This document shows, in pieces, positions 1 through 47,189 of a DNA stretch of 47,189 nucleotides. Source of the DNA: Planctomycetota bacterium (GTDB lineage: Bacteria; Planctomycetota; UBA8742; JACQVU01; JANLHZ01). Made by a program: the position numbers and the translations under genes. The DNA is taken from the NCBI GenBank assembly GCA_024653775.1, contig JANLHZ010000196.1, positions 1 to 47,189 on the forward strand, written 5' to 3'. Positions within the stretch are counted from its first letter, which is position 1. Each line of letters opens with the position of its first letter. Under the pieces are notes generated by a model that made no database searches, was not told the DNA's origin, and saw nothing but the letters and a program-made list of their open reading frames with translations.

Positions 1-548
1 AGGCGCTATATTAAGGCGGATTCTCGACGCTATATTAAGATAATCGAAGACATAATGCGATAACGATTTGCTGCTAACGCAGCGGGGCGAGTCTCTGCGC
101 TCTCCGCGCCTCCGCGGTGAAGAACCGCGAGAATGCTGGTTTTGTAATTGCGCGATATGTGGTTAACCGAACGAATACAAATAAGTTTACGGATTTCGCG
201 CTCAGATTTACGCCAGGTTCGTTTTGCGCGAGGAAGCCAAACCGAAGGCGTAGCTATAGTTCCGGTGAGCCACTACCTCGAAGTTATGGGGCGACCGAGA
301 GCGGAACGAAGATGACGTGAAGATGTGATGTGAAAACGTCAACTTATTTTGACGCGCGTCCTAACGTGGTTTTCTGGTGATGAGCCGGGGATTCGTAATA
401 TGCGAGCAGCCTGCCGTGGACGTGAGCGCGCTGAACGTTTTAGCGAATCGATGAAAAGGCAAACTCGCTACGAATCTCTGGAAGACGCGAGGCCATGGCG
501 GTAAAATCGAGGTCTACATCCGCGTAATCCATTTCATAGAGGACTCCA
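1..548. other. Gene-free left flank
   Basis: No credible gene is visible. Two copies of a CGCTATATTAAG-type repeat lie at the very start (about 4-15 and 30-41). A G+C-rich heptamer-like stretch at about 91-120 resembles the tandem heptamer tracts seen elsewhere in the window. A degenerate family A element covers about 179-364. The remainder up to the ribosome site of the lipoprotein gene at 549 shows nothing recognisable. A short open frame at 117-320 is composed mostly of the family A repeat and is not believed. Confidence 0.6.
179..364 (+). repeat. Family A inverted-repeat element, degenerate copy
   Basis: This matches the two intact copies at 9987-10171 and 24688-24873 in length and internal sequence, including the shared core CGCGCTCAGATTTRCG and the AGGAAGCCAAACC block. 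The left end keeps only AAATAAGT; the right end reads ACTTATTTTGACGCGCGTCC, a diverged form of the terminal repeat ACTTATTTCNNNGCGAGTCC. It lies upstream of the 549 gene, but unlike the other copies it does not supply that gene's start. Confidence 0.75.
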
Positions 549-2591
549 ATGCTTCGTTTGTATCCCGCGATCGTTTTTTCCGCCGGACTTGTGCTGCTCG
601 CTAGCTGCAAGAAGGACGTTAAGCCGGACCCGGAAGCGGACGCCGACCCCGTAGCGACGGAAGTCGCGCAGGAGAGTGCCCCGCAAAACCAGAGCGTATT
701 CGAGCTTTGCGAGGCGATGGGCGAAACCTTCCTCGAACGGGCAAAACGCTACGAAGCCACGCTGCAGGAGCATCACGTCAACCAGGGGATGACGATGCCC
801 CGCGCGATGATCGATCCGGACCCTCGCGGCGACAACTCGAGCGGGCACTTCGAGGACGGCTGCTTCAACACCGGACTCCACCTCGCGGCGCTTTCGCTCG
901 AATACGCGGTGACGAATTCAGCCGACGCCCGCGAGAGAGCGAAGCGCGCCGCGGACGGACTTCAGCTTCTCGAACGAGTTACGGGAGTTCCCGGAGTGTT
1001 CTCGCGGTACGCCCGCAACACAGGCGGATACAGCGACGAAGAAAACTGGGTCTTCTTCCCCTGGGAATGGCACGATTCGCCCACGATGCCCGGCTGGCGC
1101 TGGCTCGGCGACGTTTCGAGCGATCAGCTTTCTGGACTCATGTTCGGCTACGCGCTCTACTTCGACCTCTGCGCCGACGAAGAGGAGAAGGCGCGCGTCG
1201 CGGAAAACGTGGATCGGATAATGGGAAGAATCGTCGACCACGATATGCAGATTGTCGACGTGGACGACAAGGTCACGCTTTGGGGGCAGTTCTCGCCGAG
1301 GCTTCCGCACCAGGAATTGAACTCGCTGCTCGCGCTTGCGCATCTTCGCATCGCGGGCCACGTCACAGGGAAAATCAAGTACACGCAGAAGTTCAACCAG
1401 CTCGTCGGCGAACACAAATACCTCGAAGACGCGGTGATGTCCGCGATCAACGTCGAGCCGGGGAAGTACGCGAACGGAAGCGACGACTTCCTTGCGTGGA
1501 TAATGCTCTACGCATGGTCGAGAATCGAGACCGAGCCGATGATTCAGGAGCAGGTTCACCGAAGCCTCGAAAGATTCTGGATAAACAATCGCGCGGGGCA
1601 TCAGCGAGCGTACTTCGACTTTCTGTACCGCGCGATGAACGAGGATTCGCAGCCCGTTCACGCCGACTCGATGCTGTGGCTGATCAAAAACGACATCCGC
1701 CCGCGCAAAGGATCGCTAGGAGGAGTCGAGGGACTGTTCCAGGAGTCTCCCGTTAAGTACACGCTTACTTACTGGACCGCGCGTCACCACGGTATTCTGT
1801 CCGAGGACGAACGCGAGGTTCGCGAGTTCGCGGAGATTTCCGCGTACCGCGAAGGCGTCGATCTAAAGGACGCGACGAACTGGGGCCGCGTCCCGCGAGA
1901 GGATCCTGGCGAGGGTCAGGCGGCGGGAATGGTATACGTCCCCGCCGGCGAATTCGTGATGGGTTCGAACGTCGGCGACATCGACGAGCGCCCGCGCAGA
2001 ACCGCGCGCATCGCAAATGGATACTGGATAGATCGGTACGAGGTCACGAACGCGGAGTTCGCGAAGGAGTTCCCAGAGCATGGGTTCGACGAAGGAATGG
2101 AAAACCATCCCGCAGTGGTGACGTGGCAGGAGGCGACGGACTACGCGATGAAGGTCGGGAAGCGGCTTCCGACCGAGGAGGAGTGGGAGAAAGCCGCGCG
2201 GGGGACGAACGGTCGGACGTTCCCGTGGGGCGAGTTCTTCGACTGGTCGCTCGTCGCGTGGGACGATCGCGAAGAAGTGGGGCAGTACCCCGCAGGCAGG
2301 AGTCCCTATGGCTGCTACGATATGGCCGGAAACGTCTGGGAATGGACTGCGAGCTGGTATAAGCCGTACTACGGAAACGGCCACCGGCCTTCGTACCACA
2401 ACGAAATCTGGTACGGCGAAAAGTACCGCGTCTATCGCGGTGGCGCGGGCTTCAACCAGCGCGCGAATCTTCGGTGCTCGTACCGCGCGTACGGCCTCCC
2501 GAACGATCTCGCGCTAAAGAACCATCCGAACCGTTCCGTCGGATTCCGCTGCGTCAAGGACGCTCCAGCGCCGGAGTTAAACCATTCTTGA
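549..2591 (+). CDS. Lipoprotein with helical region and C-terminal SUMF1/FGE-like domain
   Basis: A 680-residue exported lipoprotein. The lipobox LLASC puts the lipidated cysteine at residue 20. GAGG about 8 nt before the ATG supports the start. Residues about 50-440 are helix-rich and look like an alpha/alpha-toroid-type region, but I cannot assign a family. Residues about 455-675 form a formylglycine-generating-enzyme/SUMF1 fold: GMVYVPAGEFVMGS, WIDRYEVTNAEF, RLPTEEEWEKAARG, YDMAGNVWEW, YRVYRGGAGF and SVGFRCV. True FGEs carry two catalytic cysteines after the GGS motif. Here that stretch (GGAGFNQRANLRCSYR) lacks the pair, so formylglycine formation is unlikely and a structural or ligand-binding role is more plausible. 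Its 3' end is duplicated at 6048-6156. Confidence 0.85.
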   Translation: MLRLYPAIVFSAGLVLLASCKKDVKPDPEADADPVATEVAQESAPQNQSVFELCEAMGETFLERAKRYEATLQEHHVNQGMTMPRAMIDPDPRGDNSSGHFEDGCFNTGLHLAALSLEYAVTNSADARERAKRAADGLQLLERVTGVPGVFSRYARNTGGYSDEENWVFFPWEWHDSPTMPGWRWLGDVSSDQLSGLMFGYALYFDLCADEEEKARVAENVDRIMGRIVDHDMQIVDVDDKVTLWGQFSPRLPHQELNSLLALAHLRIAGHVTGKIKYTQKFNQLVGEHKYLEDAVMSAINVEPGKYANGSDDFLAWIMLYAWSRIETEPMIQEQVHRSLERFWINNRAGHQRAYFDFLYRAMNEDSQPVHADSMLWLIKNDIRPRKGSLGGVEGLFQESPVKYTLTYWTARHHGILSEDEREVREFAEISAYREGVDLKDATNWGRVPREDPGEGQAAGMVYVPAGEFVMGSNVGDIDERPRRTARIANGYWIDRYEVTNAEFAKEFPEHGFDEGMENHPAVVTWQEATDYAMKVGKRLPTEEEWEKAARGTNGRTFPWGEFFDWSLVAWDDREEVGQYPAGRSPYGCYDMAGNVWEWTASWYKPYYGNGHRPSYHNEIWYGEKYRVYRGGAGFNQRANLRCSYRAYGLPNDLALKNHPNRSVGFRCVKDAPAPELNHS

Positions 2592-2673
2592 AAAAGCGCT
2601 TGATTCTGGAGTTATTTCGTGTTAGTAGTTGGCTGTAGATTCCATACAACTATCTATATCATCTATATCTACT

Positions 2674-2752
2674 AGGAGCGCAAATGAGTGACTTGAACGT
2701 TCTGTACAGGCGAAGTCAGTCAGTCAGTCAGTCAGTCAGTCAGTCAGCGTAA
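2674..2752 (+). promoter_or_regulatory. Candidate phase-variable start region, (AGTC)8.5 tract
   Basis: AGGAG at 2674-2678 sits five bases before ATG 2684, the best ribosome site for the downstream gene. The ATG frame crosses 8.5 copies of AGTC (2714-2747) and stops at TAA 2750-2752. The signal-peptide frame of the next gene starts just after the tract but has no ATG, GTG or TTG of its own between the in-frame stop at 2694 and ATG 2862. Losing one 4-base unit, or gaining two, joins ATG 2684 to the signal peptide and the long frame. This is the geometry of a slipped-strand contingency locus, here in an OFF phase. Collapse or expansion of the tract during assembly is the main alternative. Confidence 0.7.
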
Positions 2753-4625
2753 ATCGTCGCTCGAATTCAGACTGACGACTCTTTTAACGTCGCTACTGTT
2801 CATTTCTGTAGCGTCCATTTCTACAGCGGAGACTGACGATCTCGATTTAACGGGGATATGGATGCTTTCCCTCGATCTTCAAGGCGGAACCTGGGAAATA
2901 GATGAAGCGAACATGCTCGCGATAGCGCCGCAGGGAGACACACCAGCGCTTCGGTGCGAGCAAACCGGAAACTCGCTCGCTTTTGTTGACGTACCGGATG
3001 GAATCGAACTTTCTGGATATATCATGGGGGATAGCGTCACGTTGAACCAGCATCAGGTTCTTACCGATGAGGAAACGACCTCCGTTTATGACGCGACTGC
3101 AACTCTGTCGGGTATCCAGTCCAAAGGGAAAACCGCTTCCGGCACTATCGTAATCGAGGGAACTTACACTGGCTTCGGCTACCTCACCTATCAAAGCGGT
3201 GTGGATCAGTTTGGAAACCCGATCATAGTCACCGATAACTGCACCTGGAACGGCGTCGTTACCGGTTACATCGTCCCTTCAAACACGGTTCCGGAGGAAG
3301 ACTCATTACCGTACGATCTCGGCGTAAAGCGAATCGATATGGCGGTGGTGTCGAAAGAAGCTGATGACGCGATGGACGCGGAGTTTGCAACTCTTGTGGA
3401 CGAACTTGAATTTGTGGAAGACAAGAACGAGCGCGCTCAAATCGGTAACCACAGCAAAGAAAACGTCCTCGTTATCAGAAACGACGCGCGCGTAGGAGTT
3501 GAAGAAATCCTTGAAGAAGGGCGCGACCGCTGGCGGGATAGACAACTCCGAGGTCGTCCCGACCAGGTCGACCGCGTCGCGTGGACAGGGTTCGTTCAAG
3601 CGGGCGTTTCGACGCTGAAGCAGATTCAGGAAGCGTGGCTTACAACAAATCAAAACATCCAGAACATAGTCAAGAATCCACCGCCAAACGAAGAACCTGC
3701 GCCGGGAACGATTACCGACCACAGCGGCGATTTAACCGCAAACATCGGTCAGACCGCAGCCCGAGATCCAGACGGTGAGTACTCCGCTGGTGGTCAGACT
3801 TTCGAAGAAGGCGGAAAAATCTCTATCAACTTCGTTGTTACGTCAGCGGAATGTCTTCCGCTGACAGTGATCATCGTAGCGCCAAAACTTATATGTATAA
3901 CCAGGGGCGGCGCGATACAGGAGAATCTGCGTTCACCCAATATACAGGTTACTGATGGAAATGACAGAACAATTATTCAGGCTCCTTCCAGCCTGTCTAT
4001 TTCTTTTATTTTAAACCGTTCAAGAATTAGGCCATGCGATGGACAGCTTTTCTTTACAGTCGATATAATCGTAACCGATAATTGTGGATCAAGGTTTAAA
4101 TATAGTAAACGATTTCCGACAACAAAAGATGCAACTAGCGATTCGCCTTATCCAATAGTCGCTGAAACTGATAGCCTCGAAGATAGGGACGTTGGAGTTC
4201 CTATTGAGATCACGCACATTCTTGACCCGCAAGGGCAAAAAGAGGACAGTTTTAAAATTAAAATTAGCCCAGACATCAAGGAAACCGATCCTGAATGTCA
4301 ACCATTAAGATGCACCACTTTTTTTGAGATCTACGCCAAGTTTTTGATAGAGGGTGTTCCATCACTTCAAGGGTTGGATACAGGGATAGGATCGTTGGGT
4401 ACAACAAATATAAGTTCTGATACATCGGTTTGCGAGTTAGAAACTTACATTAAACGTAGCGCGGTTGATCTGAAATACAAAGTTGCCCTCATCAATAACC
4501 CGACTTGGGAAAGCGCTTATCCTGAAGGAACCGACATTCTTCTTGAAATAACAATCAAAGTTCTTGTAGTTGTGACTAACAGGTGCGGTGACATGCGATC
4601 GTTTTATTACGTCTATACACCGTAG
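2697..4625 (+). CDS. Secreted protein of unknown family, N-terminus out of frame with its start
   Basis: The open frame runs from 2697. The first internal ATG is 2862 (587 residues), but translation upstream of it in the same frame gives a good Sec signal: a basic stretch (QRKSSLEFR), a hydrophobic core (LTTLLTSLLFISVA) and a likely cleavage at STA/ETDD. The real start is therefore probably ATG 2684, separated by the AGTC tract. The mature protein begins with a beta-rich, lipocalin-like region (residues about 1-140 of the ATG-2862 product), then an acidic helical linker, a proline-rich spacer, and two similar beta domains that contain VTDNCG and VTNRCG. I recognise no family. It is A+T-richer than its neighbours and is followed after 31 bases by a second secreted-protein gene. 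Confidence 0.75.
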   Translation, partial: TFCTGEVSQSVSQSVSQRKSSLEFRLTTLLTSLLFISVASISTAETDDLDLTGIWMLSLDLQGGTWEIDEANMLAIAPQGDTPALRCEQTGNSLAFVDVPDGIELSGYIMGDSVTLNQHQVLTDEETTSVYDATATLSGIQSKGKTASGTIVIEGTYTGFGYLTYQSGVDQFGNPIIVTDNCTWNGVVTGYIVPSNTVPEEDSLPYDLGVKRIDMAVVSKEADDAMDAEFATLVDELEFVEDKNERAQIGNHSKENVLVIRNDARVGVEEILEEGRDRWRDRQLRGRPDQVDRVAWTGFVQAGVSTLKQIQEAWLTTNQNIQNIVKNPPPNEEPAPGTITDHSGDLTANIGQTAARDPDGEYSAGGQTFEEGGKISINFVVTSAECLPLTVIIVAPKLICITRGGAIQENLRSPNIQVTDGNDRTIIQAPSSLSISFILNRSRIRPCDGQLFFTVDIIVTDNCGSRFKYSKRFPTTKDATSDSPYPIVAETDSLEDRDVGVPIEITHILDPQGQKEDSFKIKISPDIKETDPECQPLRCTTFFEIYAKFLIEGVPSLQGLDTGIGSLGTTNISSDTSVCELETYIKRSAVDLKYKVALINNPTWESAYPEGTDILLEITIKVLVVVTNRCGDMRSFYYVYTP

Positions 4626-4656
4626 AAATACTATGAATTCTTCAGGAGAGGAACGT

Positions 4657-6009
4657 ATGAATAAAAAAACTATCAAATTGATAGTGGCAATAGCGACCAT
4701 TCTGTTTTTGATTTTTAGCGGTGATAGCGAAGAACTAAACAATGGTTTTGTCCTCGCAAAAGAAAACGACTTTGGGAATTTAAACCGAAGGTGGATATAT
4801 CAGGAGAAAGCTACATTAATTACTCCTGAACAGATCCCGAAGTCTGCAACTGATTTACAATCCGAAGTGGATTCTGGAGAGGTTTTATTGCTTGATTCTA
4901 CTCAACATCGAGTTCCCCAAGACGTAACAATCAATGCTGATCAAGACTCGCAGAGCACTGACAATGACTGGACTGGCTGGCCTGGCGACACACCGTGGGA
5001 CATCGCAATATACGGCTTCGAATATGATGGATCCGCCGTTGAGGATGCTAAGATTTTTTTGATGGGAACATGTGAGTATCACGGTATAAATTACAACGAT
5101 GATAGCATACTTATTCCGGAGCTTTGCAATTTTCTGCGCGGCAGCCAATGCACATTGAGTAACGACATCGGATACAATGATGAATACGGAATAGGTCAAC
5201 GGGATTATGCGCTCGGATACGGTGTAGATTATGTCAGAGTCGACGCGGTAAGGCGAATTTCACGGGTTAAAACCGATGAGGTTGAATCGGCGCTTAGAGA
5301 ATTCGTAACCGAATCGCTCGACAGTGAATCTTGGCCTCTATCGACTGCAGAGGCGATTACTATTCTATCGAAAGAGTTTGGGTCATATTCATTTGATGAG
5401 CTTGAAGCGATCTCATTTATGAAGATTGAACCTTTCATAGAATTGCGATTGGCGGATGCCTTGCAATATGTCCCCCCATTGACTGAGAATCAAAAAGATA
5501 GATGGGTTGTCTGGATTGATCGAGCTTCGAATTACAATGTACGCTATCTTTTAGCTCGCTCCTTTTTCGTGTGCGCAGGTGAAGACGCGGTCGAATTCTG
5601 CTTGAGCCTGATTAGACGCGATTTAGCGCAGATTCAAGATCGCTGGGTTGCTGGAACGATTAAAGGGCTGATATTTGAAAATCTGATAGTAAGACATTGG
5701 GAAAAAAGCGTCGTAAGAGAATTCATCCTCGAAAACATTCGTTTTGGCGACCGGAAGACCATTGACGATATTTTGTTCAGTTTCAATGTTGTCGCCGAGA
5801 AGGAAAGAGGCGATTTCGCCAACACCGGAATAATCGAAGCGGTGCGTGAACGCGCACTTTCACTGCGAGACGCTTCCGATGCCTGGTCCGCCATAGAATT
5901 TACGTGCAGGTACGCTGCAAGGGACGATATTGGAGTCCTGATGATCCTGAAAGATCGATTTCCGGAGTTCGCCGAGTATATAGATAATGCGATCGAGTAC
6001 TTGCGATAA
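4657..6009 (+). CDS. Secreted hypothetical protein, helical C-terminus
   Basis: A 450-residue protein starting at ATG 4657, chosen because AGGAGAGG lies directly upstream and the product opens with a signal sequence (MNKKTIKLIVAIATILFLIF). An in-frame ATG at 4588 would overlap the upstream gene and bury the signal. Residues about 100-190 are aromatic- and glycine-rich with several cysteines. The C-terminal half (about 270-450) is mostly helical and looks HEAT-like, but I recognise no family. It is probably co-transcribed with the 2697-4625 gene and shares its low G+C content. Both lie between the intact SUMF1-domain gene and a broken copy of that gene's end, which suggests the pair arrived or moved as a cassette. 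Confidence 0.7.
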   Translation: MNKKTIKLIVAIATILFLIFSGDSEELNNGFVLAKENDFGNLNRRWIYQEKATLITPEQIPKSATDLQSEVDSGEVLLLDSTQHRVPQDVTINADQDSQSTDNDWTGWPGDTPWDIAIYGFEYDGSAVEDAKIFLMGTCEYHGINYNDDSILIPELCNFLRGSQCTLSNDIGYNDEYGIGQRDYALGYGVDYVRVDAVRRISRVKTDEVESALREFVTESLDSESWPLSTAEAITILSKEFGSYSFDELEAISFMKIEPFIELRLADALQYVPPLTENQKDRWVVWIDRASNYNVRYLLARSFFVCAGEDAVEFCLSLIRRDLAQIQDRWVAGTIKGLIFENLIVRHWEKSVVREFILENIRFGDRKTIDDILFSFNVVAEKERGDFANTGIIEAVRERALSLRDASDAWSAIEFTCRYAARDDIGVLMILKDRFPEFAEYIDNAIEYLR

Positions 6010-6015
6010 ACCAGG

Positions 6016-6158
6016 AATTTTTCTACCGTGGCAGAATGCGGTTTCACCTTCGGTGCTCCTACCGCGCGTACGGCCTGCCGAACGATCTCGCGCTAAAGAA
6101 CCATCCGAACCGTTCCGTCGGATTCTGCTGCGTCAAGGACGCTCCAGCGCCGGAGTAA
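6016..6158 (+). pseudogene. Remnant of a second SUMF1/FGE-like gene (3' end)
   Basis: Positions 6048-6156 match 2469-2577, the 3' end of the SUMF1-domain lipoprotein gene, with three differences in 109 bases and no gaps. In frame it encodes LRCSYRAYGLPNDLALKNHP and onward to a stop. Two of the three changes are silent and one is Arg to Cys. Upstream, YRG aligns with YRGG of the intact gene after a small deletion, then similarity ends. The excess of silent changes suggests a once-functional paralogue rather than a fresh copying event. Confidence 0.85.
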
Positions 6159-6175
6159 AACAACCTTCGAAGATT

Positions 6176-6317
6176 GTAATTGTTCACGGGGTAGTTCGCG
6201 CTCGTAGTGGCGCCGTAAGGCGTTTCTTTGATCCACCATACCGCGAAAATATGCTCTCACGAGCACACTACGAACAGCATCCCGCTATAGACTGCGATCT
6301 ACCCCGTGAACAGTTAC
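6176..6317. repeat. Family E inverted-repeat element, copy 1
   Basis: The termini are TGTTCACGGGGTAG (left, about 6181-6194) and CTACCCCGTGAACA (right, 6299-6312), an inverted repeat of about 19 bases including flanks. Interior sequence shared with the copy at 27365-27465 includes CGTAAGGCGTTTCTT and GCTCTCACGAGCACACTACG. The element lies between convergent genes, and its right arm is read through by the toxin gene, which takes its last residues and stop codon from the repeat. Confidence 0.8.
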
Positions 6318-6644
6318 GCTATCAAAATATCGATCGATTCTTTTCCGATCCTCGATATCGCTTTCGCCTTTGAAATATAATTCGATGAAATCTACCACAT
6401 TCTCTTTTCGCCTTAATGAATAAATAATCCTTAGCGACGACCCCTTCAAGTATCGGCAAAACAGCCTCGCTTTGATTATCGAACAATCTTCCTTTTCGAT
6501 AATAGTATTAAAATGCTTACCCGTCCCAAGCGGCTCGAATTCAATAATTCGTTTAAACGTTTCGAGATCGTCGGGTAGCGATTTATATTTTTTTTTCAAA
6601 CGCTTCAGGTCGGATGAGAATTCTGGAATTTCATTAAATTTCAT
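6285..6644 (-). CDS. RelE/ParE-fold toxin of a PanA-type module (PanT-like)
   Basis: A 119-residue small basic protein starting MKFNEIPEFSSDLKRLKKKY. The pattern matches RelE/ParE-superfamily toxins: an N-terminal strand, a Lys/Arg-rich helix pair, a middle G-x-S-x-R-x-I-Y strand (GSSLRIIYSL) and a final strand VVDFIELYFKG. These toxins act on ribosome-bound mRNA or related targets; the target here is unknown. The start ATG 6644 overlaps the antitoxin stop (6634-6636), implying translational coupling, antitoxin first. The last residues, VTVHGVDRSL, and the TAG stop are encoded by a family E repeat, so the ancestral C-terminus was probably replaced. Confidence 0.75.
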   Translation of the reverse strand: MKFNEIPEFSSDLKRLKKKYKSLPDDLETFKRIIEFEPLGTGKHFNTIIEKEDCSIIKARLFCRYLKGSSLRIIYSLRRKENVVDFIELYFKGESDIEDRKRIDRYFDSVTVHGVDRSL

Positions 6645-7398
6645 CGTCGTATGATCGAACCGAATATTTATCGTCGCGATAGAACACGGCTTCGTATTCA
6701 ATCTCCTCGCCATCTGCGGCAGCGCGGACTGGAACATCCTGAAGCGAGTACCGTTCCATATCCGACGCGCTTTTATCGGAAATTCTGGCCAGCACGTCGT
6801 CAACGTGCTTGATTTCATCCGCAGACAGCGATTCAAGCGGCAGTGACGAATTCAGTGGAAGATATTTCTTTCGATCGAATCTAAACACCTTGCTTTTTAC
6901 AAGTTCGATCTCGTTTGAGTTTTGGAGTTCCAATATTAACGATTCGAATTCTATCGCCTTCGGTCCGCGGGGAGTCTTTAAATATGTAAGCCCCATTATC
7001 GAACGCTCGTTTTTTTCATAGTAATCAAAATCGATAAAATAGAGCAGGTGATGAAAAAAGCCTTCGCCGATATTCGGTTTGGCTCCAACACACTCAAGGA
7101 TATAAAGAAATATCTGGCGGAATTTTTCAAAGTTTTTTTTTGTGACACGGATTTCATTCTTCTTGTGAGATTTGGCCCGCTCGATAGTTATTCTAGGCCT
7201 CGAGTCGTCCTCCGATATGAAATCCGAAATGGCGATATCGAACAGCGAGGCCAGTTTACGTGCCTCAGGGATCGTGATCTCGCGTTTTCCGTCCTCGATC
7301 AGCCTGTATGTAGGCCTGGATACGCCAAGTTTCGAAGCAAGGTATTCCTGAGTAAATCCGCTTGTGAGCCGCTTTTGCTTTATGAATGACGAGAGCAC
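6634..7398 (-). CDS. HTH plus Panacea/SocA (DUF4065) antitoxin, PanA-like
   Basis: A 254-residue protein with a GTG start. Residues about 5-60 form an XRE-type helix-turn-helix (FTQEYLASKLGVSRPTYRLI). Residues about 95-215 match the Panacea/SocA-like DUF4065 domain: FFHHLLYFIDFDYYEKN, then IMGLTYLKTPRGPKA, and a C-terminal DVPVRAAADGEEIEYEAV. Panacea domains are known as promiscuous antitoxin domains paired with varied toxins in two-gene operons. The downstream overlapping gene encodes a RelE/ParE-like protein, fitting that pattern. The HTH suggests the protein represses its own operon; I could not identify an operator in the 226 bases upstream. It belongs to the A+T-richer block. Confidence 0.82.
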   Translation of the reverse strand: MLSSFIKQKRLTSGFTQEYLASKLGVSRPTYRLIEDGKREITIPEARKLASLFDIAISDFISEDDSRPRITIERAKSHKKNEIRVTKKNFEKFRQIFLYILECVGAKPNIGEGFFHHLLYFIDFDYYEKNERSIMGLTYLKTPRGPKAIEFESLILELQNSNEIELVKSKVFRFDRKKYLPLNSSLPLESLSADEIKHVDDVLARISDKSASDMERYSLQDVPVRAAADGEEIEYEAVFYRDDKYSVRSYDDEI

Positions 7399-7624
7399 GA
7401 TTGTCGCAAATCCGTTTATAGGTATTTCTTAGTAATTATAGTCGATGTCGAAAATTTTTTCAAGTGACATGTAAGAAAATCGTTCATTGCCGGACGTCAC
7501 AATTTTGACGCCGTCTACGCATGAGATCGGAACGTGAAAAAAAATCTTTCCCATAGCTTCGAATGTTCTTAACATTGACGGCCTGCGGTAAGTTTATCGG
7601 TAACCATATTATAGAGAGATCGGA
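7399..7624. other. Divergent intergenic region
   Basis: This holds the promoters of the antitoxin operon (left) and the ceramidase-like gene (right). It is A+T-rich on the left side. I see no clear -35/-10 pair with good spacing; TATTAT near 7607 precedes the rightward gene closely. No other feature is visible. Confidence 0.4.
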
Positions 7625-9451
7625 ATGAGGAAGATCGTTCTTGTTAGCGCGTTTATCGCCTGGGCGTTCGTTTTTGCCGGGGTCGCGAAGGCGGAGTTGC
7701 TCGCCGGGTTCGCGTCGGCGGACATTACTCCTGAAAAGCCAGTGCCTATGGCGGGACACGGGAACCGTCGGGGACAGCCTTCGCAGGGCGTGCGGGAACC
7801 CGTCCTCGTGTTCGCGGCGGTGTTCGACGAAGGCGGAAAGCGGATGTGCATCGTCAGCGCCGACCTGCTCGGTGTGCGCGTGTACGCGCGGGACGCGGTG
7901 CTCGCGCTGCTGCCCGCGGAGCTTGGCATCACCACGGAAAACTTCTTCGCCTGCGCCACGGGAACCCTCAGCGGTCCGGGAGGAGTCAACCCGCCGATGA
8001 ATCCGCTTGTCGACACGTTTCTCGACAACATCTTCGGCAAGTACGACAAGGCGATCTTCGACGGCATCGTGGGAAAGATCGCCGATTGCATCGTGGAAGC
8101 CGCTCGGGATCTCGCTCCGTGCCAGCTCGGATTTCGTCGGGTCATCGAGCCGAGATTCATCCGGGCGATCCGCGTCATCAACGGTACGCGCGACGTCGAG
8201 ATGAACCTCCTTAAAGCCACCGGCGCGGACGGCAAAACGCGCGCTCTGTTCGTGGGCTACGGATGCGGCGCGGGCGCGTCGCCCTGGACGGACTTCAAGA
8301 TTTCGCCCGACATTCCGGGCTGGACGCGGTCCGCGCTCGCTCGGATCACGGGAGAGGACTACCCCGTGTTCTGGCTGTCGAGCGAAGCTCTTGACGCGAA
8401 TCACGACCTGCGCGAAGAAGGCTACGAACTCGAGCCGGAGCCGGAGGTCGAGATTCTGCCCGAGGAGCCGATGTCGCTGTTCAATCTTCCCGATCCCGGA
8501 GATCCTCTCGACCAGCCGACGGAAGAGGAGGCGCTTGAAAGGTACAGGTTGGGCGAGGAAATCGCGAGTCGGATCGCGGAGAGGATAGCGCAGGAGTCCG
8601 CGCGAATACGGACGGCTCCGGACGCGCAGTTCAGCGTGACTTCGAGCCTCGAAACAATGCCCCGTGGCGATGGCCTCGGCGGGATGTTCTCGCCAAGGCA
8701 GGTGGTTTTCATGAGCGTCAGGATCGCGGACGCGCTTTTTGCCTGTGTACCTGGAAAAGCGAGCGCGGTGGTCATAAACAATCTGAAGGCGAAGATGCGT
8801 GCGCTCGGCTTCCGCTACACCTTCGTCGTCTGCAATGCGAACGAATACGTCGGCCCGATCCTTCATCCGAGCGCGTTCGACAAGACGAACGAACTCGAAA
8901 ACTTTCTTTATCGCGACGACGTGCAGGGTTCGTCGTACGGACCGGGTATCGCGATGTTTCTCGAACGCAGGATGCTCGAACCATACGGCCTCGAAGTCAC
9001 AAGTTACGAGGAAGGCGGCGAACTTTCGTGGGACGTGATGGAGGAGAGCATCGCGGAAGGTTCCGGCGCGAACGCGGGCGATACGATCAACACGATCTCC
9101 CGCGCGAGCGAGGAAACCCGCGAGGTCTTCCGTCGCGGCGGGAGTCTGATCAGAAGACTGTTCGAGAACTCGCTGCTTCCGGACGGGGAACTTCGCAGAC
9201 TTGCAGAGAGGGAACGCGAAGGCGGCGAAGCTCGAAATCCCGCTCCGTCTCCGGTCCAGCAGCCGCGGACGATTCCCGCGCCGCAGCCGGAAACGCCGAG
9301 GCGCGGACCTTCAAGGATTGGAACCCGGCCCGCGGAAGGATCGACTCCCGCGCCACGGCCGGAGACTACACCGGCTCCATCGACTCCCGCGCAGCCTCAG
9401 GTTCCCGCGCGGCCACCGGCTCCGGAGGACAATCCGGATGAGGATTTTTAA
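7625..9451 (+). CDS. Secreted neutral-ceramidase-like protein, probably non-catalytic
   Basis: A 608-residue protein with a signal peptide ending at about AKA/EL (residue 23). The N-terminal ~420 residues follow the neutral/alkaline ceramidase fold: AGFASADITPEKPVPMAGHG, the SGPGG segment (about 116-120), a segment equivalent to the second zinc-binding site, and NEYVGP. In active ceramidases the SGPGG segment is preceded by HTH and the second region has a His-Pro. Here they read ATGTLSGPGG and GYGCGAGASPW, so the expected zinc-binding histidines are absent. An acidic insertion (about 275-310) separates the halves. The C-terminal ~100 residues are Pro/Arg-rich and look like a wall-spanning or low-complexity tail. 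Ceramide hydrolysis is therefore doubtful. Confidence 0.72.
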   Translation: MRKIVLVSAFIAWAFVFAGVAKAELLAGFASADITPEKPVPMAGHGNRRGQPSQGVREPVLVFAAVFDEGGKRMCIVSADLLGVRVYARDAVLALLPAELGITTENFFACATGTLSGPGGVNPPMNPLVDTFLDNIFGKYDKAIFDGIVGKIADCIVEAARDLAPCQLGFRRVIEPRFIRAIRVINGTRDVEMNLLKATGADGKTRALFVGYGCGAGASPWTDFKISPDIPGWTRSALARITGEDYPVFWLSSEALDANHDLREEGYELEPEPEVEILPEEPMSLFNLPDPGDPLDQPTEEEALERYRLGEEIASRIAERIAQESARIRTAPDAQFSVTSSLETMPRGDGLGGMFSPRQVVFMSVRIADALFACVPGKASAVVINNLKAKMRALGFRYTFVVCNANEYVGPILHPSAFDKTNELENFLYRDDVQGSSYGPGIAMFLERRMLEPYGLEVTSYEEGGELSWDVMEESIAEGSGANAGDTINTISRASEETREVFRRGGSLIRRLFENSLLPDGELRRLAEREREGGEARNPAPSPVQQPRTIPAPQPETPRRGPSRIGTRPAEGSTPAPRPETTPAPSTPAQPQVPARPPAPEDNPDEDF

Positions 9452-9527
9452 TTTTCGAATGAATCGCAAACGTTGCGCGAATCGCGGATTGGGGCGCTTC
9501 CGCCATCGTCCGAAAGTAACGGGGTAA

Positions 9528-9566
9528 CGTGCCAGGCACCTCGAATGTGACCGGCACGTTCTCAGA
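9528..9566. repeat. GTGCCNGGCAC-type REP pair
   Basis: CGTGCCAGGCACCTCG is followed closely by ACCGGCACGTT. This short palindromic motif recurs near 14340, 14413, 24418, 24523, 24598, 36851, 36915, 37299 and 44501. It lies between the convergent genes 7625-9451 and 9570-10022. Confidence 0.6.
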
Positions 9567-9569
9567 CTT

Positions 9570-10022
9570 CTAGTTTTCGAGACCAGAGATGAATTCCGGA
9601 TTCGCGCGCAGCGATTCGGCGTGATGGTCCCATCTTCGTATCAGCGCATCGACGTGGCGCGTCTCTACCCGAAGTTGGTCGCACCTTCTTTTAGCCTTAT
9701 CTAAAAGATCGTTCACGTTCCCGATCAACTGTTCGCTGCGCTTTTCAAGGCTCTGAATTTCGCCCGCCAGCGCGTTTATCATCGGATCGCCGGGTTCCAT
9801 CCTGCGGGCGCCTCTTGTGAACGCCGTGCGTCTTTGTGCGAGCGCTTCATTCACGTAGAGCAGTTCAGCCTTCAGAGGTTCGTACTCAGCCTCGATGGTC
9901 TTCAGTTCGACGTCTTCCCACCACGGCTCATCTTTCTGGAGCGCGAAGTATATTCCCGCAGCGGTGCAGAGGACCGCGATCGCGGTTAGGACTCGCAAAG
10001 AAATAAGTAATACATCTCGCAT
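9570..10022 (-). CDS. Small membrane-anchored coiled-coil protein
   Basis: A 150-residue protein with an N-terminal hydrophobic segment (residues about 4-28) followed by a charged, heptad-like helical region (about 40-145), consistent with a signal-anchored coiled coil. No family is recognised. The start codon and first 12 residues (MRDVLLISLRVL) are encoded inside the family A repeat at 9987-10171. The same 12 residues, with one change, begin the unrelated protein at 24837. AAGGTGAG directly before the ATG, also inside the repeat, can act as the ribosome site. The gene is convergent with the ceramidase-like gene and divergent from rnc. Confidence 0.65.
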   Translation of the reverse strand: MRDVLLISLRVLTAIAVLCTAAGIYFALQKDEPWWEDVELKTIEAEYEPLKAELLYVNEALAQRRTAFTRGARRMEPGDPMINALAGEIQSLEKRSEQLIGNVNDLLDKAKRRCDQLRVETRHVDALIRRWDHHAESLRANPEFISGLEN

Positions 10023-10171
10023 CTCACCTTCACGCCATCTTCAATCCGCACTCAATCGTCAAATCCTCGAAGTAACTATAGCTACGACTCCGGTTTGACT
10101 CAATCGTGCGAATCGAACCTGACGCAAATCTGAGCGCGATTTTGTACAACTTATTTCCTTGCGAGTCCTTA
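9987..10171 (-). repeat. Family A inverted-repeat element, intact copy
   Basis: Terminal inverted repeats of about 22 bases: GGACTCGCAAAGAAATAAGT (9989-10008) and ACTTATTTCCTTGCGAGTCC (10149-10168). The element is about 185 bp and has no gene of its own, so it is a MITE-like, non-autonomous structure. Its outward-reading end supplies the start codon and first codons of the 9570-10022 gene. Confidence 0.85.
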
Positions 10172-10336
10172 GAATTTTGATTCTTGAATTCATTCGTCTT
10201 TCTGATGCGCGGCTCCGGAGAACCGCCAGAACAGGAGGCTTCGCGGTGTGAATAATATCGTTCATCGCAGGGTTGCGGAAGCTCCGGGTATTTGTTTTCA
10301 TCTATTTCAGTATTAAGGATAAATTTGGAGGGCGGA
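10172..10336. other. rnc upstream region
   Basis: This contains a short palindrome around GCGGCTCCGGAGAACCGCC (about 10207-10226) and otherwise nothing I can name. GGAGG just before ATG 10337 is the rnc ribosome site. Confidence 0.4.
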
Positions 10337-11056
10337 ATGCCGTCGGAGTTCAGCGAGTTTTTGCTTGAGGAATGTCAGGAGGCCATCGGCTACCACTTCA
10401 TCGAAGAAGGGCATCTCCGCACGGCGCTGATCCATTCGAGCGCCAAGCCCGAGTACGACGTTTCGAACGAACGTCTCGAGTTCCTGGGCGACTCGGTGCT
10501 CGGACTCGCGGTTACGGAATTGCTTTATAAAAGCTTCCCGCACTCTGACGAAGGACCGATGACGAAGATCAAAAGCGTGGTGGTTTCCGCGCACACCCTA
10601 TGCGAGGTCGGAATCTCCCTCGGGATCGACAGATTCATCGTCTTCGGCAAAGGACTCGCGGGGAAAAAGAAGCTGCCGCGGTCGGTGTACGCGAACATCC
10701 TTGAAGCGATCATCGGCGCGATCTACATCGACGCGGGTTTCGAGGAGGCCGCGGGATTCGTCCTCCGGCACGTCGCGCCGAAGCTGTCGGAACTCCTCGA
10801 GCACGGAAGAGAACAGAACTACAAGAGCCTCTTGCAGCAATGGACGCAAAAGCATCTTTCGACCACGCCCACGTACGAGGTCCTCGGCGAGGATGGTCCA
10901 GACCACGCAAAACGCTATGAAGTCGCGGCGCTGGTCGCGGGGACCCTTTATGAAAGCTGCTTCGGGTCGACGAAGAAGGAGGCGGAGCAGAAAGCCGCGA
11001 ATAAGGCGCTCGTCGTCCTCGCGGGATCGAAATTCGAGGACTTCATTCAGCTCTGA
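10337..11056 (+). CDS. rnc: Ribonuclease III
   Basis: A 239-residue double-strand-specific endoribonuclease involved in rRNA and mRNA processing. The signature NERLEFLGDSVL is intact (about residues 41-52), with the acidic residues of the catalytic site. A second acidic site follows in ANILEAIIGAIYIDAG (about 116-131). A C-terminal dsRNA-binding domain runs from about 155 to 230, with the basic end STKKEAEQKAANKAL. ATG 10337 is chosen over the in-frame ATG 10292 because GGAGG precedes it and the length fits the family. The next gene starts 10 bases after the stop, suggesting co-transcription with the E1 dehydrogenase. Confidence 0.95.
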   Translation: MPSEFSEFLLEECQEAIGYHFIEEGHLRTALIHSSAKPEYDVSNERLEFLGDSVLGLAVTELLYKSFPHSDEGPMTKIKSVVVSAHTLCEVGISLGIDRFIVFGKGLAGKKKLPRSVYANILEAIIGAIYIDAGFEEAAGFVLRHVAPKLSELLEHGREQNYKSLLQQWTQKHLSTTPTYEVLGEDGPDHAKRYEVAALVAGTLYESCFGSTKKEAEQKAANKALVVLAGSKFEDFIQL

Positions 11057-11066
11057 AAGAGGAACC

Positions 11067-13136
11067 ATGAAATTAGCAAACGGTACCGACACGATAAAAA
11101 ATCTAAGAAACGAAGGAGACGCGTTCGACCGCGGCGACGTTACGGGCGCAGATCTGCTCGCGGTTTACAGGATGATGCGCGTTTCGAGGAGACTCGACGA
11201 GAAGATGCTCATCCTGTTGAAGCAGGGCAAGGGTTTCTTTCACATTGGCTGCTCCGGACACGAGGCCGCGCAGCTCGCCGCAGCGGAGGCGTCCGAGCGC
11301 GGGAAGGACTACTATTATCCTTACTACCGCGGGCAGTCGATCGCGCTCGGAGTCGGAATGGAGCCGCGGGACGTGCTCCGCTGTTTCCTTTCCCGCGAGA
11401 ACGATCCGAACTCCGGAGGTCGGCAGATGCCGCAGCACTACGGGCACAAGGACCTTCGGATCGTCAGTCAAAGCTCGCCGACGGGGACGCAGTACCTGCA
11501 AGCGGTCGGCGCGGCGATGGCGAGCAGGAAGGCGGGGACGGACGAAGTCGTGCTCGTAACGTCGGGAGAAGGCACGACGAGTCAAGGCGACTTCCACGAG
11601 GCGCTCAACTGGTCGTCGCGGGAGAAGCTGCCCGTGATCTTCCTCGTCGAGAACAACAGGTTCGCGATCAGCGTTCCCGTGCACGAACAAACTTCAGGCG
11701 ACAGCGTTTTCGAGATGATAAAGGGTTATCCGGGGCTGCACCGCGTCAGCGTAGACGGCACCGACTATCTCGCAAGTCTCGACGCGATGCGCGAGGCGTA
11801 CAACGTCGCGCGCAGAGGCGACGGGCCGTCGCTTGTCGAGGCGAACGTCGTCCGTTTGCTTCCGCACTCGTCGTCGGACGACCATCGGAAGTACCGCTCG
11901 GAGGAGGATATCGCGAAAGACCTCGAACGCGACCCGATAAGGCGCCTCGGCGCGTTTCTCGTAAGAAACAAAATCGCGGACGAGGACGAACTCGAAGAGA
12001 TTCGCAAGGAGGTTCTCGCGGAAATCGACGAGATCGCGCTCGAAATGGAGCAGGAGCAGATGCCTGATCCGTCGACTGTTCGGGACCATCTGTTCTGCGA
12101 AGGCGAAAATTCGCCCGTCGGTTTCAGCGAGACTCCGGAGAACGCCGGCGCTTCGATCGTTCTTGTGGACGCGATCAACCACTGTCTTGACGAGGAGATG
12201 GTGCACAACGACAAAATGCTCGTCTTCGGGCAGGACGTCGCCCACGGAAAGGGCGGAGTCTTCACCGCAACCCGAGGACTCACCGCAAAATTCGGAGTCG
12301 AACGATGCTTCAACTCGCCGCTGGCGGAGGCGAGTATCGTCGGAGTCGCGATCGGACTCGCGACCCGAGGCTTCAAACCCGTCGCGGAAATCCAGTTCGG
12401 AGATTACTGCTGGACCGCGATGATGCAGATCAGAAACGAACTCGCGACGATGCGCTACCGCTCGAACGAAGCGTGGAGCTGCCCCGTGGTCATCCGGATT
12501 CCGGTGGGAGGCTACATCCACGGCGGACTCTGTCACAGCCAGAACATCGAAGGATTCTTCGCGCACCTGCCGGGCATTCACATCTGCCTTCCGTCAAACG
12601 CCGCGGACGCGAAAGGACTGCTCCGGACGGCGATCCGCTGCGACGATCCAGTTCTATTCCTCGAGCATAAGGGACTCTACCGCGCGGGCGCTGCGCAGCG
12701 TCCGGAGCCGGGCGCGGACTACAGACTCCCGTTCGGCGTCGGCAAGATCGTCCACGAGGGCACGGACGCCACCGTCGTCACGTGGGGGATGATCGTTCAC
12801 AAGACTATGAACGTCGTTCGCGAACTCGAGAAGGAAGGCGTGAGCGTCGAAGTCATCGACCTGCGCACCATCGTGCCGTGGGATCGCGAACTCGTTCTCG
12901 AAAGCGTTAAGAAAACCGGACGGGCGCTCGTCGCGCACGAGGATACGATCACACAGGGTTTCGGCGCGGAAATCGCCGCGACCATCGCAAGCGAAGGCTT
13001 CGAACTCCTCGATGCCCCAGTGCGCAGACTCGGCGCGCTCGATCTTCCAGTGCCCTATGCTTCGACCTTAGAGGCGGTGATGCTCCCGCAGGACGCCGAT
13101 ATAGCGAACGCGATCCGATCTTTGGTAAGTTTCTGA
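11067..13136 (+). CDS. Fused 2-oxoacid dehydrogenase E1 alpha-beta
   Basis: A 689-residue thiamine-diphosphate enzyme that decarboxylates a 2-oxoacid (pyruvate or branched-chain) and passes the acyl group to E2. Residues about 20-340 are E1-alpha, with the cofactor motif GEGTTSQGDFHEALN leading to VENN. GEG instead of GDG is usual in this fused type. Residues about 365-689 are E1-beta, with FGQDVAHGKGGVF, FNSPLAEASIVGVAIGLA and the C-terminal transketolase-like domain (VVTWGMIVHK, VIDLRTIVPWD). The start ATG 11067 follows AGAGGA. No E2 or E3 gene is in the window, so substrate choice cannot be settled; branched-chain-type E1 is the likeliest. Confidence 0.88.
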   Translation: MKLANGTDTIKNLRNEGDAFDRGDVTGADLLAVYRMMRVSRRLDEKMLILLKQGKGFFHIGCSGHEAAQLAAAEASERGKDYYYPYYRGQSIALGVGMEPRDVLRCFLSRENDPNSGGRQMPQHYGHKDLRIVSQSSPTGTQYLQAVGAAMASRKAGTDEVVLVTSGEGTTSQGDFHEALNWSSREKLPVIFLVENNRFAISVPVHEQTSGDSVFEMIKGYPGLHRVSVDGTDYLASLDAMREAYNVARRGDGPSLVEANVVRLLPHSSSDDHRKYRSEEDIAKDLERDPIRRLGAFLVRNKIADEDELEEIRKEVLAEIDEIALEMEQEQMPDPSTVRDHLFCEGENSPVGFSETPENAGASIVLVDAINHCLDEEMVHNDKMLVFGQDVAHGKGGVFTATRGLTAKFGVERCFNSPLAEASIVGVAIGLATRGFKPVAEIQFGDYCWTAMMQIRNELATMRYRSNEAWSCPVVIRIPVGGYIHGGLCHSQNIEGFFAHLPGIHICLPSNAADAKGLLRTAIRCDDPVLFLEHKGLYRAGAAQRPEPGADYRLPFGVGKIVHEGTDATVVTWGMIVHKTMNVVRELEKEGVSVEVIDLRTIVPWDRELVLESVKKTGRALVAHEDTITQGFGAEIAATIASEGFELLDAPVRRLGALDLPVPYASTLEAVMLPQDADIANAIRSLVSF

Positions 13137-13167
13137 GAAAGCGAAATGATACCCGTCCACAGGGTTT

Positions 13168-13250
13168 CCCTCTCACTACGGGAGAGGGCAGGGGTGAGGG
13201 ATAGGATTTCAGATTGAACTTCTGCATTTTCTCACCACTCACCACTTAAT
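13168..13250. repeat. REP-like hairpin and heptamer tract between convergent genes
   Basis: CCCTCTC (13168-13174) and GGGAGAGGG (13180-13188) form a hairpin, followed by CAGGGGTGAGGG. This type of palindrome recurs in many bacterial genomes. A heptamer-like stretch (CTCACCACTCACCACTTAATT) follows. The hairpin can terminate transcription between the E1 gene and amrS. Confidence 0.6.
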
Positions 13251-13253
13251 TCT

Positions 13254-14312
13254 TTATACCGCGACTCTTTGGCGCCTGTTGCCCCAGCTTCCCTGGCTTT
13301 CCGCGAAGCGTCCGGCGATCTTGCAGCCGCAGCTTGCGCAGCAACCGTCCACGAGGTTGTACTCGCGGACGTCGTAGTAGTCTCGCGCGATCGCGGTCGC
13401 GTTGCAGCAGGGACAGTAAGTTGCGTGGCCCTCTTCGTCGACGACGTTTCCGATGTAGACGAATTTCATTCCTTCCTCCATCGCAATCTTCCGCGCACGG
13501 ATCAGCGTGCTCTTCGGCGTCTTAGGGCGATAGTCGAGCTTGAAGTCAGGATGAAACGCGGTGAAGTGCAGAGGCGTCATGGTCCCAAGATTTTCGGCGC
13601 ACCACGCGCTCAGCTTCCTGATTTCGTCGTCACTGTCGTTCTCCTCCGGTATCAGGAGCGTCGTAACCTCGAACCAGACGTCCGTTTCGTTCTTGATGAA
13701 TTTGAGAGTCTTCAAAACGGGCGCGAGCGCCGCAAAGCACTGTTTCTTGTAGAAACCCTCCGTGAACGCTTTCAGGTCCACGTTCGCGGCGTCCATCGCG
13801 CCAAAGAACTCCACCGCAGGCTCAGGATTTATGTAGCCCGCGGTTACAGCGACCGGGTGAATCCCTACTTTCCGGCATTCCTCGGCGACGTCGATCGCGT
13901 ACTCCGCGAATATCACGGGATCGTTATACGTGAACGCGACGCTCGCGCAGCCTTCTTCGAGCGCAACCTCCGCGATTCGTGCGGGCGACGCCTTCTGCAT
14001 AAGCGCGTCGTCGCTGCGGCTTTTCGAGATGTTCCAGTTCTGGCAGAACCGGCAGCCGAGGTTGCAACCCGCTGTCCCGAAGCTGAGGACGCTCGTACCC
14101 GGAAAGAAATGGTTCAGCGGCTTTTTTTCGATTGGATCGATGCAGAAGCCGGAGGATCTTCCGTAGGTGTCGAGAATGAGTTTCCCGTTTTCGACCTTCC
14201 GCACGTAACAGAACCCGCGCAAGCCTTCGCCAATCTTGCAATTCCGGGGGCAGAGTTCGCATAGGACTCTTCCGTCGGGAAGCCCTGTCCACCATTTCGC
14301 TGTGTGTGACAT
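13254..14312 (-). CDS. amrS: AmmeMemoRadiSam system radical SAM enzyme
   Basis: A 352-residue protein from ATG 14312. An upstream in-frame start would run into a repeat. The N-terminus has a zinc-type cysteine cluster (CELCPRNCKIGEGLRGFC). The radical SAM motif is CNLGCRFC in FGTAGCNLGCRFCQNWNIS. A second cysteine-rich patch (TYCPCCNATAI, DGCCASCGCKI) lies at the C-terminus. These features are typical of the AmrS family, which co-occurs with MEMO (AmrB) and AMMECR1 (AmrA) proteins in a modification system whose substrate is not well established. AmrB lies 13 kb away at 27675; AmrA is not seen. Convergent with the E1 gene. Confidence 0.88.
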   Translation of the reverse strand: MSHTAKWWTGLPDGRVLCELCPRNCKIGEGLRGFCYVRKVENGKLILDTYGRSSGFCIDPIEKKPLNHFFPGTSVLSFGTAGCNLGCRFCQNWNISKSRSDDALMQKASPARIAEVALEEGCASVAFTYNDPVIFAEYAIDVAEECRKVGIHPVAVTAGYINPEPAVEFFGAMDAANVDLKAFTEGFYKKQCFAALAPVLKTLKFIKNETDVWFEVTTLLIPEENDSDDEIRKLSAWCAENLGTMTPLHFTAFHPDFKLDYRPKTPKSTLIRARKIAMEEGMKFVYIGNVVDEEGHATYCPCCNATAIARDYYDVREYNLVDGCCASCGCKIAGRFAESQGSWGNRRQRVAV

Positions 14313-14329
14313 TGAAGCACCCAAAAATG

Positions 14330-14431
14330 AGGAAAGGCGCCGGGCACTACAGTCACAGAGTTGGAGGCCGCTGATGCGGCCAGCGATCACTTAAGGTGTC
14401 CACACGTCCAGAGTGCCTGGCACCTTCCTCT
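14330..14431. repeat. Inverted-repeat element, family C variant, upstream of amrS
   Basis: Left end AGGAAAGGCGCCGGGCACT (14330-14348) pairs with right end AGTGCCTGGCACCTTCCTCT (14412-14431). The length is about 102 bp with no coding content. It lies immediately upstream of the amrS start, so the amrS leader is likely to begin in or beyond the repeat. Confidence 0.7.
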
Positions 14432-14491
14432 AAACTAATAATACACCGGAATTCCAGAGCAGGCAAATTTTGTAAACGACTCGCGCCGATT

Positions 14492-14923
14492 TTAATTCGC
14501 CGAAGCTATCTGGAGCGTCGAAAGATCGAGACTTTCGCCCTCCGTGACGTAGTGGTAAAGGCCTTTCTCCGGCCTCTGGACGTCCCTGGAGCGCATCAGC
14601 GTTGTACGGATGGACGTGTCCTTGTTCTTCGCGGCGCACTCGACCCCGCGGGCGTCAAGCTCCTCGATGATGGTCGCAACCTTCATCGGCGAATCGTGCT
14701 CCCACATTATCTGCTTAATACCTTCCGTCATCGACATCGTTTCCAGATTCCGACCGATGAACTTGTGCCGCGCAATCTCTTCTCTGCGGTTCTGAATGTG
14801 CCTGATGAGCTTGCGCTGCGCGTTCCTCAGTTGCGGGAAATCCAGCTTAAGATCGATATATTTCTTGTACAATTGCTCGAACTCGGACGCGAGCGAATCG
14901 ACATTTTCAAGCGGCTGTCTCAT
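14492..14923 (-). CDS. HARE-HTH-type winged-helix protein
   Basis: A 143-residue protein. The N-terminal half (about 1-60) is a helical, coiled-coil-like region. Residues about 65-130 fit the HARE-HTH winged helix found in HB1/ASXL/restriction-associated proteins: MSMTEGIKQIMWEHDSPM, a TIIEELDARG helix, TSIRTTLMRS and the wing EKGLYHYV. Such domains occur in DNA-binding or transcription-associated proteins and in RNA polymerase delta-like factors. No partner domain is attached. The specific role is unknown. Confidence 0.65.
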   Translation of the reverse strand: MRQPLENVDSLASEFEQLYKKYIDLKLDFPQLRNAQRKLIRHIQNRREEIARHKFIGRNLETMSMTEGIKQIMWEHDSPMKVATIIEELDARGVECAAKNKDTSIRTTLMRSRDVQRPEKGLYHYVTEGESLDLSTLQIASAN

Positions 14924-15143
14924 TGAAATGCCCCCGTTGCAGGATTTTGAATTGTTTTTTTATTTTGCCCCAAAATGCAGTGGGGGAATCGTAGCAGCGA
15001 ACTCGCGCAGTTTCCAGAAAAATTGGAAACGAAATGGAAGTTAGTGGATGGTGGTGGGTGGTGAGAAAATACAGAAGTCAGAATACAGAAGTTCAATCTT
15101 GAATCTCGATAACCTTGGCGCCCTATCGGGCGCGTGGCTGAAA

Positions 15144-15176
15144 TAAAAAAGCCCCCCCCGAAGGAGAGGCCTTTTG
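15144..15176 (-). terminator. Rho-independent terminator with UUCG loop
   Basis: On the minus strand AAAGGCCTCTCC-TTCG-GGGGGGGGC is followed by TTTTTT. The stem includes G-U pairs and one mismatch, closed by a stable UUCG-type loop. It lies 25 bases past the stop of the 15201-16115 lipoprotein gene. Confidence 0.8.
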
Positions 15177-15200
15177 TTGCTCTCAAGAAATCAGGATATC

Positions 15201-16115
15201 TTAGTATCCGCCCTCTTCAGGCGCTTCCTCGCCCTCACCCGGAGTGACGGGAGCTTCCGGAGCTTCCTCGTCGCCAGTGTCTTCGGGGGCATCGGTCAGT
15301 GCGGTGTCGGTCGGCTCTCCGCCTTCCCAGGACGCGCGCATGAAGAACTTTTTCTCTTCCTGCTGGAGGGACGTGAGACGATCGAAATCGAACTCCCACG
15401 TGACCTCATTGTCCTTGCATTCGTCGCCGTTGTTGGATTTCGGATCGTTCGGGAGGATCAGACGGAACACGAATCTGAGGCTTTCGAGCTGCTGACGAAC
15501 CGGCGGTGGGAGCTGATCGAGGCTCTGCGCGCCGCCGCCGCCGGGAATCTGACCCTGAGCTTCCGGGGGGACCGCGGGACCCGCGAGAGGTTCGCGGCTG
15601 TAATTCCAGAGTCCGTCCTCATCGACCCAGATGAACACGTCGGCCCACGGGTTGTTGAGTCCGGAAGACGCGACGTCGGGCATTCCCTGGCCGCCACCGG
15701 GCATTCCGGGCATGCCGGGCATGCCGCCGCCCGCCATCGGGTCGGACGCGTCCGGATGCTGGAGATCGGTCTCCGCGACCTCGGCGAGGCTCAGAATTCC
15801 GTCGAAGTTGAGTTCGACGTAATCGAAGTCCGTTCCGTCGATGTTCTGCTTGCCGATGTCGACAAGCTCGACGCCTTCCGGAAGTCCGGCAGCGACGACT
15901 TCGCGCGCATCGTCGTTCCATTCGGGTTCGGCAGCGGCGCCTCCGCCCATCATCTGGCGGATCATTTCTGCCATAGGATTCGGCTGCTGATGCGTCCAGA
16001 CCGCGACGGTTCCAGATCCGTCTTCGTTTAATTTGAGTTCCTCTTCGCGCTCGATACAAGAGGCGAGGAGAAGAGACGCCGTAACGGCAACTCCAAGTGC
16101 TGCGATGCGATTCAT
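15201..16115 (-). CDS. Lipoprotein with Met/Gly/Pro-rich insert
   Basis: A 304-residue lipoprotein; lipobox LLASC with Cys at residue 20, followed by IEREEELKLNEDGSGTVAVW. The opening resembles LppM-type or similar envelope lipoproteins that begin with a beta-rich domain. A low-complexity insert around residues 125-145 is built of GGMPGMPGMPGGG-type repeats. The last ~50 residues are acidic and Pro/Glu-rich. A terminator follows directly. It is divergent from the BtuF-like gene. The function is unknown. Confidence 0.65.
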   Translation of the reverse strand: MNRIAALGVAVTASLLLASCIEREEELKLNEDGSGTVAVWTHQQPNPMAEMIRQMMGGGAAAEPEWNDDAREVVAAGLPEGVELVDIGKQNIDGTDFDYVELNFDGILSLAEVAETDLQHPDASDPMAGGGMPGMPGMPGGGQGMPDVASSGLNNPWADVFIWVDEDGLWNYSREPLAGPAVPPEAQGQIPGGGGAQSLDQLPPPVRQQLESLRFVFRLILPNDPKSNNGDECKDNEVTWEFDFDRLTSLQQEEKKFFMRASWEGGEPTDTALTDAPEDTGDEEAPEAPVTPGEGEEAPEEGGY

Positions 16116-16413
16116 TAATTTCTCCTGAAAAAATAAGGTGGGTGTTTTTTTACCAAATGGAATCCAGTGCGCTAATTACACATTACGCAGTCTGCATGTT
16201 TGACGAATTTATTTTATATTTTTGTCGGGTGATGACCATCCCGGTTTACGAATTCATCACTTCGTAATCTTGGTCAACGCGGAGGCAAGAAGCACAATGC
16301 TGGAAACTCTCGTCAGACGGTTGAAGCATCGAAGCTATAGACGATTTCCGCCGCAGATCCTGAAAAAGCCCACGATTCGTTTGCGTCCGGCGGGATCGAC
16401 GAAGGATACAGCG
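16116..16413. other. Divergent intergenic region, nothing recognised
   Basis: Upstream of the lipoprotein gene (left) and the BtuF-like gene (right). The left part is A+T-rich with poly-T runs. I searched by eye for a cobalamin riboswitch, given the BtuF-like neighbour, and saw no B12-box-like sequence. Confidence 0.4.
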
Positions 16414-17400
16414 ATGGCGCTTATTACGTTCCGTAGGTACGATTGCGGGATGACGAAAGTCGGAAATCATCGAATCGTGTCACTGCTCCCCGCAGCGACG
16501 GACATCGTCGTCGCGCTCGGCGCAGCGGAATTGCTAGCCGGGGTATCACATCTCTGCAAGCTGCCCGATGGATTCGAGAACGTGCCGCGGGTGCTTGGGA
16601 CGACCATCGATTCCGAAAAATGGGACATGGAACGCATCAACGCCGAAGTTCGCAGGAGGTCGGAAGCGCGGGAGCCGCTGTACTTCATGGACGACGATGC
16701 TATAACCGCGCTCGAACCTACGCTGATTATCACGCAGGGTCTATGCCCCGTTTGCGCCGCGACGCCGGAGGATCTCAGCGCGGAAGTTCGGGCAAATTGT
16801 CCGCTGCTGCTGACGCTCACTCCGCATTCGCTCGCGGACGTCGCGCGGGACATCGAGTCGGTAGGACGCGCGATAGGACTACTGGAAAAAGGGCGCGAGG
16901 TGGCGTCGGAATTCCGCGCGAGGATCGAAAAAGTGCGGGCAAAGTATCCAGTTAATCAGGAGCCGTCAGAAGGGACGTCCGGCGACTTTCGCGTACAAGG
17001 ACATCCGCGGCCCCAGGATTTCCGGAAACCTCGGGTGGCAGTGATCGAATGGTTCTCGTCGCTGTGGATTTCGGGGGAGTGGATCGCGGAGATGGTCGAG
17101 GTCTGTGGCTGCGAAAGCGCGCCGCTTGCGCCCGGGGAATCGTCGCGGGAGGCGACCTGGGAGGAACTCCGCGCGGCTGAGGTTGACGCGATCGTGCTCG
17201 CGCCTTGCTCGATGGACGTTTCGCGGACGGAGCGTGAGCTTCCGCTGCTAGAGAAGCAGCGCGGCTGGCGGGAGCTTCCTGCAGTTAAAGCGGGAAGGGT
17301 CGCGCTACTCGCAGGCGACGCGTATTTCAGCGCCCCGGGTCCACGTCTCGCCGACGGCGTCGAAGCGCTCGCGGAAGCGATCGATTCGCTGCTGGGATGA
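16414..17400 (+). CDS. BtuF-like periplasmic-binding-fold protein without signal peptide
   Basis: A 328-residue protein. Start ATG 16414 has GAAGGA seven bases upstream; ATG 16450 (MTKVGNHRIV) is the alternative. RIVSLLPAATDIVVALGA is the typical opening of class III substrate-binding proteins of the BtuF/cobalamin type, followed by GLCPVCAATPEDL and a second lobe (RVAVIEWFSSLWISGEWI to AVKAGRVALLAGDAYFSAPG). No signal peptide or lipobox is present, so it may act in the cytoplasm, as annotated for many BtuF-like cobalamin-binding proteins outside transport operons. No transporter genes are nearby. The ligand is an inference from family resemblance. Confidence 0.75.
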   Translation: MALITFRRYDCGMTKVGNHRIVSLLPAATDIVVALGAAELLAGVSHLCKLPDGFENVPRVLGTTIDSEKWDMERINAEVRRRSEAREPLYFMDDDAITALEPTLIITQGLCPVCAATPEDLSAEVRANCPLLLTLTPHSLADVARDIESVGRAIGLLEKGREVASEFRARIEKVRAKYPVNQEPSEGTSGDFRVQGHPRPQDFRKPRVAVIEWFSSLWISGEWIAEMVEVCGCESAPLAPGESSREATWEELRAAEVDAIVLAPCSMDVSRTERELPLLEKQRGWRELPAVKAGRVALLAGDAYFSAPGPRLADGVEALAEAIDSLLG

Positions 17401-17411
17401 AGCATAGGCAT

Positions 17412-17504
17412 ACATTTTATTCGTGCCGTCTACGAATTTATTGTATGATTTTGTGTGCGCAGATTTATATTACAGTAAATTCGTAGACGGCACGAATAAA
17501 ATGT
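17412..17504. repeat. Family B inverted-repeat element, copy 1
   Basis: Two 34-base arms (17412-17445 and 17471-17504) that contain CGTGCCGTCTACGAATTTA and its complement, with one mismatch, separated by 25 bases. In RNA this would be a very stable hairpin, and T runs flank the arms. It fills the gap between convergent stop codons (BtuF-like and yebC), a position shared with copies at 40084-40308 and 44570-44607. Confidence 0.88.
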
Positions 17505-17516
17505 TCGACTGTTCGA

Positions 17517-18245
17517 TCAGGCAGTGACGACTGAGTGGTTCGTGTAAACGTTCTGGACGTCGTCGTGGTCCTCGATCGCTTCCTTGAAGCGTTCGACCTT
17601 TTCCGCCTCATGCTCGCTGATGTCAACGAAGGTGTTCGGGATCCACGCGATTTCGTCAGCTTCGAGCTGTAGACCCGCTGCGAGGAGCGCGGTCTTCACG
17701 GTGTGATGGTCCGCTGCGGCGCAGGTGACGCTGAAGTATTCGCCGTCGTCCTCCATATTTTCAGCGCCGGCATCGAGCGCGATTTCCATCACTTTGTTTT
17801 CGTCCGTGCCTTCCTTCTTCACCGCGAACATTCCCTTGTACTGGAACCCGAACTTCACGCTTCCCGGAGTCCCGAGTTTCCCGCCAGCTTTTTCGAAAAG
17901 CTTTTTCATCTCGGGCGCGGTTCGATGCCTGTTGTCCGTCAGCACCTCGATGATGTAGCCGACGTTTGCGGGCCCGAATCCTTCGTACATCAGTTCTTCG
18001 AAGATGACGCCTTCGATTTCTCCCGCGCCCTTCTTGATCGCGTACTCGATGCGATCCTTCGGCATGTTGGTTTCCTTCGCCGCCTCGACCGCGTACGCGA
18101 GTTTCAGGTTGAACTGAATGTTCGAGCCTCCGTTCTTCGCGGCAAGCATTATGTTCTTGGCGCACTTCGACCAGACCTTGCCTCGCTTGGCATCGTTCGC
18201 GGCCTTTTTGTGTTTGATTCCAGCCCAGTGACTATGTCCTGCCAT
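17517..18245 (-). CDS. yebC: YebC/TACO1-family protein
   Basis: A 242-residue protein, the standard length of the family. It opens with the hallmark MAGHSHWAGIKHKKAANDAK and continues with RGKVWSKCAKNIMLAAKNGG, TNMPKDRIEYAIKKG and YEGFGPANVGYIIEVLTDN. Bacterial members are linked to translation, easing synthesis through difficult peptide motifs, or to transcription regulation; which applies here cannot be told from sequence. It lies 45 bases downstream of the receiver-kinase gene in the same direction and may be co-transcribed. Confidence 0.95.
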   Translation of the reverse strand: MAGHSHWAGIKHKKAANDAKRGKVWSKCAKNIMLAAKNGGSNIQFNLKLAYAVEAAKETNMPKDRIEYAIKKGAGEIEGVIFEELMYEGFGPANVGYIIEVLTDNRHRTAPEMKKLFEKAGGKLGTPGSVKFGFQYKGMFAVKKEGTDENKVMEIALDAGAENMEDDGEYFSVTCAAADHHTVKTALLAAGLQLEADEIAWIPNTFVDISEHEAEKVERFKEAIEDHDDVQNVYTNHSVVTA

Positions 18246-18290
18246 TTCTACCTCGATAATGCTCGTTGCCAGATGGTTCCGAAGCCTAGG

Positions 18291-19514
18291 TTATTTTTTG
18301 ATTTTCTCGAGCGCTTTGATAAGCTCCGCGGGACTAGCAAATCTATCCGCGGGTTTGCGCATCATCATCTTTTTAATTATAGCGTGAAATTCCTTCGAGA
18401 GGTCGGACCTGTGATCCTCGAGCGGAGTCGGCTTCGCCCGCGCGACGAGGTGGAGCACCTTCCGGTCCTCCGGATCGTTGAAAGCGTACGTTCCGGCGAG
18501 CACGAAGTAAACCGTCGAGCCGAGGCTGAAAATGTCGCTGCGGATATCGACGCTCAGTTCGCCCGTGATCTGTTCCGGCGCGAAGTACTCGAGCGTCCCC
18601 ATAAGGATTCCGTCTTCGGTGAAGCGCTCGTCGTGCTCGCGGATCGTCAGGCCGAAGTCGGTGAGCTTGAAGTTTCCGGTTCCCTCGTCGAAAAGGAAAT
18701 TCGAGGGTTTGATGTCCCTGTGGACCATGTTCTTGCCCTGGAGGTAGTCGAGCGCGGACGCGGCCTGGATCAGGAAGTCGATCGCCTGCGCCTCGGTGAA
18801 TCTTTTCCCGGCGTCCACGAAGTCCTCGAGGTCTTTTCCATCGACGAATTCCATCGAGAAGAAGTAGCGGTCGTTATCGCGATGGATTTCGTAAAAGCGC
18901 GTGATGTTCGGATGATCGACCTCCTTCAGAATCGCGGCTTCTCGCAGGAACCTCCGGATGCGATCGTCCCGCGCGATGTGCTCTGTCAGGACCTTCAACG
19001 CGACCGTCCGTCCGCTTTCGAGGTCCTTCGCCTTGTAGACCGCGCCCATGCCGCCTTCGCCTATGAGTTCGAGGAGGAGGAAGTGTCCGATCTTTCCGAG
19101 AATGCTGTGCTCCTCGGAATCGCCATCCGCTCTCGGTCTGCCTTCGTCTTTCTTGAAGAGCATCAGGTTGACTTTGCTCCTCACCTCGCCCTTCTTGAAA
19201 GGCTTTACGATGTAGTCGTCCGCGCCGAGATCGAAGGCCTTGATTATCGCCTCTTCAAGCCCGACCGCGCTGATGACGATTATCGGAAGTTCCTCCTTCG
19301 AATATTTCGCCCGGAGCGACTTGATAACCTCGTGGCCCGTTATCCGCGGCATCGACAAATCCGTCATCACGAGGTCGAACGGTTCCTTCAGAATATCCAA
19401 AAGCGCTTCTTCCGGATGACGATAAAGCACGATGTCCCGCTCGGGCGCCTTGATGGTTAGCTCGAGAAGCTTCAACATGGATTCATTGTCGTCGATTACT
19501 GCGATTCTTGCCAT
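18291..19514 (-). CDS. Receiver domain fused to Ser/Thr protein kinase
   Basis: A 407-residue cytoplasmic signalling protein from ATG 19514 (MARIAVIDDNESM). Residues 1-125 are a CheY-like receiver with acid pair D8-D9, likely phospho-acceptor D52 (LVMTDLSMP) and K104 (VKPF). Residues about 142-407 are a Hanks-type kinase: glycine loop IGEGGMGAVY, K174 (VALKV), HRDIKPSN with D267, DFG with D286, and APEQ. All catalytic residues are present, so it should be active. The fusion places a Ser/Thr kinase under control of a His-Asp phosphorelay. No partner histidine kinase is in the window. Confidence 0.9.
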   Translation of the reverse strand: MARIAVIDDNESMLKLLELTIKAPERDIVLYRHPEEALLDILKEPFDLVMTDLSMPRITGHEVIKSLRAKYSKEELPIIVISAVGLEEAIIKAFDLGADDYIVKPFKKGEVRSKVNLMLFKKDEGRPRADGDSEEHSILGKIGHFLLLELIGEGGMGAVYKAKDLESGRTVALKVLTEHIARDDRIRRFLREAAILKEVDHPNITRFYEIHRDNDRYFFSMEFVDGKDLEDFVDAGKRFTEAQAIDFLIQAASALDYLQGKNMVHRDIKPSNFLFDEGTGNFKLTDFGLTIREHDERFTEDGILMGTLEYFAPEQITGELSVDIRSDIFSLGSTVYFVLAGTYAFNDPEDRKVLHLVARAKPTPLEDHRSDLSKEFHAIIKKMMMRKPADRFASPAELIKALEKIKK

Positions 19515-19607
19515 TTGATACCACAGGTGCGGCGTTTCCGCCCCCGGATGAAGCAACCTACATCTATAATAAAGAAGACGATGGGCAATTTTCAAATCAA
19601 TTGTGTT

Positions 19608-20744
19608 TCAAACGGAGACTCGTTTCAGACATTCTTCCGCGATTATGCTCGCCGCGGTTCTAGCGTCGTCCAGACTCGTATCTGCGCTGAAGCTGAGGCG
19701 GAAACTTGCGAGGAGTTCCGCGCCCTCGATACCGCAGGCTTCTAGGACGCGGGATGGTTTTTCCGTCAGGGAGGAGCATGCCGCGCCGAGGCTGATTTCG
19801 ACGCCGCGGAGGTCGAGCGCGACGAGTAGTTCCCGCGCGTCGATTCCGTGGACCGCGACGCTTAGGACAGCGGGCGACTGAAACGCTTCGTTCTCGTGCT
19901 CGTGGAACGAAGGCCGCAATCCGGACGCGCAGAGACTTTCCTTCAGCGTCTTCCGGATCTCCCGAAGATGCTTCGCCACGCGTTCGAGATCGTTCACCGC
20001 CTTCCGCAGCGCAGTCTCCATCGAAGCCGCAAGGGCCGGGCTGACGGTGCCGCTGCGGTAGCCGTCCTCGACGCTCGATGGTTCGAGCGCCTCCGGAAAC
20101 GGACAGTCGCGGCTGACGATCAGCGCGCCGACTCCCTTCGGACCGTGGAACTTGTGCGCGGAAAAGCTCGCAAGATGCGCTCCCGCGTCGCCGAAGTCGA
20201 ACGGGACTTTGCCGATAGAGGCCGCGACATCGGTGTGAAGTATCGCGCCGTGCTTCCGAAGCCGTTCCGCGGCTTTCCGGATGTCCGTGATCGCGCCGGT
20301 TTCGCCGTTCGTGTGCGCGAGGCTGACGTAGCCCGCGTCTACATCTTCCGGAAGCGTCGTCGTCCCGTCGCGTAGCGGGCGGATGAATTCGCAGGTCCCT
20401 CCGAGCGCTTCGAACAGCTTCGCACCGGCGAGTCCGGAGGAGTGTTCCGCCTTCGACGTCATCATTTTCGGATGGTAGCCAGCGGAGGAGAGCGCGCGAT
20501 GAATCCGCTCAGCAGCGATGAGCATGCTTTCGCTCGCGCCGGATGTGAAAACGAGCCGGGCGGAGTTCGCGCCGAGGAGTTCGAGGATCGAATCCCGCGC
20601 GTCGTCGAGAATTTTCTTCGCGGCTCTTCCTGTGGAAACGACGCTGGACGGATTTCCTGGGAAGTTCCGCTCGATCCTGTAGAAAACGTCGAGCGCCTCG
20701 GGATCGATTCTTGTCGTTGCAGCTTGGTCAAGGTTGATGCGCAT
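19608..20744 (-). CDS. NifS/IscS-like cysteine desulfurase
   Basis: A 378-residue PLP enzyme of the class V aminotransferase fold. MRINLDQAATTRIDPEAL opens the protein, HTNGETG (about 144-150) stands at the conserved H-x-N-x-E-x-G site, and SFSAHKFHGPKGVG places the PLP lysine at K198. GAACSSLTEKPSRVLEA carries the likely catalytic cysteine with the usual spacing from the PSRVL motif. It should release sulfur from cysteine for Fe-S cluster or tRNA thiolation; no IscU, SufE or thiouridylase gene is adjacent, so the pathway is open. Confidence 0.88.
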   Translation of the reverse strand: MRINLDQAATTRIDPEALDVFYRIERNFPGNPSSVVSTGRAAKKILDDARDSILELLGANSARLVFTSGASESMLIAAERIHRALSSAGYHPKMMTSKAEHSSGLAGAKLFEALGGTCEFIRPLRDGTTTLPEDVDAGYVSLAHTNGETGAITDIRKAAERLRKHGAILHTDVAASIGKVPFDFGDAGAHLASFSAHKFHGPKGVGALIVSRDCPFPEALEPSSVEDGYRSGTVSPALAASMETALRKAVNDLERVAKHLREIRKTLKESLCASGLRPSFHEHENEAFQSPAVLSVAVHGIDARELLVALDLRGVEISLGAACSSLTEKPSRVLEACGIEGAELLASFRLSFSADTSLDDARTAASIIAEECLKRVSV

Positions 20745-20751
20745 CGATCTA

Positions 20752-20884
20752 TGGGTCAGGGGTTAGGGGTTAGGGAGCAGGGAGCAGAGAGCAGAGAGCA
20801 GAGAGCAGGGGGCGGGGAGCAGGGAGCAGGGAGCAGGGAGCAGGGAGCAGAATTTAATTCTTAATTCTTAACTCTTAATTCTTA
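20752..20884. repeat. Heptanucleotide tandem tract with G-quadruplex potential
   Basis: Heptamers of the type GGGTTAG and GGGAGCA (and AGAGCAG) run from 20752 to about 20850, followed by TTAATTC/TTAACTC heptamers to about 20884. The plus strand has many closely spaced G-triplets. It lies immediately upstream of the cysteine desulfurase start and reaches the stop codon of the fapA-like gene. Confidence 0.85.
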
Positions 20885-22285
20885 CAGACTGACCGCCTCG
20901 ACTTTGTTTCTTCCGCGATTGAATCTCATCGCGAGCGGTCCCTTGAGATCGACGTTCACGATGAAGAAATTCCCCGCGCCGACCTGGATTTCGCAACCGG
21001 CGTAAAGGATGTCGTGGACAAGAACTTCCGCGGTGTTTAGAAGCTCGTGCATGGATTTCTGAAGCTCCGCCTTTCGGGATTTCATTACTTCCATCTCGTC
21101 CCGGAGCGCCTTCAGCTCAAGAAGTCCGTCCTTCAGAAAATGCTTCTGCTCCGGCGTCAGAGTCGCGATTTTCGCTTTCGCAGTGACGATCTCCCCGGTT
21201 ATCTGCTCCGCGCGCGCGTCCTTCTCCGCGATCGTCTTGTCGATCTTCTTTATCTCCTCCTCCGCAAAATAGTCCCTGCCGACGATAAGGACCGTTCTGC
21301 TTCCGCTCGGAGTTCCGCAAACGGTTGCGATTACCTGGTTAGTCGCCCAGGTGGTGCCGCCGACGATCGACCCCTTTGCGATCTTGACGTAATCTCCGGC
21401 GATGATCTTGCTCGAACTCAGGTTCGTACCGACGTATACGTGGGCCTTCGCGATTATCTCGGAGTTGCTGACGTACTTCGCAAAGACGTCGTTATCCGCG
21501 GTAATAAGTCCTTTCTCTCTTGCGTTGATTCCGCCCTGCACGCGGATGTCGCAGCCGCTTTCGAGGCGGGCGCCTTCGACGAATCCGCCGACCTCGATCA
21601 GCTTCCCGGCCTTGACGTGGAAAAGGTCCCTCACGTTTCCCTTGATCGAGACGATACCCGTGAAGTCGATATTCCCGCTCGAGAAGTCGACGTCTCCGTC
21701 GACCCTAAACACGTCGGAGATGTCGAGAGTCGCGCCGAATTTTTCCAGCCTTCCGCCTTTCTCCGCGACGATCGTCTTTCCGTCGTCCAGAATCCTGACG
21801 CCATCGCCAGCCTTGATTTCGCAGACGACCCCGTCCTTCGCGGGAAGCTCCTGCCCGGCAACGTCCTTTCCGGGGACTCCCTTGGTGGGATCGATAATCA
21901 CGCCGAGTTTCTCTTTTTCCGCCACGGGCTTCAGTCCGGATTTTTCGTAATAGTTCGCCCGACCGTCCGCGTCGAACATGTGCTCGCTTTTGAAATACTC
22001 CCGCGACCATTTGACGTAGCCGTCCTCGCCGTCCACCGCGGCAGTCCCGGCTGCGACTTCGACGTACAGTTTCTCCCCGTTGGGCGGACCGGCGTACAGG
22101 CTCAGCATTTCCCGCGCCTTGTCCTGATTCACCATATCGGGCGCGACCTTCTTCTGGACGAATTCAAGCAGTTCCTCGATCTTCAGTTCCGGCCTCGGGA
22201 TATCCCCGACCTGTGGACTCAGAACGAGGGTCGCCCGAAGGTTGTCGGGAGTTACTTCAAGTGTTAGAAACTTCGAAAAATCCAT
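20882..22285 (-). CDS. FapA/DUF342-family protein
   Basis: A 467-residue FapA (DUF342) family protein. The N-terminal region to about residue 110 is followed by the family core: GLKPVAEKEKLGVIIDPTKG, GKDVAGQELPAKDG, and a right-handed beta-helix-like stretch (about 190-330) with VDGDVDFSSGNIDFTGIVSI, VRVQGG-like and ADNDVFAKYVSNSEI steps. A basic, heptad-rich helical segment (about 350-420) precedes a beta-rich end. Members are cytoplasmic and have been linked to cell-surface processes or filament-like assembly, but the biochemical role is unclear. It lies 137 bases upstream of the desulfurase in the same direction, with the heptamer tract between. Confidence 0.85.
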   Translation of the reverse strand: MDFSKFLTLEVTPDNLRATLVLSPQVGDIPRPELKIEELLEFVQKKVAPDMVNQDKAREMLSLYAGPPNGEKLYVEVAAGTAAVDGEDGYVKWSREYFKSEHMFDADGRANYYEKSGLKPVAEKEKLGVIIDPTKGVPGKDVAGQELPAKDGVVCEIKAGDGVRILDDGKTIVAEKGGRLEKFGATLDISDVFRVDGDVDFSSGNIDFTGIVSIKGNVRDLFHVKAGKLIEVGGFVEGARLESGCDIRVQGGINAREKGLITADNDVFAKYVSNSEIIAKAHVYVGTNLSSSKIIAGDYVKIAKGSIVGGTTWATNQVIATVCGTPSGSRTVLIVGRDYFAEEEIKKIDKTIAEKDARAEQITGEIVTAKAKIATLTPEQKHFLKDGLLELKALRDEMEVMKSRKAELQKSMHELLNTAEVLVHDILYAGCEIQVGAGNFFIVNVDLKGPLAMRFNRGRNKVEAVSL

Positions 22286-22335
22286 AGAAACTTCAGCCGG
22301 GGAAATTCTTCACAACAGAAGTCTACAACAAATAT

Positions 22336-24408
22336 CTACAGTCTTCTATGAACCAGGGAAGTACCTAGTGTGTCGATTTTTACATCGTACGCAGCGGAGA
22401 CGAAGATCGTTGTGTCCTTTCGTTCGATAAGAGCCGGGCCGACGATGTGATTTCCGGACTTCAGTTTGCGGTAATCGAAAACCGGGACGGACCGGAATTC
22501 CCGCGACTCCGGGATGTACGCGCTGCGCTCGCTCGTCTGCGCGCCTGACGCGTCGGTTCCGCCGGACTCGATTCTTGGGAGCGTCGGCTTTTCGACCCTC
22601 CCGACGCTGCGCACGCGGACGTTTATCAGTTCGAGCGGCGTTCCTTCCCCTTCGAGATCGTATCCGAAAAGCCGGTTGTGGGTTTCGTGGAATAGCTTAG
22701 ACGCCGCGTCGAAATTCCCGGAGAGAACGTCGTCCATAGGAACCTGCACCGTTACTTCGTGATACTGCTTGATATAGCGCAGGTCGAAGTAGAGATTGTG
22801 CTCCTGCTCGCGTTCGTGGGCGCCTTCGAGCTTCAGTTGCTCGCTTCCCTCGAAACGCAGCCTTTCGATCAGTGATTTCAGCTTTGCGCGGTCCGCGTCG
22901 TCGAGCCTCGTCACGAAGGACGCGACGAAATCGTGCTGGAGGTCGCTTTCGAGCATTCCGAGGGCGCAGAGCACGCTCGCCGCGCGGGGAATGATTATCT
23001 CGCGGATATCGAGTTCCGCCGCGATGGCGCAGGTGTGGATCGCGCTCGCGCCTCCTCCGACGACCATAGGGAACTCCCGCGGGTCGATCCCGCGCCTCAC
23101 GGTGATCTCCCGGACCCCGAAGGCCATGTTGCTTCCGATGACGCGGTACATTCCGATCGCGGCCTCTTCCGCGTTCATCCCGAGCGGTTTCGCGACGTGG
23201 GTTTCGATCGCCTTCCTCGCGGCGCCCGCTGCGAGCACGATCTTCCCCCCGGCGAAATTCTTCGGATCGAGGTAGCCGAGGACTACGTTTGCGTCGGTAC
23301 AGGTCGGAAGCTCGCCTCCGCGGCCGTAGCAGGCGGGTCCGGGATTCGCTCCGGCGCTTGCGGGTCCCATGCGCAGAAGCCCGCCCTCGTCGATCCAGCC
23401 TATGCTGCCGCCGCCAGCGCCTATGGTGGTGATATCGAGCATCGGGAGCGAAATTCGGTGGCGGTCGATCAGCGACGAATTCGCGACCTGCGCGACTCCG
23501 TTCTGCACGAGTGACGCGTCAAAACTCGTCCCGCCCATATCGACGACGATGCAGCTTTCCGCGCCCTGATTCCGCGCGAAGGTCGCAGCGGCCCGTGGTC
23601 CTCCCGCGGGTCCGGAGAGCAGGGTGCTAGCGGGTTTTTGGATAATCACCTCGGGCAGCGCGACTCCGCCGCTCGACTGCATTATGAGCAGAATTCCCTC
23701 GAACCCCGCCTCCGCGAGTTTCTTCGACAGACTGCGGATGTACTTTTCAAGGATGGGACCAACGAAGGCGCCGAGGACCGTCGTCGAAATGCGCTCGTAG
23801 AACCGGATCGCGGGCAGACATTCGCTCGATACGCTCAGGAACGCGTCCGGCATCGAGGCGCGCACGATCTCCGCGGCTTTCCGCTCGTGATCTCCGCTGG
23901 CGTAGCTGTGGAGGAAACAGATCGCGACCGATGTCACGCCTTCGTTTTTGAATATCAAGGCTGCGTCGCGGACGTCATTTTCGTTAAGCGGGGTCAGCAC
24001 GCGGCCACTAAAATCGAGTCGTTCGTCCACCGTCCTTCGCAAATACCTCGGAACGAGCGGCACGACGTTCTCGTAGCGGTTGTTATACTGCTCCTCGCGG
24101 ATGCCCCGGCGCATCTCTAGAGCGTCGCGCACGCCTTTTGTGGTGATCAGCCCGACCTTGGCGCCTTTGCGGGTAAGCGTCGCGTTCGTCGTTACGGTTG
24201 TGCCGTGGACGATTACGCGCACCTTAGACGCGAATTCCTTAAGCGATTCGCCCATACGCTCCGCAAGGGCTTCGATTCCCGCGATCACTCCGAGGGAAGG
24301 ATCCTCGGGAGTCGAAAGTACCTTTTCCGTGACGGTTTCGCCCTTATCGGTTGAAAGGAAAAGGTCGGTGAAAGTCCCTCCGACGTCGATTCCAACGCGA
24401 TAGCTCAT
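22336..24408 (-). CDS. hyuA: Hydantoinase/oxoprolinase subunit A-like ATPase
   Basis: A 690-residue protein starting at ATG 24408 (MSYRVGIDVGGTFTDL), with AGGGG upstream. It belongs to the HyuA/5-oxoprolinase family of ATP-dependent amide-ring hydrolases. The N-terminal domain has the sugar-kinase-like phosphate loop DVGGTFTD and VIVHGTTVTTNA; the central domain has VVDMGGTSFDASLV, GAGGGSIGWID and GANPGPACYGRGG. The usual partner HyuB is not in the window, so the substrate (hydantoin, oxoproline, acetophenone-like or other) cannot be decided. The region upstream begins in a GTGCC-type repeat. Confidence 0.88.
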   Translation of the reverse strand: MSYRVGIDVGGTFTDLFLSTDKGETVTEKVLSTPEDPSLGVIAGIEALAERMGESLKEFASKVRVIVHGTTVTTNATLTRKGAKVGLITTKGVRDALEMRRGIREEQYNNRYENVVPLVPRYLRRTVDERLDFSGRVLTPLNENDVRDAALIFKNEGVTSVAICFLHSYASGDHERKAAEIVRASMPDAFLSVSSECLPAIRFYERISTTVLGAFVGPILEKYIRSLSKKLAEAGFEGILLIMQSSGGVALPEVIIQKPASTLLSGPAGGPRAAATFARNQGAESCIVVDMGGTSFDASLVQNGVAQVANSSLIDRHRISLPMLDITTIGAGGGSIGWIDEGGLLRMGPASAGANPGPACYGRGGELPTCTDANVVLGYLDPKNFAGGKIVLAAGAARKAIETHVAKPLGMNAEEAAIGMYRVIGSNMAFGVREITVRRGIDPREFPMVVGGGASAIHTCAIAAELDIREIIIPRAASVLCALGMLESDLQHDFVASFVTRLDDADRAKLKSLIERLRFEGSEQLKLEGAHEREQEHNLYFDLRYIKQYHEVTVQVPMDDVLSGNFDAASKLFHETHNRLFGYDLEGEGTPLELINVRVRSVGRVEKPTLPRIESGGTDASGAQTSERSAYIPESREFRSVPVFDYRKLKSGNHIVGPALIERKDTTIFVSAAYDVKIDTLGTSLVHRRL

Positions 24409-24506
24409 ATCTACCCCTGGCACCTGATTTTGCGGCGATTTATCGCACGCTACGCTACTTGTGAAGATTGGATAATTGAATCATTAAAATAATTTTATAC
24501 ACTATA

Positions 24507-24636
24507 AGAGACTGTCGAAAAAGTGCCGGGGACTTCAATCGTCTGAGACTCCGATGCCTGAATTGACTTTTCGCGCAACTTTAGAAGGAGAAAGTCCCCG
24601 GCACTTGTAGATTCCGGACCTTTTTCGACAACCTCT
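24507..24636. repeat. Family C inverted-repeat element, copy 1
   Basis: Left AGAGACTGTCGAAAAAGTGC (24507-24526) and right CTTTTTCGACAACCTCT (24620-24636) form terminal inverted repeats. Inside lies a second pair, GTGCCGGGGACTT and AAGTCCCCGGCAC. The length is about 130 bp and there is no gene. The other full copy is at 36810-36944. It occupies the divergent gap between hyuA and the 24837 gene. Confidence 0.85.
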
Positions 24637-24687
24637 AATAGAATGCCTCCAGTGTCGTAAAGATTCGTATGAGCAATTCTCCGGTAA

Positions 24688-24873
24688 TAAGGTCTCGCGT
24701 GGAAATAAGTCGTACAAAATCGCGCTCAGAGTTGCGTCAGATTCGCATCGCACGAGGAAGCCAAACCGGAAGCGTAGCCAAAGTTCCGGTGAGGATTTGG
24801 CGACCGAGAGCGATGGGAAGATGGCGTAAATATGAGATGCGAGATGTATTACTTATTTCCCCGCGAGTCCTAA
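24688..24873 (+). repeat. Family A inverted-repeat element, intact copy
   Basis: Termini TAAGGTCTCGCGTGGAAATA (24688-24707) and ACTTATTTCCCCGCGAGTCC (24851-24870). It is 186 bp, the same length as the copy at 9987-10171. Its right end carries the start codon and first 12 codons of the 24837-26906 gene. Confidence 0.85.
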
Positions 24874-26906
24874 GTTTGTTCGCGTTTCTGTTCGCATTCG
24901 GAGCGACTCTTCATCTGACAGGGGAGACGCTCAAGGACGGGGACGTTAACCCCTCAGGCGATAACGACGATCCTCCCCAGGCGCAGCAACCCGAGACTCC
25001 CGCGGAGGAAGGACATTCCGTGGCGGAGGTTGTGTTCTTCCTGCACGATCCTTCGTCGACCCCGGCGGACCTGCGCACTTTTGGAAGCATCCTGATGCCG
25101 AGGACGAACGGATTCGAAATCGCATCGTTCAGCGATGACGCGACCTACGAAAGCTTCCGGCAGAGGTACGACGCGTCGGAAGAGGGCATATTCGGTAAGA
25201 TCGCGGACGCGACCCACGGCGAATACGTCCTGAGCCTGAAAATCGAGCGCGGGGAGTCCACGTCTTTCGAGCTGTTCGCGCGGACGTACGAGTTCCAGCG
25301 TCAGGACGTCGAACTGAAGGTCCACGAACTGCCGTCGGGAGACGTGATCTGGCGGAAGACGACTTCCTCCGGACCCGAGGGATTCGCGCGGAGGTATCTG
25401 CTCGTGCTTCTCGATTCATGGCGGATCGAGATGGAGAACGCCCTCCGTGGCGGTGCGTCTACTTCACTTCTCCTCGTCGACCTGCCCGCCAGCTCGGGCG
25501 CTATAAACCAGCACGTCTTCGAGCTTCTTAAAGCCACGGTCGGCGCGGACGTCGATCTGAAAATTCTTACGACGTATCGAAACTATCTGTGCATCGAGGT
25601 CCTGCGGGGGAGCGTTCGGGAGGAATCGTTCGCGACCCCGGAAGGCGGAAAACCCGTGCTCGAGTTCGCGGGCAGGGAGGAAGGCTGCTGCGTTATCCGC
25701 TACATCCCCGCGAACGATCCCGCGTACGAGGCGATGACGGATTCGATCCCGCCGACGGTGGAGTTCGTCAGTCCGACGGGGACGGGGTTCACCACCCGCG
25801 AGAGTTCCTTCGAATGCGTCGTCGCCATCGTAGACGCAAACGTCAGCGAGGTCTTCATCGCGGGAGAAGCGGCCCCGGTTTCAGAGGGCTTCGCGAGGCG
25901 AACAGTCGCCCTCGTCGAGGGAAGGAACAGCATCACCGCATACGCGGTCGATACCGCGGACAATCGAAGCCAGACGGTTCTTACTATCATCGTTCGCGAT
26001 ACGATCGCGCCGGAGATCGCCATCGAAGGAGGTCTGGAAGCGCGGTACACGAAGGAGGATAAGCTCAGGATTTCCGGGACAGTAAAAAGCGAGCGCTCGC
26101 CGACGGACGTCGAAATCGATTCCTTCAGCGCCCGATACCGCGAACATTCGGCCCTTGCGGGTCAGTCGTCCACGCTCGGCACGCCTGTGGCGATCGAGTC
26201 GGCGCTCGCGGGGGAAGCGTTCAGCTTCGAAATCGAGCCGCCGAGGGGAATGAGGATCACGTTCGAAATCGTGCTTTCCGACGCCACCGGAAACCTGCGG
26301 ACAGTCAGCTTCGACGCGATCCACGACGACGCGCAGCCTTTCATCGCGCCGACGAACTTCACCACGGACGGCGTCGTGAAACCCGAAGTCGGCGAAAACG
26401 AAACGCTCTTCTTCACGGTCGGAATCGGCGTGAACGAACGCAATCCGGATTACATAATCATCGCTGGAGAGAGGTCCGCGCTCGAAACTTCCACGGTCAA
26501 TTACCGGATGCCGGTCGTCGAGGGTCTGAACACGCTCGAAATCGAAGTGGGGGACCGCGCGGGACGAAAGCGGCTGGTCACGTTCAGATTCACTGCGGAC
26601 AACACGCCGCCCACGCTCGATATAGTGAAGGTCGAACACGCAACCCTGATCGATACGGACTACGACGTCGAAAAGGGCGAGAAGTTCATAACTATCGAAG
26701 GAACCGCCCTGGACGCCAATTTCGACCGCCTTACCGTTACGCTGCTTTCCCAGAACAATCCTTCGCCAATCACCGTCGATAGCGAGGGACGGTTCATGCA
26801 CATGCTCGAAGTCCCGGCGGGAGAAAGAATTTTCACGCTTAGGTTTTCGGCGCTCGATCTGGCGCAGCATAGGACCGAAAACGACCTCGTGTTTCGCGTA
26901 CCCTGA
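24837..26906 (+). CDS. Secreted protein with repeated Ig-like domains
   Basis: A 689-residue exported protein. The chosen start, ATG 24837, gives MRDVLLISPRVL followed by a hydrophobic core (SLFAFLFAFGATLHL), a good signal sequence; a longer in-frame start at 24669 would add only translated repeat. Residues about 40-300 form a region I cannot name. From about 305 onward there are four Ig-like/bacterial-surface beta domains with recurring features: DTIAPEI, FTADNTPPTLDI, EGLNTLEIEVGDRAGRK and EGRNSITAYAVDTADNR. This pattern is common in surface or periplasmic proteins. The first 12 residues come from the family A repeat and match those of the unrelated protein at 10022. Confidence 0.78.
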   Translation: MRDVLLISPRVLSLFAFLFAFGATLHLTGETLKDGDVNPSGDNDDPPQAQQPETPAEEGHSVAEVVFFLHDPSSTPADLRTFGSILMPRTNGFEIASFSDDATYESFRQRYDASEEGIFGKIADATHGEYVLSLKIERGESTSFELFARTYEFQRQDVELKVHELPSGDVIWRKTTSSGPEGFARRYLLVLLDSWRIEMENALRGGASTSLLLVDLPASSGAINQHVFELLKATVGADVDLKILTTYRNYLCIEVLRGSVREESFATPEGGKPVLEFAGREEGCCVIRYIPANDPAYEAMTDSIPPTVEFVSPTGTGFTTRESSFECVVAIVDANVSEVFIAGEAAPVSEGFARRTVALVEGRNSITAYAVDTADNRSQTVLTIIVRDTIAPEIAIEGGLEARYTKEDKLRISGTVKSERSPTDVEIDSFSARYREHSALAGQSSTLGTPVAIESALAGEAFSFEIEPPRGMRITFEIVLSDATGNLRTVSFDAIHDDAQPFIAPTNFTTDGVVKPEVGENETLFFTVGIGVNERNPDYIIIAGERSALETSTVNYRMPVVEGLNTLEIEVGDRAGRKRLVTFRFTADNTPPTLDIVKVEHATLIDTDYDVEKGEKFITIEGTALDANFDRLTVTLLSQNNPSPITVDSEGRFMHMLEVPAGERIFTLRFSALDLAQHRTENDLVFRVP

Positions 26907-26915
26907 AGAAAAGAA

Positions 26916-27329
26916 GTGAACCCGAAAAAAACTCTCTACGACGAAGGACTCAGATTCACGTGCGAGCGCTGCGGGAACTGTTGCAAAGGCGCTCCGGGCT
27001 ACGTCTGGCTGACGGATGCGAACATCGAAGAGATTTCGAGGTTCATAGGAATGGACCGCGCGGAATTCGTCGCGAAAATGACCTTCGAGGTCGACGGAAG
27101 AATTTCCATCGCGGAGAAGGACAACTACGAGTGCGTTTTCTACTCGGACGAGGGCGGCTGCGCGATCTATCCCGTTCGTCCCGTGCAGTGCGCGACGTAT
27201 CCGTTCTGGTCGTCGATCGTCAGCCAGCGCAAGGAATGGCTCGCGGTGCTGAAGGAATGCAAAGGCGCCGGCAAGGGCGAGCTTCATTCGAAGGAAGAAA
27301 TCGAAGCACTCGCTATGAAGTTCCCGTGA
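26916..27329 (+). CDS. YkgJ-type cysteine-cluster protein
   Basis: A 137-residue protein with a GTG start 10 bases after the upstream stop. CERCGNCCKGAPGYVWL (from about residue 14), then NYECVFYSDEGGCAIYPVRP and VQCATYPFW, is the pattern of the YkgJ/UPF0153 family, whose eight-cysteine motif is thought to bind zinc or an Fe-S cluster. The family is widespread and its function is not settled. It is probably co-transcribed with the Ig-like protein gene. Confidence 0.85.
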   Translation: MNPKKTLYDEGLRFTCERCGNCCKGAPGYVWLTDANIEEISRFIGMDRAEFVAKMTFEVDGRISIAEKDNYECVFYSDEGGCAIYPVRPVQCATYPFWSSIVSQRKEWLAVLKECKGAGKGELHSKEEIEALAMKFP

Positions 27330-27364
27330 TACTTTCTTCGCGCGTTCCAGATAGTTGAGGGATT

Positions 27365-27465
27365 CTGTTCGTAGTGTGCTCGTGAGAGCATTTTTATAGA
27401 TAGTAGAAGATCGAAGAAACGCCTTACAGGCCACTACAAACGCGAACTACCCCGTGAACAGTTAC
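27365..27465. repeat. Family E inverted-repeat element, copy 2, one end missing
   Basis: It shares GTTCGTAGTGTGCTCGTGAG, GAAACGCCTTACAGG and the terminal CTACCCCGTGAACAGTTAC with copy 1 at 6176-6317, in inverted orientation. The outer arm at its left end is absent. It ends five bases from the 3' end of the tRNA-His gene, between that gene and the convergent 26916-27329 gene. Confidence 0.8.
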
Positions 27466-27470
27466 ATCGT

Positions 27471-27542
27471 AGGCAGACCGGGAATCGAACCCGGATATCC
27501 GGATCCACAGTCCGGCGCTCTAAACCGTTGAGCTATCCGCCC
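27471..27542 (-). tRNA. tRNA-His (GTG), unusual acceptor end
   Basis: Minus strand: acceptor GGGCGGA pairs with TCTGCCT; D arm GCTC/GAGC; anticodon stem CCGGA/TCCGG around loop CTGTGGA (anticodon GTG); T arm CCGGG/CCCGG around TTCGATT. U8, A9 and U33 are in place. The last acceptor pair is G1-U72, the discriminator base (27470) is A, the base before G1 (27543) is C, and CCA is not encoded. Usual bacterial tRNA-His has G-1 opposite C73, so both identity elements are missing. A repeat abuts the 5' end and another lies 5 bases from the 3' end. Confidence 0.88.
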
Positions 27543-27595
27543 GCCCCCGCGCCGACAGGCGCGAATCGTAGTCGGCCGACAGGCGCGAATCGTAA
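27543..27595. repeat. Family F hairpin repeat, one and a partial copy
   Basis: 27543-27570 is identical over 28 bases to 27998-28025 inside amrB. The core CGCGCCGACAGGCGCG is a perfect five-base-stem hairpin. A second shorter copy follows at 27575-27595. The first copy starts at the base directly before the tRNA-His 5' end. Confidence 0.85.
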
Positions 27596-27674
27596 TCGGA
27601 TTCCTCGCAGGTCGGTTCGGTGAAATGGAGTTTGAATTCCGCATCTGCTCGGTGCAAGAGGAATCGAAGAAAGT

Positions 27675-28529
27675 TCAGTTGGCAGCGCCGAACCTGACGC
27701 CCGCGTAGCCTACGACCCGGTCCTTCGAAGGCGAGACGTCGCTACTCGTGCCCCGGCAGACGATCTCCGCCGTTGGTCGCTCCAGAATGTTGCAAACGTG
27801 CATCAGCGTCGCCACCGGGCCTACGCCGCACATCGTGACGTCGTGCGATTCGATCGTTTCGAGGAAGTGGGGGACATCCATCGTCAGAAGCGCTTCGAGC
27901 GCGAGTGAGTCCTGCGAGTTCGCCCGCGCAAGAGGATTCCGGCTGTGGAACTCGTGGGACATATCGCTGCTCGCTACGATGAGAACCTTTCCGCGCTGCC
28001 CCCGCGCCGACAGGCGCGAATCGTAACTTGAGATCGCGTCCGCAATCAGCTTTGCCGCGGCTGCGAGTGCGCCTTTGTCGCGGGTGTTCACGTTGACCGC
28101 GCATATCTCGATCTTCGGGTTCTCGAACTGAAGGAACGGCACCTGGAGTTCCGCGCTGTGTTCGCTTTCGTGCTCGATCCCGTCGATTTCGAAAACTTCC
28201 GCGTGAAGGGCGAGTTCCGAGAAAAGATACTCGTTTATCCGAGCCGTCCCGAGAGGAGTTTCCCAGTCTTCCCGCGGCGCGAGAAATATCCCCCTGCGGT
28301 ACGGACGGTGCGAGAACGCCAGGATCAGCGCGACGTCCGGCACCTGGGCGCTCGCAAATGTTCTTGCCGCGATTTTGCCGGAGTAGACGTATCCCGCGTG
28401 GGGCGTCATCACTCCGAGCGCACTTTTTCTCTCGGGCGGATCGGACTCGAAAAATCCAGCCAGTGTCTCCCGAAGCTCGTCAGCGTCCTCAGGATACCAG
28501 CTTCCCGCGTATGCGGCTCTGCGGATCAT
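27675..28529 (-). CDS. amrB: AmmeMemoRadiSam system protein B (MEMO family)
   Basis: A 284-residue MEMO-family protein, the partner of AmrS (13254-14312). It has MIRRAAYAGSWYPEDADELR at the start, then GVMTPHAGYVYSGKIAARTF, FSHRPYRRGIFLAPREDWET, SEHSAELQVPFLQF and VASSDMSHEF, all hallmarks of the dioxygenase-like MEMO fold. The role in the AmrS reaction is not established. The codons for YDSRLSARG, just before KVLIVASSDMSH, are a family F repeat inserted in frame, probably in a surface loop. It lies upstream of tRNA-His in the same direction. Confidence 0.88.
   Translation of the reverse strand: MIRRAAYAGSWYPEDADELRETLAGFFESDPPERKSALGVMTPHAGYVYSGKIAARTFASAQVPDVALILAFSHRPYRRGIFLAPREDWETPLGTARINEYLFSELALHAEVFEIDGIEHESEHSAELQVPFLQFENPKIEICAVNVNTRDKGALAAAAKLIADAISSYDSRLSARGQRGKVLIVASSDMSHEFHSRNPLARANSQDSLALEALLTMDVPHFLETIESHDVTMCGVGPVATLMHVCNILERPTAEIVCRGTSSDVSPSKDRVVGYAGVRFGAAN
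27998..28025. repeat. Family F hairpin repeat inside amrB
   Basis: 28 bases identical to 27543-27570. It is read in frame by amrB and encodes YDSRLSARG on the minus strand. Confidence 0.85.
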
Positions 28530-28579
28530 ACCGTCCTCCGGTAGAATTCTACCCCAAAAACCGGCTCGCGGTTGCTTTT

Positions 28580-31375
28580 TCAGACTACGAAGTTCACGAG
28601 TTTCCCCGGCACGACGACGACTTTCCGCACCGTCTTGCCTTCGAGCTGCGATTTGATCTTTTCGAGATCGCGCGCCGCCTGTTCGATGAACGCGCTGTCC
28701 GAGCCTGCAGGCACGACGACTTTGTCCCGCAGCTTCCCCGCGATCTGCACCGGAATTTCGATCTCGTCCTCCTTCGCGGCGTCTGCGTCCGCCTCAGGCC
28801 ACGGGTGGAACGCCAGCTCGTCGGTCCTTCCCTGGATTTCCCACATCTCCTCCGCGAAGTGCGGGACGAACGGATCGAGCAGCACCGCAAGCGTCTTCAG
28901 AATCTCCTTCAGGCAGTAAAGGTCCGCGGATGAACTTTCTGCGGTCCAGTTCGCCTTTTTCGCTACGTTCATCAGTTCCATAATCGCGGATATCGCGGTG
29001 TTGAACTTGAAGTTGCCTTCGAGATCGCTCGTGACCTTGATTATCGTCTGGTGCATCTTGCGCCAGACTGTTTTGACACCGGGCGTCGGCTCGCCGCGTT
29101 CGAACTCGCGGCTCTTCACGAGATGCGCGTTCGTGTGCAGGAACGTCCACACGGCCTGTAAAAACCTGTGCGGACCCGCGATGCCGTCGTCGCTCCAGAG
29201 CGCGTCGTCCTTGGGCGGGCCGACGAAGAGCGTGTACAGGCGCTGCGTGTCCGCGCCGTATTTTTTTATGATGTCGTCTGCGCTGACGACGTTGTACTGC
29301 GACTTCGACATCTTGTCGAGCTTGACCCTTACAGGTCTCCCAGTCGACTTCTCGACGAGGACTTTTCCACCCTCGACGTTAAGCCCCGGTTCGTAATACG
29401 TCGGGATCGGTTTTCCCTTGTCGTCCACTACGTCCGGATAGAACCACGCCTTTCCCTTGCCGGTCTCTTCGAGGGCAGCCGTCAATCCGGAGTCGTCTCG
29501 CCATTCGACCTCGTTACCTTCGAGGTACGCGCGGGTCGTGTGGCTCCACCTCGAATGGGCCTGTATCATCCCCTGGGTGAAAAGGTTCGTGAACGGCTCG
29601 CCAAAATCGATGAGGCCGAGGTCGCGGATCGCCTTCGTGAAGAAGCGCGCGTAGAGAAGGTGCAGGATAGCGTGCTCCGCGCCGCCAACGTATTGATCGA
29701 CGGGGAGCCACTTGCCCACGTGACCCGAGTCGAAAACTTTGTCCGCATTGTTTGCGGAAATGTAGCGAAGGAAGTACCACGATGAATCGACGAACGTGTC
29801 CATCGTATCCGTCTCGCGCTTCGCCGCGCCATCGCACTGCGGGCAGGTCGCGTTCGTGAACGAATCGAGCTTCCCGAGAGGATTCCCGCCCTCGGCTGTG
29901 AAAACCACATCTTCGGGCAGCGTCACGGGAAGGTTTTCGTCCTTCTCGGGAACGTAGCCGCATTTGTCGCACTTGATCATCGGGATGGGGCATCCCCAGT
30001 AGCGCTGACGAGAGAGCAGCCAGTCGCGAAGACGATACTGGATCGCCTTTCCGCCGATACCGCGCTCATCGCACGCTCTGGTGATATTTTCGATGGCATC
30101 GCGGTTGCTCTGCCCGTTGAATTCCGCGGAGTTGACGAGGTTGCCTTCGCCCACGTACGCGGCCTTCATTTTCACGGCGTCGAGGATTTCGCCCGCGGGA
30201 TTGATGACGATTTTCACCGGGAGCTGATGATCCCGCGCGAATTCGAAGTCCCGCTGATCGTGCGCTGGGACCGCCATCACGATGCCGGTACCGTACATCA
30301 GCGCGTAGTCCGCGATGTAGAGCGGCACCTTCTCCTTCGTGAACGGATTGATGAGGTTTCTGTGAGTGTAGATCCCCTTGCGACCTTCCTCGCCGATTTC
30401 GCGGGAAAGTGCGTCCATCTCGCGGAGTTCCTTCGCGAACGCCTCGACCGGTTCGCGCTTTGGCTCCTCGACGCGCGAAAGCAGATTCCCGAGCATCGGG
30501 TGCTCCGCCGCGATGCTGACGAAGGTCACGCCGAAGACGGTGTCGGGGCGGGTGGTGAATACGCGCATTCGCGTCTCGTGCTCGCCTTTGTATTTGAAAA
30601 CGCCGAAGGACGGAACGTCCTCTCCGCGCTCGACTTCTGGAACGTTCGGACAGGTTTCGTCGAGGAAGAAATCGATGTAGCAGCCGCTCGAACGACCGAT
30701 CCAGTTCTTCTGCGCGGTCTTCACGCTCGTGGGCCAGCCTTCGAGCGTATCGAGCGAATCGAGAAGCTCGTCGGCGTATTCCGTTATCTTGAAGAACCAC
30801 TGCTCGAGGTCCTTCTGCACGACGGGATGCCCCGTGCGAACGTCCCGGCCTTCGACGACCTGCTCGTTCGCAAGCACCGTCCCGAGCGCTTCGCACCAGT
30901 TCACCGGCGCGCTCTTCCGATACGCGAGACCGCGTTTGTAGAACTGGATGAAAAGCCACTGCGTCCACTTGTAGTAGTCTGGTCGGCACGACGCAAGCTC
31001 CTTGTCCCACGAATAGCGGATGCCCCACTGCCTGAACTGCTTCTTCAGGATTTCGATGTTTTTGTAGGTCCACGTCGCCGGGTGGATCTTGTTTTTTATT
31101 GCGGCGTTCTCAGCCGGAAGTCCGAAGGCGTCGAATCCCATTGGCGCGAGAACGTTGTAGCCGCGCATGGTCTTGTAGCGGGCAAGTGCGTCGCCGATAA
31201 TGTAATTGCGTCCGTGTCCCACGTGGAGCGTGCCCGACGGATACGGGAACATCATCAGGCAGTAATACTTCGGGCGCTTCTCCTCGGCGATGTCGCATTC
31301 GAGCAGTTTCCGCTCTTCCCAGCGCTGCTGCCACTTCGCCTCGATAGCTGTAAAATCGTACTCGGGAACGTTCAT
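28580..31375 (-). CDS. leuS: Leucyl-tRNA synthetase
   Basis: A 931-residue class I aminoacyl-tRNA synthetase from ATG 31375 ([19 protein letters not shown]); an in-frame start at 31450 would add 25 residues with no family support. HIGH motif in [15 protein letters not shown], a large editing (CP1) domain with [20 protein letters not shown], the zinc-type cysteines [13 protein letters not shown] and [14 protein letters not shown], and a C-terminal anticodon-binding and tail region. It should charge tRNA-Leu in the cytoplasm. It lies upstream of amrB with only 50 bases between them. Confidence 0.95.
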
Positions 31376-31540
31376 ATTTCTTCTCTTCGCGTATTCACTC
31401 GACGTGTCAGGCGCTTTGAAAGCGTCTGGGACGTCATCTTCCGGCATCATAACCTTTTAACGACCGGTTTTAACGAGGTTCATGAAAAATCGAACCATGC
31501 GTGGTACACTCGAAGTACCTTCCCTGGAAAAGGAGCGCCA

Positions 31541-32887
31541 ATGAGAGTCAGGATTGCGATTATTGCTTTCATTTTGCCCGCGATCGCTTCGGCTATGGCG
31601 GGCGCGATGGAAATCACCGTCGAGCGGGAGTTCCAGGCTGAAATAGACCGCGCGATCAAATTCGGCGCGCAATACGTCGCGGGGACGCAGCGCTCGGAAG
31701 ACGGCGGGTTTCCGTTTTTCGGCGGCGGGTCCAACTGGGAGGAAGGCGCCGCGGCGCTAGCTACGCTAGTGATGGTCAAAAGCCGGGAGTACGCGCCCGG
31801 GTCCGACAGGGTGCGGAAGGCGTTCGAGTTCATCAGGAAGAAGATGACCGAGCATTTCAATAGCGACAAAGGGCTTGCGACTTATTCCGTCGCGTTCACG
31901 ATGATGGCGATCGAGGCCTGTAACGTGGAGAACTCCGCGCACCAGGGCCGTCCCGGAAGCTCGGACGCCTGGTTCGCGCCGGGCGACCGCGAATGGATGA
32001 AAGATATGGCGGAATGGCTAGCGAAAAATATCTCCGGGGAAAACATTTGGGGGTATCCGGACAAGACTCCGGACCTTTCGAACACGCAGGTCGCGCTGCT
32101 GGGGCTTGCGTCGGCTCATCGCTGCAAAGTCGACGTGGACGACCCTTCGATCTACCGAAAGGTGCTCGATAGACTTCTCGAGGCTCAGCAGCGCGATGGA
32201 GAAGTGATTCCGCGGGAACTCGTGATTTACGATCGGGATGAGGTCCAGGCGCGCGGCCCGCGGGAGACCATCTCGTCCGGCGGAATAAGCTGGGGAGACA
32301 CGAACGGCAATTTCGGCGATCGGGCCCGCGGGTTCGGGTATCGTCCGGTGGAACAGGGCGCGTACGGCTCGATGACCTGCGGCGGAATCGTCTCGCTCGT
32401 TCTGTGCAAGGGAATCCTCACGGGGATGGGAGAGGAGATCGAGGGCGAACTGAGCCGGAAGATCGACCAGAGCATCTATGACGGTCTCGCGTGGCTCCGG
32501 AAGCACTACGTTCTCGATAAGAACCCGTCCGACACCGGCGCTGAGATCGGCTGGCACTACTATTATCTCTACAGCCTCGAACGCGTCGGCGTGCTTGTCG
32601 GGACGGAGTTCATCGGCAGGCACATGTGGTATCGCGAAGGCGCGAGATACCTCGTAGACGCGCAGGTGAAGGACCGCGGCGACAACCTCGGCTCGTGGCT
32701 AGCGCCGACGAACGCCCAGGCCGGCCAGACGAGCGAATCGCTGTACCGCTTCGGCGATACATGTTTCGCGGTTCTGTTTCTGAAGCGCAGCACGATGCCG
32801 CTGCGCGCGGTGATCACGCCTCCGCCCGAGAGGCCGACGACGCCGCGACCTGCGCCTCCGCCTGAGAGGCCGACCACGGGTGGATAA
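31541..32887 (+). CDS. Secreted alpha/alpha-toroid protein (prenyltransferase/squalene-cyclase-like repeats)
   Basis: A 448-residue protein with AAGGAG before the ATG and a signal peptide ending at about ASAMAGAME. Repeated helical motifs such as AIKFGAQYVAGTQRSEDGGF, ATLVMVKSREY, GLATYSVAFTMMAIEA, NTQVALLGLASAHRC, GSMTCGGIVSLVLCKG and WHYYYLYSLERVGVL match the toroid of prenyltransferase/terpenoid-cyclase-like proteins. The catalytic DxDD motif of squalene cyclases is not visible, so a binding or scaffold role is likelier. The last ~30 residues are two PPPERPTTPRPA-type repeats. This kind of protein is common in Planctomycetota-like genomes. Confidence 0.75.
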   Translation: MRVRIAIIAFILPAIASAMAGAMEITVEREFQAEIDRAIKFGAQYVAGTQRSEDGGFPFFGGGSNWEEGAAALATLVMVKSREYAPGSDRVRKAFEFIRKKMTEHFNSDKGLATYSVAFTMMAIEACNVENSAHQGRPGSSDAWFAPGDREWMKDMAEWLAKNISGENIWGYPDKTPDLSNTQVALLGLASAHRCKVDVDDPSIYRKVLDRLLEAQQRDGEVIPRELVIYDRDEVQARGPRETISSGGISWGDTNGNFGDRARGFGYRPVEQGAYGSMTCGGIVSLVLCKGILTGMGEEIEGELSRKIDQSIYDGLAWLRKHYVLDKNPSDTGAEIGWHYYYLYSLERVGVLVGTEFIGRHMWYREGARYLVDAQVKDRGDNLGSWLAPTNAQAGQTSESLYRFGDTCFAVLFLKRSTMPLRAVITPPPERPTTPRPAPPPERPTTGG

Positions 32888-33000
32888 GAATCCTCGATCT
32901 ATGGTCCTCGATCCTCGATCCTCCGATATGACATGCATTCCACATTCGCATGACAAAATCATGAAGATCATTTTCTATGATCTCCCGTGTTGAGTCGAGC
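32888..33000. other. Heptamer tract and unassigned sequence
   Basis: GATCCTC-type heptamers at about 32890-32925 follow the toroid gene stop; the rest up to the candidate RNA shows nothing recognisable. A promoter for the RNA might lie here but I cannot point to one. Confidence 0.5.
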
Positions 33001-33173
33001 TTGAATCACTCACACAGGGAGCGAAAGAAAAACCAGATACGAGTCTGACTGAAATTAAGGCCGGGTCACCAATGTGGTAGTCAACCAAAAGGGGGGGTTG
33101 GCTATCTAGGTCGAAGGCCTGACAGATGAAAGAGTTCTTCAGTTTTCGGGGCTGAAGAGCTCTTTCTGTTTTT
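33001..33173 (+). ncRNA. Candidate structured RNA ending in a terminator
   Basis: No gene covers this segment. A nested hairpin is visible: AGGCC (33058-33062) with GGCCT (33116-33120), and inside it TAGTCAACC (33078-33086) with GGTTGGCTA (33096-33104), nine pairs around the loop AAAAGGGGG. A strong terminator follows 8 bases later. The layout is that of a stand-alone small RNA between convergent genes, or a long structured 3' end of the toroid mRNA. I compared it by eye with c-di-GMP-I, cobalamin, SRP, tmRNA, RNase P and 6S patterns and saw no match. Confidence 0.4.
33129..33173 (+). terminator. Rho-independent terminator
   Basis: AAAGAGTTCTTCAG (33129-33142) pairs with CTGAAGAGCTCTTT (33152-33165), with one mismatch, around loop TTTTCGGGG, followed by CTGTTTTT. 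Confidence 0.85.
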
Positions 33174-33237
33174 GGATAGCGGATAGTGGTTGATGGCTTT
33201 TCTAACAGCCAGCAACTAACAACAACGCCACCAGCAA

Positions 33238-36129
33238 CTATTCGACGAGATACGCCGTGACGCGGCTGTCCGCGACGATGAGGACTTTCCGGCCGTCGCC
33301 TAGATTCGTGATCGAAAGGTTGCCCGGAACGCGGTACGAACGATAACGATAACCGTCGATCTGTCTCTCCTGCGAGGTGTCGGTGGATTCGCTGTCTTCC
33401 GGAAGGTAGAAAATGTTCTCGAAAAAGTCGCTGCGCGCTGAACCCGGCGAACTAGACATTCTATCCGCCTGAATCTGCGCAGAGTCCCGCGACGTGTGCG
33501 GAAGGCGGATCAGCGTCGGCTCCTCGATTCCGAACATCTTGCCGCGCCTGATCTTCAGGACTCCGTAAGTGCAAGGCAGGTACATGTAGTCCGGCGTGAA
33601 AAGCCCGCGACCCGTGATCGAGAAGTTCCCGGCCGTTTTGAATCTATCGAGTTCGATCGTGGTCGACTCGTCGAGGACGTTTTCGAAGCGCACGTCGATC
33701 TGTTCGATGGTCGTTCCGGATGAGATGTACGCCTTCTGGTTGCTCGCGCCGAGGAAGTGGTCGTATTCCGCGGGCAGCGAATCCTCGAACCTCGTCGGCG
33801 GATAGAAATGCAGCAGCCTTCCCGTTCCCGCTTCGAAGAAGAAGATGCGGTCGCTGTCCCTCGGCGCGACGCAGAACTCCCCGATCTCGACCTGCGAAAC
33901 GCTGTCGAAATAATAAGTCTTCGGCGCGTTGTAACGCCAGAGGTCCTGTGTCTGCTGCGTCTTCGGCAGGTGGTAGAGCGTCACCCACGCGACGTCTCCG
34001 GTGTCGATATCGACACCCGCGATGCTTCCCGCGTTCGACGACACGAGGATCAGCCCTTCGTACTGAACCGGAGGATCCGGAATCCGCGGGCTTTCGTTCG
34101 AAGGTCTCCAGGGCGAGCTCCTCGAAAAGCTCGACGACACCGTCGTTATCCACTTTAGGCAGTCTTCGCCGATTTCGGTCTTGTCCATCTTGCAGACGGA
34201 CACGGGACGTTCGTTTCCCATCCCAACGGAAGTGACGTAGACGCCGTTTCCGTAAATGAGCGGATTGAATCCGTATATCGACTGGAACCTCGGGTCCCTG
34301 AAAAGCGAATTCGATTCGCGAAGGTCTGTGAACACGTCGACGAAGAGATTGTCGAAAACGATCGCGCCGTCGCGGGAGGTGTCGAAGCCGATGAGGTTCG
34401 ACATCGTGGTCCCGCCGCCGTAGATATTGTAGTTGCGCGAGCGGAGGTAGAGGTTCGCGTAGAGGTTTCCTTCGTCGAGACACGCGCCGACGGGGAAATT
34501 CGGATCGCGGACGTACTGGGTCATCGCGGTTCCCTGCGGCGAATTCGGATCGCCCCACTCCCGGCCGTTCATAATCGGAAGCATCGGGGTCTCGACTTTT
34601 CCGGAGCGCAGATCGACCTTGAACCCCCCGCCGGGGACGGGGATGAACACGCTCTTCTCGTCGAACAGCGGAAACACCCCGGCGAAGTTGTAGTTCGTCT
34701 GGTTGTAGCCGTAGCCGTTCATCCGGATAATGCCGTAGTTCGGATCGTACATCTCGCGCTGCTCCATCCGGACGCTCGAAAGCAGCGACGCAAGCTCCTT
34801 CAGACCGACGGACCAGAGCACGCAGGAATCCGGATCGAAATTCTCCTCGCCGAATCCGAGGAACACCTCCGGAAGTTGCAGCTCGATGCCTTCGGGCAGA
34901 GTCTTCCGATAAAGCGGTGAAGGCTGCGGATTGTTCCGCTGAATTATCGGAGTCCGGTTCCGGGCAGAATTCTGCATCTGACGGACCCGCGCGAAGTCTT
35001 GCAGCATTCGATCCAGAATTTCCCTCGGCAGCCCGCGAAGCTCAGGCGGGATCTCTTCGATCGCCTCCGGCTGCTCCGGTTCAGGCTCATCCGCCTCGCT
35101 AGGCGCTTCCCCACCGCCAAGCGCGCGGATCGCGTCCGGATTCGCGCCCGCGACGATCTGGACGTATTTTTCGTCGCGGTAGTGCTCCATCGTTACGCTG
35201 TGGAGAGTATCCTTTGGTCCGGTCGTGTGGATTCCTCCGCCGAGGGGCGTCAAGGTCGCGCCGCCTAGGGATGAGAACTCCAGATCGGAAGAGATGCTCA
35301 TTCTCTGACCTTCCGGCAGGCTCCATTTCGAAGGCGTCCCGAAAGTTCCATCCCTTTGTCCGACGTTCAAGGTGCGCTCGCTTACGAAGTCGAGAAGTTT
35401 GATAGTTCCAAGCCCCGCGATTTCGATCCTCGCGTCGCGGTACGATTTCTCGACGGCGGGGAGGAGGTGATATTTCAGCGCGGGGTAGTCGCCCACGCGG
35501 TAGTAAACGTCCGCCATGAACGCGAAAAGATAATGCCTTCTGCCGAAGTGGTTCGGATACCTGCGCATAAGTATCCGGAATACGCGGGCCGCGCGGTGCA
35601 TGTCCCCCGTTTCGTAGTGGAACAGCGCGGCCTTTTCGAGCACTGAAGGCGACGATTCCGCCAGCGGGTTGCGTTTCACGACGCTTTCGAGCGCGATAGG
35701 GTCGCTGGAACTTGCAAGCGCGTCCTGAAGCGCGGATTCCTGCGAGATCGCGAGGTTTCTCGTTACCTGTGCGGGCAGCGAAAGCAGAAGTTCCTCGATG
35801 ACTTCGAGCGCGGGACGGAACAGCGCCGCGCCGTAGATGCTCGCTGCGTCCGCGGGTTCGACCAGCACGAGGGTTTCCCGCGAGACCCTCTGCGCAAGGA
35901 TTCTGAGGTCCGAAAGCGCGCGATCGTAGCGCTCAAGCTCGATGCTCTGCCTTACGCTTCGGAGCGTCAGGATTATATCCCAGTCGACGTCGACGTTGCT
36001 AGGATTTCCGAGCATTCTGCTCGGTCCCGCGGTCGATCCCTCTCCCGCGGCTTCCTGGGATCTAGCGAGCGTCGCCGCGCAGATCAGCAGCGCCAGCGAT
36101 AATAATGTCATAATCGATCGATGTCTCAT
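33238..36129 (-). CDS. Large secreted protein, TPR-like N-terminus and PQQ-like propeller
   Basis: A 963-residue exported protein with signal peptide (cleavage near ATLARSQ/EA). Residues about 50-290 are helical with TPR-like units (AALFHYETGDMHRAARVFRI, FMADVYYRVGDYPALKYHL). A disordered, Pro/Glu/Gln-rich linker spans about 335-400. The C-terminal ~550 residues are beta-rich with PQQ-type repeats, best seen in LILVSSNAGSIAGVDIDTGD and FFFEAGTGRLLHFYPPTRF. The combination is common among periplasmic proteins of planctomycete-like bacteria. Its ATG overlaps the TGA of the upstream GNAT-like gene (ATGA), implying translational coupling. Confidence 0.75.
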   Translation of the reverse strand: MRHRSIMTLLSLALLICAATLARSQEAAGEGSTAGPSRMLGNPSNVDVDWDIILTLRSVRQSIELERYDRALSDLRILAQRVSRETLVLVEPADAASIYGAALFRPALEVIEELLLSLPAQVTRNLAISQESALQDALASSSDPIALESVVKRNPLAESSPSVLEKAALFHYETGDMHRAARVFRILMRRYPNHFGRRHYLFAFMADVYYRVGDYPALKYHLLPAVEKSYRDARIEIAGLGTIKLLDFVSERTLNVGQRDGTFGTPSKWSLPEGQRMSISSDLEFSSLGGATLTPLGGGIHTTGPKDTLHSVTMEHYRDEKYVQIVAGANPDAIRALGGGEAPSEADEPEPEQPEAIEEIPPELRGLPREILDRMLQDFARVRQMQNSARNRTPIIQRNNPQPSPLYRKTLPEGIELQLPEVFLGFGEENFDPDSCVLWSVGLKELASLLSSVRMEQREMYDPNYGIIRMNGYGYNQTNYNFAGVFPLFDEKSVFIPVPGGGFKVDLRSGKVETPMLPIMNGREWGDPNSPQGTAMTQYVRDPNFPVGACLDEGNLYANLYLRSRNYNIYGGGTTMSNLIGFDTSRDGAIVFDNLFVDVFTDLRESNSLFRDPRFQSIYGFNPLIYGNGVYVTSVGMGNERPVSVCKMDKTEIGEDCLKWITTVSSSFSRSSPWRPSNESPRIPDPPVQYEGLILVSSNAGSIAGVDIDTGDVAWVTLYHLPKTQQTQDLWRYNAPKTYYFDSVSQVEIGEFCVAPRDSDRIFFFEAGTGRLLHFYPPTRFEDSLPAEYDHFLGASNQKAYISSGTTIEQIDVRFENVLDESTTIELDRFKTAGNFSITGRGLFTPDYMYLPCTYGVLKIRRGKMFGIEEPTLIRLPHTSRDSAQIQADRMSSSPGSARSDFFENIFYLPEDSESTDTSQERQIDGYRYRSYRVPGNLSITNLGDGRKVLIVADSRVTAYLVE

Positions 36130-36800
36130 AAGCGGTCCTGAACATTCGTGAGGGATTTCCAGTTTCCGGACGTTCTTCTTATAAACGACGTCAGCGCCTG
36201 ACCGATCGGGATCCCGAATAGTTTTCCACTGAAAGTCGGGATCAGATACCTAAATCCCGCCCGTCGGATGCTCGAAAGACTAGACGGATTCCCCGCCTCG
36301 GACGAGGCCATCATAAGTTTCAGGTCCGGGTCACACGCGAGCATCTGCGGCAGAATTCGAAGCATCCATAATTGCAGTCTTTTCCCGCGAATTCCTTCCG
36401 GCGCGTAGCCGTCCCACAAAATTCCACGGTCGATCTTCTTGGTGTACAGGAGTCTGTACGCCGGGATTCCATCGTAGAAGAGGACGAACGCGCGATAGTC
36501 GTAATCGCTTCGATGCGGATCAAGACCTTCGTTCACGCCTTCGATCGAAGCGAGTTCGAGAGGCGTAACCTCCTCGATTTTCATGCACGCGGGGAGCTTC
36601 CAGATTTTCCGGGGCGGCATTACCCTTCCGTGCAGATAACCTCTCGATATTCGATTTTGCAAAGTCTTCACCGTCCTTTCAGATCGATTGACCTGCAAAT
36701 CATACTCCAAACTAAAGGAAAACGCCAATCGCATGATGTGGATAAAAGTATCGGTTCGGTGTAACCCGGCTTCGGCATTAACTTTGTCTGGAGAATTCAC
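36126..36800 (-). CDS. GNAT-like acyltransferase
   Basis: A 224-residue protein with GTG 36800 as the longest start, preceded very closely by AGGGG; a later ATG is possible. The central region fits the GNAT fold: IEEVTPLELASIEGVNEG, AFVLFYDGIPAYRLLYTKK, a glycine-containing segment APEGIRGKRLQLWMLRI, and ASSEAGNPSSLSSIRRAGFR, the typical end of a GNAT domain. The acyl donor and acceptor are unknown. Overlap with the following secreted TPR/PQQ-like gene suggests a shared operon. Confidence 0.6.
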   Translation of the reverse strand: MNSPDKVNAEAGLHRTDTFIHIMRLAFSFSLEYDLQVNRSERTVKTLQNRISRGYLHGRVMPPRKIWKLPACMKIEEVTPLELASIEGVNEGLDPHRSDYDYRAFVLFYDGIPAYRLLYTKKIDRGILWDGYAPEGIRGKRLQLWMLRILPQMLACDPDLKLMMASSEAGNPSSLSSIRRAGFRYLIPTFSGKLFGIPIGQALTSFIRRTSGNWKSLTNVQDRL

Positions 36801-36809
36801 TTCCCCTCA

Positions 36810-36944
36810 CTAAGGGGGCTGTTGAAAAAGTACTCCAATGTTCAGGTGCCGGCACTTTCTCCATTCGAAGTTGCATTATTCTCGTTTGCGCGCGGGACAA
36901 TGACAGAAGATTCAAGTGCCGGGCACCTTTTTCGACAGCCTCTA
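36810..36944. repeat. Family C inverted-repeat element, copy 2
   Basis: Left GGGGGCTGTTGAAAAAG (about 36814-36830) and right CTTTTTCGACAGCCTCT (36927-36943). Interior GTGCCGGCAC and GTGCCGGGCAC palindromes match the REP motif. It resembles copy 1 at 24507-24636 in plan and length. Confidence 0.8.
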
Positions 36945-37004
36945 AAGTCCGGTCGGGAGGGCTGGAAAGTTCCAGTGAGGCGTCATGCGGCGCACCAACG
37001 TAGA

Positions 37005-37130
37005 CATACACAACAACATATTTTATAAGTATTACTATAATGATAAAATACCTAATAAATGACGAATAGAAATAATAATATAGCTTATAAGATTACGACT
37101 AAGGCTAAGTCTAAATTACTTGCTATAAAC
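37005..37130. other. A+T-rich island
   Basis: A sharply A+T-rich stretch without genes, between family C on the left and a truncated family A and family D on the right. It may be an insertion hotspot or the remnant of a lost mobile element. Nothing else is recognised. Confidence 0.6.
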
Positions 37131-37187
37131 GAACCTGCGCAAATCTGAGCGCGATTTTGTATGACTTATTAATTTCAGACTCCTAAG
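37131..37187 (-). repeat. Family A element, truncated
   Basis: GAACCTGCGCAAATCTGAGC (37131-37150) and GCGATTTTGTATGACTTATT (37151-37170) match one end of family A, ending in GACTCCTAAG. About 57 bases remain. Its last bases are shared with the start of the adjoining family D element. Confidence 0.8.
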
Positions 37188-37297
37188 AAACTATCGTGGG
37201 CACCTGGGACCGCGGTCGTCTATGTCCGCAAAAGCCGCCAAACGTCTCGTTTGACGGCTCCGAATTATCGATGTCGCTCGCTTGAGATAGTTTCTAA
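37184..37297. repeat. Family D inverted-repeat element, copy 1
   Basis: Termini TAAGAAACTATC (37184-37195) and GATAGTTTCTAA (37286-37297). An inner palindrome CAAACGTCTCGTTTG lies in the middle. A near-identical copy, inverted, is at 44672-44780. Confidence 0.85.
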
Positions 37298-37384
37298 GTG
37301 CCGGGGACGTGGCCGACCGAACGCTCACAGATAAAATCACGACTCGGCAAATTCGGAGATCGTCGTTTTAACCCGAAGACAGCG

Positions 37385-37669
37385 CTACTCTTCAAGGTTC
37401 ACGCCGAGTCCGAGGCCTTTAAGCAGCGTGTTCCAGAACCAGCGCTGGAGCTGATTCCGGGTCCGGAGTTTCGTTACCGAGCGCTCGACGGATCCGCCCC
37501 GTTCGGCGTGACGTTCGCCGCTGGCTGTCGCGCGCTTGCACCAGAAGAGTACGTGCGCGCGAATGCTCTCCGCGGTTTTGTTTTCGTCGCTGAAAATCGG
37601 CGCGAGGCTCTCCAGGTGCCTCGACTTGCCTTTGAACGGATCCAGTTTACTGCTCGTTTCGGTTGTCAT
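37385..37669 (-). CDS. Small basic hypothetical protein
   Basis: A 94-residue protein from ATG 37669, chosen because AGGAGGAG lies just upstream, the strongest ribosome site in this region. It is rich in Lys, Arg and Glu, with one cysteine and a C-terminal amphipathic stretch (RWFWNTLLKGLGLGVNLEE). No family, signal or membrane segment is recognised. It lies alone between a repeat cluster and a divergent lipoprotein gene. Confidence 0.5.
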   Translation of the reverse strand: MTTETSSKLDPFKGKSRHLESLAPIFSDENKTAESIRAHVLFWCKRATASGERHAERGGSVERSVTKLRTRNQLQRWFWNTLLKGLGLGVNLEE

Positions 37670-37758
37670 CTTCTCCTCCTGACTGACCGAAGCTACTTTC
37701 GGCAATATGTCTCCGAAACTTTTGACTCTGGATGGCAAACTCGAATCTTCTTTGTTTA

Positions 37759-37786
37759 TTGATCCGACCGGGCCGTGTTATATTGT
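37759..37786 (+). promoter_or_regulatory. Possible sigma-70-type promoter
   Basis: TTGATC (37759-37764) and TATTGT (37781-37786) with a 16-base spacer, or TATATT two bases upstream, lie about 70 bases before the lipoprotein gene at 37856. Weak match; no experimental support. Confidence 0.3.
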
Positions 37787-37855
37787 ACAAAGACATCCGC
37801 CGCGCTGGACGGCGCGAACCTTTCTCGTATGAGCCTTTTTTGACACCGTACCGAG

Positions 37856-38068
37856 ATGCGATTAAACAAATTCCTTTCCCTCGTTTCGATCTCGCTATTT
37901 CTTGCGGTTTCCTCCTGCCAGATTCAGATAGGCGAAGAGCGCGAAACATACCGCGGCATAGAACTGAGCGAAATGCCGCGGTTAGGTAAAAGCCACATGC
38001 ACAAAGGCATGGTGGATTATTACGCCGGGGAATTCGATTTCGCGAAGCACCGCGGCGGCTTCGACTGA
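37856..38068 (+). CDS. Small lipoprotein
   Basis: A 70-residue lipoprotein; the signal MRLNKFLSLVSISLFLAVSS ends at lipobox VSSC (Cys21). The mature part is about 50 residues, with no recognised family. It ends 18 bases before the EpsI-domain gene in the same direction, so a shared operon and perhaps a shared process are likely. Confidence 0.7.
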   Translation: MRLNKFLSLVSISLFLAVSSCQIQIGEERETYRGIELSEMPRLGKSHMHKGMVDYYAGEFDFAKHRGGFD

Positions 38069-38086
38069 CTACTGGACCCCTGACGG

Positions 38087-40084
38087 ATGGAACACAGAGC
38101 GCGCAACACGATCATCGTAATGCTGATGGGGTTCATCATGGCGGGCACGATGTATTACATTGTCGTCCGACAGCAGCAGAGTATCATCGAACAAATGGAC
38201 GAACTCGAACGCGAGGCGTACGCCTACGATCAGGGCTACGCTACCTCCGCGAGTTACAGAACCGTCACGACCGACGTCAGCCTTCAGTATTCGAGCTATC
38301 AGAGCACCCTTCGCTCGAGGTTTCCGGTGATCGACAACCCATCGTCGCTCCCGCTGAACGTCGGAAGTTCCCGCGGCAGAATCGTGGACCCAGAGTATCC
38401 GGACGTCACGAGTTTCGCCGCGACGTTCGAGAACGATAGCAGCGCAAACGTCGTCCACGTGCTCCTTGTGAAGGGATTCCGGGTGGAGCAGTTCCACAGC
38501 GCGGAAGTCTGCTATCGTGGCGCCGGCTGGGAATACGTGGCGCAGGACGTCCGCGAATTCGACCTCGGCGAAAGCAGGATCAGCGCCCGCTACGGCCTCG
38601 CGCGGAAGGATGGCAAAAAGCACCTCATAGTCTACTGGTACAACTTCCGGGACGCGCGCCGAGTCGTTTCAGGCGGCACCTCGATGATACGCGTTTCCGT
38701 CGACGTCCGCTCCGACCTTGCTACAGCCGAACGGGACCTGCAGGCCTTTCTGACGGGAGTCTTCGCGGACGCGGAAGAGTTCGACTACAGTCGGGCGCAG
38801 CAAGTTCAGACGGGCGCCCAGGCAAGGCCGCTCTCAAGGGACGTGGTCGAATCCCGCGACTGGCTGATTTCGAACATCGTCCCGAATGAGGTCGTCCCGA
38901 ACCCTCCCGCGAGCCGTCGCGGACTCGTCCTCAGCTACCGGATAAGCGAATCGGACCCATCGTACCGATACGTCTATTCGAAGTCCGCTCTCTACGACAA
39001 CGCTCTCGCCGCGATCGCGCTGACGATCACGGGCGATTTCGACCAGGCAGCCGGGATTCTACAGGCCACCCTGCAGAACGCGAGCGAGGACGGCAGACTC
39101 TGGTTCTCGATGAACACCCACAACACATTGCCTGACGAGTCGGACGCCTCGGAAGCGATCGATCGCACCGGCCCGGCAATGTGGATGGGGTACGCGATCT
39201 GCTTCTATCTGCAAGCGCAACTCGAAGCGAAGGGTGCAATGTGGCTCGCGATGGACGACGAGGGGTCGAGGTTCCTCCGTCTCGCGGAGCAGATCGCGTT
39301 GCGCTACGCGGGCTATCTCGTCGAAGGCAGAAACGACCAGCGCCGCGGGCTTCTCGCGGGAGGCGAGGGCAGTTACGTCCTTGCGATCGAGAACGAAGAA
39401 GTCGTGGAGAATTTCGTTCCGGGCGCGGTCCCATGGTCCAGTATCGAGCACAACTTAGGCGCGTATTTCTTCTTTCGGCTACTGTCGAAGGTTTCCGGAA
39501 GCGACGCGCACCTTCGCACCGCGACGGACATAGGCCGCGCGGTCGAACGCTGCTGGAATCAGAACTCGAATCAGTTCAACCGCGGCGCCCGCGTCGAAGG
39601 CCCGGATGTGGCCCGCGCGCTGGATTGCGCGAGCTGGGGATCGATTTACTGGACCGACACGGGTTCGAGACAGAAAGCCGCACTGGCGCTTTCGCAGACG
39701 GAGGCGTACTTCATTCGAACTCCGGAAGCGTCAGGCTTCGTCCCGTACCTCGAAGAACCCGTGTACGAGGACGCTTCGGTTGGCGAAAGGATGTTCCCCG
39801 GAAATCCTCGTCAAACCTGGGATGACCTCGGGATCGTCTGGAGCGAAGGCAGCTTCGGCGTCGCTCTCGCTCACATCCGCGCGGACAACAAGGTCCGGGC
39901 AGCGCAGATAGTCGAGGGCCTCACTTCGCTGCGCGCCAGCGGCGGTTATCGGTGCGCGTCGGCGGACGTCCCGTTCCAGATGGGAACGCCGCCGAGCGTC
40001 GCGGGCACCGCGTGGTACATAATCGTGAAAGAGAATCTCGCCGGCAACGAAACAGCGGAACGATTCTGGAATAATGGAAAGTGA
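38087..40084 (+). CDS. EpsI-domain (DUF3485) protein fused to helical toroid-like domain
   Basis: A 665-residue protein with an N-terminal membrane anchor (about 8-28). Residues about 90-235 match the EpsI/DUF3485 domain: VEQFHSAEVCYRGAGWEYVA contains the family motif H-S-x-E-V-C-Y-x-G-x-G-W with Cys142, followed by KKHLIVYWYNF. EpsI domains accompany exosortases (protein sorting and polysaccharide export). Residues about 285-660 are repeating helices (YDNALAAIALTITGDFDQAA, MWMGYAICFYLQAQLEA, WSSIEHNLGAYFFFRLLSKV, GIVWSEGSFGVALAHI) like six-hairpin/toroid carbohydrate-active proteins. I know of no standard protein with this architecture. No exosortase gene is in the window. Confidence 0.72.
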   Translation: MEHRARNTIIVMLMGFIMAGTMYYIVVRQQQSIIEQMDELEREAYAYDQGYATSASYRTVTTDVSLQYSSYQSTLRSRFPVIDNPSSLPLNVGSSRGRIVDPEYPDVTSFAATFENDSSANVVHVLLVKGFRVEQFHSAEVCYRGAGWEYVAQDVREFDLGESRISARYGLARKDGKKHLIVYWYNFRDARRVVSGGTSMIRVSVDVRSDLATAERDLQAFLTGVFADAEEFDYSRAQQVQTGAQARPLSRDVVESRDWLISNIVPNEVVPNPPASRRGLVLSYRISESDPSYRYVYSKSALYDNALAAIALTITGDFDQAAGILQATLQNASEDGRLWFSMNTHNTLPDESDASEAIDRTGPAMWMGYAICFYLQAQLEAKGAMWLAMDDEGSRFLRLAEQIALRYAGYLVEGRNDQRRGLLAGGEGSYVLAIENEEVVENFVPGAVPWSSIEHNLGAYFFFRLLSKVSGSDAHLRTATDIGRAVERCWNQNSNQFNRGARVEGPDVARALDCASWGSIYWTDTGSRQKAALALSQTEAYFIRTPEASGFVPYLEEPVYEDASVGERMFPGNPRQTWDDLGIVWSEGSFGVALAHIRADNKVRAAQIVEGLTSLRASGGYRCASADVPFQMGTPPSVAGTAWYIIVKENLAGNETAERFWNNGK

Positions 40085-40308
40085 CATTATATTCGTGCCG
40101 TCTACGAATTATTTGTAACATAACGCTGTCATCGAAAAATCGTGAATGTTCCGTGAACCACGTTGTTTGGAACGTTCCCCAGGCGTTTCCTTTGCGTGGC
40201 ACGGTCATCCTGACCGTGAAAACACGGACGAGACGTCCGTGCCACGTGTTTCACGGAACGCTCACGAAAAATCGTACAGTAAATTCGTAGACGGCACGAA
40301 TATAATAT
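40084..40308. repeat. Family B element with nested inverted repeats
   Basis: Outer arms 40084-40117 and 40275-40308 match family B (CGTGCCGTCTACGAATT and its complement). Inside lies a second pair, CGTGAATGTTCCGTGAACCA and its imperfect complement near 40240-40268. Inside that lies a third, GTGGCACGG with CCGTGCCAC. The order suggests serial insertion of palindromic elements. The element sits between convergent genes. Confidence 0.82.
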
Positions 40309-40313
40309 ATGGT

Positions 40314-41225
40314 TCAGTCCCCGCTGGTGTCGTCCGTGTCTTTGACCGCATTCAGCACCGAAAACGGGGGACTCGTGTCGCGGAAGATCATCGTCGTGTG
40401 TTCGCCGACGATGGCTTCGATCGTGCGAAGTTCGCGCAGATACGTATAGAACTCGGGGTCCTTCCCGTGGGCCTCGGAGTAGATTCGCGCCTGCTCGCTC
40501 TCGGTCTGCGCCTGAATCCGTCCCGCTTCGAGGGTCGCGTCCGCGAGTATCCGCTGTCTTTCGAGGTCGGCCTGGCTTCTGATCTCCTGAGCCTGCCTGC
40601 GGCCTTCGCCTATGTACGTTGCGATCAGTTCGCCCCTTTCGGCGCGCATCTGGTCGAACACCGCACGGACGTTTTCCTCGGGAAGCGCCACGCGCGAGAC
40701 TCCGACCATCAGGATTTCGATCGCGTAATCCTCACCTGCGAGCCTTCTGACCTCTTTTTCGATTTTCCCGCTGAGGCTCGATTCCGTCTCCTTCGTGGCG
40801 CAGGCGTCGAGGATTTCATCGAACTTCATCCCGCCAATGACGGAGTTCCGCGCGCTGCGGACGAGTTTATCGAGGTTTTCTTCCGCGCCTTCGCCAGGGC
40901 CGTTACGGACGTAGAAGTCGAGGATGCGCTGCGGGTCGACTTGCCAGACTACGAAGGTTTCGAGGATGACGCTCGTTCCGCCCGCGGTGAGCGACTCAGA
41001 GATGCGGTTTTCGCTGGTCCGCGCGCGCAGGTCGACCTCAGCCGAGTCTTCGAGCGGATACGGCAGCTTGAAATAAAGTCCCGGCTCGCTCTGCACCGCC
41101 ACCGGCTCGCCGAAGCGAGTCAGAATCGCGGCCCGGCGTTCGCGGACGGTGTACCCTGACGCCGCGGCGAGCACGAGCAGCAGCACGATTAATACGATTG
41201 ACGATCTGATAACGATAGAACGCAT
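40314..41225 (-). CDS. hflC: HflC-like SPFH protein
   Basis: A 303-residue protein from ATG 41225; a TTG two codons upstream is less likely. One N-terminal transmembrane helix (VLIVLLLVLAAASGY) is followed by the SPFH/Band-7 domain: RRAAILTRFGEPVAVQSEPG, LYFKLPYPLEDSAEVDLRAR, ARNSVIGGMKFDEIL, then a long helical region (IGEGRRQAQEIRSQADLERQ). HflC pairs with HflK in a membrane complex that modulates the FtsH protease. It lies directly downstream of the hflK-like gene. Confidence 0.88.
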   Translation of the reverse strand: MRSIVIRSSIVLIVLLLVLAAASGYTVRERRAAILTRFGEPVAVQSEPGLYFKLPYPLEDSAEVDLRARTSENRISESLTAGGTSVILETFVVWQVDPQRILDFYVRNGPGEGAEENLDKLVRSARNSVIGGMKFDEILDACATKETESSLSGKIEKEVRRLAGEDYAIEILMVGVSRVALPEENVRAVFDQMRAERGELIATYIGEGRRQAQEIRSQADLERQRILADATLEAGRIQAQTESEQARIYSEAHGKDPEFYTYLRELRTIEAIVGEHTTMIFRDTSPPFSVLNAVKDTDDTSGD

Positions 41226-41229
41226 GTTC

Positions 41230-41263
41230 AATTACGAATTACGAATTACGAATTACGAATTAC
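41230..41263. repeat. Heptamer tract (AATTACG)n
   Basis: Nearly five uninterrupted copies of AATTACG, immediately upstream of the hflC start. The same heptamer occurs inside the ABC-ATPase gene at about 46856-46885. ACTATCC-type heptamers continue at about 41270-41297. Confidence 0.9.
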
Positions 41264-41292
41264 TCTAACAACTATCCCCCAACCACTATCCA

Positions 41293-43059
41293 CTACTTTT
41301 TCCTGAAATCGAATTCATACTCGACGGCTCCCCCCGCGCCTTCGATTGAAAGCGCATCGTCCACGATGATTACGTTCTGGTTGCGAAGAGCGTCCTTCAG
41401 CGCGTCCAGCCGCGACTGCCAGAGCACAAGAGCCGGGGAAATCTTGTACGCTTCGTATCGCGCGGCGTCGGACATCGTTTCCGCCCGCGCTGCGGATACC
41501 GTCTCGAGCCTTGCGGCGGACGCTCCCGAAACGAGACGATCCGCATCGATCTTCGCCTCAGAAAGCTGCTGGCTTTCGTACGCCTTCGCTTCGAGCCGCA
41601 GAGTCTCCTCGTCGAGCCGCGCGCTCATAAGCGCCTGAAACGCGGGCGCGACGCTCGCCGGCGGGAAAATCCCGTTCGCAAGCACTGCGACGATCTCGAT
41701 CCCGAGCTTTTCCTTCTCAGCGGCGTTCACGAGCGCTTCCCGGACGTACAAACTCACGTCCGCGTCCCCGGCGATGCCGAGAAGCAGATCGCCCGCTTCG
41801 AACGACGCGCACATTCTCGACACGATTTCCCGCGCCATCGCCGACAGCCGGGTATCGGGATTCTGGGAGGAATGCAGATACTCGCGAAGGTCCGTTATGC
41901 GATATTGCACCGCGAGGTCGAAGCCGATCAGCGCGCGGTTCGAATCGCCGCGCCTTGCGAAGTAGTATGGCTCGTCGTCGGACTTGTAAGTGAACACCAG
42001 CGCCTCGTTCTCCGCGCCGCCGGTTCCGACTTCGATCGTCTTGATCCGCTCCGCGTCGACGCGCACTATGCGATCGAGCGGATACGGAAGACCGAAGTGC
42101 AGTCCTGGTTCCAGAATTTCGCCTTCGCGGGTAGCGCCGAATCTTTCCCGGATCGCCCTTTCGCCCGGCGCGACGATAGTGAACGCAGTGAGAAGATAGA
42201 AAACGAGCGCCATCGAGAGCGTCAGCCAGAGCGAAATCCGCCGCGTGAAACGAAGCGCGTACGAACCTTCGAGGTCCATACCGAAATGAAGTTTCAGCAC
42301 CTTCGCGAATCCCCGTAGCGGAACCGAATCGTAGCACAGAAGGTCCACGGTGAAGAATTCCGTCCCGAACCTCGTGTTTTCGAGGTCCGCGTCCGACGCG
42401 AAGAACCCGAACAAGGTCCGAAGAACCTGCTCGATGGCCATCGCGACGACGATCGCGAAAAGCGCCCAGGACGCGATCAGGATGATTACGAAGAACGATT
42501 CGAAGTACCTGACGATGAGAAGCGAAAACGCGATGGTTGCGCTCGCAAGCGAAGTCAGCCGCAGAATTCTGATCAGCCCCGGGATTTCCGGCGCGGGATT
42601 TTCGATTCTCGATAGCAGCGCGATTTCGAGGGTCAGGAGGAACGACGCGAACAGAAGTACGAATCCAAGTATCGCGAAGTGCTCCATCGAGTTCGCGATC
42701 GAATCCGCGTCGAAGGTTGTGACGAACGTCGCCGCAGCGCCGGCGGGGAGTAGCGCGCGCAGAGTTTCGAACGCGATCTTTCCGAACTTCGCGAATTCCG
42801 TCAGCGCCTGCTTTTCCGGGAGGAAGCTTTCGTCGTTCGCGGACTTCGACTTCTCATCGACGAACTTTCCACGCCGCAGCGCCGTACGGACCGAGCCGTA
42901 GATCGAAATCGCCCCGAACAGCATAAACGATGCGACCAGCGCAAGCGCGGCGACATTGAGGTTCAGCGCAAGCAGGACTAGCGCGACCGAACAAACGACA
43001 AGGCCGTGCGCGGACGCGCCGAGTATTCCAGGGAGTTTTGACGAAGATTCGTTAGCCAC
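41293..43059 (-). CDS. hflK: HflK-like SPFH protein with polytopic N-terminus
   Basis: A 588-residue protein. Residues 1-270 contain about six hydrophobic segments (for example VVCSVALVLLALNLNVAALA, FAILGFVLLFASFLLTLEIA, SFFVIILIASWALFAIVVA, ISLWLTLSMALVFYLLTAF). The SPFH domain follows: IVAPGERAIRERFGATREGE, ILEPGLHFGLPYPLDRIVRV, and DLAVQYRITDLREYLH. A helical tail with Ala/Glu-rich heptads completes it. Usual HflK has a single membrane helix and is about 400 residues, so this form has an extra membrane domain, known in some phyla. It is the upstream partner of hflC and probably forms a complex with FtsH. Confidence 0.85.
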   Translation of the reverse strand: MANESSSKLPGILGASAHGLVVCSVALVLLALNLNVAALALVASFMLFGAISIYGSVRTALRRGKFVDEKSKSANDESFLPEKQALTEFAKFGKIAFETLRALLPAGAAATFVTTFDADSIANSMEHFAILGFVLLFASFLLTLEIALLSRIENPAPEIPGLIRILRLTSLASATIAFSLLIVRYFESFFVIILIASWALFAIVVAMAIEQVLRTLFGFFASDADLENTRFGTEFFTVDLLCYDSVPLRGFAKVLKLHFGMDLEGSYALRFTRRISLWLTLSMALVFYLLTAFTIVAPGERAIRERFGATREGEILEPGLHFGLPYPLDRIVRVDAERIKTIEVGTGGAENEALVFTYKSDDEPYYFARRGDSNRALIGFDLAVQYRITDLREYLHSSQNPDTRLSAMAREIVSRMCASFEAGDLLLGIAGDADVSLYVREALVNAAEKEKLGIEIVAVLANGIFPPASVAPAFQALMSARLDEETLRLEAKAYESQQLSEAKIDADRLVSGASAARLETVSAARAETMSDAARYEAYKISPALVLWQSRLDALKDALRNQNVIIVDDALSIEGAGGAVEYEFDFRKK

Positions 43060-43192
43060 GTCTATATAAGTTGTCAGGAAGCTGCCATATCAGTTCAAAT
43101 ATTTTAACACAGGGAATTGGAATTTTGCAGTAACTTTTAAAGTATGGTACGCTGCTGATAGAATTTCGAGCCAGCAATTCACGGAGGTTTGA

Positions 43193-44464
43193 ATGAGAAA
43201 GTCCGCAATCGTTTGCTACATATTTCTTTTTCTGACAAGTTTATCGCCCGCGCTGTTCATAGCAGTGTTTCCAGGGACTTCGCGCGCCGAAAACGTCGAT
43301 CCGTACGTATTCGTCCCAGGCGAATTCGAGGAAGGGAGACTCGTCGTCACCGACGAAGGCGTGCCCGTCCTTCATCTCGCGGGCGACGCGAGGGAACGGG
43401 GGCTTCAGTACGGCACTCTTTGCAAAATCCAGTTCGAGGAAATGTCAGCGACCCTGGACAGGCTGCTTTACATGCGCGGGATGCAGATGATTTCGCGCCC
43501 GACGCAGAGGACGCTCGAAGCTAACCTTCCCGAGGACGCGATCACGGAGATGAAAGCCATCGCGGAAGCCGCGGAAGTGCCCTATGACGACATTCTGTTC
43601 ATGAACCTCGCAAGCGACCTCTTCAAGATGTTCGGATGCAGCGCGATCGTTGCGGACGGCGCGGCCTCGAACGGCGAATATATGTACGGCCGCAATCTCG
43701 ACTACAACAACTTCGGCGGAATCTTCCACAAGACGAGCCTCATCGTCAGCGTCGATCCGGACGAAGGGAACAGCTACATCAGCGTTTCTTTCGTCGGACT
43801 CGTTGGCGTACTCTCCGGAATGAACGAGCACGGACTGACGATCTGTACCCTCGAAATACCCGACGGTCTCAACACTTCAGGAGTTCCATATCAGTTCCGC
43901 TACCGCGAAGTTCTTATGGAGTGCGAGACCCTCGCGGACGCGATCGAGCTTATCGACACGCAGGCTCGCACGACGAACAACTGCCTTGTCGTCGCGGACG
44001 GAAATCACGATTACGCGGTTATCGAGCAGGCGCCGGAGCAGATTATGGTGCGCTATCCGGACGAAAGTCAGGAGGCGATCTGCCAGACGAACCATTACCA
44101 CATCGAGGAGATGAAGCCGCTGCAGGATACCGACCTGCGCGCGCTTTACAACCAGGCGTCGCCTTCCGGGACGATGCGCAGGTACAACACCCTCTGCAAT
44201 GAGGTGAACACGTATTACGGAAGCATCACGCGGGAACAGATCATCGAGGCGCTCGACGATGCGAATCAGGGCGGAAACACCATTCAGTCGATGATTTTCT
44301 ACCCCGACTCGCTTGACGTCGAAGTCGCGTTCGGCGAGCCGCCGACGTCTGGTCTTCCGTTCCACCGCGTGAACGCGGAACGTCTCTTTACGCCGGAGGT
44401 CGTCGCGCGCGTTTCGTCCGCGCAGCGCGAGCAGCCGGTCGGCGTGCGGGACGAGGATTTCTAG
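43193..44464 (+). CDS. Secreted C45-type (acyltransferase/penicillin-acylase-like) Ntn hydrolase
   Basis: A 423-residue protein with GGAGG before ATG 43193 and a signal peptide ending near TSRA/EN. The predicted nucleophile is Cys149 in KMFGCSAIVADG; GEYMYGRNLDYNN follows, the arginine/asparagine motif of C45 peptidases and acyl-CoA:6-aminopenicillanic acid acyltransferase-like enzymes. GLVGVLSGMNEHGLTICTLE and NNCLVVADGNHDYAVIE also fit. In this family the cysteine is exposed by self-cleavage after a glycine, consistent with FG/CS here. The natural substrate (amide or peptide bond) is unknown. Confidence 0.85.
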   Translation: MRKSAIVCYIFLFLTSLSPALFIAVFPGTSRAENVDPYVFVPGEFEEGRLVVTDEGVPVLHLAGDARERGLQYGTLCKIQFEEMSATLDRLLYMRGMQMISRPTQRTLEANLPEDAITEMKAIAEAAEVPYDDILFMNLASDLFKMFGCSAIVADGAASNGEYMYGRNLDYNNFGGIFHKTSLIVSVDPDEGNSYISVSFVGLVGVLSGMNEHGLTICTLEIPDGLNTSGVPYQFRYREVLMECETLADAIELIDTQARTTNNCLVVADGNHDYAVIEQAPEQIMVRYPDESQEAICQTNHYHIEEMKPLQDTDLRALYNQASPSGTMRRYNTLCNEVNTYYGSITREQIIEALDDANQGGNTIQSMIFYPDSLDVEVAFGEPPTSGLPFHRVNAERLFTPEVVARVSSAQREQPVGVRDEDF

Positions 44465-44776
44465 GCGACTATCTCGATCGGTGGTAGCGCAGACGTCCCG
44501 TGCCGGTCACTTCCAAACGTGGCACGAGCATCCTGCCTCACCATACTACACATTCTCAGCGCGGCTATATTACATTTTATTCGTGCCGTCTACGAATTTA
44601 CTGTAATATTATTGCCGGACGGCCGGTGAACCACATTCGCGGCAATTGCAATACCCGCGTCCTCGCAGTTCTTAGAAACTATCTCAGGCGAGCGACATCG
44701 ATAATTCGGAGCCTTCAAACGAGACGTTTGACGGCTTTTGCGGACGAGGACGTCCGCGGTCCCAGGGCTACGAAGA
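44465..44776. other. Repeat-filled gap between convergent genes
   Basis: It holds a GTGCCGGTCAC-type repeat (about 44499-44510) with a nearby GTGGCACGAGCATCCTG block also seen inside the nested element at 40084-40308, a family B arm at 44570-44607 and family D at 44672-44780. No gene is visible. Confidence 0.6.
44570..44607. repeat. Family B element, single arm
   Basis: ACATTTTATTCGTGCCGTCT (about 44573-44592) and the following ACGAATTTACTGTAA match one family B arm; no second arm follows. Between convergent genes, like the two complete copies. Confidence 0.85.
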
Positions 44777-44780
44777 TTAG
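44672..44780. repeat. Family D inverted-repeat element, copy 2
   Basis: It matches copy 1 (37184-37297, inverted) closely from TTAGAAACTATCTCA through GCGGTCCCAGG; the far end has diverged to GCTACGAAGATTAG. The nuoI stop codon (44777-44779) lies in the last bases of the element. Confidence 0.85.
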
Positions 44781-45454
44781 ACTTTCGGTTCATCCGCGGG
44801 TTTTTCGGCCTTTGCCGCCGCGGCCTTCTTCGCCTCGGCTTCGCGCTTTCTCTCGGCGGCCTTCTCTTGTTTGACGCGCTCTTTCTCGCTCAGAACGGCC
44901 TGAAGTTCGCCCTTCGTGTAGAATCCTTCGCCGAAGCTACGGACCTGGTCGATGTATTCGTAAGTCGAATACTCGAAGTCGTGGGTCATGATCAGACTCG
45001 TACGCTTTTCCGTCTTGTCTTCCGGGCACGCCTCGACGCAGAGGTGGCAGTAGATGCACCTTCCGAGGTCGATGTCGAAACGGCTGATTCGTTTCTTGTT
45101 CGTAACGGTCGGCTCGATTTCGATCCAGAAGCAATCAACCGGGCAAATCTTCTGGCAGTTGAAGCAGCCGATGCAGAGGTCGACGTCGTTGAAAAGATCG
45201 CCGCGAAAACGGTCGGGGAAAAGCGATTCGTACAGCTTTTTGTCTTCCTCGGTCTCGGGCGGGTACATCAGGATTCGCTCGTTGAGCGTTCCGTGGTAGA
45301 AGTGCCTGCCGGTGAAGTTGTTGCCTTCCTTATCGCCACGTTTGCCGTGGTTCAGGAGGAGTTTGCCGGTGACGCGCATTCCCTTCGCCGTAGTGACGAG
45401 TCCGGTGAATATTTCGCCCCACCAGTCGATGAATCCTTTTACGAAGCCGATCAT
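44777..45454 (-). CDS. nuoI: NuoI-like 8Fe ferredoxin subunit
   Basis: A 225-residue protein with two 4Fe-4S motifs, CIGCFNCQKICPVDC and CIYCHLCVEACPEDK, spaced as in NuoI (complex I peripheral arm). The N-terminus (MIGFVKGFIDWWGEIFTGLV, KGMRVTGKLLLNHGK) fits the family. The last ~45 residues are a Lys/Glu/Ala-rich extension (REAEAKKAAAAKAEKP) not usual for NuoI. No other nuo genes are in the window, so it is either an isolated nuoI in a scattered complex I set or a related ferredoxin subunit. Confidence 0.78.
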   Translation of the reverse strand: MIGFVKGFIDWWGEIFTGLVTTAKGMRVTGKLLLNHGKRGDKEGNNFTGRHFYHGTLNERILMYPPETEEDKKLYESLFPDRFRGDLFNDVDLCIGCFNCQKICPVDCFWIEIEPTVTNKKRISRFDIDLGRCIYCHLCVEACPEDKTEKRTSLIMTHDFEYSTYEYIDQVRSFGEGFYTKGELQAVLSEKERVKQEKAAERKREAEAKKAAAAKAEKPADEPKV

Positions 45455-45463
45455 ATAATTATT

Positions 45464-45553
45464 AGTCGGTAGTCAGTTGTGGGTAGTCAGAAACCGTCTG
45501 ACGAAGCGGACCAGTCAGCCGCTTCCAAGCCGTAATCCTACCATCCTTCTTTA
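45464..45553. other. Upstream region of nuoI with heptamer-like tract
   Basis: AGTCGGTAGTCAGTTGTGGG-type heptamers at about 45464-45490. Nothing else is recognised before the stop of the next gene. Confidence 0.5.
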
Positions 45554-47070
45554 CTAACTCCCACATTCCGAAGAAAATTTCGAGTCTGGACTCGCACGGA
45601 GGAAGTACTCGGCGTGCGTCAGGAACCGAAGCGCAACCAGCCTCGCGAGGGTTTCCGCATGACTACGGACGAAAGCCGCTGCGTCAGCGTTTTGAACGGA
45701 TTCGAACGCGCGTCGGTTCGCGGAACTGCGTTCCGACCATCTCTGCGCGAATTTCTTCGTCGCGCGGACGACTCGCGAATCCTCTGTTCGCGCCATCAGG
45801 TCCGACGCGACTTGCGACGATCTGAAACACCTGCCGCGAAGCGAGGCTTCGTCTTCTCCTGGGTAGAGCGCTTCGAGCACCTTCCGGGCGTGTTTGTCCG
45901 GGGCGACGCAGCCGTGGCGGGTGAAGCCGCTGCGTTCGAGGAATCCGGTGAACCTCCCCATGGCAGTCTGGCACTCGATCCACATTCCTGGCATTCGCGC
46001 GAGGCAGCGTTTGAGGAACCACGAACTCGCCCCCGTCGCGCGATACGGCTCGTCGATGACGAACCTCGAAAGCGTCCTTAGGTTTTGGTTGAGCCAGAGC
46101 GCTTTCGTTTTCGCATCCGACTTCGCGTGCGCGGGAAGGAGCTTCGTTCGTAGCGAGTGCTCGATGCACGGATACGCGAACACCGCGATGCCGACGTCCT
46201 GGTCCCGGTCGCGCAGGAGGAAAACCTTGTAGACGAATCCGAGCCGTCCTTCGCGATAGTGTAGCGGCGCGAAGATCAGGTAGTCCGAGCGTCTCCCGTC
46301 ATGGATTTCGAGACGATCCGTCAGACTGAACGCCATTTTAGATTCTTGGTTTTCGATTTTTGAACTTAGGTTTTCTCCCCGTTCCCGGATTTTCGGAGCA
46401 CGCAGCCCGCGCATGGTTATCACCACGTCCGGCTGGAGATCGCGTTCAACGGTGTGGTCGCAGGTGGCGATGACGATCGCCACACCGGGATGGTCGTCGT
46501 GCCAGCGTTTAATCGAGAACGCGATCGACTTGCGCGTGACTTCGTCGAGACTCGATCCGAATTCGTCGAGGAAAATACAGACGTCGGAACCCGATCTGAC
46601 GGATGAACCCAGGTACGTCTCGGCTTCCGCCTTTTCGAGCATCAGGGCGAGTTCCGCGCGATACCGCTGCCCGGTGGAGAGCGCGCGGATGGGTTTCAGC
46701 CAGGTAAGCGCGTCCGCAAGTCCAGCGCGAACGAGTTTTCGAATCCGCTCCTCCGCGCTGCCGCTGACGAGTTCGATCAGGATTTTCGATTTTTCATTCT
46801 CGATTTCTGAAACGAATCCATCCACCAGGGCATCTTCCGGGTGAAGCGGGTAATCAATTCGTAATTCGTCATTCGTAATTGACGAAGCAGCCAGCTTTTC
46901 CCGGACCCGCTCGCGCCCGTGACGAGGACGATTTTGCCTCCGATTTCCGGCGCCTCGAAGCCGGGCGCGATTTCGAAGATCCTCGCGTGATCCGTAAGTC
47001 CGAATCCCGCGACCGCGTCCGCGAGTTCCGCGCTCTCCGGCAAGTCTATTTCGAATGACATTAGGCCCAT
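45554..47070 (-). pseudogene. ABC-type ATPase/acetyltransferase (COG2401-like), frameshifted
   Basis: Two frames make one protein. The first, 47070 to 46777, has Walker A (VLVTGASGSGKSWLLRQL). The second, open from upstream of ATG 46825 to 45554, has HPEDALVDGF, the ABC signature ALSTGQRYRAELAL and Walker B VCIFLDEFGSSLDE, then a GNAT-like half (FVIDEPYRATGASSWFLKRC, MGRFTGFLERSGFTRHGC). ABC ATPase fused to a predicted acetyltransferase matches the COG2401 type. The frames differ by two bases, and the break coincides with heptamers CAATTAC-GAATGAC-GAATTAC-GAATTGA (about 46856-46885). Gain of one 7-base unit or loss of two would restore one frame. It is dead, phase-variable, or a sequencing error. 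Confidence 0.75.
46856..46885. repeat. GAATTAC heptamers at the frameshift
   Basis: Four imperfect heptamers inside the COG2401-like gene, the same unit as at 41230-41263. Further AAAATCG-type heptamers lie in the same gene at about 46779-46812 and 46335-46362, both in frame. Confidence 0.8.
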
Positions 47071-47092
47071 GGAATAATTAATAATTAATAAC

Positions 47093-47189
47093 GGCTTTGT
47101 TGCATAAATCAGAAATTGGCGCCGGTGCCCCCTTTCCCCCGCATTCAGCCTGCCGCTGCGTAGCTTGCCGGCATGCCGAGTTCTGTCAT
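47093..47189 (-). mobile_element. End of an IS5-family (IS903-like) insertion sequence
   Basis: GGCTTTGTTGCATAAATC (47093-47110) matches the 18-base terminal repeat of IS903-type elements at all but one position from memory. The element continues past the window edge. Confidence 0.75.
47145..47189 (-). CDS. C-terminal end of IS5-family transposase (partial)
   Basis: The last 14 codons before the stop read MTELGMPASYAAAG. An LGMP-x-S-Y end close to the terminal repeat is typical of IS5/IS903-group transposases. The rest lies outside the window, so activity cannot be judged. Confidence 0.55.
   Translation of the reverse strand: MTELGMPASYAAAG

Follow-up and report, generated by a model that had tools for sequence, protein, structure and literature searches.

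Most of what has been described of repeat-driven phase variation comes from pathogens and commensals that live with hosts. Among the closest of the described systems are the opa genes of Neisseria, a multi-copy family encoding exported proteins, where each copy possesses a repeat tract in its leader and where changes in unit number set the reading frame, giving rise to different combinations of ON genes (PMC3745409, PMC5953494). The mod gene of Haemophilus influenzae carries an AGTC tract which is associated with translational switching (PMC3711429). The phasomes of Campylobacter and Neisseria, as surveyed using PhasomeIt, comprise, in each genome, numerous genes whose SSRs are located in the promoter or in the 5' part of the coding region (PMC6321876, PMC5953494), with tetranucleotide tracts there subject to a threshold of 5 units (PMC5953494).

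Considered here is a stretch of 47,189 nucleotides from a Planctomycetota bacterium (‘the window’), in which an AGTC tract separates a start codon from the frame of a signal peptide. By far the best explanation for this arrangement, and one that we consider very probably correct, is slipped-strand, SSR-mediated translational phase variation. AGTC units, that is, would be gained or lost by slipped-strand mispairing during replication, i.e., within living cells, with the number of units determining whether the ATG at 2684 shares a frame with the signal peptide and an approximately 600-residue, presumptively exported protein.

As with opa, multiple copies of genes for putatively exported proteins are involved, nearly every gene with its own leader-region tract. 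All opa copies make use, however, of one pentamer, CTCTT, located inside of the leader, whereas here the unit varies by subgroup and is found mostly before the signal peptide. The CTCTT leader repeat is not among the units found in this family, which are AGTC, ATCT, CA, C, and G, along with TC and C in a second genome (G001, below). Homology with Opa is not indicated either, as judged by the lack of Pfam and NCBIfam matches and of PDB sequence matches above noise. With mod the likeness is one of the AGTC unit as well as of translational switching, but mod is a DNA methyltransferase whereas the window protein is predicted to be exported and has no Pfam match, whether to a methyltransferase domain or otherwise. 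The likeness to PhasomeIt phasomes is one of many SSR genes per genome and of tract classes in common; those phasomes, though, are of host-associated Campylobacterota and Proteobacteria, while here it is a planctomycete and a new protein family which are involved.

No described case of phase variation in Planctomycetes was found in a library of open-access papers, a search which falls short of proving absence, just as the earlier note on this DNA had known of none in such a lineage. Approximately 20 exported proteins that are switched by repeats in a planctomycete would extend this device to another phylum, and would permit as well a test of what drives repeat switching outside of the usual hosts.

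Reading frames about the AGTC tract

The switch region consists of the following features.

2674..2678, + strand: Shine-Dalgarno AGGAG (from sequence)
2684..2752, + strand: start codon and short OFF-frame open reading frame of 22 codons, with TAA at 2750-2752 (from translation)
2714..2747, + strand: putative switch tract, (AGTC)8.5, which would be OFF as assembled and ON at 7.5 or 10.5 units
2697..4625, + strand: body reading frame, open, with stop at 4623-4625 and no ATG, GTG, or TTG before ATG 2862
2748..2828, + strand: signal peptide RKSSLEFRLTTLLTSLLFISVASISTA (from translation; retained in paralogues)

The array is 100% perfect over its 34 bases, and at 8.5 units exceeds the PhasomeIt tetranucleotide threshold. 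Within the window, AGTCAGTCAGTC occurs six times versus zero expected (100 dinucleotide shuffles), and a first-order Markov estimate puts the expected number of perfect 34-base tetranucleotide arrays, of whatever unit, at about 1e-9 for the 5.4 Mb genome. Translation from ATG 2684 yields MSDLNVLYRRSQSVSQSVSQSA. In-frame fusion of that ATG to the body comes to 645 codons given the loss of one unit and to 649 codons given the gain of two. The tract, that is, sits in a 5' coding region where unit changes toggle the frame between ON and OFF, which is what is looked for with SSR-mediated translational phase variation. Cleavage of the signal peptide is expected before ETDD, as judged by eye, and GGAG-type sites can be read upstream of the start codons of most paralogues.

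The earlier note had described the Shine-Dalgarno sequence and ATG 2684 as cut off from the signal-peptide frame by the AGTC tract, which is exact to the base, and both the stop which it placed at 2750 and its rejoining of ATG with signal peptide and body upon subtraction of one unit or addition of two are as computed above. Its further statement that the signal-peptide frame has no ATG, GTG, or TTG is true from 2697 to ATG 2862, though CTG codons are present in that frame at 2772 and 2796, with no visible ribosome site. The body of 587 residues to which the note referred stands as an open frame but not as a protein starting at ATG 2862, a codon which is not plausible as the natural start because the body would then begin inside of the first beta strand that is predicted by structural modelling.

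Tract-bearing paralogues in the source genome and in a second genome

Where the earlier note treated this locus as a single one, it instead is one of a family of 19, and of a wider set of tracts. The source genome (331 contigs totalling 5.4 Mb, completeness 96%), as read from its sequence, carries approximately 20 related genes for putatively secreted proteins, nearly all with their own 5' repeat tract. Eighteen of these, window gene included, were found by protein search and a nineteenth (C45) by profile search, to which can be added 5' fragments at contig ends. In nearly every member a ribosome site and start codon are followed by a simple repeat, then by the signal peptide and the conserved domain, and lastly by a divergent C-terminus. 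In 15 of the 19 the repeat separating the start codon from the signal peptide is a long one, with the repeat unit (AGTC, CA, poly-C, or poly-G) tracking the subgroup.

AGTC subgroup (5 genes): C293 (the window gene), 8.5 units; C257, ~6.25; C189, 4.5; ~3-unit remnants in C291 and C149
CA subgroup (4 genes: C316, C170, C33, C253): 8.5, 8.5, 8.5, and 11.5 units among the four
Poly-C subgroup (4 genes: C275, C41, C231, C63): C6-C10
Poly-G subgroup (4 genes: C216, C154, C309, C227): G7-G11
C45: ATCT x4.75 inside of the hydrophobic core of the signal peptide; reads ON

The remnant-tract genes, C291 and C149, read ON as well. The remaining member, C147 (L021, near 1546), is without a tract, and its signal peptide is separated from its body by a TAG in frame. 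Tracts of this kind form the ends of two contigs, C153 (a near-copy of the C227 5' end) and C67, and a third contig, C94, has a tract near its end. On the reverse strand of C94, near position 100 and at the contig edge, an ATG is followed by C11 and then by a hydrophobic segment, which probably represents another switch gene. Since the repeat unit has turned over while the position of the switch has remained fixed, selection seems to be acting to keep the switch rather than the repeat sequence.

As assembled, just one of the 15 long-tract genes is ON (C189) and the other 14 are OFF. Were frames random and independent, then no more than one ON gene among the 15 would be expected with a probability of 0.019, and therefore the OFF state seems to be over-represented in, that is, favoured by, the assembly consensus. 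In 13 of these 14 OFF genes a change of one or two units, up or down, gives a full-length signal-peptide fusion, the exception being C63, where an in-frame stop follows the tract and unit changes cannot restore the full-length frame. Some of the poly-G genes (C309, C227, C154, and C216) already have a possible start in the body frame, be it GTG, TTG, or a second ATG, and their OFF calls therefore are less sure. For most genes of the family, automated gene prediction would lose the signal peptide or put the start codon in the wrong place, and such systems therefore may be overlooked in genomes derived from metagenomes.

When 392 genomes of the phylum were searched with a profile of the shared domain, matches were confined to the source genome, genome G001, and, weakly, one other. 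G001 belongs to the same order but to another family, and is the sole same-order genome in the comparison, a set with no same-genus or same-family relatives; no family member was found in named relatives by genome-contig and viral-contig searches. Within G001, C342 has (TC)11.5 inside of its signal peptide and is ON over 699 codons, whereas C298 has (TC)12.5 and is OFF, with a stop after 21 codons, these two being 95% identical in DNA over 300 aligned bases yet one TC unit apart. In a second set in G001, C274 (C9) is ON, its frame running past the signal peptide with no stop before the locus ends; C361 (C10) is OFF with a stop after 35 codons, and C176 and C362 (both C10) are OFF. The comparison with relatives that the earlier note had proposed was run in this manner, i.e., on paralogues and on G001, and in it tract lengths differ between near-identical copies and the frames match the ON and OFF states. 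As to the source lineage more generally, no 16S rRNA gene was found in the genome assembly, and the best hits of its leucyl-tRNA synthetase were too scattered to be of use for placement. PF07596 (DUF1559) is expanded in planctomycetes, and its 57 matches in G042, of the same phylum, make Planctomycetota the likely phylum, with none in the source genome.

Constraint on OFF genes and alternative explanations

The window gene and C189 have near-identical flanks on both sides of the tract, but 8.5 versus 4.5 AGTC units, and OFF versus ON frames. Across close copies, all of them paralogues, unit number varies as 8.5 versus 4.5 (AGTC), 12.5 versus 11.5 (TC), and C10 versus C9. Such length differences, like the tract, the frames, and the recurrence in paralogues, are directly observed; what the paralogue differences show is that tracts change over evolution, with no rate implied.

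For the window gene versus C189, dN/dS is 0.08. Among CA genes (all OFF) it is 0.07-0.22, among poly-C genes (all OFF) 0.15-0.32, and among the more diverged poly-G genes 0.26-0.54 where dS was estimable. As these are pairwise Nei-Gojobori values from the N-terminal 230 codons, several with dS >1, they are indications of constraint rather than precise rates. Values are mostly 0.07-0.3 across pairs, OFF-OFF pairs included, and the bodies of OFF genes are under purifying selection.

That constraint bears on the possibility that these are decaying pseudogenes, i.e., dead genes in which the tract is what a frameshift left behind, as one might suppose given that 14 of 15 long-tract genes are OFF and that in-frame stops are found in C63 and C147. 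Such decay is highly improbable, as in addition to dN/dS being low even among OFF-OFF pairs, frames of several hundred codons remain open, ON siblings exist (C189, C291, C149, and C45, along with C342 and C274 in G001), and the subgroups each acquired a repeat of another kind at one and the same position.

There is very little likelihood, too, that full-length protein is obtained from the OFF sequence with the DNA unchanged, that is, by programmed ribosomal frameshifting or by RNA polymerase slippage. Poly-G and poly-C tracts are able to provoke slippage, and an excess of OFF genes would fit with slippage-dependent expression. AGTC, CA, and TC repeats, however, are not known as slippery sites, the offset varies both among and within subgroups, and close ON/OFF pairs are whole units apart.

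A third possibility, that tract length represents an assembly or sequencing error and the true gene simply is in frame, derives some plausibility from homopolymer consensus lengths, which can be off by one, and from contigs such as C153 and C67 breaking at or near such tracts. It nonetheless is hard to credit, as an ordinary read spans a 34-base array, as numerous genes, some of them in a second genome, have such tracts, and as errors of length do not account for the presence of a long repeat ahead of the signal peptide and after the start codon. Least probable of all is a start at CTG 2772 or 2796, or at ATG 2862, with the tract as irrelevant 5' sequence, since, notwithstanding that the body frame continues open beyond the tract and includes those CTGs, neither CTG has a ribosome site, a protein begun at ATG 2862 would be without its signal peptide and part of its first strand, and the segment from ATG to tract is kept among AGTC paralogues and, in ON genes, shares the frame of the body.

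Slipped-strand phase variation, for its part, as suggested by the earlier note's description of a phase-variable contingency locus, is supported by recurrence with different units, by length differences between close copies, and by conservation of OFF frames.

Encoded protein, neighbouring genes, and other repeats

The protein and the gene that follows it can be described thus.

2853..3278, + strand: N-terminal domain conserved among the paralogues, modelled as a barrel-like set of eight beta strands (AlphaFold2 on 19 paralogues, mean pLDDT 84; paralogue alignment)
3306..3674, + strand: predicted bundle of three long helices (AlphaFold2)
3675..4622, + strand: C-terminal region, divergent among paralogues, beta-rich, of low model confidence (paralogue comparison, AlphaFold2)
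4657..6009, + strand: downstream gene, 450 aa, with N-terminal hydrophobic segment, 31 bases after the stop

Neither the window protein nor its family has anything above noise in Pfam, NCBIfam, PHROGs, or PDB sequences, in keeping with the earlier note's inability to name a family. The eight modelled strands suggest a barrel, and the N-domain model has no fold match at E <0.001. Matches of the whole model to RbmA and WxLIP folds were set aside as weak (E ~4e-5, TM at most 0.27, low-confidence C-terminus), with no functional claim made from them. The family proteins presumably are exported and surface located, and may have a binding or surface role.

Diverged relatives of the C-terminal half of the downstream gene are found directly downstream of paralogues C257 and C291, which suggests that switch gene and downstream gene are a conserved pair. 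The upstream neighbour, at 549-2591, encodes 680 residues and ends in a domain resembling formylglycine-generating enzyme (PF03781).

An unbiased scan for repeats covered 1.27 of the 5.4 Mb of the source genome. Both of the tetranucleotide arrays of at least 4 units found in it (the window gene's and that of C45) belong to this family, as too does the one CA array of at least 7 units. Three further genes, C6 (L045), C19 (L198), and C271 (L067), encode MR-(N/D)-W-(L/I)-x-V-C followed by G9 or G10 and then by a lipobox-like sequence. All three are OFF, and they are candidates for a second switch family, of lipoproteins; C195 and C175 are relatives of this group that are without a long tract. In addition, (TG)9.5-12.5 tracts are located 51-62 bases before the ATG of two genes in C258 (L329 3939 and 5356) and of one in C308 (L330, minus strand, 5630). 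These are secreted-protein genes which resemble one another, and their tracts are candidate promoter or 5' UTR switches, i.e., of a transcriptional type.

Nearly every gene of the 19-member family, with its own tract, common exported domain, and diverse C-terminal region, would switch such that cells of one clone display different subsets of the family. One can envisage, tentatively, that the exported family (switch position kept, unit replaced several times, most copies silent), the lipoprotein family, and the promoter-type (TG)n set together make up a repertoire for clonal surface variation, in an uncultured and perhaps free-living order, which may function in evading phages, predators, or hosts.

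Poly-G abundance was considered as a signature and rejected, as relatives often have equal or greater numbers of such tracts; it is position rather than number which is distinctive. Also rejected as switches of this type were the tracts of C303 (inside of a repeat-rich coding frame), C323 (intergenic), and C50 and C163 (both inside of coding frames). The window also contains 7-base tandem repeats (AGGGAGC, TTAATTC, AATTACG, and others) at 20753-20884, 32890-32923, 41230-41263, 46781-46880, and 47073-47091, some of them intergenic, and heptamer arrays of at least 4 copies number 13 in the 1.27 Mb scan.
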